From NCBI RefSeq assembly GCF_001580995.1, contig NZ_LHZU01000137.1, positions 1-64,000 of the forward strand: a stretch of 64,000 nt of DNA, read 5' to 3'. Positions 1 to 64,000 of this stretch are shown here, piece after piece. The position numbers and the translations under genes are program-made. The stretch's first letter is position 1, and each line of letters opens with the position of its first letter. The notes beneath the pieces were generated by a model. The model made no database searches. It was not told the DNA's origin and worked only from the letters and a program-made list of their open reading frames with translations. Source of the stretch: Acetobacter senegalensis. Lineage in GTDB: Bacteria; Pseudomonadota; Alphaproteobacteria; Acetobacterales; Acetobacteraceae.

Positions 1-41
1 GCCAGTGCCAGTGCCAGTGCCAGTGCCAGTGCCAGTGCCAG
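1..41. repeat. Hexamer tandem repeat (GCCAGT)n, cut by window edge
   Basis: Six full copies of GCCAGT and a partial seventh start at base 1, so the array continues to the left. In plus frame 1 it would encode alternating Ala-Ser, followed by a short tail and a TGA at 79-81. Frames 2 and 3 would give Pro-Val or Gln-Cys and stop at 53 and 57. A terminator-like hairpin at 113-166 points the same way, so this may be the 3' end of a plus-strand gene, but the window does not settle that. Copy number is likely variable by slippage. Confidence 0.85.
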
Positions 42-112
42 AGGTATGGCACTAGGTAGGGTATGGTCAGAGGTTGCTTGATTGATGCGGCAAAATTTTT
101 CCGTGGAGTGTT

Positions 113-166
113 CTTATGTGAGCACAATGCTTGCGTGTGCCAGAGAACCTCACATAGGTCTTTTTT
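113..166 (+). terminator. Probable rho-independent terminator for a gene left of the window
   Basis: TATGTGAG (115-122) pairs with CTCACATA (149-156). The loop can form an inner GCACA/TGTGC helix. TCTTTTTT follows directly. The hairpin points rightwards, so it would end a plus-strand transcript entering from the left. The loop is long, so confidence is moderate. Confidence 0.5.
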
Positions 167-231
167 GCGCTAAATTGTGCGTGGCAGGGGCTTGATAAGC
201 ACCATTCTGTACGAATTTACGCCTAACGCCT

Positions 232-429
232 TCAGCTATTTTCTTTTCTGGAAGAGGCGCGCGCCGCGCTGAGAACGTTTTCCATCCGGACGGGAATGCC
301 TTTTTCCTGAAGCTTGGCAATATCTGCTTCCAGATCTGCCACTTTCCGTTTGTTCCAGAAATGCAGAAAGACGCTAAAGGCCGAGGCAGAGACAGCTAAA
401 AGCAGGGTGACAATTTCAAGAGCAAGCAT
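232..429 (-). CDS. Small hypothetical single-pass membrane protein
   Basis: This is a 65-residue protein I cannot assign to a family. Residues 4-25 are strongly hydrophobic and form one membrane segment. They are followed by a basic WNKRK stretch and a short helical, charged region (residues 31-43) with coiled-coil character. The C-terminus is polar and basic. It starts at an ATG with only a weak ribosome binding site. It sits downstream of the Tim44-like gene but is separated from it by a strong terminator (474-518), so it must have its own promoter or depend on read-through. The reading frame is plausible but unproven. Confidence 0.5.
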   Translation of the reverse strand: MLALEIVTLLLAVSASAFSVFLHFWNKRKVADLEADIAKLQEKGIPVRMENVLSAARASSRKENS

Positions 430-473
430 AAATCAGGAATCCCGCCACAGGATTGAAGGCCTTCAGAAGAGGC

Positions 474-518
474 AAAAAAAGTCTCTCGGTTCGCGCAATC
501 AAAGAGCGGAACCGAGAG
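474..518 (-). terminator. Rho-independent terminator after the Tim44-like gene
   Basis: A perfect 10-bp stem pairs CTCTCGGTTC (483-492) with GAACCGAGAG (509-518). On the minus strand it is followed by AC and seven T (474-480). It lies 17 bases past the stop of the Tim44-like gene and ends that minus-strand cluster. Confidence 0.85.
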
Positions 519-534
519 ATAGAGAGGGTGTGCC

Positions 535-1497
535 TTAACCGCGCGTCTGCTGAATACCGGAAAGCAGCCAGCGTCCACCGCGAGAGGGGCGCGTGAAGGT
601 CCAGAGTTCAGTAATGGTCACCGGATCGGTTGAACTGCCTTCAATCACTTGCCCTGTCGCGTTGGTGGTCAGGTCAATCAGGCTGTACCGCATGGCGACT
701 GTCGCATAATCCATGCCGCCTTCCTGCCAGGCTTCGGCCAGATCTCCCTGAATGAAGTGAACATCAGAAACAACGTTGCGTGCACCCTGTGCGGCAAGTG
801 CGGCAAGCTGCTGGTTGAAGTAGGAAACCATTTCAGGGGTGGCCATCTGCTGCATGGCCGGAACATTCTGCTGGTTCCATGCTGTCTGGATATCCAGCAA
901 TGTTTGCTGGAAGGCCTGATAGTCACTGGTGGTAATGGGCAGGGCCGAGGACGCTGCGCCGATAGCCCCTGTAGGGCGAGGCGCAGCCCCTGCTGCACCC
1001 GGTGTAAGACCCAGCCCGTTAGCTGTGTTGTTCGTGATACGATTGCCGGAGAACCGCCGGACCAGCCACATGATGATCCACACAACCAGAGCAATCTGGA
1101 GCATGAGACCAATCAGCCCGAAAAAGCTGTGAACCCCGCCAAAAAATCCATGGCCGGACAGCAGCCCGAAAAGACCTGCGCCCAGCATCCCGCCAGCAAA
1201 GCCGGTCAGGAACGGGTGGCGTGGGCGCATGGCCTGATTGAACATGCCTTGCTGATAAGGGGCCTGCGCCCCGTATCCACTTTGCCCGGGTGTGCGCGGC
1301 GTAATGGAACGATCCATCGGCGCAGCCCCGTAAGGCGTGGTGCGTGTGGGCGGGGGAGCGCTCCAGGTCCGGCTCCCGCGGCTGCCCATGGAGCCGCCTT
1401 GTCCGGGCCGCGCATCAGCATGATAAGCCAGTGGGCCACTGAGCAGGCTCACGGTCATCAAGGCGGCAAGAGCGGAAGAGAGAGTGCGCTTTTTCAC
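535..1497 (-). CDS. Tim44-like domain protein, exported or membrane anchored
   Basis: A 320-residue protein. A basic n-region (KKR) and hydrophobic core ending at YHADA look like a signal peptide. A Gly/Pro/Ser-rich linker follows, then a Gly/Phe-rich hydrophobic stretch with a membrane segment (about residues 127-147). The C-terminal third (about 190-318) matches the NTF2-like fold of bacterial Tim44-domain proteins. I chose GTG at 1497 because it puts the signal peptide at the N-terminus and has GGAG upstream. A TTG at 1536 would add 13 charged residues and overlap pmbA. Bacterial Tim44 homologues are poorly understood; a role at the membrane is inference. Confidence 0.72.
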   Translation of the reverse strand: MKKRTLSSALAALMTVSLLSGPLAYHADARPGQGGSMGSRGSRTWSAPPPTRTTPYGAAPMDRSITPRTPGQSGYGAQAPYQQGMFNQAMRPRHPFLTGFAGGMLGAGLFGLLSGHGFFGGVHSFFGLIGLMLQIALVVWIIMWLVRRFSGNRITNNTANGLGLTPGAAGAAPRPTGAIGAASSALPITTSDYQAFQQTLLDIQTAWNQQNVPAMQQMATPEMVSYFNQQLAALAAQGARNVVSDVHFIQGDLAEAWQEGGMDYATVAMRYSLIDLTTNATGQVIEGSSTDPVTITELWTFTRPSRGGRWLLSGIQQTRG

Positions 1498-1522
1498 GAG
1501 GTCTTGTGTCTCCAGACGGTCA

Positions 1523-2863
1523 TCACGCCCCGGCAATACTCAGGGCTTCTACCCTTAATGTGGGGGCGTCGGTGCCAAAACGGAACTGTAAATCGTTCGC
1601 TAAAGTAAGGGACGCGAAAATTTCCAGCAGGTTCCCGGCTAGAGTGAACTCGGCTGCGGATTCGGCAATTTGACCATCACGGATCATGAAGCCGGATGCG
1701 CCTCGGCTGTAGTCGCCCGTCAGACCATTGATGGAGGAGCCCATCATCTCGGTAATGAACAGTCCTTCCTTGATATCCGCCATCAGTTCTGTCGGGCTGA
1801 GCGTGCCGGGACCGAAGGACAGATTGGTGGCCGAAGGGGAAGGCGGGCCAGACGTGCCACGTGCCGCGCGTCCGTTGCTTTCCAAGCCAAGATGGCGGGC
1901 GCTACGCGTATCCAGAATCCACGTTTGCAGCACACCGTCACGCACCAGTTCCAATGGCGCCACTGGCATTGCTTCGCCGTCAAACGGACGAGAGCGCAGC
2001 CCACGGTGACGCGTGGGATCATCCGTTATGGTGACGCCTTCAGCAAACAGGCGCTGGCCCAGTTTTTCTTTCAGAAAAGACGTGCCACGGGCGATGGAGG
2101 AACCATTGATGGCACCAATAAAATGTCCAAGAAAACTGTTGGCCACGCGCGGATGAAACACCACTGGGTAGCGGCCGGTACGGGGACGGACGGGATTAAC
2201 GCGAGCTACCGCTTTTTCTCCGGCACTGCGGCCCAGAACAGCAGCGTTGTCCAGATCAGCCAGATGCACCGTGCCGTGATAATCGTAATCGCGCTGCATG
2301 GTCTCACCTTTGCCCGCCAGTACGCAGACAGAGGTGGAATGGCGGGTGCGGGCATAAGTGCCAGCAAAATCTTGCGAGGTGACAAGCGCGATGTCCGTGC
2401 GCCCCCAGGATGCACTGCTACCAGCGCTGTTGGTCACGCCATTGACGGCCAGAGCAGCTTCTTCCCCCTCACGGGCGCGGGCCAGTAGAGCATTGGCATC
2501 TGGCTCGGCCGTATCGGTCAGGTCCAGCGTGTTGGAGGTAAGCGTGCCGGTAAGCGCATGCGGTGCCAGACCGGCAAAACGGTCTTCAGGTAGCACGCGG
2601 GCCATGGCAAGGGCCTGTTCCACCAAGCCATCAAACCGGCTGGGATCAAGCGTGGTGGTGGAAACAATGGCAGATTTCCGGCCTGTGAAGACACGCAGGC
2701 CCAGATCTGTTGTTTCTGATCGCTCCAGTTCTTCCGTAACCCCGTTACGGACCCCCGCGCCTATGGCGGTGCTGGAGACAAAGACTGCATCGGCAGCATC
2801 GGCTCCGGCAGTGCGCGCACGGCGGACAAGATCAGAGATCTTTTCGAGGGTTTGTGCGCTCAT
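1523..2863 (-). CDS. pmbA: TldD/PmbA family protein, PmbA subunit
   Basis: A 446-residue protein of the usual PmbA length. TldD and PmbA form a protease known for maturing microcin B17 and clearing some antitoxins. PmbA is the partner without the zinc-binding HExxxH motif, and none is visible here. The C-terminal half contains the family-typical stretch around SSINGLTGDYSRGASGF (residues about 375-391). It overlaps the start of the upstream M16 peptidase gene's stop by four bases (ATGA type), so the two are translationally coupled. TldD is not in the window. Confidence 0.88.
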   Translation of the reverse strand: MSAQTLEKISDLVRRARTAGADAADAVFVSSTAIGAGVRNGVTEELERSETTDLGLRVFTGRKSAIVSTTTLDPSRFDGLVEQALAMARVLPEDRFAGLAPHALTGTLTSNTLDLTDTAEPDANALLARAREGEEAALAVNGVTNSAGSSASWGRTDIALVTSQDFAGTYARTRHSTSVCVLAGKGETMQRDYDYHGTVHLADLDNAAVLGRSAGEKAVARVNPVRPRTGRYPVVFHPRVANSFLGHFIGAINGSSIARGTSFLKEKLGQRLFAEGVTITDDPTRHRGLRSRPFDGEAMPVAPLELVRDGVLQTWILDTRSARHLGLESNGRAARGTSGPPSPSATNLSFGPGTLSPTELMADIKEGLFITEMMGSSINGLTGDYSRGASGFMIRDGQIAESAAEFTLAGNLLEIFASLTLANDLQFRFGTDAPTLRVEALSIAGA

Positions 2864-4125
2864 GCTGCAAGCTTCTCCGCAATGGTGTTCAGGGGCAGCA
2901 CATGGCTGACCGGGCCAAGGGCGGCCAAGGTGGGCTGCTGGGTAAAGATACGGCCAGCCACGCGGCAGATATCAGCCGGGGTTACGGCTTCAACCCGTGC
3001 AACGGTTTCCGCAACCGGGATGATACGGCCAAAAAGCTGAAGCTGGCGTGCAATCTGCTCACACCGGCTGCCTGTGCTTTCCAGAGACATCAGCAGGGAG
3101 GCTTTCAACTGCGCCCGTGCCCGGAGCAATTCATCCTGCCCGACCGAAAGCTGGACCTTGCGGAGTTCTTCCAAGGTTACAGGCACCAACTCGGCACATT
3201 GTTTTTCACCCGTGCCCGCGTAAATGCCGAACAGGCCGCCATCAATGAAAGGGGCACTGAAGGAATAGACGGAATAAACCAGCCCACGTTTTTCCCGGAT
3301 TTCCTGAAACAGGCGGGAGGACATGCCGCCGCCCAGAACCATGGAAAGTAGCAGCGTGGCGTAATAATCCGGGTCATTATACCCTACGGACGGGAAGCCC
3401 AGAACCACATGGGCCTGATCCAGATCCTTTTCCTGACGGAATTCGCCTCCACCATAAAGCGAGGGTGGGGTTGGGATCTGTGATGTCAGCGGCAGGTCTG
3501 CAAAATGGCGCTGCACGCGTTCTACAACGTCTTCATGGTGCAGGTTGCCAGCAGCCGCCACCACCATGTTTTCAGCCGTATAATGTGTGCGCATGTAGGA
3601 CATGAGCGTATCACGGCTCATGGACTGGATCAGATCTTCCGTACCCAGCGTGGGGCGCCCCATGGGCTGGTCAGGGAAGGCTGTAGCCTGAAAATGGTCA
3701 AACACCACATCATCCGGCGTATCATTTGCCTGACCGATTTCCTGAAGGATCACGCCGCGTTCCCGCTCGATCTCGGTCGGATCAAAGGTGGAGTGGGTAA
3801 GGATATCACCAATGATATCAACACCCAGATCCATGTTTTCCTTCAGCAGCTTGACGTAGAAGGCTGTCTGTTCCCGCGCGGTGTAGGCGTTGATATGGCC
3901 GCCCACATTTTCAATTTCTTCCGCAATCTGCAGGGCGGAGCGGCTTGTGGTGCCTTTGAACGCCATGTGTTCCAGAAAGTGGGACACACCATTTTCTTCC
4001 GCCGTTTCATCGCGCGTGCCGGTGGACACATACGCCCCGAATGAAACGGTTTCCACCCGTTCCATTCGTTCAGTTACAATGGTCAGGCCGGAGGGCAGAC
4101 GGGTCAGATTGATCGGGTCAGTCAT
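2860..4125 (-). CDS. M16 family zinc peptidase (mitochondrial processing peptidase beta-like)
   Basis: A 421-residue protein with the inverted zinc motif HFLEH at residues 49-53 and a third ligand Glu at 129, exactly 76 residues on, as in the HxxEH-x76-E pattern of the M16B family. The rest matches the two-lobed processing-peptidase fold, including a Gly-rich GGGMSSRLFQEIREKRGL loop typical of the beta subunit. Start ATG at 4125 has AGGA five bases upstream. It lies 51 bases after thrC, an arrangement common in Alphaproteobacteria, and is coupled to pmbA. The substrate is unknown. Confidence 0.9.
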   Translation of the reverse strand: MTDPINLTRLPSGLTIVTERMERVETVSFGAYVSTGTRDETAEENGVSHFLEHMAFKGTTSRSALQIAEEIENVGGHINAYTAREQTAFYVKLLKENMDLGVDIIGDILTHSTFDPTEIERERGVILQEIGQANDTPDDVVFDHFQATAFPDQPMGRPTLGTEDLIQSMSRDTLMSYMRTHYTAENMVVAAAGNLHHEDVVERVQRHFADLPLTSQIPTPPSLYGGGEFRQEKDLDQAHVVLGFPSVGYNDPDYYATLLLSMVLGGGMSSRLFQEIREKRGLVYSVYSFSAPFIDGGLFGIYAGTGEKQCAELVPVTLEELRKVQLSVGQDELLRARAQLKASLLMSLESTGSRCEQIARQLQLFGRIIPVAETVARVEAVTPADICRVAGRIFTQQPTLAALGPVSHVLPLNTIAEKLAA

Positions 4126-4133
4126 TCTTGTCC

Positions 4134-4162
4134 TGAAAGGAAAGGCCGCGGGGAGGCGGCCT
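4134..4162 (-). terminator. Possible weak terminator or attenuator between thrC and the M16 gene
   Basis: AGGCCGC (4143-4149) pairs with GCGGCCT (4156-4162) around a six-base loop. On the minus strand TTTCCTTTC follows. The interrupted T tract suggests partial termination, which would lower expression of the peptidase and pmbA relative to thrC. Confidence 0.45.
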
Positions 4163-4176
4163 GAAAAAGAAAGAAA

Positions 4177-5577
4177 TTATGCAGCGTTAGACAGAACAGC
4201 GGCGCGCACCGCATCTTTTACGGCATCTGGCGTGGCCGGAACGGTGCGATACCGTTCCTCGCGCGAGAAAAGGTCTTCCAGATGCACGGGCAGGGCGGGA
4301 TGAATCCCCGTTGCCGCAACCATGGCATCCGGGAATTTGGCCGGGTGAGCGGTTGCCATGGCCACCATAGGAACACCTGGTTCACGGAAGCGTCGGCCCG
4401 CGGCAATGCCAATGGCGCTGTGCGGGTCTGCCAGATAGTTGGAACGCTGGTGCAGGGTCCTGATTTCGGTTTCCGTCCCTGCATCGTCAAGGGCCAGACC
4501 GGAAAAGAGTTCTCGCGCCGTATTCCATGCTTCAGCCGGGACGTCCATGTGCCCGCTGGTGCGGAAGGTGGTCATGATCCGGGCACAGGCTTCGGCATCA
4601 CGCCCCAGCAGTTCAAACAGCAGCCGCTCAAAGTTGGAAGAAACCTGAATGTCCATGGAGGGCGAGAGGCTGGGAACAACCTCTTTCATGGTCATGTCAT
4701 TCGCGTTCAGGAAGCGGGTCAGAATATCGTTGCGGTTGGAGCCTACGCACAGATGGCGCACGGGCAGGCCCATTTTGCGGGCAGTCCATGCGGCCAGAAT
4801 GTTGCCGAAGTTCCCTGTGGGCACGGCAAAGGAGACTTCCCGTTCCGGCGCGCCGAAGTTCAGGGCGGCATACACATAATAGGGTACCTGCGCGGCGATA
4901 CGGGCCCAGTTGATGGAATTGACGGCGGAAAGATGCATGTCCTGCCGGAAAGGCGCATCAGCAAAGCAGGCTTTGACCAGATCCTGACAATCATCAAACG
5001 TGCCTTCAACGGCCAGATTAGTGATATTGGAGTCCAGAACGGTGGTCATCTGGCGGCGCTGTACCTCGGAGGTACGACCCTTGGGGTGCAGAATGACCAC
5101 GGAAAGCCGTTTGCGTCCGCGGCAGGCTTCAATAGCAGCCGATCCGGTATCCCCTGACGTTGCACCCACAATGGTGACGTGGCTGTCACGCTGGGTCAGC
5201 ACATGTTCAAACAACTGGCCCAGCACCTGCATGGCCATGTCTTTGAAGGCCAGCGTGGGGCCATGGAACAGTTCCTGCACAAACAGGCCATCTTCCACCT
5301 GTGTCAGTGGCACAATGGCGGGATGGTCAAACCCGGCATAAGCCTGTGCGCACAGGCGGCGCAGGGTGGCTTCATCAATATCGTCCCCCACAAACGGGGC
5401 CAGAACACGGGCCGCCAGTTCAGGGTAGGGCAGCCCACGCATGGCCTGCCATTCTGACAGGGAGAATGAGGGCCAGGTTTCCGGTAGATACAGGCCGCCA
5501 TCTTCGGCCAGACCTGCCAGCAGGACATCGGAAAACGAAAGAGCGGGAGCCTTCCCCCGGGTCGAGATATAGCGCAT
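4177..5577 (-). CDS. thrC: Threonine synthase
   Basis: A 466-residue PLP enzyme converting O-phosphohomoserine to threonine, the last step of threonine synthesis. The N-terminus MRYISTRG is family-typical. The PLP-binding lysine is K112 in HGPTLAFKDMAMQ. The phosphate-binding region GATSGDTGSAA follows, and NRND appears later. Its length is that of the long bacterial and fungal class. It is the first gene of a leftward cluster with the M16 peptidase and pmbA; the 161-base gap before it must hold its promoter. Confidence 0.96.
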   Translation of the reverse strand: MRYISTRGKAPALSFSDVLLAGLAEDGGLYLPETWPSFSLSEWQAMRGLPYPELAARVLAPFVGDDIDEATLRRLCAQAYAGFDHPAIVPLTQVEDGLFVQELFHGPTLAFKDMAMQVLGQLFEHVLTQRDSHVTIVGATSGDTGSAAIEACRGRKRLSVVILHPKGRTSEVQRRQMTTVLDSNITNLAVEGTFDDCQDLVKACFADAPFRQDMHLSAVNSINWARIAAQVPYYVYAALNFGAPEREVSFAVPTGNFGNILAAWTARKMGLPVRHLCVGSNRNDILTRFLNANDMTMKEVVPSLSPSMDIQVSSNFERLLFELLGRDAEACARIMTTFRTSGHMDVPAEAWNTARELFSGLALDDAGTETEIRTLHQRSNYLADPHSAIGIAAGRRFREPGVPMVAMATAHPAKFPDAMVAATGIHPALPVHLEDLFSREERYRTVPATPDAVKDAVRAAVLSNAA

Positions 5578-5738
5578 GCGCGGGTTATACCCTGAATAAA
5601 GAGTGGCGCGAAGTAGGCTTCTGCACTGTTTGCGTCACCCTTTTGCGGGCTGGCATGACGCCACACTCTTCCCGATCTCAGGGTAAGGTCTGAACAGAGA
5701 GAAGCGCGAGACGGCAGGAGGCGTGAAACCTGCTGTGC

Positions 5739-6926
5739 TTAGGTGGGTGGCGGGGTGGTGGGCAGCGTCAGTTTGTAAACGGTTACCGGCCATTCGACTG
5801 AGGGTTTTCCGTTCTGGAAGGCTGCCGTGTGGTTCAGTTGGGCGGCAGGAACATACAGATGGCCAGTTGTGTCCAGACCAGGTGTGGCGGGCCATTTCAG
5901 GCGTGGGTCGGTTATCAAACGCCGTGGAATACGGCCTATTGTATAGCTGAGAATGCTGCCGGTGCTGATATCTGACCAGTATAGTGTGCCGTCCGGCCCG
6001 ATGGTCATGCCACCCAGAGACGGCGTTTTATACCACTGCGTCACGCTTTCTTCCATGGCGGCAGGGGTGACATCCGGGTCTGTGAAAATGGTTGTTTCCA
6101 CTCTGGAGAGGTAGCCACCGGGGGGTTGCACCACAATCCATTTTCCGTCCGGGCTGACGGCGATCATGCTGGAATCAATGGCCAGCAGATTTCCGTTTGC
6201 CGTGGTAACCGGGCCATCGGGCGTCACGATGGGGCGTGTCGCGCTGATGGCGGGATGCCGATCCAGAAAACGGTGGGCGGAGCCGGAGGGAAGGTCAATC
6301 ACCAGCACACCCGCAACGCCAGAATCGGCCACATAGGCCGTGTTTTCGTGCACGGCCACGCCTGAGAGAACGCTGTCCTTGTGCAGGGCTGAGGCTTCAA
6401 TGGGCACAACACGCACCACGGTATTCTGTCTGGTATCAATCTGGATCAGTTTGGCCGGGGCAACAGCAGCGGCTTTATGATTGGGCACGCCACTATCCAG
6501 CACCCATAAGGTGCCATCTGCCAGAAGGGTCATGCCCGCAATGGAGACAATGCGTTTGCTGGCATCGCCGTCTTCCGCGTTCCATGCGGCATCAGGATAA
6601 GGCGCAAAACTGCCATCTGCAGAGCGCACGGACAACTGCGGTCCGGTATTGCCTACCCAGATTGGGGCTTCCAGCAGCGCACGGCCATCCGGCAACATGA
6701 CCACGGCATCCCAAACCTGTTTGTCAGATTGCGTGAACGGTTCCAGCGCGGAGGCAGGAAGCTCCGGCACTTTGGGCATATGCACAGCAAGAGCCGGACG
6801 TGCCGGCTGCAACAGCGTGAGGCTGACGGTGGCGAGGGCAGCCAGAACGACACGGCCTGCCGTGCGGGATGAGGGCTGAACGGAGCAGAGATCAGGGAGC
6901 GCCTTATGGCGTGTCGGCAGAAGCAT
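5739..6926 (-). CDS. Major royal jelly/Yellow-related secreted protein
   Basis: About 395 residues starting at the ATG chosen here. An N-terminal basic region and hydrophobic stretch ending in PARPALA look like a signal peptide cleaved before VHMPKVP. The body has repeated beta-propeller-like strands with DGTLWVLDSG, SGVAVHENTAYVADSG and GPDGTLYWSDISTG, matching the bacterial members of the Yellow/MRJP family. The frame stays open upstream into the M32 peptidase gene, but those residues look non-coding. Bacterial function is unknown; a six-bladed propeller binding a small molecule in the periplasm is inference. Confidence 0.75.
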   Translation of the reverse strand: MLLPTRHKALPDLCSVQPSSRTAGRVVLAALATVSLTLLQPARPALAVHMPKVPELPASALEPFTQSDKQVWDAVVMLPDGRALLEAPIWVGNTGPQLSVRSADGSFAPYPDAAWNAEDGDASKRIVSIAGMTLLADGTLWVLDSGVPNHKAAAVAPAKLIQIDTRQNTVVRVVPIEASALHKDSVLSGVAVHENTAYVADSGVAGVLVIDLPSGSAHRFLDRHPAISATRPIVTPDGPVTTANGNLLAIDSSMIAVSPDGKWIVVQPPGGYLSRVETTIFTDPDVTPAAMEESVTQWYKTPSLGGMTIGPDGTLYWSDISTGSILSYTIGRIPRRLITDPRLKWPATPGLDTTGHLYVPAAQLNHTAAFQNGKPSVEWPVTVYKLTLPTTPPPT

Positions 6927-7021
6927 GAGCGTAGTCTCAGCCTGTTTTGATGTCTCCCACAACCGCATTCTTCGCATGGCGCACGGGAGCGGAGCGAAGA
7001 AGCGGCTGGAGACGCAGAGAC

Positions 7022-8527
7022 TCAGGCGTCTGGTGCACGATCCAGATAGCGGCGGCGCACATGTGCCAGATAGGCATCCGCGCTGAGTGGGCCACCCGTT
7101 GCTGCCCGGATGATCTCCGGCATGGACGCACTGCTGGCGCGGCTGTGGACATTGGTACGCAGCCATTGCATCAGCGGCGCAAAATTACCCTGCGCGATGG
7201 CAGGAGCCAGACTGGCATCCTGCTGATACGCGGCCGTGCGCAACTGTGCGGATGCCAGAGCGCCAAGAGCATAACAGGGGAAGTAACCAAACAGCCCCTC
7301 GGGCCAGTGGATATCCTGCAAACAACCTCGCCGGTCATCGGGCACACTCAGGCCCAAGAGACTGTGGATTCCGTCATTGAAAGCGGCAGGCAGATCACGC
7401 AGCGCAAGATCTCCCTTTATCATCGCTTTTTCGAGGTCATAGCGGATGAGAATATGGGCCGGGTAGGTCACTTCATCCGCGTCCACCCGGATCAGGCCCG
7501 GCTGAACGTGGGTCAGCAGACGGTGCAGATTGTCTGGCTGCCATGCTGGGGTGCTTTCTGCCACCTCAAAAGTCTGACGCAACAGAGGGGCAACCCACTC
7601 AACAAACGCGCGGGATCGGCAGACCTGCATTTCAACCATCAGGGACTGGCTTTCATGCACGGTCATGCCAGCGGCCTGCCCTACAGGTTGCGAGAGCCAG
7701 TTCTGCGGCAGGCCCTGTTCATACATGGCGTGCCCGGTTTCATGCAGCACACCCATCATGGCTGGAATGAAGTCTTCTTCTTCATACCGGGTGGTCAGGC
7801 GGACATCGTGGGTGGCCCCTCCGCAGAAGGGGTGTGCACTCACGTCTAGCCGCCCACGGGTCATGTCAAACCCAAGCTGCTGCATCAGTCTGCGCCCGAG
7901 AGCCTCCTGCCGTGCAATGGGGAACGGACCTTCAAGGGGAATGCTGGCAGGCAAGGAAGCCTGTTTTTCCAGCACCGCGGCAATCAGGCCGGGCAGTTCC
8001 GTGCGCAGGCGGGCAAAAATGGGGTCAATATCTGTCTGCCGCGTGCCGGGATCAAACGAATCCAGCAAGGCATCGTAGGGGGAAAGGCCCAGAGCAGCCC
8101 CCTTGGCCTCTCCTACTTGTCGGGTGAGGTTCAGCACTTCGGTCAGATGCGGCAGAAAACCGGCAAAGTCACTGTTCTGCCGGGCTTCGCGCCACGCCAT
8201 CTCACTCCGCGTTGTGGCTTGGGTGCAGGCTTCCACCAGATCGCCCGGCAGGGCCGTGGCGTGGGTATGAACGCGGCGCATTTCGGCCAGATTGGCGCGT
8301 TGCCATGGGTCCTCACCAGCGTCGGCCTCGGCCAGAAGGTCGGCCATTTCCGGTGCTGTCAGGATTTCGTGACGCAATCCTTCCAGAATGGCCAGATTAT
8401 CCGCACGGCGGTCTGCCGTGCCGTGGGGCATCATCACTTCCTTGTCCCAGCACAGGATGCCAAGGGCATCGCTCAGGGAGGAAAGACGGGCAAAGTGGCG
8501 TTCAAGGCTCTGATAGGCTTTATTCAT
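7022..8527 (-). CDS. M32 family metallocarboxypeptidase (Taq type)
   Basis: A 501-residue cytoplasmic zinc carboxypeptidase that trims C-terminal residues from peptides. The zinc site is HETGH at residues 262-266 with a third ligand Glu292 in VHESQS, and the flanking AMYEQGLP is family-typical. Length equals that of Thermus and Bacillus members. The start ATG faces the TPR gene across a 116-base divergent region. It may be transcribed together with the downstream Yellow-related gene, which starts 95 bases past its stop. Confidence 0.93.
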   Translation of the reverse strand: MNKAYQSLERHFARLSSLSDALGILCWDKEVMMPHGTADRRADNLAILEGLRHEILTAPEMADLLAEADAGEDPWQRANLAEMRRVHTHATALPGDLVEACTQATTRSEMAWREARQNSDFAGFLPHLTEVLNLTRQVGEAKGAALGLSPYDALLDSFDPGTRQTDIDPIFARLRTELPGLIAAVLEKQASLPASIPLEGPFPIARQEALGRRLMQQLGFDMTRGRLDVSAHPFCGGATHDVRLTTRYEEEDFIPAMMGVLHETGHAMYEQGLPQNWLSQPVGQAAGMTVHESQSLMVEMQVCRSRAFVEWVAPLLRQTFEVAESTPAWQPDNLHRLLTHVQPGLIRVDADEVTYPAHILIRYDLEKAMIKGDLALRDLPAAFNDGIHSLLGLSVPDDRRGCLQDIHWPEGLFGYFPCYALGALASAQLRTAAYQQDASLAPAIAQGNFAPLMQWLRTNVHSRASSASMPEIIRAATGGPLSADAYLAHVRRRYLDRAPDA

Positions 8528-8643
8528 GGGACCGGATCATAAATCAGGAACCTGCCGGACGGAATGACCTGAACGGGACAAACCGACCAAAAACGCGGCA
8601 GGTGCGTTGCGCGCTGCATAGTTACCAAGGAGCCCCACTGCTT

Positions 8644-10569
8644 ATGCCCTCTCGCTCCCAGACCACTACAGAACCCTCCGTTTCTGCTGCTCTGGCTTTG
8701 CTAGGTATGGGCAATGCGGAGAAAGCGGCCGAGATGCTGCGTGGCCTGCTGCGTGAAAACAGCACAGATGCCGAAGCATGGCATGCCATGGCTTGCGTTG
8801 CGCGGGCAGGGGGAGAAAACCAGTCTGCCGTTGGGCTTGCTGGGCGGGCTATCCAGATCAGTCCCGAGCCGCATTTTTATATTACTTTGGGGCTGGCGTT
8901 GCTGGCGCTGGGGCATCAGGAAGCGGCCCGTGCGGCTGTGCATGTTGCTGTATTGGGCACGCCGCGAGACCCCCGTGCGCATCAGGCCATGGCGGAGGTT
9001 CTGGAAGCACAGGGGCGCGTGGACGATGCCGGGCAGGCTTTGCGCAATGCCTTGCGGCTTCGGCCCCTGGATGCCGTAAGGCATCTGGAGCTTGCAGCCT
9101 TTCTGGCCCGGCATGGGCAGACCGGGGAGGCAGTGAGCGTCTCGGAAAAAGCCGTAGCACTCGCGCCGCAGGATACTTTCACACAAAACCAGCATGCCCT
9201 GTTGCTGGAGCGCGCGGGCCGCATGGCGGAAGCGGAGCCTTATTTTGCCGCCGTTGCCGCCGCACTACCGCATGATGCTGCCGCACTTGCCAATTACGGG
9301 GCTGCTCTCTTCTCCACCGGGGCGTTTGAGACAGCTCGTTCCGTGCTGGAGGAGGCAATTGCGCTCAGGCCAGACTCTGCAGAAACGCGCGGCAATCTGG
9401 GGTTGGTGCTCATGGCGCTGGGGGCACTGCCACAGGCCGCGGAAGAACTGAAGGCCGCTCACAAACTGCGGCCCGAGGATGTGCGGTTGGCTGTGAATTA
9501 CGGCACCGTTCTGGCTGATCTGGGCAGGCGCGATGAAGCAGAAGAACTGTTCCGGAACGGTATGGCCTCGGCAACCTCAGAGCAGGATAGGGCGCGGGCG
9601 GTGTTCAATCTGGGCACGCTTCTGCTGGCGGAAGGGCGCTTTCATGAAGGGTGGCTGCGTTTTGAAGCGCGCAAGCTGATATTGCCTGCGGGCAGGACGG
9701 AAAATCTGCCAGCGTGGGATGGCCAACCGCAGCAGGCTCCGGTGCTGATTTATGCCGAACAGGGGCTGGGCGATACACTCCAGTTTCTGCGTTATGTCCT
9801 CCCGGCTGCCGCGCGTGCTCCCGTCATTCTGGCTGTGCCGGACGGGTTACAGACTCTGGTGGCCGCAACGGCATATGGGCAGCACCCGAAAGTGACAGTG
9901 TTGCCCGTTAGAGCAAAAGCGCAGGGTCTTGGCGCGATTGCTGCGTGTTCGCTGCTGAGCCTGCCTCATGTGCTGGGGCTTGATGCGCCTCTGCCATGGC
10001 AGAATGTGTGCGATCCTGAGATTTGGGCAGACACAGGTACCCACAGCGATGACGAAACACCTTTTAAGGTTGGTCTGTGTTGGTCAGGTAACCCCAATTA
10101 CCGTTTTGATCGTCGTCGTTCACTTACGCCGGATGTGCTTGCTCCTCTGGCGCACGTGGAAGGGCTGAGTTTTCAGTCTCTCCAGAAACAGGGGGCGCTT
10201 CCAGATTTTCCCGTAACACCTTTGCCGGAGGGAGACATGCTGGTTACGGCCCGCGTGATAGCCGGGCTGGATGTCGTGATTACGGTTGATACGGTTATCG
10301 CTCATCTGGCTGGCATGATAGGAAAACCCGTATGGCTGCTTAACCGTTTTGGTGGAGACTGGCGGTGGGAGGAAGGGTCAAGCCGGAGGGATGCTGAGGG
10401 CGAACCTCACAATCTCTGGTATCCGAGTCTTCGGGTTTTCACGCAGCCGGAACCGGGGGAGGGCGCCGCACCCTGGGCTGAGCCGGTAGAGGCGGTGACT
10501 CATGCCTTGCGCGCTCTTGTGCGCGAGAGTGCAGGAAGGCGGTTGCTCCGCCAGAAGACGCCCTTATGA
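8644..10569 (+). CDS. TPR-repeat protein with C-terminal glycosyltransferase-like domain
   Basis: 641 residues. The first roughly 350 are a run of 34-residue TPR units, visible as repeated A-L-R-P and YGAALF-type helices. The C-terminal part (about 370-620) contains YAEQGLGDTLQF, WSGNPNYRFDRRRSL and DVVITVDTVIAHLAG, typical of GT-B fold domains related to glycosyltransferase family 9 that follow TPR arrays. I chose ATG 8644 because the open frame upstream lies antisense to the M32 gene. It ends seven bases before mutS and is probably cotranscribed with it. Substrate unknown; a role in surface glycan or protein glycosylation is inference. Confidence 0.8.
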   Translation: MPSRSQTTTEPSVSAALALLGMGNAEKAAEMLRGLLRENSTDAEAWHAMACVARAGGENQSAVGLAGRAIQISPEPHFYITLGLALLALGHQEAARAAVHVAVLGTPRDPRAHQAMAEVLEAQGRVDDAGQALRNALRLRPLDAVRHLELAAFLARHGQTGEAVSVSEKAVALAPQDTFTQNQHALLLERAGRMAEAEPYFAAVAAALPHDAAALANYGAALFSTGAFETARSVLEEAIALRPDSAETRGNLGLVLMALGALPQAAEELKAAHKLRPEDVRLAVNYGTVLADLGRRDEAEELFRNGMASATSEQDRARAVFNLGTLLLAEGRFHEGWLRFEARKLILPAGRTENLPAWDGQPQQAPVLIYAEQGLGDTLQFLRYVLPAAARAPVILAVPDGLQTLVAATAYGQHPKVTVLPVRAKAQGLGAIAACSLLSLPHVLGLDAPLPWQNVCDPEIWADTGTHSDDETPFKVGLCWSGNPNYRFDRRRSLTPDVLAPLAHVEGLSFQSLQKQGALPDFPVTPLPEGDMLVTARVIAGLDVVITVDTVIAHLAGMIGKPVWLLNRFGGDWRWEEGSSRRDAEGEPHNLWYPSLRVFTQPEPGEGAAPWAEPVEAVTHALRALVRESAGRRLLRQKTPL

Positions 10570-10576
10570 TAATGGG

Positions 10577-13243
10577 ATGAAACGTTATTCTCCTGAGGGC
10601 GCCACCCCCGCCATGGCGCAATGGTTTGCGCTGAAGGCGGAAAATCCTGAAGCCCTGCTGTTTTTTCGCATGGGCGATTTTTACGAACTGTTTTTTGACG
10701 ATGCGACAGCCGCAGCCGCAGCGTTGGATATCGCGCTGACAGCACGTGGCACCCATGCTGGTGAGCCAATCTCCATGTGTGGTGTGCCGGTTGCAGCGGC
10801 TCCGGCCTATCTGGCGCGCCTGATTCGCCGGGGCTTCCGTGTGGCTGTGGCCGAACAGACGGAGGCGCCGCGCAAGGGGAAAGGCGCGGCCAAAGGCCCA
10901 TTGGCGCGTGCTGTAGTGCGGGTTGTCACCCCCGGCACGTTGACGGAAGATGAACTGCTGGAACCCGGTCGTTCCAATCTGCTGCTGGCGCTGGTGGAAG
11001 GTCCGGCCTCCACAGGCCGAGGCCGCAAAGGCAAGGGCGCGGAAAAAGCTCAGAAAGTGCAGGCGGATACGTCGCTTGGGGCTGCGTGGATTGATGTGTC
11101 CACAGGTTTGTTTGAAACGGCAAGTGTAACGCAGGCTTCCCTTGCAGGTCTGCTCGGGCGGTTGGACCCGGCGGAAATTCTGGCCCCAGCCGATCTGGCG
11201 CTGGGAGATTTTGACGCCTGTCGTGCACCGGAGGTTCTGGTGCCGGGGGTAGAAGCTGCCCGCCAACGGCTGGCGTCCGCATTTGATGTCGCCAGCGTAG
11301 ATGCGTTTGGCACATTTTCGGATGAGGAAGCCATGGCCGCTGCTGTGGCCGTGGATTATGTGCAGCGCAGTCAGGCCGGAAAGCTGCCCCGGTTGACGCA
11401 CCCTACACCGCAGACGGATGGCGGTATTCTGGGCATAGATCCGGCCACCCGCGCCAGCCTTGATCTGCTGCGCGCGCGGGATGGCGGGATGGAACACACG
11501 CTGTTTTCCGCAGTGAACCAGACCGTAACCGCCGCAGGTGCGCGGCTGATGGCAGAATGGCTTTCGGCTCCCCTGACCGATGTTGTTCGTATTGCAGCCC
11601 GTCAGGACGGTTGGTGTTGGCTGCGGGACTCCACCAGTTGCCGCACAGCGTTGCGGGAGGCCCTGAAAAAAGCACCGGATGTTGCGCGTGCCTTAGGGCG
11701 GCTGTCTCTGGGGCGCGGGCAACCGCGTGATCTTTCTGCCATTCGGGATGCCCTGCACGCTGCGCGGGCAGCCGCAGCAGCCTTGGGTGATGTTTCTCGC
11801 CTGCCGCCCTATCTGTCGAAAGCAGCAGCAAGCCTTGGCGGTGCGCAGAAACTGGAGGCCGAGCTTGTTCGGGCGTTGGCGGAAGATCTCCCGGCCCGGT
11901 TGGATGATGGCGGCGTGATTGCAGCGGGCTATGATGGAGAGCTGGATGGTTACCGTGGTCTGCGTGACAATTCCCGCCGTGTTGTGGCCGGGTTACAGAC
12001 CGAATATGCCAGCCGTTATGGCGTTGCCAGTCTGAAGATCAAACATCATGCCCAGTTGGGTTATGTGATTGAGGTACCCGTAGGGGCAAGCAGCCGCATG
12101 AAAGACCGGGAAGATCTGATGTTCCGGCAAGGTACGGCCAGCAATGCCCGTTTTTCCACCGAAGAACTGGCAGGGCTGGACGCGCGTATCGCTGAAGCGG
12201 CAGAACGTGCTGCAGCGCGGGAAAAAGCAGTTTTTAACGCATTGGTGGATGCTGTTCTGGCAGAACAGACGCTGCCTGTGCTGGCTAAGGCGCTTGCCGT
12301 GCTGGACGTACAGCAATCCTGCGCCATGCTGGCGGCTGGCGGAAGCTGGTGCCGCCCCGATGTAACAGATGATACCGCGTTTGATCTTCAGGCCTGCCGT
12401 CATCCGGTCGTGGAATCCGCTCTGCCCAAAGGCACGCGCTTCACGCCCAACGGCTGTGATCTTTCTCCCAATCGTCGCGTGATGTTGCTGACCGGGCCGA
12501 ACATGGCCGGTAAATCCACCTTTTTGCGGCAGACAGCCCTTGCGGTGATTCTGGCACAGGGCGGTTTTCCTGTGGCGGCGGAAAAAGCCACTATCGGCGT
12601 GGTGGACCAGCTTTTCTCTCGTGTTGGGGCATCGGATGATCTGGCGCGGGGCCGCTCCACCTTCATGGTGGAAATGACGGAAACAGCCGCCATTCTCAAT
12701 CAGGCCGGGCCCAGGTCTCTTGTGGTGGTGGATGAGATCGGGCGCGGCACAGCCACGCTGGATGGACTGGCCATTGCGTGGTCCGTGCTGGAGGCTCTGC
12801 ATTCAACTGTGCGCTGCCGTGCAATTTTTGCAACGCATTTCCACGAACTGGCCGATCTTGTGGATACCCTGCCACGTTTGGCTCCGCACACCATGGCGGT
12901 GCGGGAATGGCGCGGGCAGATCGTTTTTCTGCACGAAGTCCTTGTGGGATCAGCAAAAAAAAGCTGGGGTGTGCATGTGGCGCGGTTGGCGGGTGTGCCT
13001 GCATCCGTTGTGGACCGTGCCGGACGACTGCTGAAGGAGCTGGAACGCGAGCATGCCACAGGCCCCAAACCGCTACCCTTGTTCGACACGCAGAAGATAT
13101 TACCGCATGAAGAAGAAAATACGTTAAGAAAGCGTTTGTCAGAGGTAGATCCGGATACCCTTACACCGCGTGCGGCGCTAGATATTCTGTACGAGCTTCA
13201 TAAACAGGCCGTTCAGGAAGAAGGCAGTCCCGTTCAGGGGTAA
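10577..13243 (+). CDS. mutS: DNA mismatch repair protein MutS
   Basis: 888 residues. The N-terminal mismatch-binding motif is FFRMGDFYELFFDDA with the stacking Phe and Glu (about residues 29-37). The ATPase has Walker A GPNMAGKST (about 639-647) and signature/Walker B VVDEIGRGTATLDG (about 715-728). A Lys/Gly-rich insert (RGRKGKGAEKAQ) sits near residues 145-160 in the connector region. The chosen ATG gives the normal N-terminus. It recognises mispairs and recruits MutL, which is not in the window. The glnD gene follows closely. Confidence 0.97.
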   Translation: MKRYSPEGATPAMAQWFALKAENPEALLFFRMGDFYELFFDDATAAAAALDIALTARGTHAGEPISMCGVPVAAAPAYLARLIRRGFRVAVAEQTEAPRKGKGAAKGPLARAVVRVVTPGTLTEDELLEPGRSNLLLALVEGPASTGRGRKGKGAEKAQKVQADTSLGAAWIDVSTGLFETASVTQASLAGLLGRLDPAEILAPADLALGDFDACRAPEVLVPGVEAARQRLASAFDVASVDAFGTFSDEEAMAAAVAVDYVQRSQAGKLPRLTHPTPQTDGGILGIDPATRASLDLLRARDGGMEHTLFSAVNQTVTAAGARLMAEWLSAPLTDVVRIAARQDGWCWLRDSTSCRTALREALKKAPDVARALGRLSLGRGQPRDLSAIRDALHAARAAAAALGDVSRLPPYLSKAAASLGGAQKLEAELVRALAEDLPARLDDGGVIAAGYDGELDGYRGLRDNSRRVVAGLQTEYASRYGVASLKIKHHAQLGYVIEVPVGASSRMKDREDLMFRQGTASNARFSTEELAGLDARIAEAAERAAAREKAVFNALVDAVLAEQTLPVLAKALAVLDVQQSCAMLAAGGSWCRPDVTDDTAFDLQACRHPVVESALPKGTRFTPNGCDLSPNRRVMLLTGPNMAGKSTFLRQTALAVILAQGGFPVAAEKATIGVVDQLFSRVGASDDLARGRSTFMVEMTETAAILNQAGPRSLVVVDEIGRGTATLDGLAIAWSVLEALHSTVRCRAIFATHFHELADLVDTLPRLAPHTMAVREWRGQIVFLHEVLVGSAKKSWGVHVARLAGVPASVVDRAGRLLKELEREHATGPKPLPLFDTQKILPHEEENTLRKRLSEVDPDTLTPRAALDILYELHKQAVQEEGSPVQG

Positions 13244-13292
13244 TTTGGACTTCCATAAAAAAGACTGTCCTCAGGAGCAGAATCCGACCGCA

Positions 13293-16244
13293 ATGTCGAC
13301 TTCCCCCGCACCAGCTGCCTTCGGGCAGCCCGATGTCACCGCACTCGCTCTCCTGACCCCGGAGGGGCTGGCGGCTTGCCTTGCCCGGGAATTAAGGGAC
13401 GCCACACCGGAAGAGGCGGCCATTCCCCCGCGAGATGAGGCTGTCGCCATTTTTCGGCGGTATCTTGGCCGGTATCAGGCAGATGTTCGCAGCCGGTTTG
13501 AGCAGCATGTGCTCAAGGGCACAGGTGCTGCCAAGCTGATTGCCGCCTTTACGGATGTGATGCTGCGCAGCATTGTGGATCTGGCTTTAAGAGCCACCGG
13601 ACAGGCCGATGGGCTTGAGGAGATTGGCGCGGGATACCGGCCTGCTGGGCGTTTGGTGGTAGCGGCTACGGGCGGGTATGGTCGTGGGCTCCTTGCCCCG
13701 TTTAGCGATATTGATCTGCTGTTTCTGACAGAAGAAGACAATGTGGAAACTGCCCACCGGCTGGTGGAATATGTTCTCTATTTTCTGTGGGATCTGGGCG
13801 TAAAAGTCGGGCACGCCACGCGCACCATCAGCGAATGCATTGAAGAAGCGCGCAAGGATACCACGGTGCGTACCGCCTTGCTGGATGCGCGCCTGCTGGC
13901 GGGTGATGCCGCGCTCTTTGCCATGTTTGAAGCCCGCTACATTGTCGCGTGTGTGGAAGCAGGACCGGCAGGATTTATTCAGGATAAACGGCGTGAGCGG
14001 CTGGAACGACACCGCCGGTTTGGAGATAGCCCCTATCTGGTTGAGCCCAATATCAAGGAAGGGCGCGGTGGCCTGCGGGATTTGCAAACGCTGTACTGGA
14101 TGTGCCGCAACACGTTTGGCACGCGCCATGTGACAGACCTGCTGGCCCCGGACTTTATCTGGATGGGGATTCTGACCGAGCAGGAAGCCGCCCGTGCGCG
14201 TCGCTCGTGGGATTTCCTGTGGACGGTGCGGTTGCATCTTCACTATGTGGCCGGTCGTGCGGAAGAACGGCTGACCTTTGACATGCAACCCGTTATCGGC
14301 GCGCGCATGGGCTATACGCGCCATGGCCGCCAGAACGGCGTTGAGCGCTTCATGCGCCATTACTTCCTGACGGCGCGTGAAGTCATGCGGCTGACCCATG
14401 TGCTGGAACCTGCTGTGCTGCGGCAGGCGCAAGGACCGGTAGCTACCGCTGCCAAGCCGGATGAGGCCATGCGGGAAGCAGGCTTTACGTTGCTGGATGG
14501 GCAAATTCTGCCCGAACGGGGCATCTCGTTCGATCAGGAACCCATCAAAATGATGCAGTTGCTGGACTGGGCGCGCCTGCGGCGCAGACCGCTGCATCCG
14601 CTGGCCCGGCATCAGTTGATCCGCTGGGAGCGTCGGGCTGTTGCGTTGCGTGATGACCCGGAAGCGGCGCGTATTTTTCTGGATTTGCTGTGCGGGGAAA
14701 CAACTTCTCTCGAACCCCCGCGTCGCCGGAAGGAAGCTGCCGTGCCGGAGGGAGAGGGTGCTGCCGCGGCTGTTCCTTCTTACGAACAGCATACACCACC
14801 CGGTCATGCGCACTGGCTTCATATCCTGAATGAAACCGGCATTTTTGGCCGTCTTATCCCGGACTGGGCCCGTATTGTGGGCCAGATGCAGTTTGATACC
14901 TATCATGTGTTTACCGTGGATGAGCACACGATAGAGGCCGTCCGCATCATGGATGAAGTGGCCTCAGGCCGCATGGCGGATGAAATTCCGGTTGCGTATG
15001 AGTTGGTAAAGGGGCTGCATTCCCGCCGGGCGCTGTATATGGCCGTGCTGCTGCATGACATTGCCAAGGGCCGGGGTGGCGATCATTCGGAGATTGGTTC
15101 GGAAATAGCCGCCGATCTCTGCCCTCGGCTGGGGATGTCCGGCGAGGAAACGGAAACGGTTTCCTGGCTTGTACTGCATCATCTGCTGCTGAGCCATACT
15201 GCGTTCCAGCGCGATATTGATGACCCCAAAACCATTCTGGACGTTGCGGATATCGTGCAGTCACCGGAACGGCTGCGCCTGCTGTTGCTGCTGACCATTG
15301 TGGATATGCGCGCGGTAAGCTCCCGCGTGTGGAATGCGTGGAAAGCCACTCTGCTGCGGGAGCTTTATGTGCGCGTGGCAGAAGTGCTGGCGGGCGGTCT
15401 GGCCACAACCGAGCGCGATGTGCGCGTACGCCATGCCAAGGAAATAACGGCTGAAATTCTGGCCGAAGACGGTGTGCCGGAAAGTGACATCAACCGCTTT
15501 CTTGATCTGGGCTATGCCGGTTACTGGCTCTCCTTTGATCATGAGACACACAAACGCCATGCCCGTCTGATCCGCGAGGCTGATGCCAAGGATGCGCCGC
15601 TGACGGTTGAGGTGCTGCCTCTGCCTGCGCGTGGGGTGACGGAAGTGACCGTCTATACCATTGACGTTCCCGGCCTGTTTTCAAAAATTGCTGGGGCATT
15701 GGCGTTGGCCGGCGCGTCCATTGTGGATGCGCGTATTCATACCATGATGCACGGCATGGCACTGGATACCTTCTGGATTCAGGATACGGCGGGCAGTGCG
15801 TATGAGGAAACGCATCGGCTTGCGCGTCTGTCTTCCCTTATTGAACAGGCCCTGAGCGGTCAGCTTGATATCGGGACGGAAATTGCCCGGGCCGGGTTTG
15901 GCCATATGCCGCTGCGGATGCGGGCCATCCACGTGCCGCCGCGTGTGGTGATCGATAACGGTGCATCCAATACGTACACCGTGATTGAGATTAACGGGCG
16001 GGACCGCCCCGGCCTGCTGCATGACGTTACAGCGGCCATGAGCGAGGAAAACCTTCAGATCGCCTCAGCCCATATTACCACTTATGGCGTGCGGGCTGTT
16101 GACGTTTTCTATGTGAAAGATCTGTTCGGGCTCAAAATTACAGACAAGAAGCGGCTGGACGAAATCCGTGACCGTTTGCTGTCCTGCATGAAAGCGGCCG
16201 AAGCAGAAGCCAAGGCGCTGCTGGACGCGCGCCTGTCCGCCTGA
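13293..16244 (+). CDS. glnD: Bifunctional PII uridylyltransferase/uridylyl-removing enzyme
   Basis: 983 residues. GlnD senses glutamine and adds or removes UMP on PII, controlling nitrogen assimilation. The nucleotidyltransferase motif is GGYGRGLLAPFSDIDLLFL (about residues 127-145). The HD domain has LLHDIAKGRGGDHS (about 586-599). Two ACT domains close the protein (about 780-860 and 890-965). A low-complexity Glu/Ala insert lies between NT and HD domains near residue 480. ATG 13293 has AGGAG at a rather long 15-base spacing; an upstream TTG at 13245 is possible. The gene ends at a bidirectional terminator. Confidence 0.95.
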   Translation: MSTSPAPAAFGQPDVTALALLTPEGLAACLARELRDATPEEAAIPPRDEAVAIFRRYLGRYQADVRSRFEQHVLKGTGAAKLIAAFTDVMLRSIVDLALRATGQADGLEEIGAGYRPAGRLVVAATGGYGRGLLAPFSDIDLLFLTEEDNVETAHRLVEYVLYFLWDLGVKVGHATRTISECIEEARKDTTVRTALLDARLLAGDAALFAMFEARYIVACVEAGPAGFIQDKRRERLERHRRFGDSPYLVEPNIKEGRGGLRDLQTLYWMCRNTFGTRHVTDLLAPDFIWMGILTEQEAARARRSWDFLWTVRLHLHYVAGRAEERLTFDMQPVIGARMGYTRHGRQNGVERFMRHYFLTAREVMRLTHVLEPAVLRQAQGPVATAAKPDEAMREAGFTLLDGQILPERGISFDQEPIKMMQLLDWARLRRRPLHPLARHQLIRWERRAVALRDDPEAARIFLDLLCGETTSLEPPRRRKEAAVPEGEGAAAAVPSYEQHTPPGHAHWLHILNETGIFGRLIPDWARIVGQMQFDTYHVFTVDEHTIEAVRIMDEVASGRMADEIPVAYELVKGLHSRRALYMAVLLHDIAKGRGGDHSEIGSEIAADLCPRLGMSGEETETVSWLVLHHLLLSHTAFQRDIDDPKTILDVADIVQSPERLRLLLLLTIVDMRAVSSRVWNAWKATLLRELYVRVAEVLAGGLATTERDVRVRHAKEITAEILAEDGVPESDINRFLDLGYAGYWLSFDHETHKRHARLIREADAKDAPLTVEVLPLPARGVTEVTVYTIDVPGLFSKIAGALALAGASIVDARIHTMMHGMALDTFWIQDTAGSAYEETHRLARLSSLIEQALSGQLDIGTEIARAGFGHMPLRMRAIHVPPRVVIDNGASNTYTVIEINGRDRPGLLHDVTAAMSEENLQIASAHITTYGVRAVDVFYVKDLFGLKITDKKRLDEIRDRLLSCMKAAEAEAKALLDARLSA

Positions 16245-16264
16245 GTGGTAGCATAAGACTGTAT

Positions 16265-16306
16265 AAAAAAGGGCAGTAGCACCCGGATGAGTGCACTGCC
16301 CTTTTT
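16265..16306. terminator. Bidirectional rho-independent terminator between glnD and the Nudix gene
   Basis: GGGCAGT (16271-16277) pairs with ACTGCCC (16295-16301), extended by GCAC/GTGC inside with one bulged A and by A and T runs outside (A at 16265-16270, T at 16302-16306). The flanking runs let it end transcripts from both sides. Confidence 0.88.
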
Positions 16307-16326
16307 CATGAGGTTTGGCTGCCGTT

Positions 16327-17205
16327 TCAGGCTGGCACAGTGACGTGCTCTTTGCCTGGACTCGCCGGGGAGAGGCCACGCGCCAGCCCGTTCTGCAAGG
16401 CACGGCCCTCGGCGGAGTGCGGGTCAATCAGTCCATGGCGTAGGAATAGATCAATCAGCACGAGGTTCACGTTGAATTTGAACTCGTCGGTGTCCCGTAC
16501 CAGTGCGAACACGTCTTCCAGCTTCATCAGGCTGAAGGATTCCACTTCTCCGTCAGCCGCAACGGGTACAAAACTTTCCGGCAGAAACAGATCATAGCAA
16601 TACAGGATATCGCGCCGCAGCCCTTCAGGGCGGTTGAGAGCGTAGAGAATCCGCCCCACTTCTTTGGCGTGTGCGGCCAGTTCCGGGCCAATGCTCGCTT
16701 CTTCAGCAGCTTCTTTCAGCAAAGCCTCAGCAGGGGAATGGCCCGCCGGTACCCCGCCTGCCACCAGATGGTCCAGCTTGCCGGGGTCCAGCCGCTTGTT
16801 GCGGGCACGGCGGCCTGTCCACAGATAAAGTCCGTCCGATTTACGGACCAGCCCGTTCATATGCACACCGATTGCCACCAAACCGAACAGTGGCAGGGCC
16901 CCCCGGTCAATACGGGCAATCACAGGCTGGCCCAGATCAGTCATCACATCAAACAGTTCATGATGTGATCGGTAAAACCCTTCCTGAGCCAGTTTTTCTC
17001 CCAGCGCTTCCAATTCCGCCGGGTTGGCAAGGGCAAATCCCTTGGTGCGGGAGCCGAGACCTTCCTGCTCAAGCCGATCGGCGATGGCCGGATCGATCCA
17101 GCCAGCCGGTTTGCCACCAAGCGAGAAAGGAAAACGGTCTCCGGGCACGACGGCGGTGTTGCACAGCCTGAGATGACGAAGAAAAGGCATATCGTCGGAC
17201 GGCAT
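16327..17205 (-). CDS. Nudix hydrolase with DUF4743-like N-terminal domain
   Basis: 292 residues. The Nudix box is at about residues 154-176 (GGVPAGHSPAEALLKEAAEE) with Lys in place of the usual Arg of REUxEE. The roughly 120-residue N-terminal domain is of the DUF4743 kind found in proteins annotated as thiamine pyrophosphokinase-related, which resemble eukaryotic TPP-family Nudix proteins. It probably hydrolyses a diphosphate-containing metabolite, perhaps a damaged thiamine diphosphate; that substrate is inference. It is a single gene, divergent from the ABC exporter with a 122-base shared upstream region. Confidence 0.85.
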   Translation of the reverse strand: MPSDDMPFLRHLRLCNTAVVPGDRFPFSLGGKPAGWIDPAIADRLEQEGLGSRTKGFALANPAELEALGEKLAQEGFYRSHHELFDVMTDLGQPVIARIDRGALPLFGLVAIGVHMNGLVRKSDGLYLWTGRRARNKRLDPGKLDHLVAGGVPAGHSPAEALLKEAAEEASIGPELAAHAKEVGRILYALNRPEGLRRDILYCYDLFLPESFVPVAADGEVESFSLMKLEDVFALVRDTDEFKFNVNLVLIDLFLRHGLIDPHSAEGRALQNGLARGLSPASPGKEHVTVPA

Positions 17206-17327
17206 TCAGAATCCTGTCGTGCTGGTGAAGAAAAAAGAGGATTACGCAACTTTATATCTGGTCTGCGCGCGGCAGTGGCAAGGTGCAGCGGGGTTGCAAA
17301 ATACGGAAGGCATGTCACATCCGGCTT

Positions 17328-19166
17328 ATGTCACCACGTCAACGTCGTATTTCCGGGCCGCCAGAACAGTCGGCTTCCGTCACGCTCTCTCGTCTCTTGC
17401 CGTATCTCTGGCCCCGTGAAAACCGGAGCCTGCGGTGGCGCGTCATTCTGGTCCTGCTGGTCATGGTGGGGGGGGAACTGGCGACCCTTGCCGTGCCTCT
17501 GGCCTACAGCAAGGTGGTGGACCGGCTTTCCCATCCGCAGAGTCTGGCCTTGGCGCCTGTTGCCCTGATTATCGGATACGGGTTGGTCAGGCTGGTTTCG
17601 GCCGCCCTGACCAACCTGCGCGATTCCCTTTTTGCCCCTGTGCGCTTCCGCGTGGCACGACAGGCCGCCTTCCGCAGCTTTGAGCATATGCACAAGCTCT
17701 CCCTGCGCTTCCATCTTGACCGCCGCACCGGTGGCGTGACCCGTGCCATTGAGCGCGGCACGGAAGGGGTGGAAACCCTGTTGCGCATGGGCATGTCTCT
17801 TTCTCCCACCATCTTGCAGGCCCTGTTGGTGGCTGTGGTGATCTGGCGGGTGTTTGACTGGCGCTATGTGGTACTGATCGGGGTGATGATCGCCGCTTAT
17901 ATCGGCTTTACGGTGAAGTTCACCGCATGGCGTCTGGGCATCCGCCGCGAGATGAATGAAACGAATAATGAAGCAACCGGCAAGGCGCTGGACAGCCTGC
18001 TGAATTATGAAACCGTCAAGTATTTTGGCAACGAGGCCCATGAGGCAAAACGGTATGATAACGCACAGGCCCGTTATGAGCAGGCGGCCCGCAAGACCCA
18101 GTATTCCCTTGGCCTGCTGAACTTTGGGCAGGCCGCGATTATTGCGGTTGCCCTCACGCTTATCATGCTGCTGGCGGGACGGGATGTGGAAGCCGGGCGA
18201 ATCAGCGTGGGGCAGTTCGTGATGGTGAACACCTATCTGCTGCAGCTTTATGGGCCACTGAATTTTCTGGGGTCTGTCTATTCAGCCATACGCACGGCCA
18301 TGGTTGATCTGGAGCACATGTTCGGGCTGGTGGAAGAAGATGTGGAGGTCGCTGATCCTCTTCATCCGCTGCCCATTGCCGCGCACCTTCAGGATTCGGA
18401 CGCCGCGGAAGTGGAATTCCGGGATGTGCGTTTTGGATACGGCCCAGAACGCGAGATTCTGCACGGGGTCAGTTTTGTGGCCCAACCCGGCAAGAAGCTG
18501 GCGATTGTGGGTTCCACAGGGGCTGGTAAATCAACCATCAGCCGCTTGCTGTTCCGGTTTTATGATGTCTGGTCCGGCGCGGTGATGGTGGACGGTCATG
18601 ATGTCCGGGCCTACCGGCAGGCGGATCTGCGCGCGGCCATTGGTGTGGTGCCGCAGGATACCGTCCTGTTTAACGAGACCATAGGCTACAACATTGCCTA
18701 TGGTCGCCTTGATGCAAGCCCGAGCGCGGTGGAGCAGGCCGCGCGGCTGGCCCAGATTCACGATTTCATCATGTCCCTGCCTGAGGGGTATAATACGCAG
18801 GTGGGCGAGCGTGGGTTGAAGCTTTCTGGCGGTGAAAAGCAGCGTGTGGCCATTGCCCGGACGATTTTGAAAGACCCACGCGTTCTTGTGCTTGACGAGG
18901 CCACAAGCGCGTTGGACACACATACCGAACAAGAGATTCAGGTTGCTCTAAAAACCGTCTCCGCACGGCGCACCACACTTGTGATTGCTCACCGACTGTC
19001 CACCATTGTGGACGCGGATGAGATTCTGGTGATGGGGCAGGGGCGTGTGCTTGAACGTGGCACGCATGAGGCCCTGCTTGCCGCAGGAGGGCACTATGCA
19101 GCCATGTGGGCTGCTCAGGGTGCGGAAGGTGTTACAGAGCGTCTGGCAGAGGCTGTGTCCCGCTAG
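17328..19166 (+). CDS. Atm1-type ABC exporter (half transporter)
   Basis: 612 residues with a fused six-helix membrane domain and ATPase. The ATPase has Walker A GSTGAGKST (about 394-402), signature LSGGEKQRVAIARTIL (about 499) and Walker B VLVLDEATSALD (about 519). The membrane domain contains the NNEATGKALDSLLNYETVKYFGNE segment characteristic of the Atm1/ABCB7 group, which exports glutathione-linked or metal-glutathione species in mitochondria and Alphaproteobacteria. ATG 17328 gives the expected N-terminus although its ribosome binding site is weak. A homodimer is expected. A link to the Suf operon 13 kb away is plausible inference. Confidence 0.9.
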   Translation: MSPRQRRISGPPEQSASVTLSRLLPYLWPRENRSLRWRVILVLLVMVGGELATLAVPLAYSKVVDRLSHPQSLALAPVALIIGYGLVRLVSAALTNLRDSLFAPVRFRVARQAAFRSFEHMHKLSLRFHLDRRTGGVTRAIERGTEGVETLLRMGMSLSPTILQALLVAVVIWRVFDWRYVVLIGVMIAAYIGFTVKFTAWRLGIRREMNETNNEATGKALDSLLNYETVKYFGNEAHEAKRYDNAQARYEQAARKTQYSLGLLNFGQAAIIAVALTLIMLLAGRDVEAGRISVGQFVMVNTYLLQLYGPLNFLGSVYSAIRTAMVDLEHMFGLVEEDVEVADPLHPLPIAAHLQDSDAAEVEFRDVRFGYGPEREILHGVSFVAQPGKKLAIVGSTGAGKSTISRLLFRFYDVWSGAVMVDGHDVRAYRQADLRAAIGVVPQDTVLFNETIGYNIAYGRLDASPSAVEQAARLAQIHDFIMSLPEGYNTQVGERGLKLSGGEKQRVAIARTILKDPRVLVLDEATSALDTHTEQEIQVALKTVSARRTTLVIAHRLSTIVDADEILVMGQGRVLERGTHEALLAAGGHYAAMWAAQGAEGVTERLAEAVSR

Positions 19167-19250
19167 GGAGATGGCCCGCATGGAGACGAATCGCAAGGCG
19201 GCGGGAAGGCTCGGCGTATCCTTGCTAGGAAAGAAAAGGATGAAGATTTC

Positions 19251-19544
19251 ATGACGGATACAGCAGGAAATACACCCGCGTCAGGTAATGCTCCCGAAGT
19301 GCCTGATGATCTGGCCCGGTGCGCTGTGGTCATTGAAAGTGCGGTTGAGCACCTGATCAAGGAAAAGCAGCCTCCGCTGGCTATTGCCTCAGCCTTGCTG
19401 GGTGGTTCGCTGGGTTTGCTTGCGCGCAGCATGGACAAAGATACCATTCTGCGCATTCTTGATTCAGCCGCTCAGAGTGTGCGCTCAGGGGATGTTCATG
19501 CTTCCATGGCCGGAGAAAACGGCCCTGAAAGCGAGAAAGCCTGA
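19251..19544 (+). CDS. Hypothetical protein, 97 residues
   Basis: I do not recognise this protein. It begins with a disordered Thr/Ala/Pro-rich stretch. Residues 20-75 are predicted helices that include LASALLGGSLGLLARSMD-like alternating hydrophobic residues, and the tail is acidic. AAAGGA ten bases before the ATG is a good ribosome binding site. It lies 84 bases after the ABC exporter and just before the rpmB promoter, so it is probably the last gene of the exporter transcript. No function is proposed. Confidence 0.7.
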   Translation: MTDTAGNTPASGNAPEVPDDLARCAVVIESAVEHLIKEKQPPLAIASALLGGSLGLLARSMDKDTILRILDSAAQSVRSGDVHASMAGENGPESEKA

Positions 19545-19553
19545 GGTCAACCC

Positions 19554-19582
19554 TTGACGGAAGGCCGTGGCTCAGCCATAAG
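19554..19582 (+). promoter_or_regulatory. Putative sigma-70 promoter of rpmB
   Basis: TTGACG (19554-19559), a 17-base spacer and CATAAG (19577-19582) fit a housekeeping promoter with four of six matches in the -10 box. Transcription would start about 70 bases before the rpmB ATG. Prediction by eye only. Confidence 0.5.
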
Positions 19583-19657
19583 CCGCGCCAATCCTGAATG
19601 TGGTCGCCGGGCAAAATCTGTCTCGGCCCTCTGTTTCTATTAGACAAGGATGAGACA

Positions 19658-19963
19658 ATGTCCCGTCGCTGCCAGATTACCGGCAAAGGCGTGCTGACCG
19701 GCAATAACGTCAGCCATGCCAACAACAAATCCCGTCGTCGTTTCCTGCCTAACCTGCAGGAAGCGTCCCTGACCTCTGAAACGCTGGGCACTGCTGTGCG
19801 TATGCGTGTCAGCACCCGCGGCCTGCGCACCATTGAGCACAATGGTGGCCTTGACGCCTTCCTGACCAGCACGCCTAACCGCAAGCTGCCGGAAGAAGCA
19901 CAGGTGATCAAACGCCGCGTGCTGCGCGTTCAGGCCAAAAAGCAGGCTGCTGCTGGCGCCTGA
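19658..19963 (+). CDS. rpmB: 50S ribosomal protein L28
   Basis: 101 residues beginning [10 protein letters not shown], the invariant L28 N-terminus, followed by [13 protein letters not shown], which is also typical. It is longer than the 78-residue E. coli protein but normal for Alphaproteobacteria, which carry a basic C-terminal extension (here [14 protein letters not shown]). AAGGA eight bases upstream sets the start. It is not followed by rpmG; the next gene is elongation factor G. Confidence 0.97.
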
Positions 19964-20133
19964 TTCAGGGGTTCTGCCTAATTCTGCAGTTTCCGGACCT
20001 GTCATGATCTGACCGGCCCGGTTTCTGTGGTTCAGGCGTCTGGCAGGGTGTCAGCGCCTTACGTCTATCGGCCGGTTTCCGGCAGCCGGGCTATCTGGGT
20101 TTCTCAGGTGCCAGCACGGTGTTCGGCGGCCAC

Positions 20134-20160
20134 AGGCGCGAAGGAAATTCCATCGCGCCT
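20134..20160 (+). promoter_or_regulatory. Hairpin in the elongation factor G leader
   Basis: AGGCGCGA (20134-20141) and TCGCGCCT (20153-20160) form a perfect 8-bp stem with an 11-base loop, 12 bases before the GGAGG ribosome binding site. There is no T run, so it is not a simple terminator. It could affect mRNA stability or initiation. Function is inference. Confidence 0.4.
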
Positions 20161-20182
20161 GACCTGTTTTCTGGAGGTTTTC

Positions 20183-22270
20183 GTGTCCGCCAAATCCGAA
20201 CTGTCAAAGATCCGCAATATCGGGATCACCGCGCATATTGACGCGGGCAAGACAACCACGACTGAACGTATCCTTTACTACACCGGCGTGTCTCACAAGA
20301 TTGGTGAAGTACACGAAGGTAACACCACCACTGACTACATGGCCCAGGAACGTGAACGCGGTATCACGATTACCTCCGCTGCCGTGACCTGTGTGTGGAA
20401 CGACCACCGCATCAACATCATCGATACCCCCGGACACATCGACTTCAACATCGAAGTGAACCGTTCGCTGCGCGTGCTCGATGGTGCCGTGTTCATCATT
20501 GAAGGTGTGGCCGGTGTTCAGCCGCAGTCTGAAACCAACTGGCGTCTGGCTGACCGCTACAAGGTGCCGCGCATCATCTTCATCAACAAGCTGGACCGTA
20601 CCGGTGCAGACTTCTACCGTGCATTCGACACGCTGAAAGAAAAGCTGGATATCGTTGCTATCCCGCTGCAGTTGCCGATTGGTGCGGAAGACCAGTTCCT
20701 CGGCGTTGTGGACCTTGTTGAAATGAAGGCCATCGTCTGGGAAGGCGGTGAACTGGGCGCGAAGTTCCATGATGAGGAAATTCCGGCTGATCTGAAGGAA
20801 AAGGCTGCTGAAGCCCGCCAGAACCTGCTCGACACCGCTCTGGCTGTCGATGACAAGGCTATGGAAGAGTACTTCGAAAACGGCGATGTTTCTGTTGAAA
20901 CGCTGAAGCGCTGCATCAAGAAGGGTGCCATCTCCGGCGAATTCCGTCCGGTTCTGTGTGGCACGGCCTTCAAGAACAAAGGCGTTCAGCCGCTTCTTGA
21001 CGCCATTATCGATTACCTGCCGGCTCCTGATGATGTTGAAGGCATTCGTTGCGCTCCGCCGGAAGGTGAAGAAGAAAACGAAAACGCCCAGCCCATCATC
21101 CCGGTTGACCCCGATGGCAAGTTTGCTGGTCTTGCGTTCAAGATCATCAACGACAAATACGGCACACTGACCTTTGTGCGCGTCTATCGTGGCGTTCTGA
21201 AAACGGGTGATACCGTGCTGAACACCACAAAAGGCCACAAGGAACGTATCGGCCGTATCTATCAGATGCATGCTGACAAGCGTGAAGAACTGACTGAAGT
21301 TCACGCTGGTGATATTGCTGCGTTTGTTGGCCTGAAAGACAGCCAGACGGGTGATACGCTGGCTGATCCGGCAGATCCGGTTGTTCTTGAACGCATGACC
21401 TTCCCGGTTCCGGTTATCGACATCTCTGTTGAACCGAAAACCAAGGACGCTGTGGAAAAGATGACGCTGGCCCTGCAGAAGCTGGCTGGTGAAGATCCTT
21501 CCCTGCAGTTGAAGACCGATCAGGAAACGGGTCAGACCATTCTGTCCGGTATGGGTGAACTGCACCTCGACATCATCATCGACCGTCTGCGTCGTGAATA
21601 TGGTGTGGATGCAAACGTTGGTGCGCCGCAGGTGGCGTATCGTGAAACCATCACCAAGCCGCATACTGAAACCTATACCCACAAGAAGCAGTCTGGTGGT
21701 TCCGGTCAGTTCGCTGAAGTGAAGATTGCTTTCGAACCGCTTGAACGGAACGAAGACATCCAGTTTGAAAACAAGGTTGTCGGCGGCACCGTGCCGAAGG
21801 AATACATTCCTGCGGTTGAAAAAGGTATTCGCGTTCAGTCTTCCACGGGTGTTCTGGCAGGCTTCCAGACGGTGGACTTCAAGTTCACGCTGCTTGACGG
21901 TAAGTACCATGACGTTGACTCGTCCGCTCTGGCGTTCGAAATCGCGGCAAAGGCTTGCTTCCGTGAAGGTATGAAGCAGGCTGGTCCGGTTATTCTTGAA
22001 CCGATCATGGATGTGGAAGTAACCACCCCGAACGATCACGTTGGTGACGTGGTGGGTGATATCAACCGTCGTCGTGGCATGATCCAGAGCCAGGAAACGT
22101 CTGGTTCCACAGTTATGGTGCGTGCTCATGTGCCGCTGAAAGAAATGTTCGGTTACATTTCTCACCTGCGTTCCATGACGAAGGGTCGTGCATCCTTTAC
22201 CATGCAGTTCCACCACTACGATCCAGTGCCGCGCAACGTGGCAGAAGAAATCATGGCTCAGTCCAAGTAA
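20183..22270 (+). CDS. fusA: Translation elongation factor G
   Basis: 695 residues, full length, driving ribosomal translocation with GTP. G-domain motifs are [12 protein letters not shown] (about 17-28), DTPGHIDF (about 85-92) and NKLDRTGAD (about 139-147). Domain IV is intact, with [12 protein letters not shown], and the C-terminus is canonical. The GTG start at 20183 is set by GGAGG five bases upstream. Codon use is strongly biased towards GGT, CGT, GAA and AAG, as in highly expressed genes, so this is a working elongation factor. No rpsL, rpsG or tuf lies beside it; it stands after rpmB with a 220-base leader. Confidence 0.96.
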
Positions 22271-22296
22271 TCTTCTTTCTGGTGACAGAGTTTCAG

Positions 22297-22327
22297 AAAA
22301 GCCGCTCCATCCGGGGCGGCTTTTTTT
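22297..22327 (+). terminator. Rho-independent terminator after fusA
   Basis: GCCGC (22301-22305) pairs with GCGGC (22316-22320), extended by AAAA/TTTT, and is followed by seven T. It lies 27 bases past the fusA stop. Confidence 0.9.
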
Positions 22328-22381
22328 GTATCTGTCCTCCAGCCGTTTTCTCCTGACTGTAAGAACAGGGCGTTCCTGATC

Positions 22382-23722
22382 GTGAGATTTGCCGTTCCTC
22401 AAAAAATCCTCTTCCTCTTTGCCTGGCTCAGCGTCCTTTTGGTGATCGCGCTGTATGCCGGACTGATGCCCTTGGCCCGGTGGCAGGGGGACGAATACGG
22501 TTATGGGGTCATGCTGCGTGAACAGGGGCTGGCTGGTGTTCTTGGTCGGATAACATCCTGGAGCCCTCGGCCCGTCGGTGAACTGGTAAGCGCTAGTTAC
22601 CTCTGGCTGGCTGACGGGCATGGAACGCCACTTGTCGCGCCGTTCCTGGTTGTGGTGTGGGGGAGTGCGCTGGCTCTTCTCTGGTGGGTAGGCAGAGTGA
22701 CCCATCAGGAAAAAGCCGGGTTTGTGGCGTGTGTTCTTCTGGCCGTTTCCCTGCTGCTATGCGGGCAGGCTGAAATGTTTTACTGGCCCATGGGGGCAGC
22801 CAGTTATATGCCTTGCTGGGCAGCTTTGGCATCGGCAAGCCTTGTGCATAGGGCAGATGCAACCAGACATCGGTGGCTGATGGTATTCCTGCTTGTTGTT
22901 GCAGCCTGGAGCCAGGAAGCCGGCGCGTTGACCGTGCTGCTTTATACAGGTGCCTGTGTGATTCTGTATGGGGTGCGCAGGTCCCATTATGGACGGGCCA
23001 TGTGCTTGCCTTTTCTGGCGGCTATGTTTGTCGTGTTGACCAACATCACCCACCGGCTCGGCACCAAAACTGAGATATTTGACCAAACCAGTGGGTCAGG
23101 CGGGCATTGGGTGCCTAGTCTGCTGAAAGGTGGGCGTAGCCTCCTTATTGAAAGCCTGCATATTCCCGGCCTGCCGTTTGTAGCTTCTCTCGTGGTTATT
23201 GCATTGCTGCTGGTTTTTGCGGTGGGACAGAAACGGTTGTGTCCCCGCAACCGCGCCTGCTGGTTATGGAGCGGCGCTCTGTTAGGGGGGGCTTATAGTA
23301 CTCTCGTGCTGGGTTATTACGAGTTCGGCACATTATGTTGCACACGCCACCACAACCTGCGTGAGGCCACTTATTTTCTGGTTCTTGTGACATTGGGCGG
23401 TGCTGTAGCGGCCTCTTTTGAGAGGCGCGCAGTCGCATATGGAGCGTTAGTGGCTGCTCTGGTCTGCCTTCTGGCTTACAGGTTGCCGGATATCCGGGCA
23501 GATTGGCAGATGCGGCAGCAGATCATTGCGGATCGGGCGGATACATGGCAGTCCGGTCACGCGCCCGGTTCGGCGATGACGCTCTATATGCCGCCCACCG
23601 GCCACATAACCAATTCAGACTGTCTTATGACCGGTGAATTTGATCTGAAAACGGCTCCATGGTGGGTGGAAGGAATTCTCCATTATTTTCACAAACAGCA
23701 TCTTACGTTGGTGTGGCGTTAG
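22382..23722 (+). CDS. Polytopic membrane protein, GT-C glycosyltransferase-like
   Basis: 446 residues with about ten to eleven hydrophobic segments. The first helix (9-28) is followed by a periplasmic loop with GDEYGYG, placing acidic residues D37/E38 where GT-C fold glycosyltransferases have catalytic acids, and by SPRPVGELVSASYLW, as in DUF6056-like proteins. The C-terminus is a soluble tail after the last helix near residue 370. It begins with GTG at 22382 right after the fusA terminator. A role in sugar transfer to lipid or glycan is inference; no neighbouring glycan genes support it. Confidence 0.6.
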   Translation: MRFAVPQKILFLFAWLSVLLVIALYAGLMPLARWQGDEYGYGVMLREQGLAGVLGRITSWSPRPVGELVSASYLWLADGHGTPLVAPFLVVVWGSALALLWWVGRVTHQEKAGFVACVLLAVSLLLCGQAEMFYWPMGAASYMPCWAALASASLVHRADATRHRWLMVFLLVVAAWSQEAGALTVLLYTGACVILYGVRRSHYGRAMCLPFLAAMFVVLTNITHRLGTKTEIFDQTSGSGGHWVPSLLKGGRSLLIESLHIPGLPFVASLVVIALLLVFAVGQKRLCPRNRACWLWSGALLGGAYSTLVLGYYEFGTLCCTRHHNLREATYFLVLVTLGGAVAASFERRAVAYGALVAALVCLLAYRLPDIRADWQMRQQIIADRADTWQSGHAPGSAMTLYMPPTGHITNSDCLMTGEFDLKTAPWWVEGILHYFHKQHLTLVWR

Positions 23723-24205
23723 GGGGCTTTGGAAAATCTCTGTGATGCCAAGCATAATATGCTGAAAGCTCCCATACTTGAGAAGCAACGTCGGAAAACC
23801 ACTATTTTTGCGTGCAGGGTCTGGGGGCCAATAGGGCGCTCAGTTTTGGGAAACGAATTTCCAAAAAGACCCTGATGAGTGTTCGTAGGAGCAGCAATAT
23901 CTCAGGCGGTGCTTTTTTCGCCTGAATGGATGGTCTTTTGAGCGATTATTGTCTCAAATGCTTTTGCGCATCCTTTTGCCTCTTTCAGAAAATTTTCCCT
24001 CTTTTCTGGTTGCGACGCGTGCCCGTCAGGTGCGTGCCGAAAACAGTTCCAAGCCGTTCTGCGCCTTATGGTTTTCGCAGGGTAGTTATAGCGATTTGAT
24101 AAAGAGTGGCGCTGATTAAGGTTTTCCCGTCAGAGACGAAAGCTGAAGCACGCATGCAGGGCCATCGGCTTTTAAAGTCGATGGCCCTGCATGTATCAGT
24201 GTTCT
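23723..24205. other. Gene-poor stretch of about 480 bases
   Basis: No convincing reading frame on either strand, no tRNA and no transposase remnant. The stretch is more AT-rich and T-rich than its surroundings. It holds a 7-bp hairpin (TCAGGCG 23902-23908 with CGCCTGA 23919-23925, with a T run in the loop) and the long inverted repeat at 24153-24193. It lies between two convergent genes, so it need not contain promoters. A small RNA gene or decayed gene is possible but not shown. Confidence 0.6.
24153..24193. repeat. Perfect 15-bp inverted repeat after the AsmA-like gene
   Basis: CATGCAGGGCCATCG (24153-24167) is the exact reverse complement of 24179-24193. The 11-base loop can itself extend the stem through CTTT/AAAG. 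Neither side has a T run. It starts 13 bases past the stop of the AsmA-like gene, so it may serve as a transcript-end stabiliser or terminator for that gene. Confidence 0.75.
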
Positions 24206-26353
24206 TTATTTCTTGTTCTTGAGTTTTGCGTCCCATGCCGCCCGGACTTCGGCTGGTGCCATCTGTTTCTGCCCGCTCTTTTTGCTTTGTGGCGATGCGG
24301 ATTTCTTGCCGCCAGTCGGGCGTGTTTTGGCAGACGACACACTTTGTTTTCCAGTGGAACCGCGTGCATGAGAGAGTGCTCCCGGCGCAATGCCAGCCGC
24401 CGGGTTATTGTTGACCTCCTGAACAGCCCGGCTGCAGAGAGATTTATCCCCTACGCCAATCTGAATTGTCGGGAGCAGTGCGAGCGGGGGGAAGACAAAC
24501 CCCAGTCCGGTCGCCGCGGCCGCCCGGCCCAGAATTTCAGCACCGGGAAGAACGGTCGGGGATTTGATCGGCCCTGTAATGTGAAATGCGCCGGGAAGGG
24601 AGGCAACTGTCGGCCCCTGGGAGCGCGTAGTCAGCGCATAATCCAGCTTGTTTGTGCGGAAATTGATGGTGCCTTTACCGAGCGTACGGGCTTCACCCGT
24701 TTCAAGCAGTAGGGTGTTGGTTGAAACAATGCCGTTTTTAAGCGGCATATCCGCAATAAAGCAGCGGATATCCGTATGGGAAGGCAGACCCAGCGCACTG
24801 AGCACAGCATTGGCCAGTTGCAGACCCAGGACATTTGGCAAAATGGCGGTAATATCGCCCCCCTGATCCAGAACCAGTGTCAGGCCACCATTCCCTGCCG
24901 CCATAAGGGAAGCAATGGAATTACCTTTGGCCTTAAGGGTCATGTGGCCACCAATAATACCTTGTGCTTTTGAATCTGCGGTGGCCTGCATGATGCGGGA
25001 CAGGTCAATCCGGGCAAAATCAATCCGCGCAGTGGTATCAAACAATTTGCCGTCCGGTTTCAGTGTGGCGGAACTGGCGAGCGTACCTTGTCCGACGGCA
25101 AAATTCAGGCGTTTGAGATCAATTGCGCCATCCGTGACAAAAAATTCGGCATCAATATTATCAAGGGGCAGCCTCTGGTTTTCAATATGGGCGCCACGAT
25201 ACGTAACATGCGCGTTCACGGCATTCAGCTTGGGAATGTTGATGGGCGTGTCGGGCAATACCGTATTGCTTTTGGCCTCCGCTTTTTCTTCGGCTTTTGT
25301 CTTGTTCGGTTTGGCTCCAATAAAGCCGCCCAGATCAACAAGGTTTACCTGTTTGGAGTGGAGATTAGCCTGAACAGACAAAGGTTTTTCATGAGGGTTG
25401 ACCTCAATGGTGCCGCCAATGTCACTGGTGCCCATCTTGCCTTCAAAGTCTTTGAACACAATGTGTTCGCGTGCGTAATCCAGCATGCCTGAAATGGTGT
25501 AAGGCGGCGTGCGGGGAATGGGAACGCCCGTCAGCGGATAAAGCAAAGACATATCGGGGCCTGCAAAATGCAGCTTAAGCTGCGCACCGGCCAATGTAAG
25601 CGGGTGGACAACATTCCCTTTCAGCGTCGCCGTGGTGGGACCGTTCTGGACAAACAGATCAACCGGGTAGGGTTCTTTATCGGCAACAAAGGAGAGAACA
25701 GCCCCACCTACAAAGCGTGCTGTAATGGGTTGTTGGGCATAACGCCCCTTGCCTGAAATGCGAAGAGTGCCCCGGCTTTTCTCGTCCGGCGGAGTGGTCT
25801 CGACCCCCATCTGCATGTCTGCCTGAAGGGGATCATGCCGCACATGTGCCGCCCCATCTGAGATGCGCAGTTCAGTGATGTCAGGAAGAGTGCTGGTTTT
25901 GTCAGAACTTTTCTCATCCTGTGGCGCGGGTTTGCCGTCTTCAGTGAATGTGTAGTTATTCTCACCGTTCTTGCGGGCTTGAATGTCCGCTTTCGGTTCA
26001 GTCAGCGCTATGAGCGGAATATGGAGCGCACGATGCCACAGGTAGGACCAGACATCGACTGAAACGGCAAGCTCTTTAGCTTCCGCAAACGGGTTTTTCT
26101 CGTCTGCAAAGGTCTTGGGCTGTTCAATGCGGAGGTTTTCCACCCGTACAGTTGTGACGCGCCCAAGGGCGACATGCAGATGTTCAATGGTGGTCTTGCG
26201 ATGGAGCATTGCTGTCGCGCGGGAATTCACCAGTGGCACGAACCAGTCCCATGACCAGAACAGTATCAGCAGGAGAATAGCGAGGAAGAAGGAGCCAAAC
26301 CCTATCAGCACGGGATGCGATTTTCTGCGTGGCTGAGGGGGTGTTTCAGTCAT
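24206..26353 (-). CDS. AsmA family protein
   Basis: 715 residues. One N-terminal membrane helix (about 15-35, LIGFGSFFLAILLLILFW) anchors a long periplasmic beta-rich domain. The C-terminal half carries AsmA family features: GGLTLVLDQGGDITAILPNVLGLQ, DIRCFIADMPLKNGIV, and GTINFRTNKLDYALTTRSQGPT. The last 60 residues are Ser/Lys-rich and probably disordered. AsmA-like proteins are linked to phospholipid transport to the outer membrane. ATG 26353 has AAGGAG eight bases upstream, so the longer open frame to 26458 is rejected. The gene is monocistronic and divergent from the hydrolase gene. Confidence 0.9.
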   Translation of the reverse strand: MTETPPQPRRKSHPVLIGFGSFFLAILLLILFWSWDWFVPLVNSRATAMLHRKTTIEHLHVALGRVTTVRVENLRIEQPKTFADEKNPFAEAKELAVSVDVWSYLWHRALHIPLIALTEPKADIQARKNGENNYTFTEDGKPAPQDEKSSDKTSTLPDITELRISDGAAHVRHDPLQADMQMGVETTPPDEKSRGTLRISGKGRYAQQPITARFVGGAVLSFVADKEPYPVDLFVQNGPTTATLKGNVVHPLTLAGAQLKLHFAGPDMSLLYPLTGVPIPRTPPYTISGMLDYAREHIVFKDFEGKMGTSDIGGTIEVNPHEKPLSVQANLHSKQVNLVDLGGFIGAKPNKTKAEEKAEAKSNTVLPDTPINIPKLNAVNAHVTYRGAHIENQRLPLDNIDAEFFVTDGAIDLKRLNFAVGQGTLASSATLKPDGKLFDTTARIDFARIDLSRIMQATADSKAQGIIGGHMTLKAKGNSIASLMAAGNGGLTLVLDQGGDITAILPNVLGLQLANAVLSALGLPSHTDIRCFIADMPLKNGIVSTNTLLLETGEARTLGKGTINFRTNKLDYALTTRSQGPTVASLPGAFHITGPIKSPTVLPGAEILGRAAAATGLGFVFPPLALLPTIQIGVGDKSLCSRAVQEVNNNPAAGIAPGALSHARGSTGKQSVSSAKTRPTGGKKSASPQSKKSGQKQMAPAEVRAAWDAKLKNKK

Positions 26354-26631
26354 AGTCGGGGCTCCTTGCTGGCGCGCGGCCGGGAAAAAAGACAAAAAGT
26401 TGAAATATATCCGTAAAAGGGAGGTCTCTCCCAGTTTTGCATCTATATGACAAGGCAAACGCTGTGTTTGGCTGACTGGTTCCGGTCAGAGGGCAGTCAA
26501 GGCATCTGGTATGCCGAGGGGCCGGAGGAAGTGTTCGTAAAAAAGACACGGGGCCCGAAAAGACACTGGCCCTCAGCGCGGAAGGTCGCTTAATCTTGAA
26601 CAGAAGAGCCTGTCGGCAAGAGAGGTAGAAA

Positions 26632-27687
26632 GTGGCGGAAAAAAAAGACCGGTCAGCATATCGGGCAGGAGAGGATAAGAGCAGGTCATTCCCTGCTCTG
26701 CCAGGCAGGCAACGCCAGAGCGAGGAAAACATCCGTCTTTTCGACCGCAGACAGGCATTGTGCCGATTTGTGGCCGCAGGCGCTGGGGCGGTGGGTATGC
26801 TGGCTGGGCAGCGTGCCTTTGCGCAGCAGATGTCTCTCCCTTTGGCATCCTCTTCTCCAGACAGGTTGCCGCCGATCAATGGTGTGTATGACTGGCACGC
26901 CTTGCCCCCAACCCCAACGCCCTTGGAGAGCGAGGCTGGTGGTCAGCAGGTGGATACGGGGTTTGTGCCGGGGCAGGGACGAGCGCAGATCTATTTTGCC
27001 TCTGCCGGGCAGGGCGTTCCGGTTATCCTGCTGCATGATGGTTTGGCGAACTCTGATTACATGAGTGACCTTGCGCGTGCTCTGTTGAGGGCGCGATGCC
27101 GTGTTGTGGTGATGGACGCACGTGGCCATGGGCGCAGCACCATGGGAACCTTGCCGTTAAGCTATGATCTTCTTGCAGATGATGTGGTCACCTTGATGGC
27201 ATATTTGCGCCTGCGCAATGCGGCCTTTGTGGGGTGGGGCGATGGTGCGGTGCAGGCCATGAATGTGGCCATGAGACATCCTGGCACAGTTTCACGGGTT
27301 TTTGCATTTGCCCCCCGCACAACGCCCGATGGGTTGTTGGCTTCTGGCGAGAATGCACCGACAATCAAATCCTTCATGACGCGAGCAAAAACCGAATATA
27401 AGCGTTTGTCCCGTTCTGGCAGTTTTTCAGATTTACGTGACGATATGCGGAACCTGCATCGGCAGGCTCCTGAGTGGAGCAATGCTGACCTTGTGCGGGT
27501 TACGGCTCCGTTATGGGCCGTGGCGGCAGACCATGATGAACTGGTGGCACGGATGCAGGTCGAACAGATTGCATCCGCAATTGAAAATGCAGGTCTGGCT
27601 ATCCTGCCCGCTACCAGCCACTTTGCACTGTTGCAGAATCCTCTTCTGTTCTCTCTATCCGTAGAAAGTTTTCTGGGCGGTCGTTAA
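26632..27687 (+). CDS. Alpha/beta hydrolase fold protein lacking the Ser nucleophile
   Basis: 351 residues. An N-terminal polar stretch and a twin-arginine-like DRRQALCRFVAAGAGAVGML segment ending at AFAQQ (residues 38-66) suggest Tat export. The hydrolase core shows the oxyanion loop LLHDG (133-137) and MDARGHGRS. At the nucleophile elbow the usual G-x-S-x-G reads GWGDG (201-205), with Gly203 (codon GGC at 27238-27240) where Ser is expected. The acid (D300 or D302 in AADHDE) and His330 in TSHF remain. GTG 26632 has GAGAGG upstream. It may be inactive or a binding protein; a base-call error is also possible. Confidence 0.8.
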   Translation: MAEKKDRSAYRAGEDKSRSFPALPGRQRQSEENIRLFDRRQALCRFVAAGAGAVGMLAGQRAFAQQMSLPLASSSPDRLPPINGVYDWHALPPTPTPLESEAGGQQVDTGFVPGQGRAQIYFASAGQGVPVILLHDGLANSDYMSDLARALLRARCRVVVMDARGHGRSTMGTLPLSYDLLADDVVTLMAYLRLRNAAFVGWGDGAVQAMNVAMRHPGTVSRVFAFAPRTTPDGLLASGENAPTIKSFMTRAKTEYKRLSRSGSFSDLRDDMRNLHRQAPEWSNADLVRVTAPLWAVAADHDELVARMQVEQIASAIENAGLAILPATSHFALLQNPLLFSLSVESFLGGR

Positions 27688-27710
27688 GCTCTTAAGGTCA
27701 TCCTTGCATG

Positions 27711-27743
27711 AAAAAAGCCCCTGAATTTTTCAGGGGCTTTTTT
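27711..27743. terminator. Bidirectional terminator between the hydrolase and PEP carboxylase-like genes
   Basis: GCCCCTGA (27717-27724) pairs with TCAGGGGC (27730-27737), flanked by six A on the left and six T on the right. The flanks allow it to end both convergent genes. Confidence 0.92.
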
Positions 27744-27778
27744 GTTAAGGTGAAAATAGGTTCGGGGGCGTGTCAGGT

Positions 27779-30553
27779 TCAGCCAAAAGCGCCGATATCA
27801 TGCATGACGGCAACACTGATTTCCCGAACAAGTTCGAAAATCTGACGCATGGGAATGAAAATATCCCGATGTTCGTTAATATAGATGCTTTCTTCGCGCG
27901 GGCCGCGTGGTTCATGAAAATCAAGGTCTGACGCTGCCGTGCCAGAGGGGAAGATATGGTCCATTTCTTTCAGAACGGCCGGGATTTCCAGACACAGGAT
28001 CTGCTGCATCATCACATCCCGATTAAAACCACTGCGGGGCATGAAGAAGGGAATGCGGCAGGCCAGCAACCAGATCCGTTCAATCAGAGCAATGCGCACA
28101 GCATGAAGAACCCGCAGGCGGTTTGAACCATGCGGAGCATCTTCCCACGCTTCACGCAGTGCGAGGTGATCAGCCTGGATACGGCGGAACATGGCTTGCA
28201 GATCTGCTGAAAAATCAAGTTTTTCCAGATCCCGCATAAGGGAAAGGAAAGCGGCCCGTCGCGTTTTTGAAGGTTCAGCGGTCGCGCGGTCCAGCCAGAA
28301 ACCGGGGTCCAGCAACTGGATGACACATTTCAGTACCCGGTCATCAGAACTGGCAAGCGCGTGCTGTGCAAAATCAAGCGCTCTATGAAAACGCGGGCTG
28401 GATGTATTGAATGTTTCAAATGTGTCGGGGTGCCTGCGGGCAGCGGACCCAAGCCCCTGCAAGGTGTTCGCGCACCACCCCAACTGTTGCAGGATGGCGT
28501 TGTTCGGTATGGCGCGCAGTTGGCTTGGATGGGTAAGGCGGGAGCCCGTGGCAGCCTCTGCGCTCTGTCGCGCTGGCGGGCGGGAGCCCGTGCGATCAAT
28601 CAGGGCTGGCCCGAAAGCGCCCAGAAGGGCAGCGTATCCGGGGTCCCCTACCAGAGTGGTCATGCCCTCCGAAATGCTGGAAAAGAAATCGGCGGAGAAA
28701 TCTGGCTGTTCGTAAACCGGGTCACTTGCTGAGCTGAAGGGCGTGAAAAGATTTTCCGCAATGGAGGCAATAGTTGCGCCAGCAAGCTCTGGTGTGCCGA
28801 ACAGCAGGTAGCCATCTCCACCCTGAAACGCAGTTTCTTCTCGGCAGACAATGCCGGTTTCAGAAAATTTCTCCCGTACAAAGGGTGGAGAGAGATAATG
28901 CAGTCTGTCCGCCATCCGGAAGGGATGCGCGCCACGGCCAATGCTTTCCCCGTGCGTATCAAAGAAAACAACAGTGATATCTGTCAGGTCCCATAAAACA
29001 AGCTGTTCATGGATCTTCAGGCGTAACCGCTCGATCAGATTGGTTGCGGCAAGCTGACCAATATAACGGCCAGAATCAGAATACCCGAACTGGAAGCACA
29101 TGCGTCCCGTGCGGCGTATATAGTCTCGCCAGGAGGGAGAACGCAGCACTTCCTCTACAATGCGTTCACCGTTGGCTAACGCATCCTCTGTTTCAAACAG
29201 CGGGGAAATTTCAATCTTGTCGGCAACGCCAAAATACGTGGCCGCCCAGAGCGCAGCCAGCAGGGTGTAACCCGTTTCTGTTTCGGCAATCAGAAAACGC
29301 ACTGGGGTATCGGCGTCGATATGCTTGATGATCTGGGCAATGGTCATCATCAGGCGGCCAGCCGTGGCCGGGTCGGACAGGAGTGCACCGAAATCCACTG
29401 CCACTGGCGTAACCTGTGTCAGGGCTTCATTGACACGGTTTAACAGCGCCCTACGATGTGCCGGGTTGCCGGGATCATCACGAAGATTCAGTTTCTGGCG
29501 CACAAAATTATGAATCTGCGTGGCGTTCAGGCGCACATGTGTGTGCGCCAGTGCCAGACCATGCGCCAGAAAACCCGCACGGGCGACGGCCAGAGGCAAT
29601 TGAGCCTGTGGTTCTGCGGCAGCAATGGCGTCCTGTAGGTCTGTTGCCAGTTCTGAAGCGCTTCGCAGGGCCGTTGCGTGATGGTTGACCAACAGATCTG
29701 CAAACCGGGCAACGGCCTGAGGGTCGGGGCAGGTTGGTGTCGCTTCAATCTGCTGTTTGACGGTGCTGATAGCGTGTTTCAGGCGATCCTGAAGAACCGG
29801 CACAGAGGCTCCGCTTGCATTTATTTGCTGTTCCAGCCGTTCAAGTTGGAACAATTTCATACGCAAGCGCAGGCGCAACGTGTCCCACCAGCCAATGTCC
29901 GTGCGGCCATCCGTATCGTAACCAACCCAACTGGTTGCAATAATGGGTTGCGGGGCGAGTGTGTGCCAGCTTTCGGGCCAGCGCTGCTGTGCAGCGGAAA
30001 GAAGTTCGGCGCTCAGGAGATCAATGGCATCCCGCGCGCGGGCAATGGCCTGGGTCGCCAGGTCAAATTCTTCATTAAGAGTAGGCGGCGCGCTTCGCCG
30101 GTGTGTTTCAAAATAAGGGGCTTTGTCTGGCAGAACGGGTTGGGAGGCACATTGAGCCAAAGCCGCATACACATCATTATTGACGGCGAATGTGGGGTGG
30201 GCGGTAAAGACCGCCGCAAACCGGGTTGGGGAGACTGCCTGGGTAAAGGCTTCCAGGGTGTTGGCTGGCAGGTTTGTCAGAAGCGTATCCACACAGTCTT
30301 TCAGCCGCTGATGTGTGGCTTCCTGACCCGCTCCGCCCACGTAGCGGTGCAGGCGGCCTGCCCGGCGTAGAAATGCGGCGTCCCGCAAGGTGCGAACCAG
30401 TTCAGCAATGTCATCATGGGCCAATCTGCCGTCTTCAAGCGCCATTCCCACCATGTGCGCCATGGCCATTACCGGGTTGGAGGCATCCTCCGCGTCGTTC
30501 CGTATGGTTGTCAGGAGAGAGGCAAGGGCAGGCGGAAGAGTGCTGTAGTCCAT
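27779..30553 (-). CDS. Divergent phosphoenolpyruvate carboxylase-like protein
   Basis: 924 residues, near the usual PEP carboxylase length. Family landmarks are FTAHPTF (His119), ISPLFETEDAL, GYSDSG (about 490-495), GRGAHP (540-545), GSRP and LRAIP. Several catalytic positions differ. The GYSDSGK lysine is Arg496. FHGRGG reads FDTHGE, so the His is Asp532 and the first Arg is His534; the second Arg (540) is kept. The C-terminus ends DIGAFG instead of the usual QNTG. It may have changed chemistry or a regulatory role, so I give no ppc symbol. ATG 30553 was chosen; a GTG at 30565 is possible. The gene stands alone. Confidence 0.8.
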   Translation of the reverse strand: MDYSTLPPALASLLTTIRNDAEDASNPVMAMAHMVGMALEDGRLAHDDIAELVRTLRDAAFLRRAGRLHRYVGGAGQEATHQRLKDCVDTLLTNLPANTLEAFTQAVSPTRFAAVFTAHPTFAVNNDVYAALAQCASQPVLPDKAPYFETHRRSAPPTLNEEFDLATQAIARARDAIDLLSAELLSAAQQRWPESWHTLAPQPIIATSWVGYDTDGRTDIGWWDTLRLRLRMKLFQLERLEQQINASGASVPVLQDRLKHAISTVKQQIEATPTCPDPQAVARFADLLVNHHATALRSASELATDLQDAIAAAEPQAQLPLAVARAGFLAHGLALAHTHVRLNATQIHNFVRQKLNLRDDPGNPAHRRALLNRVNEALTQVTPVAVDFGALLSDPATAGRLMMTIAQIIKHIDADTPVRFLIAETETGYTLLAALWAATYFGVADKIEISPLFETEDALANGERIVEEVLRSPSWRDYIRRTGRMCFQFGYSDSGRYIGQLAATNLIERLRLKIHEQLVLWDLTDITVVFFDTHGESIGRGAHPFRMADRLHYLSPPFVREKFSETGIVCREETAFQGGDGYLLFGTPELAGATIASIAENLFTPFSSASDPVYEQPDFSADFFSSISEGMTTLVGDPGYAALLGAFGPALIDRTGSRPPARQSAEAATGSRLTHPSQLRAIPNNAILQQLGWCANTLQGLGSAARRHPDTFETFNTSSPRFHRALDFAQHALASSDDRVLKCVIQLLDPGFWLDRATAEPSKTRRAAFLSLMRDLEKLDFSADLQAMFRRIQADHLALREAWEDAPHGSNRLRVLHAVRIALIERIWLLACRIPFFMPRSGFNRDVMMQQILCLEIPAVLKEMDHIFPSGTAASDLDFHEPRGPREESIYINEHRDIFIPMRQIFELVREISVAVMHDIGAFG

Positions 30554-30680
30554 GAGGCCGTCCACTGTTTGAATTTATTTATGAGGCAACCGACCTGCTT
30601 ACATTTTCATGTCTGCTCATTGCCCGCAACCGCCTCACACACTCTTGGGGTGTGGGAGAGGGAGTGCTATCCAGATTGTC

Positions 30681-31979
30681 ATGACGTCATACCCTGAGAG
30701 TGATACCGATCTTGCCGCCCGAAAAACCCTGAAACGGTACCAGCGTGCCGCAACAGGGCTGCTGGTTTTCATGGGTGGGCTCACAGTTGTCGGTTATGCC
30801 GCGCCTGCTGCCGGATGGGTGGCGGATGGAGTCTGGCTGGAAATGCTGCGTGCCGGGGCGCGGGCAGGCGTGGTTGGTGGTCTGGCGGACTGGTTTGCCG
30901 TTGTGGCGCTGTTTCGGCACCCCATGGGGCTGCCTATTCCGCATACCGCGATTCTGCCGGCCCAGAAGGAACGGCTTGGCCGGGCGTTGGGGCGCTTTGT
31001 CTCCGGGCAGGTCTTTACAGAAAAAGAAGTCTCCAACGTGCTGGGGCAGGTGGATGTGCCCAGCTTTCTGGCGAACATGCTGGATGATCCGGCGGTAAGG
31101 GAGACTATAACGCGGTCACTGCTTTCTTCCATGCCGCAGATGCTGGACCGGCTGGAAGATGGCCGTGCCAGTGGGGCCATTGGCAAGGTGTTTCCCCGTC
31201 TGCTGGGCGGCAGCAATCTGGCTCCCATTGTGGCCAAGGCTCTGCGCAGTCTGGTGGATGATGATCGGCATCAGGAAGTGCTGTCTTATCTGCTGGGGCA
31301 GATCAAGGATGGTTTGCAGGCAAAGGAAGGCGCTTTGCGCACCATGATTGAAGACAGGGTGCGGGAGCAGGGAGGACGTATTCTCGGGTGGGCCATTGGC
31401 GGCTCCATTGCGACCCGTGTGCTGATGGCGGCCAGCAAGGAACTGGAGCGGGTAGACCCCCAGAACTCTACGCTGCGTGAGGGCTTTACTACCTGGGTGC
31501 GTGGGCAGATTGACCGTATTGAAACAGACCCGGAGCGCGGGAAGGAAATTTCTCAGGCTGTTCTGGGGGTTCTGTCGCACGAGAGTGTAGTGGTCTGGTG
31601 GGCTGATATATGGCAGCGGTTCCGCAGACTGGTGGAAGCCGATGTGGAAGACCCCAATGGCCGTATTGCCTCCATTGTTGAGGAGGCTCTGTCCCGCATG
31701 GCCACGCAGGCGCGGCATGATCCGGTGCTGCGCAAACGTATTATGGATGGCGTTGCCAAAGCCACCTTCAAGACGCTCCCTTTTGTAAGGGAGCGCATGG
31801 CAGACTTCATCGCGCGTGTGGTGGCTGGCTGGGATGCCGTGCAGATTGCGGAAAAGCTGGAGCTGCGCGTGGGCAAGGACCTTCAATACGTGCGCTTCAA
31901 TGGAACGTTGGTCGGATTCGGGGTGGGAGCGCTGCTGTTTGCCGTTCTGCGCCTGCTGTTCGGGCTGAATGCACAATAG
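30681..31979 (+). CDS. DUF445 family membrane protein
   Basis: 432 residues. An N-terminal hydrophobic pair (about 22-42 and 50-75) contains GGLADWFAVVALFRHPMGLPIPHTAIL, in which the ADWFAV-ALFRHP core marks DUF445. A long helical, charged middle region follows, and the protein ends in a C-terminal membrane helix (GFGVGALLFAVLRLLFGL). The family is widespread and uncharacterised; I propose no function. The start at ATG 30681 was preferred over an in-frame upstream GTG/ATG set because it gives the family N-terminus. It is divergent from the PEP carboxylase-like gene and followed by the Suf operon promoter region. Confidence 0.88.
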   Translation: MTSYPESDTDLAARKTLKRYQRAATGLLVFMGGLTVVGYAAPAAGWVADGVWLEMLRAGARAGVVGGLADWFAVVALFRHPMGLPIPHTAILPAQKERLGRALGRFVSGQVFTEKEVSNVLGQVDVPSFLANMLDDPAVRETITRSLLSSMPQMLDRLEDGRASGAIGKVFPRLLGGSNLAPIVAKALRSLVDDDRHQEVLSYLLGQIKDGLQAKEGALRTMIEDRVREQGGRILGWAIGGSIATRVLMAASKELERVDPQNSTLREGFTTWVRGQIDRIETDPERGKEISQAVLGVLSHESVVVWWADIWQRFRRLVEADVEDPNGRIASIVEEALSRMATQARHDPVLRKRIMDGVAKATFKTLPFVRERMADFIARVVAGWDAVQIAEKLELRVGKDLQYVRFNGTLVGFGVGALLFAVLRLLFGLNAQ

Positions 31980-32073
31980 AGGCATGGATGGCTCATCACG
32001 TTCGCGCGCCTTGGATATATGCGTTCGTTTTGGGTTGACGTTTGGTGTCCTTGGCTCCATGTGTCTGAAACAG

Positions 32074-32086
32074 GACCTGACAGGTC
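32074..32086 (+). promoter_or_regulatory. Palindrome in the Suf operon promoter region, candidate Rrf2 operator
   Basis: GACCTGACAGGTC is a perfect 6-bp inverted repeat around one central base, 22 bases before the regulator start codon. A TTGACG at 32035-32040 could be a -35 box, placing the palindrome near the transcription start, though the matching -10 is poor. Binding by the Rrf2 regulator encoded next to it is inference. Confidence 0.4.
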
Positions 32087-32108
32087 TCCAATCAGGTGAT
32101 GCAGGATA

Positions 32109-32573
32109 ATGCTGAAACTTTCCCGGCTGGCTGACTATGCGGTCGTTATACTTGTGAACCTTGGTGAGCAGGATGGCGTTGTAACCTCTCCTGCGCTGGC
32201 GGCTGAAACCGGCGTGCCGGAACCAACTGTGGCCAAGGTGCTCAAGGTTTTATCGGCCCACAAATTTGTTTTGTCCCAGCGGGGGGCAAAAGGCGGTTAT
32301 CGGCTGGCGCGTCCGCTGTCCGAGATTTCCGTGGCCAGTGTCATTGCCGCAGTGGATGGCAAGATTGCGCTCACCGCGTGTGTGGATGGTGGAGAATGTG
32401 ATACCGGCGTGTCCTGCGGGATGTGCGGGACATGGGACACCATCAACCAAGCCATTCGGGACACTCTGGAGGCCATTTCGTTGGAAACGATGCGTCAGAA
32501 AAGCGGGTGCGGTTCTACGTTCCTGAAACCGAATGTGCAGACCTGCGCCAATGCAGAACGTGAGGGGGCTTGA
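32109..32573 (+). CDS. Rrf2 family iron-sulfur regulator of the SUF operon
   Basis: 154 residues. Residues 1-80 form the Rrf2 winged helix, beginning MLKLSRLADYAVVIL with recognition helix VPEPTVAKVLKVL and the wing RGAKGGYRLARP. Three to four Cys lie in the loop CVDGGECDTGVSCGMCG (about 91-107), matching cluster-binding IscR/SufR-like proteins. It is the first gene of the operon and ends three bases before sufB, so it probably represses its own operon when cluster-loaded. It is close to the SUF regulator type named in Xanthomonas and Alphaproteobacteria. Confidence 0.92.
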   Translation: MLKLSRLADYAVVILVNLGEQDGVVTSPALAAETGVPEPTVAKVLKVLSAHKFVLSQRGAKGGYRLARPLSEISVASVIAAVDGKIALTACVDGGECDTGVSCGMCGTWDTINQAIRDTLEAISLETMRQKSGCGSTFLKPNVQTCANAEREGA

Positions 32574-32576
32574 GTT

Positions 32577-34067
32577 ATGCCAGCAGTAACCGAAACGCGT
32601 GAAGCAGTCGAAAAACTGGGGCAGTCCTCCTATAAATGGGGGTTCGAGACCGACATTGATATGGATCTCGCCCCCAAGGGCCTGAATGAAGACACCATCC
32701 GCCTGATCTCCGCCCGCAAGGAAGAACCGGAATGGTTGCTGGAGTGGCGGCTTGCGGCCTTTAGCGCGTGGCAGCAGATGGAAGAGCCCAAATGGGCCAA
32801 GGTCGCGTATCCTCCCATTGATTATCAGGATGCGCATTACTACGCCGCACCCCGGAAGAAGCCCGGCCCCAAATCGTTAGAAGAAGTTGATCCGGAACTG
32901 CTGCGGACCTACGAAAAACTGGGCATTCCGCTGCATGAACAGGCACTTCTGGCCGGTGTGGAATTGCCGGAAGGTGAAACGGCCCGCCCGCCTGTGGCGG
33001 TGGACGCCGTGTTTGACAGTGTTTCCGTGGTCACCACCTTCCGCAAAACGCTTGAAGAAGCCGGTGTGATTTTCTGCCCCATTTCCGAGGCCGTGAAAGA
33101 GCACCCGGATCTTGTGCGTAAATACCTGGGCACCGTGGTTCCCGCCGGGGACAATTTCTATGCAGCCCTGAACTCCGCCGTGTTTACGGATGGCTCTTTT
33201 GTGTACGTGCCCAAAGGGGTGCGGTGCCCGATGGAGCTTTCCACCTACTTCCGGATCAATGCCCGTAACACCGGGCAGTTTGAACGCACGCTGATTGTGG
33301 TGGAAGATGGGGCATCCGTCTCTTACCTGGAAGGCTGTACAGCCCCCATGCGTGACGAGAACCAGCTTCACGCAGCCGTGGTGGAACTGGTGGCCATGGA
33401 AGATGCCTCCATCAAATATTCCACGGTGCAGAACTGGTATCCGGGCGATGAAAATGGCCGGGGCGGCATTTATAACTTTGTGACCAAACGTGGAGCATGC
33501 CGTGGTGCGCGCTCCAAGATTTCCTGGACACAGGTTGAAACAGGTTCCGCTATCACATGGAAATACCCGTCCTGCATTCTGCAGGGGGAAGGGTCCGTGG
33601 GTGAGTTCTATTCAGTTGCGGTTACAAACAACCATCAGCAGGCTGATACGGGCACCAAGATGATCCATATCGGGCGCAATACGCGCTCGACCATCATCGC
33701 CAAGACCATCAGTGCCGGGCAGTCTGACAGCACATATCGCGGATTGGTGCGGGTATTGCCCAAGGCGTATGGTGCGCGCAATTTCACGCAGTGTGACAGC
33801 CTTCTGATTGGTGACCGCTGTGGTGCGCACACCGTGCCTTATATTGAAAACCGCAACATGGGCGCGCGTATCGAACACGAAGCAACAACCTCCAAGATCT
33901 CGGAAGATCAGCTTTTCTACTGCCGTCAGCGTGGCTTGTCGGAAGAAGATGCAGTCGGGCTGATTGTGAACGGGTTCTGCCGGGATGTGCTGAAAGAGCT
34001 GCCCATGGAATTTGCGGTTGAAGCTCAGAAATTGTTGCAGATCAGCCTTGAAGGCAGCGTAGGGTAA
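32577..34067 (+). CDS. sufB: Fe-S cluster assembly scaffold SufB
   Basis: 496 residues. SufB is the scaffold of the SufBC2D complex, on which clusters form. The central region [22 protein letters not shown] with its C-terminal Cys and Glu is the family signature for cluster assembly, and [27 protein letters not shown] is conserved. Length is standard. It sits between the regulator and sufC with gaps of 3 and 13 bases. Confidence 0.97.
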
Positions 34068-34080
34068 GGAGGGGCAAGAC

Positions 34081-34851
34081 ATGACCCAGTTTTTGGATAT
34101 TTCCGGTCTGTGTGCCCGGATTGATGCTGACGGGCAGGAAAAGGAAATTCTGCGCGGTGTGGATCTGAGCATCCCGCCGGGTGAGGTCCATGCCATCATG
34201 GGGCCGAATGGCTCCGGCAAGTCCACGCTCTCCTACGTGCTTGCTGGCCGTGAAGATTATGAGGTGACTGCGGGCAGCGTGACTTTCCAAGGCAAGGATC
34301 TGCTGGAAATGGAGCCCGAAGAGCGGGCTGCAGCCGGTCTGTTCCTGGCGTTTCAGTCTCCCATCGAACTGCCAGGCGTGAATAACGCCAACTTCCTTCG
34401 GACTGCGGTTAACGCCGTGCGTCGTGCTCGCGGGCAGGAAGAGCTGGATGCCGTCGCGTTCCTGAAAACGGCGCGTGAGGCGGCAAAGGCTCTTTCCATG
34501 GCGCCGGACATGTTGAAGCGGAACGTGAATGTCGGCTTCTCCGGTGGTGAAAAGAAGCGCAATGAAGTCTTGCAGATGACTCTTTTGCAGCCATCTTTCG
34601 CCATTCTGGATGAAACAGATAGCGGGCTGGACGTGGACGCCCTGCGTATCGTGGCAGAAGGTGTGAACCGCCTGCGTTCCCCGGATTTTTCTGCACTGGT
34701 TATTACCCACCATCAGCGCTTGCTGGATTATCTGGTGCCAGACCGCATTCACGTGATGGCCAAAGGGCGGATTATCCATTCTGGTGGTCCTGAACTGGCC
34801 AAGCAGATTGATAGTGAAGGCTATACCCGGTTTCTTGCGGAGGCGGCGTGA
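34081..34851 (+). CDS. sufC: Fe-S cluster assembly ATPase SufC
   Basis: 256 residues. An ABC-type ATPase without membrane domain. Walker A is GPNGSGKSTL (about 41-50), the signature is FSGGEKKRNE (about 154-163), and Walker B with the SufC-typical ILDETDSGLD is at about 175-184. It powers conformational change in the SufBCD scaffold. GTGA overlap joins it to sufD. Confidence 0.97.
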   Translation: MTQFLDISGLCARIDADGQEKEILRGVDLSIPPGEVHAIMGPNGSGKSTLSYVLAGREDYEVTAGSVTFQGKDLLEMEPEERAAAGLFLAFQSPIELPGVNNANFLRTAVNAVRRARGQEELDAVAFLKTAREAAKALSMAPDMLKRNVNVGFSGGEKKRNEVLQMTLLQPSFAILDETDSGLDVDALRIVAEGVNRLRSPDFSALVITHHQRLLDYLVPDRIHVMAKGRIIHSGGPELAKQIDSEGYTRFLAEAA

Positions 34852-36122
34852 ACGCAATTATCAAACAGCCCTCAGCAACCCTTGTGCCGTTCAAGGCGCG
34901 TCTTGACGCGATAACAGATCCGGCACGGAAAGCTGCTTTGGGCACTCTGCACAGGAGCGGTCTGCCTGATCGCCGTGTTGAGGCATGGAAATACACCAGC
35001 CTGCGTTTTCTGAATGAAACCCCGCTTGTTGCTCCGTCAGAAGAGTTTGATGCGGCAAAGGCCCGTGCCGAACTTGATCGGCTGGGCCTGACAGCGGGAG
35101 AAGGTGCTGATCTTCCACGGCTGGTCTTTGTGAATGGGCGTTACGCACCTGATCTGTCCGTTCCGCCCCAGAATGTGGGTCTGTCTTTCTTCGGCAAGAC
35201 GGAAGCGTTTGGAACCTTATCCAGCCCGGATCGGGATGCACTGACAGCCCTGAATGCGGCCTTGGCGACGGATGGTGCTGAAATCACGGTCGCGGCGGGG
35301 GTGGATGCGGGCCGGGTGCTTCTGGTCTCGCTGGGGTTGGCTGATGAGCCCGTTTCTTTCCACCCGCGCCATAGCGTGACAATTGAAGAAGGTGCGCGCC
35401 TGTCTCTTATCTGTGTTCAGGGTGGGCAGGGGCGTTATCTGCACAATCCGGTCATGGAACTTTCGGTTGCGGCAAATGCCACGCTGAATCATGTCACAAT
35501 CCAGACCGAAAGTGACGATGCCGCCTGTCTGGCAACGTTGTATGCCCAGATTGAAGAACGAGGCTCTTACGACAGTTTTGTTCTGGGGCTGGGTGCAGCT
35601 CTTTCCCGGCACGAAGTCCATGCCCGGCTGAACGCCCCCCATGCGGAAGTGCATGTGAATGGCGCGCAGCGCTTGCTGGGGCGTCAGGTGGGGGATGTGA
35701 CGAGTGTCATTACCCATGCAGCGCCTGATTGCCGCTCCCGTCAGACGGTGCGGAATGTGCTGGATGGACAGTCTCGCGGTGTGTTTCAGGGGAAAGTGCT
35801 GGTTGAGCGTATTGCCCAGAAGACCGATGGCTATCAGATGAATCAGGCGCTTCTGCTTTCCGAGCAGGCCGAGATTGATGCCAAGCCGGAGCTGGAAATT
35901 TACGCTGATGATGTCAAATGCAGCCATGGGGCCACCGTTGGCGCGCTGGATGACGAACAGATGTTCTATCTGCGCAGCCGCGGCGTGCCCGAAGCAGAAG
36001 CTCGGCAGATCCTGATTCACGCCTTTCTGGCGGAAGCTCTGGCTCTGATTCCGGATGCTGTGGCACAGACCTTGGCGGCGCACATTATGGAAATTCGCTT
36101 TCCGGTAACGGGAGAGGAATAA
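34848..36122 (+). CDS. sufD: Fe-S cluster assembly protein SufD
   Basis: 424 residues. SufD pairs with SufB and is thought to aid iron entry. The C-terminal beta-helix region carries CSHGATVGALDDEQMFYLRSRG with the conserved His. It starts with a GTG overlapping the sufC stop by four bases, so translation is coupled. The N-terminus contains RRVEAWKYTSLR, typical of SufD. Confidence 0.96.
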   Translation: MNAIIKQPSATLVPFKARLDAITDPARKAALGTLHRSGLPDRRVEAWKYTSLRFLNETPLVAPSEEFDAAKARAELDRLGLTAGEGADLPRLVFVNGRYAPDLSVPPQNVGLSFFGKTEAFGTLSSPDRDALTALNAALATDGAEITVAAGVDAGRVLLVSLGLADEPVSFHPRHSVTIEEGARLSLICVQGGQGRYLHNPVMELSVAANATLNHVTIQTESDDAACLATLYAQIEERGSYDSFVLGLGAALSRHEVHARLNAPHAEVHVNGAQRLLGRQVGDVTSVITHAAPDCRSRQTVRNVLDGQSRGVFQGKVLVERIAQKTDGYQMNQALLLSEQAEIDAKPELEIYADDVKCSHGATVGALDDEQMFYLRSRGVPEAEARQILIHAFLAEALALIPDAVAQTLAAHIMEIRFPVTGEE

Positions 36123-36124
36123 CA

Positions 36125-37375
36125 ATGTCTGCGATTTTGGAAAAAGGGCCGGTGCATCAGTTTGATAGTGCTGCCATCCGCCAGCAGTTTCCTATCCTTG
36201 CGCAGAAAGTGCATGATCGGCCGCTGGTGTTTCTTGATAGTGCCGCCTCGGCCCAGAAGCCAAACGCAGTTATTGACTGCATGGCTGACACCATGCGGAC
36301 CCAGTATGCCAACATCCATCGCGGTCTGCATTGGATGAGCGAACGCACGACCGAAGCGTATGAAGGCGTGCGGGATCAGGTGGCGGCATTTTTGAACGCG
36401 CCGTCTCGTGAAGAAATTGTTTTTACGCGCAACAGCACTGAAGCCATCAATCTGGTGGCGTATTCCTTCGGTGCGCTGCTCAAGCCTGGTCAGGCTGTTG
36501 TGATTTCCGAAATGGAACATCACGCCAATCTGGTGCCATGGCAGATGCTGCGGGACCGCGCTGGCATAGAGCTCCGCATTGCCCCCATTACGGATGAGGG
36601 CGATCTGGATCTTGATGCGTTGCAGGACATTCTGTCCGATGGGCAGGTCGCTCTTGTGGCCATTACCCATATGTCCAACGTACTGGGCGGCGTGACACCG
36701 GCGCGTCAGATCGCCGATATGGCGCATGCCGCCGGGGCGCAGGTCCTTTTTGATGGCAGCCAGTTTGTGGTCCATCGCAAAACGGACGTTCAGGCTCTAG
36801 GCGCTGATTTCTATACCTTCACCGGCCATAAACTCTATGGGCCCACGGGTATTGGCATTTTGTGGGCACGCAAGGCCCTGCTGGATGCCATGCCGCCGTT
36901 CATGGGCGGGGGAGACATGATCTCCACGGTCACGTTCGAGCGCTCCACCTGGGCGCATGTGCCGCACAAGTTTGAGGCGGGTACGCCTGCCATTATCGAG
37001 GCCATTGGCCTTGGGGCGGCTATTTCCTGGGTTGAAAAAGTCGGCATGGAAGCCATTACGGCTCACGAGGCCGCGTTGACCTCCTATGCCCTGACCCGAC
37101 TGGCTGATGTACCGGGCCTAAAAGTAATTGGCGCACCAAAGGACCGTGGCGGCGTTATCTCTTTCACCATGGATGATGTTCACCCGCATGATATCGCCAC
37201 CCTGCTCGACAGGAACGGTGTTGCAGTGCGTGCAGGGCACCATTGTGCGGAGCCGTTAATGCGCCGCCTTGGTTTGACCGCCACCGCACGGGCCAGTTTT
37301 GGCATCTATACCGTGCAGGAAGAAATTGACGTGCTGGCGGATACGCTGGTGCGGATCAGGAACTTTTTTGTGTGA
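36125..37375 (+). CDS. sufS: Cysteine desulfurase SufS
   Basis: 416-residue PLP enzyme that removes sulfur from cysteine for cluster assembly. The PLP lysine is in FTGHKLYGPTGIG (about residues 233-245) and the active-site Cys in GHHCAEPLMRRLG (about 372), the RxGHHCA pattern of type II desulfurases. It begins two bases after sufD and its stop overlaps the next gene. A SufU-type partner follows directly, as in Gram-positive bacteria. Confidence 0.97.
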   Translation: MSAILEKGPVHQFDSAAIRQQFPILAQKVHDRPLVFLDSAASAQKPNAVIDCMADTMRTQYANIHRGLHWMSERTTEAYEGVRDQVAAFLNAPSREEIVFTRNSTEAINLVAYSFGALLKPGQAVVISEMEHHANLVPWQMLRDRAGIELRIAPITDEGDLDLDALQDILSDGQVALVAITHMSNVLGGVTPARQIADMAHAAGAQVLFDGSQFVVHRKTDVQALGADFYTFTGHKLYGPTGIGILWARKALLDAMPPFMGGGDMISTVTFERSTWAHVPHKFEAGTPAIIEAIGLGAAISWVEKVGMEAITAHEAALTSYALTRLADVPGLKVIGAPKDRGGVISFTMDDVHPHDIATLLDRNGVAVRAGHHCAEPLMRRLGLTATARASFGIYTVQEEIDVLADTLVRIRNFFV

Positions 37376-37833
37376 CCATGCCGGTGGATAGCGGCGCGCT
37401 CTATGATCGCCTGATTGTTCAGCGCGCTCGCAAACCTCTTTTTGCCGGACGGCTGGAAAACCCCGAAAAGATCGGGGAAGGCAAAAATCCGCTCTGCGGA
37501 GATAAAACGCGGGTGGAACTTCAGCTTGATCAGGACCATATCAGTCTGGTTCGGCATCACACCCGCGGTTGCGCCATCTGTCTGGCGGCAGCGGATCTGA
37601 TGGCCGAGCGGATAACGGGCCTGAACATTGCTCAGGCTGAAGGGGTTGGGCGTCAGTTTTCCGCCATGCTGGTGGAGAAGGATGGTCAGCCTGCAACAAG
37701 TGCAACCGCAGAAACGCCCGCTCTGGAGCAGCTTGAAGCCTTTGCTCCGCTGCGTGCGCATCGGGCTCGTATCCGGTGTGCGGAACTACCGTGGGTCGCT
37801 TTAAAGGAGGCGCTTTCTCATGTCGACGTCTGA
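37372..37833 (+). CDS. sufU: SufU-type Fe-S assembly protein (NifU N-terminal family)
   Basis: 153 residues. Cys ligands lie in NPLCGD, RGCAICLAAADL and RIRCAELPWVALKEA. The spacing includes the insertion of about 20 residues before the third Cys that separates SufU from IscU, so it is more likely a zinc-bound sulfurtransferase partner of SufS than a scaffold. GTG 37372 overlaps the sufS stop; an ATG at 37378 is the alternative. It overlaps the next gene by 14 bases. No SufE is seen in the operon, and SufU could take that role. Confidence 0.9.
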   Translation: MTMPVDSGALYDRLIVQRARKPLFAGRLENPEKIGEGKNPLCGDKTRVELQLDQDHISLVRHHTRGCAICLAAADLMAERITGLNIAQAEGVGRQFSAMLVEKDGQPATSATAETPALEQLEAFAPLRAHRARIRCAELPWVALKEALSHVDV

Positions 37834-38299
37834 AAAGCTGCATGCTCCTGACGTGCTGGAAACAAATCATGCCGTGGATTCAGTTTCTCAGGAGGTGCTG
37901 GATGAAGACCGGCAGCCGGATGAGGCTGAAAAGCCACGTGTAGAAAGCTGGACCCCGGATGGCGTGGCCCCTGAAGCTGCCAGCTCTCCGGAGGGCGCAG
38001 CATCTGAAGACGCCGTTATCGAAGCAATCGCCACGGTGCATGATCCGGAAATTCCGGTGAACATTTATGAACTTGGGCTGATTTACGCCATTGATCTGTA
38101 TGACGATGGCCGCGTGAAAATTGAAATGACACTTACCGCTCCAAACTGCCCCAGCGCGCAGGAACTGCCAGTGCAGGTAAAGGAAGCGGTGGAGAAGGTT
38201 CCCGGCGTGACCTCAGCCGATGTTGAGGTGGTGTGGGACCCACCATGGGACATGTCACGCATGAGTGATGAAGCCCGTCTCGCCTTGAATATGTTCTGA
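37820..38299 (+). CDS. SufT-like protein (MIP18/DUF59 family)
   Basis: 159 residues. The first 65 are acidic, Pro/Glu-rich and probably disordered. The C-terminal 90 residues are a MIP18 domain with TVHDPEIPVNIYELGLIY and MTLTAPNCPSAQELP, where the Cys of the CPxA loop is the usual conserved one. Such proteins help cluster delivery or maturation of Fe-S proteins. AAAGGAGG nine bases before the ATG is a strong ribosome binding site inside the end of sufU. Confidence 0.92.
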   Translation: MSTSEKLHAPDVLETNHAVDSVSQEVLDEDRQPDEAEKPRVESWTPDGVAPEAASSPEGAASEDAVIEAIATVHDPEIPVNIYELGLIYAIDLYDDGRVKIEMTLTAPNCPSAQELPVQVKEAVEKVPGVTSADVEVVWDPPWDMSRMSDEARLALNMF

Positions 38300-38317
38300 A
38301 CAGGAAAGGACGGAACG

Positions 38318-38686
38318 ATGTCTCAGACCACAGTTGCGTCACCTGCCAAAAGGGCTCTGCCTCCGCTCATGCGTCTGAGCGATGCAGCGGCACGGCAACT
38401 TACCCACCTGTACAAAACAGCCCATGCGGGCCAGTTGCTTCGCATTTCCGTCACCACCAAAGGGTGCTCAGGCAAAGCCTACGATATGGAATTTGTGGAT
38501 GCGCCAACTGCTGGGGATGAAGTGATCAAGGACAAGGACGTCACCCTGCTGGTAGATCGCAAGGCGACCCTGTTCCTGATCGGGTCGGAAATGGATTTTC
38601 AGCAGTCGGACTTTGAAGAAGGGTTTGTGTTTATCAACCCGAACGAGAAAGGCCGCTGCGGCTGCGGCGAGAGCTTTCATGTGTGA
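38318..38686 (+). CDS. sufA: A-type Fe-S carrier protein (HesB/IscA/SufA family)
   Basis: 122 residues. The three ligand Cys are in KGCSGKAYD and RCGCGESFHV. A-type carriers receive clusters from the scaffold and hand them to target proteins. This is the last gene of the operon. Its final 53 bases overlap the 3' end of the convergent methyltransferase gene, and I see no terminator behind it. Confidence 0.93.
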   Translation: MSQTTVASPAKRALPPLMRLSDAAARQLTHLYKTAHAGQLLRISVTTKGCSGKAYDMEFVDAPTAGDEVIKDKDVTLLVDRKATLFLIGSEMDFQQSDFEEGFVFINPNEKGRCGCGESFHV

Positions 38687-39965
38687 AGCCGCATACGGCC
38701 TCCACCTCGGCTGACCATAAAAACTGATCAATCACACTGATGCTGCTCAGGCTGTAGCCAGCAGAAAATAGCGCTGTTGCATCTTTTGCCAGTGCGGCCG
38801 GGTTACAGCTTACATAGACAACGGATTTGGGCTTGCCTGCGGCAATTTGCGTCATTTGCAATTTGGCGCCAGCGTGGGGTGGGTCCAGCACAACGGCGGC
38901 GGCCGTGTTGAGCGTTTTCCCCATGATGGGCCGCCGGTTCAGATCCCGACATTCCGCAGTTACGCGTGTGCTGCCTGTGGCCGCTTGCAGGCATGAGGCT
39001 GCGGCTGCGTGCCCTTCATAGGCGAGGACGCGTGCACGGCTGGCTAAGGGAAAGCTGAGCGTTCCACACCCTGCATACAGCTCAATAAGAGTATCGCGTT
39101 TACCCAATTTTTTGGGGAGAGCCGCTATTACGCTCTCCTGAATCCATGCCTCACTCTCTGCGGTGGCCTGTAGAAAGGCACCGGCAGGAGGAGCAACCGT
39201 TGCTGAGCCAAAGCTGTGGCGCACGCTACCGCGTTGGGCCACGTTTTCAGGTTCCGCATTGCTGGATACGGACCGCCAACTGATGCGGGGGATGGAAAGC
39301 GAATCGGCAAATGCCGCCAGCCGGGTTCGATCGCCTGTAGAAAGCGGCCCATCAGTGGCGAGAAGCACGTCCATCCCCGATTCCAGAAGATTGATGTGCA
39401 GATCTCCGGCCTGCCGCAAGCCCTCAAGGCTACGCAGCACCTGACGGAAAGCGGGAAGGGCGCTCACCACTGTTGGATGCAGCACGGAGCACTCGGTCAA
39501 ATCCACCACGGCGTGGCTACTGCGCGTATGAAGGCCCAGAAGAATATCCTTCCCATTCCGGCGGATGGCCAGATCAGCCCGCCGTCGGGAATGGGATTTC
39601 ACCTGATGCTGTTCTGCTGTGGGAAGCGTCTGGAAGCCGGCTTTTTTTAGCGCGGCGTGAACACGCTCACTCTTCCATGCCAGCAAAGCAGGAAGTGCCA
39701 TATGCTGAAGTGTACACCCTCCACAATTGCCAAAAAGAGAGCAAGGTGGGTCAACACGGTCAGGAGACTGCGTCAGGATTTCTTTGAGTGTCCAGCGACC
39801 CCCCTTATCCTGCGTCAGACGAACCAGTTCTCCTGGCAGGGTATAGGGTACATGCACCGCGCTGCCATCGGGCAGAGAGGCAACCCCATCCCCCTGAGCC
39901 CCCAGAGACCGAATGGAGACATCAAGGGTTGTAGGCTCATCATGAGCCGCTGTTGATTGGGTCAC
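38634..39965 (-). CDS. RNA (uracil-5-)methyltransferase, RlmD/TrmA family
   Basis: 443 residues. A TRAM-like N-terminal domain (about 10-65) is followed by the 4Fe-4S motif CSLFGNCGGC (about 76-85). The SAM-binding motif LIELYAGCGTLSFPLA and the catalytic Cys in VVYVSCNPAALAKD mark the C-terminal methyltransferase, which forms m5U in rRNA or tRNA. The final 20 residues (after CGFTH) are Ser/Arg-rich and encoded antisense to sufA. GTG 39965 starts three bases after the helicase gene. Whether it acts on 23S rRNA or tRNA cannot be told. Confidence 0.9.
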   Translation of the reverse strand: MTQSTAAHDEPTTLDVSIRSLGAQGDGVASLPDGSAVHVPYTLPGELVRLTQDKGGRWTLKEILTQSPDRVDPPCSLFGNCGGCTLQHMALPALLAWKSERVHAALKKAGFQTLPTAEQHQVKSHSRRRADLAIRRNGKDILLGLHTRSSHAVVDLTECSVLHPTVVSALPAFRQVLRSLEGLRQAGDLHINLLESGMDVLLATDGPLSTGDRTRLAAFADSLSIPRISWRSVSSNAEPENVAQRGSVRHSFGSATVAPPAGAFLQATAESEAWIQESVIAALPKKLGKRDTLIELYAGCGTLSFPLASRARVLAYEGHAAAASCLQAATGSTRVTAECRDLNRRPIMGKTLNTAAAVVLDPPHAGAKLQMTQIAAGKPKSVVYVSCNPAALAKDATALFSAGYSLSSISVIDQFLWSAEVEAVCGFTHESSRRSRSGLSRSG

Positions 39966-39968
39966 GAG

Positions 39969-42026
39969 TTAATGCAGCTTTACAGCTTCTTCCTCGGTGA
40001 CAGAGACATCACCCGTCGGTGCTGGCAGATCAGCCAGCACGGTGGTACGGCGTGGCAGAAGCATGAAAGATGGCACATCCTTACCAAAGCCGACCACTTC
40101 ACCGGCAGGCATGGGGGGCGCTTCATCACGCACACGGCGTTCCCGCTGTGGTTTGGGGGTATTGGCGCGCGGAGCCTGTTCTGCGGGAGGAGTTGGCCGG
40201 TTGCTGGCCCGTTCCTGTTCCGGAGCGGCGTCACGCGCCGCGGGAGCCCGATTGCGGTTCCGGTTGCCAGACTGGCTTTCTGCCCGACCTTCACGGCCCT
40301 GCCGGTCTTTGTCCCGCCGGGTGTTATTGCGGGGAGGACGTTTTTCCTCAGACCATTCCAACTGTTCAATTCCGTCCAGTTCAAGGCGCGGAATCGGTTT
40401 GCCTGTCAGGGTTTCAATGGCTTCAGCCAGAGCTTTGTCATAGGGCGTGGCTAAGCTGTAGGCGTGGCCTTCCCGCCCGGCGCGTCCGGTGCGGCCAATA
40501 CGGTGCACGTAATCTTCCGCATGGAACGGCAGATCAAAGTTGAACACGTGGGACAGGCCACCAATGTCAATGCCGCGTGCCGCAACATCGGAGCAGACCA
40601 GAACCTTCAGTTCGCCACTTTTGAATTTTTCCAGCGTTGCAAAGCGTACGGACTGGGGCAGATCCCCATGCAGAGCGCCCACGGCAAAACCATGTTTGGT
40701 GAGCGACCGCGTCAGAACATCCACATCCCGCTTGCGGTTACAGAACACAATAGCGTTCTGCATTCCCGGGTCACGCAGCAGGCGGCGCAGGGTTTCACGC
40801 TTGTTGTATTCATCCACAATCACCAGACCAGCTTCAATGGTCGTGGCAACAGAAGAGGCGCGGGAAACCGTTATCTCTTTTGGCGTATGCAGGAACGCAT
40901 CAGCCAACTGCCGAATGGCCGGTGCCATGGTGGCGGAGAAGAACAGCGTCTGCCTATTGGCAGGCAGCAGCCCCACAATTTTCTCAATGTCGGGAATGAA
41001 GCCCATGTCCAGCATGCGGTCGGCTTCATCAATCACCAGAATCCGTGTCTGGTTCAGTAGAAGGCCACCACGCTCAAACAGGTCAAGCAGGCGGCCCGGC
41101 GTTGCAATCAGAACATCCACGCCACGGTTCAGTACTTCTTTCTGATCCGCCATGCTTTCACCGCCAATTAGCAGCGCATGGGTCAGCTTAAGATATTTGC
41201 CGTACTGAACAAAATTTTCTGCAACCTGCAGGGCCAGTTCGCGGGTGGGCTCCAGAATCAGGGAGCGCGGCATGCGGGCGCGGGCTCTCGAGTCGGAGAG
41301 GATTTCAAGCATCGGCAGCGTGAAGGATGCCGTTTTCCCGGTGCCTGTCTGCGCGACACCCAGTACGTCCCTCGCCATCAGAATGGCGGGGATCGCCTGT
41401 TCCTGAATGGGGGTGGGATGCGTGTATCCCATATCTGCAATGGCCTGCAGGATAGGCTGGGAGAGTTCCAGATCAGCAAAAGTCGTTTTTTTGTCAGCCT
41501 CAGCCTCAGCCTCAGCCTCAGCCTCAGCCTCAGCCTCAGCCTCAGCCTCAGATGGCGCTATTTCCGCCACAATTGTGGGCTCAGCTACCACAGGTTCGGC
41601 AGCTACAACCGGAACATCAGGCTCGGCCAACAATTCACTCTGAACGGGCTCTTCTGGAGCTGGTTCAGCAGCAGGGGCTTTTTTCGCCCGAGTTGAACGG
41701 GTTGTCGTTGTTTTGCGGCGTGTGCGGCGCGGCTTGGGCTCTGCGGGTTTAGCCGCCGATTCACCGGTCGCCTCTGCTTCAGTGGCAACGGGTTCGGCTG
41801 CGCCAAGAGCGTCGGTTTCGCTCACCTCTGCCGCTGCTGCCTTGGTCTTTGTCGTGCGGCGTCGGCGGACGGTTTTTTTGACAGGTTCAGCCTCCACGGG
41901 CGCTTCCGCGGCGGTTTCAGAGACATCAGCCCCGGTTTCTGCGGGTACGTCAGAGGCTGCCGCAGTCACCGTCTTGCGGCTGCGTGTCGTTGTTCTGCGG
42001 GGGCGGGCGGGTGTTTTTGCTGTCAA
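39969..42026 (-). CDS. DEAD-box RNA helicase, RhlE-like, with long Ala/Glu-rich N-terminus
   Basis: 685 residues. Residues 1-180 are Ala/Glu/Lys/Thr-rich, with a basic AT-hook-like PRRTRRKTTTTRS run, and end in an alternating Glu-Ala tract. The helicase core begins with FADLELSQPILQAI (Q motif region), then AQTGTGKT (about 226), VIDEADRML (about 331), FSATMAP and HRIGRTGRAGREG. The tail is Arg/Asn-rich. It probably remodels rRNA or mRNA in the cold or during ribosome assembly. The start is a TTG at 42026; no ATG precedes the core, and GAGAG lies just upstream. Confidence 0.92.
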   Translation of the reverse strand: MTAKTPARPRRTTTRSRKTVTAAASDVPAETGADVSETAAEAPVEAEPVKKTVRRRRTTKTKAAAAEVSETDALGAAEPVATEAEATGESAAKPAEPKPRRTRRKTTTTRSTRAKKAPAAEPAPEEPVQSELLAEPDVPVVAAEPVVAEPTIVAEIAPSEAEAEAEAEAEAEAEAEADKKTTFADLELSQPILQAIADMGYTHPTPIQEQAIPAILMARDVLGVAQTGTGKTASFTLPMLEILSDSRARARMPRSLILEPTRELALQVAENFVQYGKYLKLTHALLIGGESMADQKEVLNRGVDVLIATPGRLLDLFERGGLLLNQTRILVIDEADRMLDMGFIPDIEKIVGLLPANRQTLFFSATMAPAIRQLADAFLHTPKEITVSRASSVATTIEAGLVIVDEYNKRETLRRLLRDPGMQNAIVFCNRKRDVDVLTRSLTKHGFAVGALHGDLPQSVRFATLEKFKSGELKVLVCSDVAARGIDIGGLSHVFNFDLPFHAEDYVHRIGRTGRAGREGHAYSLATPYDKALAEAIETLTGKPIPRLELDGIEQLEWSEEKRPPRNNTRRDKDRQGREGRAESQSGNRNRNRAPAARDAAPEQERASNRPTPPAEQAPRANTPKPQRERRVRDEAPPMPAGEVVGFGKDVPSFMLLPRRTTVLADLPAPTGDVSVTEEEAVKLH
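41494..41551 (-). repeat. In-frame hexamer microsatellite in the helicase gene
   Basis: Nine full copies of TCAGCC plus TCAG on the plus strand, read on the minus strand as alternating GAG and GCT codons (Glu-Ala). The unit is six bases, so changes in copy number lengthen or shorten the protein linker by two residues without breaking the frame. It lies just before the helicase core. Confidence 0.95.
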
Positions 42027-42193
42027 TATGCTCTCGGGGATGCTTCAGTCGTTTACTTAGCATGGACCGACTGGCCCTTGGTTCTTGCCCGCCCCCTGTG
42101 TGGTGGACGGTTACAAACTGAAGCCGGTCAGGCGCATGCTCCGATAAAGGGATTCCGTAAGAGAATCAAGTTTTCCTGAAGTTCTACCTGTTT

Positions 42194-42649
42194 TTACAGG
42201 AACGGGTGGCCCAGTGACGCGACCAGGATAGTCAGAAGCCCAAGCGCCATGATGATCAGAATCTGATTGCGGATCGAGTCGAAGGTGGCGGGCTGGGGGC
42301 GGATGGCCCGGCGTACTTTCTGGTAAGGCCCCATCTGCAACCGAACAAACAGGCCAGCCATGATCAGGCCCATCAGTTGCATGGCGTTGGTGGTCCATGG
42401 TGCGTTGGCAAACCCGCCTTCATGAATGATCATCAACCACCCCGTAATCAGCACGGTAGGGATGACATGCATCAGCATGCGGAAGAAGCGGCCAAGCGTT
42501 TGCAGATGCACGGAATTGCGCTGCGTGGTGTCCAGCAGGTTCAGGCTGGGGCGCAGAATGATGGTCGCGTAAGCAGCACCGCCAACCCATACGACAATGC
42601 TGATGATGTGGAGTGCGAGAATTAGGCTCCACAGAATGGAATGAGGCAT
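42194..42649 (-). CDS. Small integral membrane protein, CopD-like
   Basis: 151 residues with four membrane segments (about 5-30, 55-75, 85-105 and 125-148). The first includes LILALHIISIVVWVGGAAYA, with His and Trp placed as in CopD/DUF2269-type proteins that may bind haem or copper. The ATG at 42649 gives the expected short N-terminus. It is transcribed away from the NAD(P)H-hydrate repair gene. Function is not established. Confidence 0.72.
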   Translation of the reverse strand: MPHSILWSLILALHIISIVVWVGGAAYATIILRPSLNLLDTTQRNSVHLQTLGRFFRMLMHVIPTVLITGWLMIIHEGGFANAPWTTNAMQLMGLIMAGLFVRLQMGPYQKVRRAIRPQPATFDSIRNQILIIMALGLLTILVASLGHPFL

Positions 42650-42818
42650 GCAGACTCCGCTCACAGAAAATGAAAGATGGCTTTCAAAACGCACTATGCC
42701 TCAAGGCCAGCGAATGGTCATGGGCGTGCAACTGGGAGCCTGATTGCCAAGGGGGTGGCCGAGGTGCAAGTCAGTATTCCGGCTTTGGCTTCCCGTTCAT
42801 GCCGCACAGGAGGGCTTT

Positions 42819-44282
42819 ATGGCGTTCACTTCTCATTCCTCTCTCGCTCTTTATACCCCCGAAGAGATGGGACAGATTGACCGCCTGGCGTCTGCTTCCG
42901 TGCCGGTGGCCGTGTTGATGGACGCCGCAGGGCGTGCCGTTGCGCGTGCCGTGCGGCGTTTTTTTAAGCCGTGCAGGGTCTTGGTGCTGTGCGGGCCCGG
43001 CAATAACGGGGGCGATGGTTATGTGGCCGCTCGTTATCTTTATGATGCAGGGTGGCCAGTAACTGTGGCTGAGATGTCGTCCCCACATGCAGACTCGCCC
43101 GCCGGTCAGGCTTCCGCGCTTTTTGGCGGGATACGGGTGCCGTTTACCGCAGAGGAAGCGCAGCGCGCAGATCTGGTTATAGATGCGGTGTTTGGTGCGG
43201 GGTTGAGCCGGGATGTGACTGGCCTCCCTGCGGAAGTGCTGGCTGCCGCGCGCAAAGTGGTGGCGGTGGATATCCCCTCCGGTATTGATGGTGAAACGGG
43301 GCAGGTGCGAGGCCATGCCCCCTACGCGCAGATGACCGTTACCTTCGTGCGCTTCAAGCCGGGGCATCTGATGTATCCTGGGCGTGCCCATATGGGGCGG
43401 CTGGTGCTGGCTGACATCGGTATGCCTGCTTCCGCGCTTGATCAGGTCGCGCCACAGGCGTGGCAGAACGCTCCAAGTTTGTGGACTCTGCCGGTTCCGG
43501 GGCCGGAAAGCCATAAATATAGCCGCGGGGTGGTCAGTATCTGTGCGGGTGAGACCATGCCTGGAGCAGCACGCTTATGTGCGGGTGGGGCACGGGCGGC
43601 AGGTGCAGGGCTGGTGCGGGTTGCCGCAGGACCTGGCGCACCGGCTTACAGGCTCGGGGCACCGGGGCTGGTGGTGGATGATGGCCCCTTGCCGGAACTT
43701 CTGGAAGATAAGCGGCGCGCTGTCTGGGTTTGTGGGCCGGGGCTGACAGAGCAGGAAGTAAGCAAAGCCCTGCCTGTATTGCTCGGGGCGAAAAAAACTG
43801 TTCTGGCCGACGCGGGTGCGCTTTCTGCTTTTGCGGGCAAGCCTGAGATGCTGCGTGGTGTTGCAGTCATTACGCCGCATATCGGAGAGTTCACAAAACT
43901 GTTTGGCGCCCCCGGAGATAATCCTTCAGCAGCCGTGCGAGCGGCCGCGCAGCGGCTTAATGCGGTTGTTGTCCTGAAGGGGGCGTCAACCCTTGTGGCT
44001 GCCCCGGATGGTCGTCTGGTGATCAATGATCACGCGAGTCCGGCGTTGGGAACGGCGGGCTCCGGTGATACGCTTTCTGGGGTGATTGCCGCCTTGCTGG
44101 CGGCAGGCATGCCCGCGTGGGACGCTGCCTGTGCGGGTGTCTGGCTGCATGGAGAAGCCGGTTTGGAGGCAGGAACATGGCCCATAGCCGAGGATCTGGA
44201 CCGTTATCTGGGCCCTGCGCGGGAAAAAGCGACCAGATTGCAGTCTCAGGACAAGAGATATGCATCGGGCATCTTGCCGTGA
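42819..44282 (+). CDS. nnrD: Bifunctional NAD(P)H-hydrate epimerase/dehydratase
   Basis: 487 residues. The N-terminal YjeF epimerase domain has VLCGPGNNGGDGYVAARYL and VDIPSGIDGETG. The C-terminal ribokinase-like dehydratase has the GTAGSGDTLSGVI motif (about 407-419) with the catalytic Asp. Together they repair hydrated NADH and NADPH, the S-form by dehydration and the R-form after epimerisation. AGGAGG six bases before the ATG fixes the start. The fused arrangement is standard in bacteria. The tRNA-Leu follows 49 bases on. Confidence 0.93.
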   Translation: MAFTSHSSLALYTPEEMGQIDRLASASVPVAVLMDAAGRAVARAVRRFFKPCRVLVLCGPGNNGGDGYVAARYLYDAGWPVTVAEMSSPHADSPAGQASALFGGIRVPFTAEEAQRADLVIDAVFGAGLSRDVTGLPAEVLAAARKVVAVDIPSGIDGETGQVRGHAPYAQMTVTFVRFKPGHLMYPGRAHMGRLVLADIGMPASALDQVAPQAWQNAPSLWTLPVPGPESHKYSRGVVSICAGETMPGAARLCAGGARAAGAGLVRVAAGPGAPAYRLGAPGLVVDDGPLPELLEDKRRAVWVCGPGLTEQEVSKALPVLLGAKKTVLADAGALSAFAGKPEMLRGVAVITPHIGEFTKLFGAPGDNPSAAVRAAAQRLNAVVVLKGASTLVAAPDGRLVINDHASPALGTAGSGDTLSGVIAALLAAGMPAWDAACAGVWLHGEAGLEAGTWPIAEDLDRYLGPAREKATRLQSQDKRYASGILP

Positions 44283-44331
44283 GCCACGCTCTGGGCTAAG
44301 TGCTCGCAACTCACGACGGGGTTTTGACCGT

Positions 44332-44416
<85 letters not shown>

Positions 44417-44515
44417 ATTATTTGGTGCCCCCGTCCTGTTTCGCAGCAGCTTCCGCAGCAGCCTTTCGGCACGATGCGGGGTGTTTAAGTTTGTACCGAA
44501 AGGAAGGCCTGGCCG

Positions 44516-45850
44516 ATGCAGGTTACCGAGACCCTTTCCGAAGGGCTGAAGCGTGGTTTTACCATTACGATTCCGGCAGCGGATCTTAAGACGAAGCAGG
44601 ATGCTCGTCTTAAGGAAGTGGCCGCCAGCCTGAAGCTTCCGGGCTTCCGTCCGGGTAAGGTTCCCGTCTCCATTGCGCGCCAGCGTTATGGTGAAGGCGT
44701 TCGCGCTGAAGTGCTTGAACAGGCTGTGTCTGAAGCGCTCCGCACCACGCTGGATGAGCGTGGCCTGCGCCCGGCTGGTCAGCCGCAGGTTGATCTGGTT
44801 TCCGGTCAGGAAGATGCTGACAAGGACCTGGAATTCAAGGTGGAAACCGAGATCCTGCCTGACATCACGGTTCCGGATCTCTCCGATCTCAGCTTGACGC
44901 GCCTGAAGGCGACCGCCAGCGATGAAGCCATTGACAAGATCGTGGCAGACATCGCCAAGCGTCAGCGCACGTTTGAAACGCTTGAGGAAGATCGCCCCGC
45001 AGTAAAGGGTGATGTTGTCAGCGTTGATTTTGTTGGTAAGCGTGACGGTGTGCCCTTTGACGGTGGCACGGCTGAAGATGTGAACGTTGAAATCGGTGGT
45101 GAAGGCTTTATCCCCGGTTTTGCCGAGCAGATTGAAGGCATGAAGCCCGGTGAAGAAAAAGTCATCACCGTGACCTTCCCGGAAAATTACGGCGCTGAAG
45201 AACTTGCTGGCAAGGAAGCGACGTTCGACATCAAGGTGCGTGAGCTGAAAAAAGCTGTTGATGCGCCGATTGATGATGAACTGGCCAAGAAGCTGGGCTT
45301 TGAAACGCTCGAACAGCTTCGTGATCTGGTGCGTAAGCAGGTTGAAGGCGAGTACGATCAGCTTTCCCGTCTGCGTATCAAACGTGAACTGCTGGACGCT
45401 CTGGCTGCAAAAACCGATTTCCCCGCTCCGGAGGGAATGGTTGATGCGGAATTCAACCAGATCTGGCAGCGCGTTGATGCAGACCGCAAGGCCGGTGAGC
45501 TTGACGACGAAGATAAAGATAAGGACGAAGAAACCCTTCGTTCCGACTATCGCAAGATTGCGGAACGCCGGGTGAAGCTGGGTCTGCTTCTGGCAGAAAT
45601 TGGCCGTAAGAACGCCATTACCGTCACGCAGGATGAACTGGCACGGGCAATGCGGGCAGAAGCCATGCGTTACCAGGGGCAGGAACAGCAGGTGTTCCAG
45701 TTCTTCCAGAACAATCCGCAGGCCATAGAATCCCTTCGCGGTCCGATTTTCGAGAACAAGGTTGTCGATTATCTGATTGAACTCGCGAAAGTGGAGGATA
45801 AGGAAGTTACTCCAGAAGAGCTGTCGGACATTCCTCCGGCTGATATCTGA
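44516..45850 (+). CDS. tig: Trigger factor (ribosome-associated chaperone, prolyl isomerase)
   Basis: 444 residues. The ribosome-binding loop GFRPGKVP is at residues 43-50. The FKBP-type isomerase domain runs about 155-240 (GDVVSVDFVGKRDGVPFDGG). The C-terminal chaperone arms contain a charged DDEDKDKDEETLRSDYRK stretch near 325-345. It binds nascent chains at the exit tunnel. The gene begins the conserved tig-clpP-clpX-lon order and ends in its own terminator. Confidence 0.97.
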   Translation: MQVTETLSEGLKRGFTITIPAADLKTKQDARLKEVAASLKLPGFRPGKVPVSIARQRYGEGVRAEVLEQAVSEALRTTLDERGLRPAGQPQVDLVSGQEDADKDLEFKVETEILPDITVPDLSDLSLTRLKATASDEAIDKIVADIAKRQRTFETLEEDRPAVKGDVVSVDFVGKRDGVPFDGGTAEDVNVEIGGEGFIPGFAEQIEGMKPGEEKVITVTFPENYGAEELAGKEATFDIKVRELKKAVDAPIDDELAKKLGFETLEQLRDLVRKQVEGEYDQLSRLRIKRELLDALAAKTDFPAPEGMVDAEFNQIWQRVDADRKAGELDDEDKDKDEETLRSDYRKIAERRVKLGLLLAEIGRKNAITVTQDELARAMRAEAMRYQGQEQQVFQFFQNNPQAIESLRGPIFENKVVDYLIELAKVEDKEVTPEELSDIPPADI

Positions 45851-45858
45851 GACCTTTC

Positions 45859-45894
45859 TGTCCCGCCAGTGTGAACTGGCGGGACACTCTTTTT
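45859..45894 (+). terminator. Rho-independent terminator after tig
   Basis: TGTCCCGCCAGT (45859-45870) and ACTGGCGGGACA (45875-45886) form a perfect 12-bp stem with a GTGA loop, followed by CTCTTTTT. It separates tig from clpP. Confidence 0.85.
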
Positions 45895-46019
45895 CAGACT
45901 GTTTTTCTTTTCCGGGGTGGCATCTTGCCACTTTATCTCTATCTTGAGTGAGAGTGCCTGAACCGACTTCCTGGGTTTTGATGGAAGGAGGCAAGGGCTG
46001 GTGCAGGTTTTTTACGGGA

Positions 46020-46685
46020 ATGACTAACATGAGGGATCGTGATCCCGTTGAGATTTTCAGCAACGCTTTGGTGCCCATGGTGGTCGAGCAGACCTCACGG
46101 GGGGAGCGGGCATTCGATATCTATTCCCGCCTGCTTCAGGAGCGGATTATTTTTCTGACAGGCCCTGTCTATGATCAGGTGGCCTCTCTTATTTCCGCAC
46201 AGCTTCTCTATCTTGAAAGTGTGAACCCCACGAAGGAAATCTCCTTCTATATCAACAGCCCTGGCGGCGTTGTGTCTGCTGGCTTGGCAATTTATGACAC
46301 CATGCAGTACATCCGCAGCCCCGTTAGCACCGTGTGCATCGGTCAGGCAGCTTCCATGGGGTCTTTATTGCTGGCTGGGGGCGAGAAGGGGCACCGTTAT
46401 GCGCTGCCTAATGCTCGCGTCATGGTGCATCAGCCTTCTGGCGGTGCACAGGGACAGGCCAGCGATATTGAAATTCAGGCCAAGGAAATCCTTATTATCC
46501 GTCAGCGCCTGAATGAGATCTATCGCGAACATACCGGCCAGACGCTTGAGGATATCGAGCAGAAGCTGGAACGTGATAGCTATATGTCTGCCGAGGAAGC
46601 ACAGTCTTTCGGTATTGTTGACAAGGTAATCAGTCATCACAAGGCAGCAGAAGAAACTGGAAAGAAGGATAAAGACCATCCTTAA
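46020..46685 (+). CDS. clpP: ATP-dependent Clp protease proteolytic subunit
   Basis: 221 residues. The Ser-His-Asp triad is S112 in GQAASMGS, H137 in MVHQPSGG and D186. Length fits ClpP. I chose the ATG at 46020; one at 46029 ([10 protein letters not shown]) is also possible and has the better spacing to GGGA. The longer open frame upstream would begin inside the terminator region and is not expected. It forms two heptameric rings with ClpX as the unfoldase. Confidence 0.96.
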
Positions 46686-46700
46686 TCTGGTGAACACCAA

Positions 46701-46724
46701 CACCCCCGTTACAGTGCGGGGGTG
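46701..46724 (+). terminator. GC-rich hairpin after clpP, possible terminator
   Basis: CACCCCCG (46701-46708) pairs with CGGGGGTG (46717-46724) around eight bases, 15 bases past the clpP stop. No T run follows, so it may only stabilise the clpP transcript or weaken read-through into clpX. Confidence 0.35.
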
Positions 46725-46805
46725 GTCTGTCGTAAGGAAGGCAGATAAAGTCTGGAATACGGCTCTCGGGAGTCTGAGGCCTGGGATGATCGAGGGAGTG
46801 GGCTC

Positions 46806-48071
46806 ATGAACGCGAAGTCCGGTGATTCCAAAAATACGCTTTACTGCTCATTCTGCGGCAAATCGCAGCATGAAGTGCGGAAGCTTATTGCTGGTCCAAC
46901 CGTTTTCATCTGCGATGAATGCGTAGAACTCTGCATGGATATCATCCGTGAAGAGCACAAGACCACGCTTGTCAAATCGCGTGAAGGCGTGCCCACGCCC
47001 AAAGAGATCTGCAAAGTTCTTGATGATTATGTGATCGGGCAGTTTGAGGCCAAGAAGGTTCTCTCTGTTGCCGTGCATAACCATTACAAACGTCTGACCC
47101 AGTCAGCCAAGAACAATGATGTCGAGATTGCAAAGTCCAACATCCTGCTGATTGGCCCGACAGGCTCTGGTAAGACCCTGCTGGCGCAGACTTTGGCGCG
47201 TATTCTGGATGTTCCGTTCACCATGGCGGACGCCACCACGCTGACAGAAGCCGGATATGTGGGGGAAGATGTTGAAAACATCATCCTCAAACTGTTGCAG
47301 GCTTCTGATTATAATGTGGAACGGGCGCAGCGTGGCATCGTTTACATTGACGAGATCGATAAAATCTCACGCAAGTCAGACAATCCTTCCATCACACGTG
47401 ACGTAAGTGGGGAAGGTGTTCAGCAGGCTCTGCTGAAACTGATGGAAGGGACTGTGGCATCTGTTCCGCCGCAGGGTGGCCGTAAGCATCCGCAGCAGGA
47501 ATTCCTGCAGGTGGATACCACCAATATGCTGTTCATCTGCGGTGGTGCTTTCGCCGGGTTGGACAAAATTATTGCCGCTCGCGGTAAGGGTACGGGGATT
47601 GGCTTCGGCGCCGATGTTCGTTCTCCGGATGATCGTCGGATGGGAGAAATCCTGCACGATGTAGAGCCGGAAGATCTGATGAAATTCGGGTTGATCCCCG
47701 AATTTATTGGTCGTCTGCCAGTGCTGGCTACTCTGGGTGATCTGGATGAAGCGGCGTTGATCCGTATTCTGACAGAACCCAAGAATGCGCTGGTTAAGCA
47801 GTATCAGCGCCTGTTCCAGATGGAAGATGTGCAGCTTTCCTTTACGGATGATGCACTGAAAGCCATTGCGGACCGCGCCATCAAACGCAAGACCGGTGCC
47901 CGTGGGCTACGCTCCATTATGGAGAGCATCCTGATGTCCACAATGTTTGACCTTCCAGGTCTGGACAATGTGGAAGAAGTGGTTGTGAACCGTGATGTGG
48001 CGGAGGAAAAAACCAGTCCGGTTTACGTCTACGGCAAACGGAAAGAGATCCCGGCTGAGCAATCAGCCTGA
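46806..48071 (+). CDS. clpX: ATP-dependent Clp protease ATP-binding subunit ClpX
   Basis: 421 residues. The zinc-binding domain has C14, C17, C36 and C39 (CSFCGK and CDECVELC). Walker A GPTGSGKT is at about 117-124 and Walker B YIDEIDKI near 180. The pore loop region GYVGEDVE is present. It unfolds tagged substrates and feeds ClpP. Gap to clpP is 120 bases, so it may have its own promoter. Confidence 0.97.
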
Positions 48072-48137
48072 AAAACGGGGTAAGACATTATAGGGGCGGC
48101 GGATCGGAAAGGTCTGTCGCCTCTCTTTTCTGGTTAA

Positions 48138-48153
48138 CCCATTGTGAAATGGG
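48138..48153. other. Small hairpin between clpX and lon
   Basis: CCCATT (48138-48143) and AATGGG (48148-48153) pair around GTGA, 67 bases past clpX. No T run follows. Its role, if any, is unknown; the 193-base gap also must hold a lon promoter that I could not place. Confidence 0.35.
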
Positions 48154-48264
48154 ACATTCGTAACGACATAGTAGAGGCAGGGACTGTTTGGTGTCTCTAC
48201 GGGCCCAGGGGCATGCCGCAGGGCGGGTGTCCGGCCTGGATCGTCCTTGAAGGAGGTCATGGTT

Positions 48265-50787
48265 ATGGCTGATAATGAAAAACCACCAGTAAAACGTAAA
48301 CGGAAGTCACCAGCCAAAACGCAGGCGGCAACTCCTGAATCTGTTGTGCCAGCGAACGTTTCCCCCGCAGAAGAGGGAACGGCTGTTCAGCAGAAACCGC
48401 AAAGCGAGAACCGCGTGGCCGTTCTGCCGCTGCGTGATATTGTTGTCTTCCCGCATATGATCGTGCCGTTGTTTGTCGGTCGTGAAAAATCCGTCAAGGC
48501 ACTTGAATCCGTTACGCGTGATGACCGGCAGATCCTGCTGATTGCGCAGAAAGATGCCGCACAGGATGATCCGGGCATTGATGACGTTTACCGTTTTGGC
48601 ACGGTATCCACCATTCTGCAGTTGCTGAAATTGCCGGATGGCACCGTCAAGGTGTTGGTGGAAGGTGTCCGTCGCGCCAAGGTAAAAGCGCTGCACGATG
48701 TTGACGGACATTTTGAAGCTGAAATTGAAGATGTGGTGGAAACTGCTGCGGTTGGCCCGGATGCCGAAGCGCTTGGCCGTTCCATTATTTCGCAGTTTGA
48801 GCAGTATATAAAACTCAATAAGAAAATTGCGTCTGAAGTCCTGGTTTCCCTGAACCAGATTACGGATCTGTCCAAGCTGGTGGATACGGTGGCGAGTCAC
48901 CTGAACCTCAAGATTTCCGAAAAACAGGAAATTCTTGAAGCTCCTTCTGTCATGCTTCAGCTTGAAAAGGTTTTTGCCCACATTGAGGCGGAAATCGGTG
49001 TGCTGCAGGTTGAGAAGAAAATTCGCAACCGCGTAAAGCGCCAGATGGAGAAAACCCAGCGCGAGTACTATCTGAACGAGCAACTGAAAGCCATTCAGAA
49101 AGAACTGGGTGAAGGCGAAGACGGTAAGGACGAAACCACCGAGATTGAGGAGCGCATCGCTAAAACCAAGCTTTCAAAAGAAGCGCGGGAAAAGGCGGTA
49201 GCGGAACTCAAAAAGCTGCGTGGCATGAGCGCCATGTCAGCCGAGTCGACCGTGGTGCGTAATTATCTGGATTGGCTGCTGGGTATTCCGTGGAAGAAGC
49301 GGACCAAGGTCCGTCATGATCTGGCAGAAGCGGAAAAAATTCTGGATACCGATCACTACGCGCTGGATAAGGTCAAGGAGCGTATCCTTGAATATCTGGC
49401 GGTGCAGAGCCGTTCCCAGAAACTGAAAGGCCCGATCCTGTGTCTGGTGGGGCCGCCGGGTGTTGGTAAAACGTCTCTGGCTCGGTCTATTGCCAAGGCA
49501 ACAGGTCGCCATTACGTGCGGATGTCGCTGGGTGGCGTGCGGGATGAAGCCGAAATTCGCGGGCATCGCCGCACGTATATCGGTTCCATGCCAGGCAAGA
49601 TCATTCAGGGCATGAAGAAGGCGAAGGTGTCCAACCCGCTCTTCCTGCTGGATGAAATTGACAAGCTGGGCGCGGATTGGCGTGGTGATCCGGCTTCGGC
49701 ATTGTTGGAAGTGCTGGACCCGGAACAGAACAGCACATTCGCTGATCATTATCTGGAAGTAGATTATGATCTGTCCGATGTGATGTTTGTCACGACGGCG
49801 AATAGCCTCAACATGCCGCAGCCGCTGCTGGACCGGATGGAGATCATCCGTCTGTCTGGCTACACGGAAGATGAGAAGGTGGAAATCAGCCGCCGTCATC
49901 TGATTGCCAAGCAGGGTGAGGCCCATAACCTCAAGCCGGATGAATGGTCCATCAGTGATGACGCCCTGCGGGATCTGATCCGTTATTACACGCGTGAAGC
50001 GGGCGTACGTAGTCTTGAGCGCGAGATTGCCAATCTGGCGCGTAAGGTTGTGAAAGAGATTGTGACCGGCAAAGCCAAGAAAGTGGCCATTACCGTCCGC
50101 AACCTCGAAAAACTGGCTGGCGTGAAGCGCTTCCGTTACGGCGAGACCGAAGCGGAAGATATGGTGGGCATTGTCACCGGGTTGGCATGGACCGAAGTGG
50201 GCGGAGAAATTCTGACCATTGAAAGTGTCATGGTGCCGGGTAAAGGCGGCATTGTGGAAACTGGCAAGCTGGGTGACGTCATGAAGGAAAGCGTCTCTGC
50301 TGCGTTTTCCTACGTGCGGAGCCGGGCAACCACCTTTGGTGTGGCGCCGACTCTGTTTGATAAGCGGAGCTTCCACGTGCACGTTCCCGAAGGCGCGACT
50401 CCGAAAGATGGGCCTTCTGCGGGCGTTGCCATGGCGACATCTCTGGTGAGTGTGCTGACTGGTATTCCGATCCGGCGGGATGTTGCCATGACAGGCGAGA
50501 TCACGTTGCGCGGGCGTGTGCTGCCCATTGGTGGCCTGAAAGAGAAGCTGCTGGCAGCAGTGCGGGCCGGTATTCGCACGGTCTTTATCCCCAAGGATAA
50601 TGAAAAGGATCTGGCGGAAATTCCTGAATCTGTGAAGAAAGATCTGGAAATCGTACCCGTTTCGCATGTGGATGAAGTGCTGGCGCGTGCGCTGGTGCGG
50701 CAGCCGCAGCCAATCCATTGGGAAGAAGTGCCGGAAGCCGTTCCGGGAGCGGAAGGGGCGGCCCACGTTTCCGTGCTGCCGCACTGA
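48265..50787 (+). CDS. lon: Endopeptidase La (Lon protease)
   Basis: 840 residues. The first 50 are basic, Pro/Ala-rich and extend the normal N-terminus. The LON substrate-binding domain starts [20 protein letters not shown]. Walker [11 protein letters not shown] lies at about 395. The protease Ser is in DGPSAGVAM (about 717) and the Lys in [10 protein letters not shown] (about 760). ATG 48265 is eight bases after AGGAGG; an upstream ATG at 48259 is too close. It removes misfolded and regulatory proteins. HU follows downstream. Confidence 0.97.
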
Positions 50788-50827
50788 TATAAAAAACGCT
50801 CTGAAGCCGAAGTTTGCTGTTGGTCGG

Positions 50828-50855
50828 TTGACGTGGCAAAAAACGGCTTCATAGT
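50828..50855 (+). promoter_or_regulatory. Putative sigma-70 promoter of the HU gene
   Basis: TTGACG (50828-50833), a 16-base spacer and CATAGT (50850-50855) resemble the rpmB promoter. Transcription would start about 70 bases before the HU ATG. Prediction by eye. Confidence 0.45.
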
Positions 50856-50933
50856 GCGAGCGGGAAGCGGAGAGGCGGACGCAATGCCGCCCGCCGCTCC
50901 ACCAAAGTTATATATTATTGAGAAAGGCGTAAT

Positions 50934-51218
50934 ATGGAGAAGCCGCTTAACAAGCAGGAACTCGTGGCGGCAGTGGCCGACGAGGCTGCTCTGCCCAAGG
51001 CTAAGGCTGGAGAAGTGGTCGACGCCGTATTCGGTGCTATCGAGAAGGCTCTGTCTCGTAAGCAGGAAGTTCGTCTGGTTGGGTTCGGTACGTTTGTAAC
51101 CGCAACACGTAAGGCGGCTAAGGGTCGTAACCCGCGCACGGGTGAAGAAATCGACATTCCGGCTTCTACCTCTGTCCGTTTCAAACCGGGCAAGGCACTG
51201 AAGGACGCCGTAAGCTAA
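50934..51218 (+). CDS. hup: DNA-binding protein HU
   Basis: 94 residues. A dimeric nucleoid protein with the arm signature GFGTFVTATRKAAKGRNPRTGEEI, including the intercalating-Pro region and conserved RNP. The start ATG has GAAAGGCG nearby. It follows lon as in most Proteobacteria. HU bends DNA and affects global expression. A strong terminator lies 30 bases behind. Confidence 0.96.
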   Translation: MEKPLNKQELVAAVADEAALPKAKAGEVVDAVFGAIEKALSRKQEVRLVGFGTFVTATRKAAKGRNPRTGEEIDIPASTSVRFKPGKALKDAVS

Positions 51219-51247
51219 ATCCCTGCGGGAAATAGTTTTTCGGCTTT

Positions 51248-51287
51248 CGGGCGGCAAATCCCAAAAAGGGGGTTGCCGCCCGTTTTT
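51248..51287 (+). terminator. Rho-independent terminator after hup
   Basis: CGGGCGGCAA (51248-51257) and TTGCCGCCCG (51273-51282) form a 10-bp stem followed by five T. Confidence 0.92.
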
Positions 51288-51307
51288 ATTTGTGACACAT
51301 AAGCGGC

Positions 51308-51382
51308 GGGCGATTAGCTCAGCGGTAGAGCGTCTCGTTTACACCGAGATGGTCGGGGGTTCGATCCCCTCATCGCCCACCA
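51308..51382 (+). tRNA. tRNA-Val (anticodon UAC)
   Basis: 75 bases with encoded CCA. The acceptor GGGCGAT pairs perfectly with ATCGCCC. The D-arm has TAGCTCAGCGGTAGAGC. The anticodon loop TTTACAC carries TAC at 51340-51342, and the T-arm is GGGGGTTCGATCCCCTC. Reads GUA and probably GUG codons. Confidence 0.97.
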
Positions 51383-51415
51383 AACCATTATACTTTCAGG
51401 TAAAATGGTTTCCCA

Positions 51416-51437
51416 GAGCGCTAAGCGCTCTCGATTT
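51416..51437 (+). terminator. Possible weak terminator after tRNA-Val
   Basis: GAGCGCT (51416-51422) and AGCGCTC (51424-51430) pair almost without loop, followed by TCGATTTT. A second hairpin (AAACCATT with AATGGTTT) lies directly behind the tRNA CCA. Either could aid 3' end formation. Confidence 0.4.
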
Positions 51438-51443
51438 TCTGAT

Positions 51444-51481
51444 AAAAGAAAAAACACCGGTTTTCTCCTGTAAGAACCGGT
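51444..51481 (-). terminator. Leftward rho-independent terminator between tRNA-Val and nuoA
   Basis: ACCGGTT (51456-51462) pairs with AACCGGT (51475-51481). On the minus strand the stem is followed by G and six T (51449-51454), then CTTTT. It would stop leftward transcripts coming from the nuo side, although no minus-strand gene is seen there. Confidence 0.6.
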
Positions 51482-51609
51482 CGTCCCAAGTAATCACGTG
51501 AAAGTGGCCGTGGCAGGCTGCCTGTAGCCATGGTTGTTCGCCACGCTTGGGGGTAGGTTGTCTGCATGATGTTTGGTTTACGCGACCTTTCTCGTGCAGG
51601 AGCCCCCCG

Positions 51610-51975
51610 ATGCAATCTGTCCTTGGTGATTACGCGCCAGTTCTTATATTCGGTGCCCTCTCCGTGGTCATTGCCGCTGCGATGCTGGGTATGGCGCTGA
51701 TAAGTGGACACCAGAAGCCTTATCCTGAAAAAACAACAGCATATGAATGTGGTTTTGAGGCATTTGATGATGCCCGCCGCCGCTTTGATGTGCGGTTTTA
51801 TCTGGTGGCTATCCTCTTCATTATTTTCGATCTTGAAGTCGCATTCCTGTTCCCGTGGGCAGTCAGTCTCTCCCGCATAGGGTTGTTCGGCTTTCTTTCC
51901 ATGCTGGGGTTCCTGAGCGTGCTGGGGATCGGTTTTCTGTATGAGTGGCGCAAAGGCGCGCTGGACTGGGATTAA
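51610..51975 (+). CDS. nuoA: NADH-quinone oxidoreductase subunit A
   Basis: 121 residues with three membrane helices (about 10-30, 60-80 and 90-112). The conserved loop [32 protein letters not shown], with its Cys and acidic residues, marks NuoA near the quinone site. ATG 51610 gives the family N-terminus, and AGGAG lies six to eleven bases upstream. First gene of the complex I operon; it ends 13 bases before nuoB. Confidence 0.95.
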
Positions 51976-51988
51976 GGGGAAAGCGCCT

Positions 51989-52552
51989 ATGTCTACGAAT
52001 TCACAAGAAGATGCTGTTCTCTGGAACAGAGAGGCTCTGCCGCCGGGGCCGGAGCAGGATGCCGTTGTGCGCGGTATTACAGGCGCCATTGCCGAGAAAG
52101 GCTTTGTGGTCGCCAATCTGGACAAGTTGGTGAACTGGGGACGCACAGGGAGTCTATGGCCCATGTCTTTCGGCTTGGCATGCTGCGCCGTGGAAATGAT
52201 CCATGCGTACATGCCCCGATACGATCTGGACCGTATGGGGATTATTCCCCGCGGTTCTCCGCGTCAGTCTGATGTCATGATTGTTGCAGGCACGCTGACC
52301 AACAAGATGGCCCCTGTGCTGCGCCGTTTGTATGAGCAGATGGCAGAACCCCGCTGGGTTATCTCCATGGGCTCCTGCGCCAATGGTGGGGGGTATTACC
52401 ACTATTCCTATTCCGTGGTGCGCGGCTGCGACCGCATTGTGCCGGTTGATGTGTACGTGCCCGGCTGTCCGCCCACTGCAGAAGCGTTGATTTACGGCAT
52501 CATGCTTTTGCAGAAGAAAATTCGCCGCACGGGGACCATTCTTCGTGGCTGA
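51989..52552 (+). CDS. nuoB: NADH-quinone oxidoreductase subunit B
   Basis: 187 residues. NuoB carries the terminal 4Fe-4S cluster N2, with tandem Cys in GLACCAVEM and further ligands in [11 protein letters not shown] and [14 protein letters not shown] 51989 is placed nine bases after AAGGGGA. It passes electrons to quinone at the interface with NuoD. It overlaps nuoC by eight bases. Confidence 0.96.
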
Positions 52553-53207
52553 GCTTCCTGTTAATCCACAGCAGAACCGTCTGCAGGGGCAAGTGGGCTC
52601 CATGGCGTTTACGCTTGCCACGTCTCTGCCTGGCATTCATTCGGCCGCGGTTGAAAAGGGCGAACTGGTGGTGCGTACGGTGCGTGACCAGCTTCTCCCC
52701 CTCATGACGTTGCTTCGTGATGATCCTCGGTATCGTTTTGAACAATTGATGGATCTGTGCGGTGTTGATTTCCCGGGAAGGGAAGAGCGGTTTGAGGTCG
52801 TCTATAACCTTCTTTCCGTCTCCCATAACCACCGCATCCGCGTGATTGTCACAACAGATGAGACAACGCCGGTTCCGTCCGTGCATCACCTCTGGCCGTG
52901 CGCCACGTGGTGGGAACGTGAATGCTATGATCTGTTTGGCGTTCTCTTTTCCGGACAGCCGGATTTGCGCCGGATTTTGACTGACATCGGTTTTGAAGGC
53001 TTCCCGTTGCGCAAGGATTTCCCCCTGACGGGTTACGAAGAAGTCCGATACGATGTTGAGCTGCGCAAGGTTGTAAAAGAACCTGTTTCCCTGACACAGG
53101 ATTTTCGGGATTTTGATTTTGTTTCTCCGTGGGAAGGGATGTTGACCTTGCCTGGAGACGAAAAGGCGCATGAAGTCAGGCAAGGTATCAAGAGGTCCCG
53201 CGGATGA
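52545..53207 (+). CDS. nuoC: NADH-quinone oxidoreductase subunit C
   Basis: 220 residues, the 30-kDa peripheral subunit. The signature [21 protein letters not shown]-like stretch and the basic [19 protein letters not shown] are clear. It starts at a GTG overlapping nuoB and ends in an ATGA overlap with nuoD, so it is separate from nuoD, unlike the fused E. coli form. Confidence 0.95.
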
Positions 53208-54487
53208 CCGACATGAAACAGCCCCGTGCCGTGGATGTTGAAGAAACATTCCTGAAAAACGATATTCCTGAAAGCCTTTTGCCTGAACAGAAGCTTCAGG
53301 AAACTGAGCGGCGAACGGTTGAAATTGATTCCCATGCCCTGAATTTCGGGCCTCAGCATCCATCAGCTCATGGTGTGTTGCGTCTTGTGCTGGAAATGGA
53401 AGGCGAGGTTGTGGCGCGGGCCGTGCCACATATCGGCCTTTTACATCGTGGCACGGAAAAGCTGATAGAATACAAAACCTATCATAAAGCGCTGCCGTAT
53501 TTTGACCGGCTGGATTATGTTTCTCCCATGTGTGAGGAGCAGGCGTTTGCACTGGCCACGGAAAAGCTTCTGGGCATAGACATTCCCGAACGGGCTAAAT
53601 GGCTGCGGGTTATGTTTGCGGAAATTACCCGTATTTTAAATCATATCCTCAATATTACCGCCATGGGGTTGGACTGCGGAGCGGTAACGCCCGCATTGTG
53701 GGGATATGAGGAACGGGAAAAACTGTTGGAATTTTATGAAGCAGCGTCTGGCGCGCGGTTTCATGCCAACTATTTTCGCCCTGGCGGTGTGGCGCGCGAT
53801 ATTCCAGCTGAATTGGAAGATCGGATTGGCGCGTGGGCCAAGGAATTTCCGGCGTGGATTGATGATCTTGAAGGTCTGCTGACGGAAAACCGTATCTGGA
53901 AACAGCGTACGGTTGGCATTGGCATTTTCACAACCGAGCAGGCTCTGGCATGGGGGTTCAGTGGCCCGTGCCTTCGGGCTTCCGGTGTGCCGTGGGATCT
54001 TCGGCGCAGTCAGCCGTATGACAATTACCACAAAGTTGACTTCAAGGTGCCTGTTACCCGGCAGGGCGACTGTTATGATCGGTATCTCGTACGCATGGAA
54101 GAAATGCGCGAGAGTGTGAAGATTATCGAACAGTGCCTGGCGCAGATTCAGCCCGGAGATGTGAAAGTGCAGGACCCAAAGTTTACGCCGCCACGGCGTG
54201 CAGACATGAAGCGGTCCATGGAAGCACTGATCCATCACTTCAAGCTGTTCAGTGAAGGGTATCATGTGCCGCCGGGAGCCACTTATACAGCCGTTGAAAG
54301 TCCGAAGGGTGAATTTGGCGTGTATCTTGTGGCAGACGGCAGCAACCGCCCGTATCGCTGCAAAATACGGCCTACGGGTTTTTCCCATTTGCAGGCCATA
54401 GATGAACTGTCACGCCGGGCTATGCTGGCAGATATGGTGGCGGTCATTGGCTCTCTTGATCTTGTGTTTGGGGAGGTGGACCGTTGA
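53204..54487 (+). CDS. nuoD: NADH-quinone oxidoreductase subunit D
   Basis: 427 residues, the 49-kDa subunit that forms the quinone pocket. [14 protein letters not shown] holds the conserved His, and [12 protein letters not shown] and the C-terminal DLVFGEVDR are canonical. About 25 residues before the core are an extension. Start ATG overlaps nuoC. Confidence 0.96.
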
Positions 54488-55125
54488 ACACCCCATGGAA
54501 ACCGGCAGAGCAGCCGGACAAATTTTCATTTGATGCAGCATCTGAAGCGGAAATCGCAAAAGTGCTCGTCAAATATCCGGAAGCGCGTAAGGCCAGTGCC
54601 GTCATGCCCATGCTTTATATTGCCCAGCGGCAGATGGGGCGGGAAACGGGGAGTGCATGGGTGCCTGTTGCCGCCATGGATGAAATTGCGCGGCGGTTGG
54701 ACATGGCGCCCATCCGTGTGTACGAGGTCGCATCCTTTTATACCATGTTCAACACGCGCCCGATCGGGCGGTATCATCTTCAGGTTTGCACGACGACATC
54801 CTGCTGGCTTCGCGGTTCAGATGATGTTGTGCATGCCTGCAAAAAAGCAGCCGGCGTCGGTGGCTTTGGTGAGACAAGCGAAGATGGTCTGTTCACCTTG
54901 ACACAGGTTGAATGTCTGGGAGCATGCGCCAACGCTCCCATTCTGCAGGTGGATGATGATTTTTATGAAGATATGGATGGTCCACGCACGGAAGCCCTGA
55001 TTGCAGCGCTCCGTGCAGGAGAAAGACCTCCGGCAGGACCGACCGTAAACCGGTGCGGGTCCGCCCCCGAAGGGGGACGCAAGACCCTGCTTGTAACGCC
55101 GGAAGCGGCGTCTGAAAACCAATAG
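54484..55125 (+). CDS. nuoE: NADH-quinone oxidoreductase subunit E
   Basis: 213 residues, 24-kDa subunit carrying 2Fe-2S cluster N1a. Ligands are in [11 protein letters not shown] and [11 protein letters not shown]. The C-terminal 40 residues are a Pro/Gly-rich extension. The start is a TTG at 54484 that overlaps the nuoD stop (TTGA), so initiation is probably coupled and inefficient. Confidence 0.94.
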
Positions 55126-55136
55126 GAGAGACGGCC

Positions 55137-56465
55137 ATGTTGCAGGACAAAGACCGGATCTTCACCAATCTTTATGGTCAGGATGATTGGAAGCTGGAGG
55201 GAGCCCGCAAGCGCGGAGACTGGGATAATACGGCAGCGATCCTCGCCAAGGGGCGGGATGGTGTTGTGGCGGAAATGAAAGCGTCCGGTCTGCGCGGGCG
55301 CGGTGGGGCAGGCTTCCCCACCGGGCTGAAATGGTCCTTCATGCCCAAGCAGTCAGATGGTCGGCCACATTATCTGGTGATTAACGGCGATGAATCCGAA
55401 CCGGGCACATGCAAGGACCGCGAAGTCATGCGGCATGAGCCGCATAAGCTGATTGAAAGTGCGCTGATCGCTTCGTTCGCCATGGGGGCCCATGCTGCTT
55501 ATATCTACATTCGCGGCGAGTTCTTTCGTGAAGCCGAACATCTCCAGTATGCAGTCGATGAAGCTTACGCGGCCGGGTTGCTTGGAAAAAATGCAGCCGG
55601 GACCGGATGGGATTTTGATTTCTACATTCATCGTGGCGCAGGGGCTTATATCTGCGGGGAAGAAACAGCCCTGCTGGAAAGCCTGGAAGGCAAAAAAGGC
55701 CAGCCGCGTATGAAACCGCCTTTCCCTGCCGGGGTAGGGTTGTATGGCTGCCCGACCACGGTGAACAACGTGGAAAGCATTTCAGTTGCCTCTACGATCA
55801 TGCGGCGTGGGGCAAGCTGGTTTGCCGGGCTTGGGCGGCCCAATAATGCGGGTAGCAAACTCATGGCAATTTCCGGTCATGTGAATACGCCCTGTGTGTT
55901 TGAAGAAGAACTTGGCGTTCCGCTGAAGGACATTATCGAAAAGCATGGCGGTGGCGTACGGGGCGGCTGGGATAACCTGCTGGCCGTTATTCCTGGTGGC
56001 TGCTCCGTTCCGGTCCTGCCGAAATCCATCTGCGAAACAGTGTTGATGGATTATGACAGTTTACGCGCTGAGCGCTCTGGTTTGGGGACAGCGTGCATGA
56101 TTGTCATGGATAAATCGACAGACATTATTGAGGCCATTGCCCGCTTCTCCCGCTTTTTCAAACATGAAAGCTGCGGACAGTGCACACCGTGCCGCGAAGG
56201 TACCGGGTGGATGATGCGCATGATGGACCGGATGGTGCAGGGGCGTGCCGAGCTTGAAGAAATTGATCTGCTTGAACAGGTCACGCGGCAGGTTGAAGGG
56301 CACACCATCTGCGCGCTGGGTGATGCGGCGGCATGGCCTATTCAAGGGTTGATCCGTCATTTCCGCCCTGAAATGGAAGCCCGTATTCGTCAGTACAAAG
56401 CCGCACTTGGCGGAACCGGTCTGGTGCAGGTGCCCGCGCACGGCGTGCCAGTGGCAGCGGAGTAA
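55137..56465 (+). CDS. nuoF: NADH-quinone oxidoreductase subunit F
   Basis: 442 residues, 51-kDa subunit binding NADH and FMN. The flavin/NADH motif [18 protein letters not shown] is near residues 57-74. The N3 4Fe-4S ligands are in [12 protein letters not shown] and the later [13 protein letters not shown]. Standard length. It is 11 bases after nuoE. Confidence 0.97.
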
Positions 56466-56470
56466 AAGCC

Positions 56471-58552
56471 ATGGTGAGGGTTATTGTTGATGGAACGCCG
56501 GTTGATGTTGCTCCCGGTTCTTCCGCTCTTCAGGCGTGTGAAGCCGCAGGGAAGGAAATTCCCCGCTTCTGCTATCATGAACGCCTTTCCGTAGCAGGTA
56601 ACTGCCGTATGTGCCTGGTGCAGGTTGTACGTGCGCCAAAGCCAGTTGCATCCTGTGGTTTTCCGGTTTCGGAAGGCATGGAAATTCTGACGGATACGGA
56701 TGTGGTGCGCCGCGCCCGTCGGGCCGTAATGGAATTCCTGCTGATCAATCATCCGCTTGATTGCCCGATCTGTGATCAGGGTGGTGAATGTGATTTGCAG
56801 GACCAAGCTTATGGTTACGGCACCGGTATCTCCCGCTACCATGAAGACAAGCGTGCGGTAACGGACAAGAACCTCGGTCCGTTGGTGAAAACGGTAATGA
56901 CGCGCTGCATTCAATGCACACGGTGCGTTCGTTTCACAACGGAAGTGGCGGGCACTCCTGAACTTGGCATGGTGTCACGCGGTGAAAACGCGGAAATTAC
57001 CACTTATGTGGAAAAGGCCCTGACATCCGAGCTTTCAGGCAATCTGATTGATATCTGTCCTGTTGGTGCGCTGACAGCCAAACCCACGGCGTTTCATGCA
57101 CGGTCCTGGGAATACAAAAAGACGGACAGCATTGATGTGCTGGATGCGCTGGGTACCAACATTCAGGTTCAGGCGCGCGGCGGCGAAGTGATGCGCATCG
57201 TGCCCCGTGTGAATGATGAAGTGAATGAAGAATGGCTGTCAGACAAAGCCCGTTTTTCAGTTGATGGCCTGAAGCGCCGGCGGCTTGATAAGCCGTGGGT
57301 GCGAGTGCATGGCAAACTTCATGCAGCCTCATGGCAGGATGCTTTTGTCTCTCTGGCTCGCAGGCTGGATGGTGTGTCTGGAGACAGGATTGGCGCGGTA
57401 GCGGGTGATCTGTGTGACGCAGAAAGCCTGTGCGCTTTAAAAGATCTTATGTCTGCACTGGGGTCATCCAACATAGACTGCCGTCAGGATGGGGCCTGGT
57501 ATGATACCAGTGCCCGTGAAGGCTATCTGTTCAATAGTGATATTGTCGGAATTGACGAGGCAGACGCGCTCCTGATTGTGGGCTCAGTGCCCCGTCATGA
57601 AGCGCCTGTGTTGAACGCCCGTATCCGCAAGCGGTTTCTGCGGGCAGGGCGGGGCGGCTTCCCGATTGCGATGATCGGCGCATCCTCCGCTGACCCCACT
57701 TATGATGTCACGTTCCTTGGGGACGGGCCGGATGTTCTGACTTCTCTGCTTGATGGTAGCATTCCTTTTGCAGAAACACTGAAGTCAGCAAAGCGCCCCA
57801 TGATCATTCTGGGGCATGGCGCGCTGACGCGGCGGGATGCTCAGGCGGTTTATGAAGCCTGTCGCACCTTGGCCGAACAGAGCGGTGCTATTGCAGATGG
57901 ATGGAACGGGTTCAACATTCTGCACACCGCGGCTTCTCGAGTAGGGGCGCTTGATCTTGGTTTCCTGCCGGGGCCACGTGGTCTGGCCGCAGCCAATATG
58001 CTGCGGGGCGGGGTGGATGTTCTCTGGCTGATGGGCGCCGACGAATTCCCGATCGATAAAATCGCTCCCGAGACATTTGTGGTCTATCAGGGGCACCACG
58101 GAGACGCTGCCGCCGCCCGTGCTGACATTATCCTGCCGGGAGCGGCTTATACCGAAAAACCGGGCACGTATGTCAATATGGCAGGGCGTGTTCAACGGGC
58201 GTTCCGCGCTGTGTTCCCTCCGGGTGATGCGCGGGAAGACTGGCGTATTCTTCGGGCCTTTTCAGAAGTGGTCGGGCACACATTGCCGTATGACACACTG
58301 GAGGCTTTGCGCGCCAGAATGGTGGAGGTGAACCCCGTGTTTGCGTCCATTGGTTCTGTGGCGACACCACAGGCCCGCCTTCCGGCACAGGCCGAGGGGA
58401 CTGCACAAAAAACAATAGCCGAGTTCAGTGCTGGTGCGTTCCGTCCGGCTATTGATGATTATTACCAGACAAACCCCATAAGCCGGGCTAGCCCGACCAT
58501 GGCGGAATGTTCGCGCATTTACGCACCAGTGCGCGCAGTGGCGGCGGAGTAA
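56471..58552 (+). CDS. nuoG: NADH-quinone oxidoreductase subunit G
   Basis: 693 residues, 75-kDa subunit. Ligands: 2Fe-2S in CYHERLSVAGNCRMC (about 35-50), N5 His-Cys region HPLDCPICDQGGECDLQ (about 95-111), and N4 in CIQCTRCVRF with ICPVGALT. The rest is an inactive molybdopterin-oxidoreductase-like domain. Shorter than the 900-residue E. coli protein and typical of Alphaproteobacteria. Confidence 0.97.
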   Translation: MVRVIVDGTPVDVAPGSSALQACEAAGKEIPRFCYHERLSVAGNCRMCLVQVVRAPKPVASCGFPVSEGMEILTDTDVVRRARRAVMEFLLINHPLDCPICDQGGECDLQDQAYGYGTGISRYHEDKRAVTDKNLGPLVKTVMTRCIQCTRCVRFTTEVAGTPELGMVSRGENAEITTYVEKALTSELSGNLIDICPVGALTAKPTAFHARSWEYKKTDSIDVLDALGTNIQVQARGGEVMRIVPRVNDEVNEEWLSDKARFSVDGLKRRRLDKPWVRVHGKLHAASWQDAFVSLARRLDGVSGDRIGAVAGDLCDAESLCALKDLMSALGSSNIDCRQDGAWYDTSAREGYLFNSDIVGIDEADALLIVGSVPRHEAPVLNARIRKRFLRAGRGGFPIAMIGASSADPTYDVTFLGDGPDVLTSLLDGSIPFAETLKSAKRPMIILGHGALTRRDAQAVYEACRTLAEQSGAIADGWNGFNILHTAASRVGALDLGFLPGPRGLAAANMLRGGVDVLWLMGADEFPIDKIAPETFVVYQGHHGDAAAARADIILPGAAYTEKPGTYVNMAGRVQRAFRAVFPPGDAREDWRILRAFSEVVGHTLPYDTLEALRARMVEVNPVFASIGSVATPQARLPAQAEGTAQKTIAEFSAGAFRPAIDDYYQTNPISRASPTMAECSRIYAPVRAVAAE

Positions 58553-58558
58553 GGGCTG

Positions 58559-59587
58559 ATGGCGCAGTTTTTTTATCATACGCTGATAGGCCAGATTATT
58601 CTGATGGTTCTGGAAACGCTGGCCGTTCTGGTTCCGCTGCTGATTGGTGTAGCGTACCTCACATTGATGGAACGCAAGGTGATGGCCGCAATGCAGATGC
58701 GGCGCGGCCCGAACGTGAATGGTCTTTTTGGGCTGCTTCAGGCTTTTGCTGATGCCATCAAGATGATTTTCAAGGAAACGGTTATTCCCGCAGGGGCCAA
58801 TAGGGCACTGTTTCTGTTTGCTCCGTTTCTAACATTCTCTCTGGCCATGCTGGCATGGGCGGTTATTCCCACGGGGAATGGTCTGGCCGTTGCGAATATC
58901 AATGTTGGTATTCTGTATCTGCTGGCTATTTCTTCATTGGGTGTTTACGGTATGCTCATTGCCGGGTGGGCGTCCAATTCAAAATACGCCTTTCTCGGTG
59001 GTCTGCGGTCCGCAGCGCAGATGGTCTCCTACGAAGTGTCGATCGGGCTTGTCATCGTCTCTGTTCTGTTGGCGGTGGGCAGCCTGAACCTGAACGACAT
59101 TGTGCTGGCGCAACGGCATGTGTGGTTCTGCCTGCCCATGTTCCCGATGTTCATCGTGTTTTTTATCTCGGCGCTGGCGGAAACCAACCGGGCACCATTT
59201 GATCTTCCTGAAGGGGAAAGTGAACTGGTAGCCGGGTTCTTTGTTGAATATTCCTCGCTGGCATTTGGTCTCTTCTTCCTTGGCGAATATGCCAACATGA
59301 TCCTGATGTCGGCCATGGTCAGCATTCTTTTTCTTGGCGGCTGGATGCCTCCGCTGGGTATTGCGCCGTTCACATGGGTACCTGGCCCCCTGTGGCTGAT
59401 TTGCAAAATCCTGTTCTGCCTGTTCGTGTTTATCTGGGTGCGGGCCACATTCCCCCGTTATCGGTATGACCAGCTTATGCGGTTGGGTTGGAAGATTTTC
59501 CTACCGTTCTCCCTACTGTGGATGATTGGAACCGCAGGCTTCCTTATGGCTACGGGCCTGCTGCCTCAGGCTGGAGGTGTAAACTGA
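58559..59587 (+). CDS. nuoH: NADH-quinone oxidoreductase subunit H
   Basis: 342 residues with eight or more membrane helices. It forms the quinone-entry channel with NuoB and Nuo[16 protein letters not shown] and [20 protein letters not shown], with conserved acidic residues, are the family hallmarks. Its stop overlaps the nuoI start by one base. Confidence 0.96.
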
Positions 59588-60075
59588 TGAGTACTCTTGG
59601 AAAAACCTTCCGGTCCTTTCTGTTGGCCGAACTGGCGGCAGGCATGGCGTCCACTTTCAAGATGATGTTCAAGCCGAAAGTCACGCTGAACTATCCTTAT
59701 GAAAAAGGGCCGCTGTCTCCGCGTTTTCGCGGTGAGCATGCATTGCGCCGTTATCCCAATGGGGAAGAACGCTGCATTGCCTGCAAGCTGTGCGAAGCCA
59801 CATGCCCCGCTGAAGCCATTACAATTGAGGCTGAAGAACGGGACGATGGTTCCCGCCGCACCACACGCTATGACATTGACATGACCAAATGCATCTATTG
59901 CGGTCTGTGCGAGGAAGCGTGCCCGGTTGACGCCATTGTTGAAGGCCCGAACTACGAATTTGCAACCGAAACGCGTGAAGAGCTGATGTACAACAAGGAC
60001 AAGCTGCTCGCGAATGGAGACCGTTGGGAGGCTCTGCTGGCCCGACGGTTGGAACTTGATGCGCCTTATCGCTGA
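59587..60075 (+). CDS. nuoI: NADH-quinone oxidoreductase subunit I
   Basis: 162 residues, a ferredoxin-like subunit with clusters N6a and N6b. The two motifs are [12 protein letters not shown] and [24 protein letters not shown] 59587 overlaps the nuoH stop. An open frame to 59488 in the same phase lies within nuoH and is rejected. Confidence 0.96.
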
Positions 60076-60111
60076 GATGATGCAGGCCATGTCCTGGCAG
60101 GAGGTAAGCTG

Positions 60112-60825
60112 ATGATACCGCAGCTTGTATTTTACGTTTTTGCGACGGTGCTGCTTGTATCCGCCACAATGGTTATTACGGCGCGCAACCCGGTGCATTC
60201 GGTGCTGTTTCTCATTCTCGCGTTTTTCAATGCGGCGGGCCTGTTTCTGGTGGCCGGGGCCGAATTCCTGGCGATGCTGCTGGTGATTGTCTATGTGGGC
60301 GCGGTCGCTGTTCTGTTCCTGTTTGTGGTCATGATGCTGGATATTGATTTCACGCAGATGCGGGAAGGCTTTCAGCGTCATGCCCCGATCGGCGCGTGCG
60401 TGGGCGGCATCTTGTTTGTTGAGCTCATCATGGCGCTGGGGAACTGGAAAATGGCCCCCGATACGGGCATCGCCCCGCTGAGCGGCGCACCGGGCCTGAC
60501 GAACACAGCCGCCTTGGGCACGTTGATTTACACCCATTATGTTCTGCTGTTCCAATCCTGCGGTCTTGTGCTGCTGGTGGCCATGATCGGGGCCATTGTG
60601 CTCACACTGCGCCAGACCAATACAGGCCGCCGTCAGGACATCAGCAAACAGCATGCACGCACACGTGAAGACACGCTGGTGCTTGTAGATCTGCCACTTG
60701 GCGAAAATGTGTTGGGTAACGGTGGTTTCCTCCGTCCCCACACATCCTATTACGAAAATGCAGTCCCCGGATCATACGGATCAGGAGGGCAGGCGGAGGC
60801 AGACAAAAGGGAGACCGGCGCATGA
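60112..60825 (+). CDS. nuoJ: NADH-quinone oxidoreductase subunit J
   Basis: 237 residues with five helices. [28 protein letters not shown] carries the conserved helix with the pi bulge. The C-terminus (about 165-237) is a polar extension. Overlaps nuoK by four bases (ATGA). Confidence 0.94.
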
Positions 60826-61145
60826 CGCCCGCAATCGCCCCCATTGGGCTTGGCCCTTATCTGATTGTCAGCGCAGCATTGCTGGTGCTGGGTGTGTTTG
60901 GCATTTTCCTGAACCGGAAAAACGTCATCATCATCCTGATGTCCATGGAATTGATCCTGCTGTCTGCAAACCTCAATTTTGTTGCGTTTTCTTCCGCCCA
61001 TGCAGATCTTTCTGGGCAGATCATGGTGCTGTTTGTGCTGACCATTGCAGCAGCAGAAGCAGCAATTGGTCTGGCTATTGTCACGGTCTATTTCCGCAAC
61101 CGTGGATCCATCCAGGTTGAAGACGTTACGATGATGAAGGGATGA
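60822..61145 (+). CDS. nuoK: NADH-quinone oxidoreductase subunit K
   Basis: 107 residues, three helices. [20 protein letters not shown] and [19 protein letters not shown] contain the conserved membrane glutamates of this antiporter-like subunit. It overlaps both neighbours by four bases. Confidence 0.96.
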
Positions 61146-63094
61146 GCGGACTCATGCAGACCGATCTTCACCTGTTTGCCACGGCTATCCTCCTGCCTTT
61201 GGCAGGGGCGGTTGTTGCGGGGCTGGGTGGTCGCCTTTTGGGCGATGCCATGGCCAAGATTATAACCATTGGCTGCATGGGCGTTGCAGCGCTGTGTGGT
61301 GTTGGTGCTCTTTATGGCGGCTGGTCCGCCGGTTTTGCGCTGCAGACTGTGCCATTGGCCGATTGGGTGAACGCAGGCGGTTTTCACGCCACCTGGACCC
61401 TACGGTTTGATACGCTTTCTGTGACCATGACGGCCATGGTGCTGTGTGTGTCTCTGCTGGTGCATTGTTACAGCCTTGGCTACATGAGCCACGAAACCAT
61501 GCCGACTTATCGGTTTTTTTCGTATCTCTCACTGTTTACCTTCGCCATGCTCATGCTGGTGTCCTCGAATGATCTCATCCAGTTGTTCTTCGGGTGGGAA
61601 GGGGTTGGTCTGGCCAGCTATCTGCTGATTGGCTACTGGTATGATCGGCCTTCCGCCACAGCAGCGGCGATCAAAGCATTTGTGGTCAACCGCGTGGCTG
61701 ACCTGTTCTTCCTCGTCGGGATCGGGCTGGTGTATGTTCTGTTTCATACCGTTCAGTATGATCAGATTTTTGCAACGGTTCCTCAGGTTCTTGGTGCGTC
61801 CTATTCCCTGTTTGGCACCACGTTCAACATGATGGAAGTGATCTGCTTCCTGCTGTTTGTGGGGGCCATGGGCAAATCCGCCCAGCTTTTCCTCCATACG
61901 TGGTTGCCGGACGCCATGGAGGGGCCAACGCCAGTTTCTGCCCTTATTCATGCAGCAACAATGGTCACGGCTGGCGTGTTCCTGATGGCGCGTATGTCTC
62001 CCTTGCTGGAGTTCGCACCCGGCACGCGGATGTTTGTGATCTTTATTGGGGCCACCACCTGTTTCTTTGCCGCTACGGTCGGCATGGTGCAGCCAGATAT
62101 CAAACGCACCATCGCGTATTCCACCTGTTCACAGCTTGGCTACATGTTTGCGGCTGTGGGCGTGGGGGCGTATCAGGCATCTGTTTTCCATCTGACCACG
62201 CATGCCTTTTTCAAAGCACTTCTGTTTCTTGGCGCAGGCTCTGTCATTCACGCTGTGCATGATGAGCAGAACATGTTCCGTATGGGCGGTTTGTGGAAAA
62301 AACTGCCGCTGACATACGCTGTTATGTGGATTGGTAGCCTTGCGCTGGCCGGTGTGTTTCCGTTCGCGGGATATTGGTCCAAGGATGCCATTCTGAACGC
62401 CTTGTGGGCCAGTGGCAGCAGCATGAGCCATTATGCCTGGACACTTGGCACCATTACGGCGTTCATCACGGCCTTTTATAGCTGGCGCCTGCTGTTTCTT
62501 GTGTTCCATGGCGCACCGGCAGACGAGCATGTGCGTGATGCCGCGCATGAAAGCCCTGCGGTTATGACCATACCTCTGGTGCTGTTGGCTATTGGTGCCG
62601 TGGTGGCAGGCGTTGCTCTGGCACCGTATTATATCGGCGCAAAGCAGGATCTGTTCTGGAACGGGGCCATTTTCAACGCGCCGGGCAACAGCATTATGGA
62701 AACATTTGAGCATGTTCCCGCGCTGATCGGCCTGTTGCCTTCCATTGCCGGGCTGGCAGGGATTGCTCTGGCGTATGTGTTCTATGTGGCGTCTCCCGCA
62801 TTGCCTGCCTCCATGGCGCGGTCTTTTGGTCCGGTTTATCGCTTTCTGCTCAACAAATGGTATTTTGACGAACTCTACACAGTTATTTTTGTCCGTCCCT
62901 ATGCCGCCATTGCGCGCGTGCTGTGGAAAGAGGGGGATGAAGGCGCTGTGGAAGGGCTGCCACGTGATCTGGTGCGTGCAACCGTTACGGGCGCATCGGA
63001 GGCCGTCAAACTCCAGACCGGCTCCATTGCCATTTATGCCTTCACCATGCTGGCGGGCCTTGTGGTGCTGCTGACCGTCGCCCTGTGCGGATGA
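61142..63094 (+). CDS. nuoL: NADH-quinone oxidoreductase subunit L
   Basis: 650 residues, the distal proton-pumping subunit. [16 protein letters not shown] and [24 protein letters not shown] are family-typical, with the conserved Lys/Glu/His. The C-terminal region [18 protein letters not shown] and the closing helix ([10 protein letters not shown] onwards) are intact, so the gene is complete. Confidence 0.96.
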
Positions 63095-63101
63095 GGGGTG
63101 G

Positions 63102-63158
63102 ATGATGTCGTTTTTTTTCCTTTTTGATATCTGTAGTGAACGGAGTGCAGTGCGATGA
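63102..63158 (+). pseudogene. Minimal reading frame at the nuoM position, possible deletion remnant
   Basis: An 18-codon frame, MMSFFFLFDICSERSAVR, begins at ATG 63102 just behind GAGGGG and ends with a TGA that overlaps the nuoN ATG as ATGA. Start site, hydrophobic opening and coupled stop are what the two ends of a nuoM gene would leave after an in-frame internal deletion. The peptide is too short to prove homology. It could also be chance sequence in an operon that lost nuoM long ago. Confidence 0.35.
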
Positions 63159-64000
63159 GTGCGACCTCGGTCAACTGGGCGCTGGCTCTGCCGGAAATCA
63201 CACTTGCACTTTCCGGCTTGATCATTCTGGTTGTGGGCGTGTTGCAGCGACGGGGGGAAGGGTTCTTTCCTTGCTCCATGCTGACGGTTGCCGCCTTTGT
63301 GGGGTGTGGGTTTCTGGTGGCCCTTTCGCCCGACGGCGCGGGTTATGCCGGTACCTTTGTGAATGACAGCTTTGCACGCTTCATGAAAATTCTGGCACTG
63401 GTGGGTGGCCTTCTGGCAACTATTGTCACCGTAGGGTACCGTGGTGAGGACCGGCATGATCCGGGAGCGTTACCGTTTGAAACGCCTATCCTCATGCTGT
63501 TTTCAACCCTCGGTGCCATGATCATGGCATCCTCCGCCAATCTCATGACCCTGTTTGTCGGATTGGAACTATCTTCTCTCTCCATCTACATTCTCTGTGC
63601 TCTGGAGCGGGACCGGGTTACGTCTTCTGAAGCCGGATTGAAATATTTTGTTCTGGGCTCCCTGGCTTCCGGGCTGCTGCTGTATGGCATGTCTCTGGTC
63701 TATGGTTACGCAGGCACCATGGAATATACGGGGCTGATTGCCGCCATCCATGCGTCAGGAACACTGCCACCAGGGTTGATTGTTGGCATTGTGTTCGTGG
63801 TGGTGGGGCTGTGTTTCAAGCTTTCCGCCGTTCCCTTCCATATGTGGACGCCTGATGTCTATCAGGGGGCACCAACGCCGGTAACAGCCTATATGGCGGG
63901 TGCGCCCAAATTTGCCGCCTTCGCTCTGTTTCTGCGTGTCATGGTCGGGCCGTTCGGTGCGGTTGCGCCTCGCTGGCAGATCCTGATTGAAACCGCTTCC
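63155..64000 (+). CDS. nuoN: NADH-quinone oxidoreductase subunit N (partial, cut by window end)
   Basis: At least 282 residues, cut at the right edge with no stop. It belongs to NuoN, not NuoM: the N-terminus LALPEITLALSGLIILVVGV, LFVGLELSSLSIYILCALERD and KLSAVPFHMWTPDVYQGAPTPVTAYMAG are NuoN signatures. CGGAG nine bases upstream and the ATGA overlap set the start. Antiporter-like membrane subunit. Confidence 0.94.
   Translation, partial: MSATSVNWALALPEITLALSGLIILVVGVLQRRGEGFFPCSMLTVAAFVGCGFLVALSPDGAGYAGTFVNDSFARFMKILALVGGLLATIVTVGYRGEDRHDPGALPFETPILMLFSTLGAMIMASSANLMTLFVGLELSSLSIYILCALERDRVTSSEAGLKYFVLGSLASGLLLYGMSLVYGYAGTMEYTGLIAAIHASGTLPPGLIVGIVFVVVGLCFKLSAVPFHMWTPDVYQGAPTPVTAYMAGAPKFAAFALFLRVMVGPFGAVAPRWQILIETAS

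Follow-up and report, generated by a model that had tools for sequence, protein, structure and literature searches.

The nuoM gene of Acetobacter senegalensis lies apart from its complex I operon: a probable takeover by a spare copy and a candidate bridging frame between nuoL and nuoN

The window, a stretch of 64,000 nucleotides of the Acetobacter senegalensis genome (contig NZ_LHZU01000137.1), contains a complex I operon on the forward strand. The open reading frame list and Pfam matches identified nuoA (51547-51975), nuoB (51941-52552), nuoC (52545-53207), nuoD (53204-54487), nuoE (54484-55125), nuoF (55137-56465), nuoG (56471-58552), nuoH (58559-59587), nuoI (59488-60075), nuoJ (60112-60825) and nuoK (60822-61145). 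These coordinates (51547..61145) are those of the longest frames, and some of the true starts may lie later. The next gene, nuoL (61142..63094, stop codon 63092-63094), encodes 650 residues and scored 784.6 bits against NF005141, which has a cut-off of 556, and 779.8 bits against TIGR01974. The nuoN gene, for which the top NCBIfam matches were NuoN models, starts with the ATG at 63155 and runs past the end of the window (63155..64000). The window holds 282 of its codons, and the contig continues beyond 64000, where nuoN is complete at 483 residues. The order of the genes, assigned by Pfam for nuoA to nuoK and by NCBIfam for nuoL and nuoN, is standard up to nuoL, which is followed directly by nuoN. 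The genes downstream of nuoN, named from their translations, are birA-, coaX- and rnj-like, both here and at locus L118.

The nuoL-nuoN junction consists of 60 bases on the forward strand (63095..63154). Judged by the sequence and by the L-M-N order in intact relatives, it corresponds to the slot that holds nuoM in related genomes outside the split clade, in which nuoL and nuoN are adjacent and nuoM lies elsewhere. There was no NuoM-like frame in the gap, PF00361 matched only nuoL and nuoN on this contig, and an Rfam search of 62000-64000 gave no match. The operon has the same subunits in the same order as the canonical alphaproteobacterial nuoA-N operon, but nuoM is missing from its place between nuoL and nuoN, where a complete operon would have it, and would be supplied from elsewhere. 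The sequence, Pfam and NCBIfam all bear out the absence of nuoM between these two genes that the initial annotation had reported. Its description of the interval was also accurate by translation: an 18-codon frame (63102..63158, forward strand), encoding MMSFFFLFDICSERSAVR followed by a stop codon, opens with a pair of ATG codons at 63102 and 63105, and its TGA (63156-63158) overlaps the ATG of nuoN in the motif ATGA. Counterparts of this mini-ORF were present in 47 of 47 Acetobacter junctions.

An operon without nuoM could mean that NuoM has been lost and that a crippled complex I is tolerated thanks to NDH-2, as the initial annotation proposed. However, a search of the whole genome for a nuoM homologue, the check that it had put forward, located a full-length gene on another contig. 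PF00361 matched six places in the assembly, a draft of 148 contigs: nuoL and nuoN of the operon, three genes in a row on contig C72, and a lone gene on contig C84. The lone nuoM (G000:C84:8642-10159, reverse strand) encodes 505 residues and scored 550.1 bits against TIGR01972, above the cut-off of 263.8 bits; its score of 573.6 against the narrower equivalog NF004499 was 11 bits below the cut-off of 585. The best match among solved structures, 8qby_M (4.2e-128), is a subunit M chain of complex I. Glu144, Lys223, Lys254, His311, His337 and Glu396 (E144, K223, K254, H311, H337, E396), which we take to be the ionisable pump positions of NuoM, were conserved in 18 of 18 lone NuoM sequences. On these sequence features, the lone gene almost certainly supplies the NuoM subunit of complex I in this organism, and a cell lacking NuoM is highly improbable. 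The order of the nuo genes is reportedly, according to the title of one paper cited in PMC12361115, not essential for the assembly of E. coli complex I.

The available portions of two studies of A. pasteurianus bear on the same question. In the passage of PMC5158111 concerned with strain SKU1108, the nuoA-nuoN operon has 13 locus numbers and nuoM lies elsewhere, the same arrangement in the same genus, although that passage does not deal with other genera, with the origin of the gene or with the junction. The protein ratios given in PMC10742644 were 0.62, 0.33, 2.16 and 1.78 for NuoM (gene 1610) and 0.93, 0.31, 2.22 and 2.12 for NuoN (gene 3354), while the NuoB-NuoI rows (genes 3342-3350) changed in the sequence down, down, up, up. 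These values indicate that the distant NuoM is made and that it varies together with other subunits of the complex, which argues against the loss of NuoM.

The three adjacent PF00361 matches on contig C72 (L009) belong to a second complex I operon, with nuoL, nuoM and nuoN beside K, J, I, H and G genes. Assignment of the lone NuoM to a second complex I was rejected because the C72 operon encodes a NuoL, NuoM and NuoN of its own. It represents another complex I lineage, and its NuoM differs from the lone NuoM. Two kinds of nuo operon have been described in acetic acid bacteria, in a tree of six genes that did not include nuoM, where the Granulibacter bethesdensis operon grouped with those of Acetobacter and Komagataeibacter (PMC4596401, in part); we infer that the C72 operon is the second of these types. 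The nuoA-nuoN genes described for Gluconacetobacter diazotrophicus, with nuoCD and nuoM (PMC9368920, in part), presumably also form an operon of the second type. A literature search for Granulibacter with nuoM found nothing.

The genes upstream of the lone nuoM on the same strand, named from their translations, are ileS-, lspA-, DUF3035- and mutL-like, and 126 bases separate the end of mutL from nuoM. The identity of mutL was confirmed by TIGR00585 in other genomes only. No sigma-70-type promoter was found near the mutL-nuoM gap, and the one terminator-like site in the region (0.4 expected) was located inside nuoM.

The arrangement is widespread in the family. TIGR01972 gave a match in 140 of 150 Acetobacteraceae genomes, this one included, and 48 of the 150 were followed with NuoL and NuoN. 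In 18 of the 48, again including this genome, nuoL and nuoN were adjacent and nuoM was elsewhere; 19 had the order L-M-N, 10 had only the second operon type and one (G007) had no NuoL match. The gaps at the 18 split junctions were 61 bases or less. In a further check, nuoL and nuoN were adjacent at 26 of 28 junctions, and the remaining two (G171 and G214) were L-M-N. A search of 397 genomes with the lone NuoM of G100, a member of a sister genus, scored three candidates per genome. In the 11 genera that include split genomes, 63 genomes gave a match, one in each, the adjacency of nuoL and nuoN having been checked in part of the 63; 54 genomes gave no match.

The address of the lone gene is mostly conserved. 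In 16 of the 18 split genomes mutL lies upstream of nuoM on the same contig and strand, directly so in 14; a long reverse-strand frame intervenes in G071 and about 7 kb in G056. In G132, mutL and nuoM are on different contigs, and in G117 nuoM follows mlaA/mlaC-like genes with mutL on another contig. The mutL gene precedes nuoM in Acetobacter okinawensis, A. lovaniensis, A. cerevisiae, A. malorum, A. thailandicus and A. peroxydans as well as in Gluconacetobacter and Komagataeibacter species, with about 2 kb between the two in Ga. azotocaptans. The mlaA/mlaC-like address was found in A. nitrogenifigens, A. sp. UBA5411 and A. estunensis. Four loci of one Acetobacter group (L013, L102, L103 and L105) have the lone nuoM after these genes, and it seems that the gene has moved again there. 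The comparison with relatives, in which the same short junction accompanies a nuoM at another, mostly conserved locus, speaks against the loss that the initial annotation had envisaged.

That annotation had also allowed for an assembly error, and in a draft of 148 contigs about 1.5 kb might have been dropped at the junction. However, the same kind of junction occurs in 46 other Acetobacter genomes and in 15 split genomes outside the genus, with the single-contig assemblies G427 and G013 among the examples. An artefact was rejected on these grounds and has next to no chance of being the explanation.

Two Acetobacter genomes showed a different state. In G448, nuoN (contig C214) is apparently broken into two frames, and nuoM lies on another contig. 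In A. malorum DsW_057 (L101; G416, with its match in the same place as in G438), the lone nuoM was the single PF00361 match, and this genome-wide search revealed no nuo operon; either the operon was lost, leaving an orphan nuoM, or a contig is missing.

The lone gene could have reached its present position by simple relocation, in which the operon's own nuoM was excised and inserted again behind mutL, without an intervening two-copy stage. The single NuoM match of lone type in each of the 63 listed genomes of 11 split genera and the mostly conserved address are what relocation would leave. However, all three listed genomes of one sister genus (G100, G171 and G214) combine an L-M-N operon with a lone nuoM at a different address. 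In both NuoM trees the G100 lone NuoM was sister to the 18 lone NuoM sequences (100/100), whereas its operonic NuoM grouped among the canonical NuoM. Forcing the G100 operonic NuoM into the lone clade was rejected with a p-AU of 2.7e-5, using a NuoM tree without G150, and with a p-AU of 2.5e-8 in a test with the split rows but without the lone copy. The G100 lone copy also matched the lone clade at five of six diagnostic residues, the sixth, position 227, being different; the diagnostic positions are not all clean, since there is variation at 174, 227 and 249 within one or other of the compared groups. These trees and tests were run on selected sequences: G029, G116 and the second-complex rows were left out as too divergent from the later NuoM tree, the NuoM tests and the NuoL+N trees, and the lone copies of G102 and G011 from the second NuoM tree and both constraint tests for the same reason.

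The RpoB tree placed G100 next to the clade of split genomes with moderate support (SH-aLRT 89, without bootstrap). This clade also contains G008 and G022, whose sole nuo operon is of the second type, along with G029 and G116, which have a divergent intact operon. The separation of G100 from the split clade was also seen with NuoL+N, though weakly (p-AU 0.045), and may mean that the operon was regained in G100. Since the sister genus has both copies and its lone copy is sister to the split clade, the operonic nuoM was probably lost after the spare copy had taken on its role. As judged from these sequence comparisons, a takeover by an extra copy is the probable course of events, and a move of the original gene is unlikely.

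The takeover raises the further question of where the extra copy came from. The lone clade was sister to the operonic NuoM of an Acidiphilium-like group (98/98 in the first NuoM tree, 99/97 in the second), as would be expected had the extra nuoM been transferred from an Acidiphilium-like lineage rather than arisen by an ancestral duplication. However, the lone clade sits on a long stem (0.52 in the second NuoM tree), so that its placement may reflect long-branch attraction, and the NuoL+N of the split genomes lean weakly toward the same group (86/80 in one tree, the second giving no resolution), as long-branch attraction would cause in both. Transfer is a possibility, within the takeover account, that we hold tentatively.

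Elsewhere in the family, G102 and G011 (L081 and L082) likewise have a lone nuoM in addition to an intact operon. These copies grouped together and with the operonic NuoM of G102 on long branches, and it seems that a spare nuoM arose more than once. Two small genomes that lie inside the acetic acid bacteria by RpoB (G029 and G116; L056 and L057) have an L-M-N operon that is intact but highly divergent and may be foreign in origin.

The junction frame was analysed across the genus. NuoN was obtained from 47 of 49 Acetobacter genomes, the other two being G448, with the broken nuoN, and G438, with the lone nuoM only. The criterion, set after the junctions had been seen, was an ATG frame of at least 10 codons reaching the start of nuoN. 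Such a frame was present at all 47 junctions and in each case had at least 13 codons (range 13-47), compared with 16.8 expected from dinucleotide shuffles and a maximum of 25 in 1000 shuffles. The stop of the frame and the start of nuoN overlapped by 4 or 1 bases in the window and in 44 of the 47 junctions, the frame ending exactly at +1 or +4 relative to the nuoN ATG (ATGA or TGATG/TAATG), where 13.5 were expected and the maximum in 1000 shuffles was 22; the exceptions were A. thailandicus, G432 and G454. Because junctions of related genomes do not count as independent observations, they were grouped at 0.80 similarity into 23 clusters. With one junction per cluster, the frame was found in 23 of 23 (8.3 expected) and the +1/+4 contact in 20 of 23 (6.7 expected). 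In thirteen Acetobacter genomes, the frame begins within the nuoL stop (ATGA) and finishes within the nuoN start (ATGA). The Acetobacter gaps are 37-148 nt long; those in 15 split genomes outside Acetobacter are about 34 nt or less.

Coupled frames were present in 4 of 56 control sequences from three gaps of the mutL region (0/24, 4/13 and 0/19), each gap being 30-300 nt long and taken from up to 24 loci. All four were in the DUF3035-mutL gap (4/13), so such frames are not peculiar to the nuoL-nuoN junction.

The initial annotation read the frame as the scar of an in-frame deletion of nuoM. It was right that a real frame, conserved in the genus, occupies the slot. That its 18 codons are the in-frame ends of nuoM is a conjecture, since the window peptide resembled canonical NuoM starts no better than its own shuffles did (p 0.80). 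Some of the other frames are reminiscent of the canonical start MNAAGFPLLS, as in the A. cerevisiae record (G347), with MTHAVFPVFS (p 0.0005). Summing over 26 of the 47 peptides likewise gave p 0.0005, a value obtained with related rows and a weak null, because shuffling mixes in the charged tail. The proposal that the mini-ORF is a domesticated relic of the operonic nuoM, which kept the contacts with its neighbours while its inside disappeared, and which now acts as a sequence-free relay coupling NuoL and NuoN synthesis with NuoM coming from a paralogue elsewhere, is doubtful.

The frame might instead encode a functional small peptide. It is open at 47 of 47 junctions, many of the peptides have a hydrophobic start, and in four 72-base junctions the differences at codon positions 1, 2 and 3 numbered 16, 3 and 14, a bias that may reflect selection on the peptide in this group. 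However, the peptide sequences differ widely. The differences showed no codon-position bias in 8 of the 11 genomes whose gap is 46 bases (165/188/164) or in eight 18-codon frames (133/116/133), and the RSA tail common to many of the peptides is encoded by the apparent nuoN ribosome-binding site. A functional peptide is accordingly a rather improbable alternative to bridging. The frame is kept while the peptide drifts in most groups, and its likeliest role is that of a translational bridge, a candidate function that we favour by a little.

Termination-reinitiation at -4 and -1 overlaps is known from other gene pairs (available parts of PMC10666635 and PMC6728339), and the ATGA or TGATG/TAATG contact with nuoN is of the same kind. 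In the former source, at a distance of 38 nt, reinitiation fell by 80-90% for two E. coli gene pairs and ceased altogether for a third. The upstream frame here differs from those pairs in being a filler of 13-47 codons and not a gene for a subunit of the complex. In the axe-txe system (PMC8708949, in part), a minigene likewise affects the translation of the next gene, txe, in cis; it has two codons, belongs to another system and was tested experimentally, whereas the Acetobacter frame is known from its sequence. The accessible text of PMC5318159 contains nothing on such junction frames.

We propose that complex I is complete in this organism and would be encoded in two places, a 13-gene operon (nuoA-L and nuoN) and the lone nuoM after mutL. 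An ancestor common to the sister genus and the acetic acid bacteria would have had, in addition to the operon, an extra and already diverged nuoM. The operonic nuoM would then have been lost in the acetic acid bacteria, the extra copy now providing NuoM, with the order of these events deduced from the trees. In Acetobacter, the emptied slot retains the frame of 13-47 codons, which would bridge nuoL and nuoN, so that ribosomes finishing nuoL could pass to nuoN by termination-reinitiation despite a gap of 37-148 bases; both the translation of the frame and the coupling are predictions. The lone gene, its conservation, its positions in the trees and the retained frame are read directly from the sequences, and we consider it likely that the account as a whole, a split complex I, takeover by a spare copy and a bridging frame, is correct. 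A separate nuoM has already been published for one genome. Neither the two-copy state of nuoM, with the history that it suggests, nor the genus-wide junction frame was found in the literature searched, and the part of PMC12361115 consulted holds nothing on the nuoM split.

These results correct what would have been a false call of complex I loss in acetic acid bacteria. They also provide a case in which a spare copy would have replaced the gene for a central subunit of a large complex, with a sister genus still in the two-copy state. The Acetobacter junctions may, moreover, serve as a natural test in many species of whether short frames that otherwise have no meaning are kept solely to hand ribosomes on between successive subunit genes.
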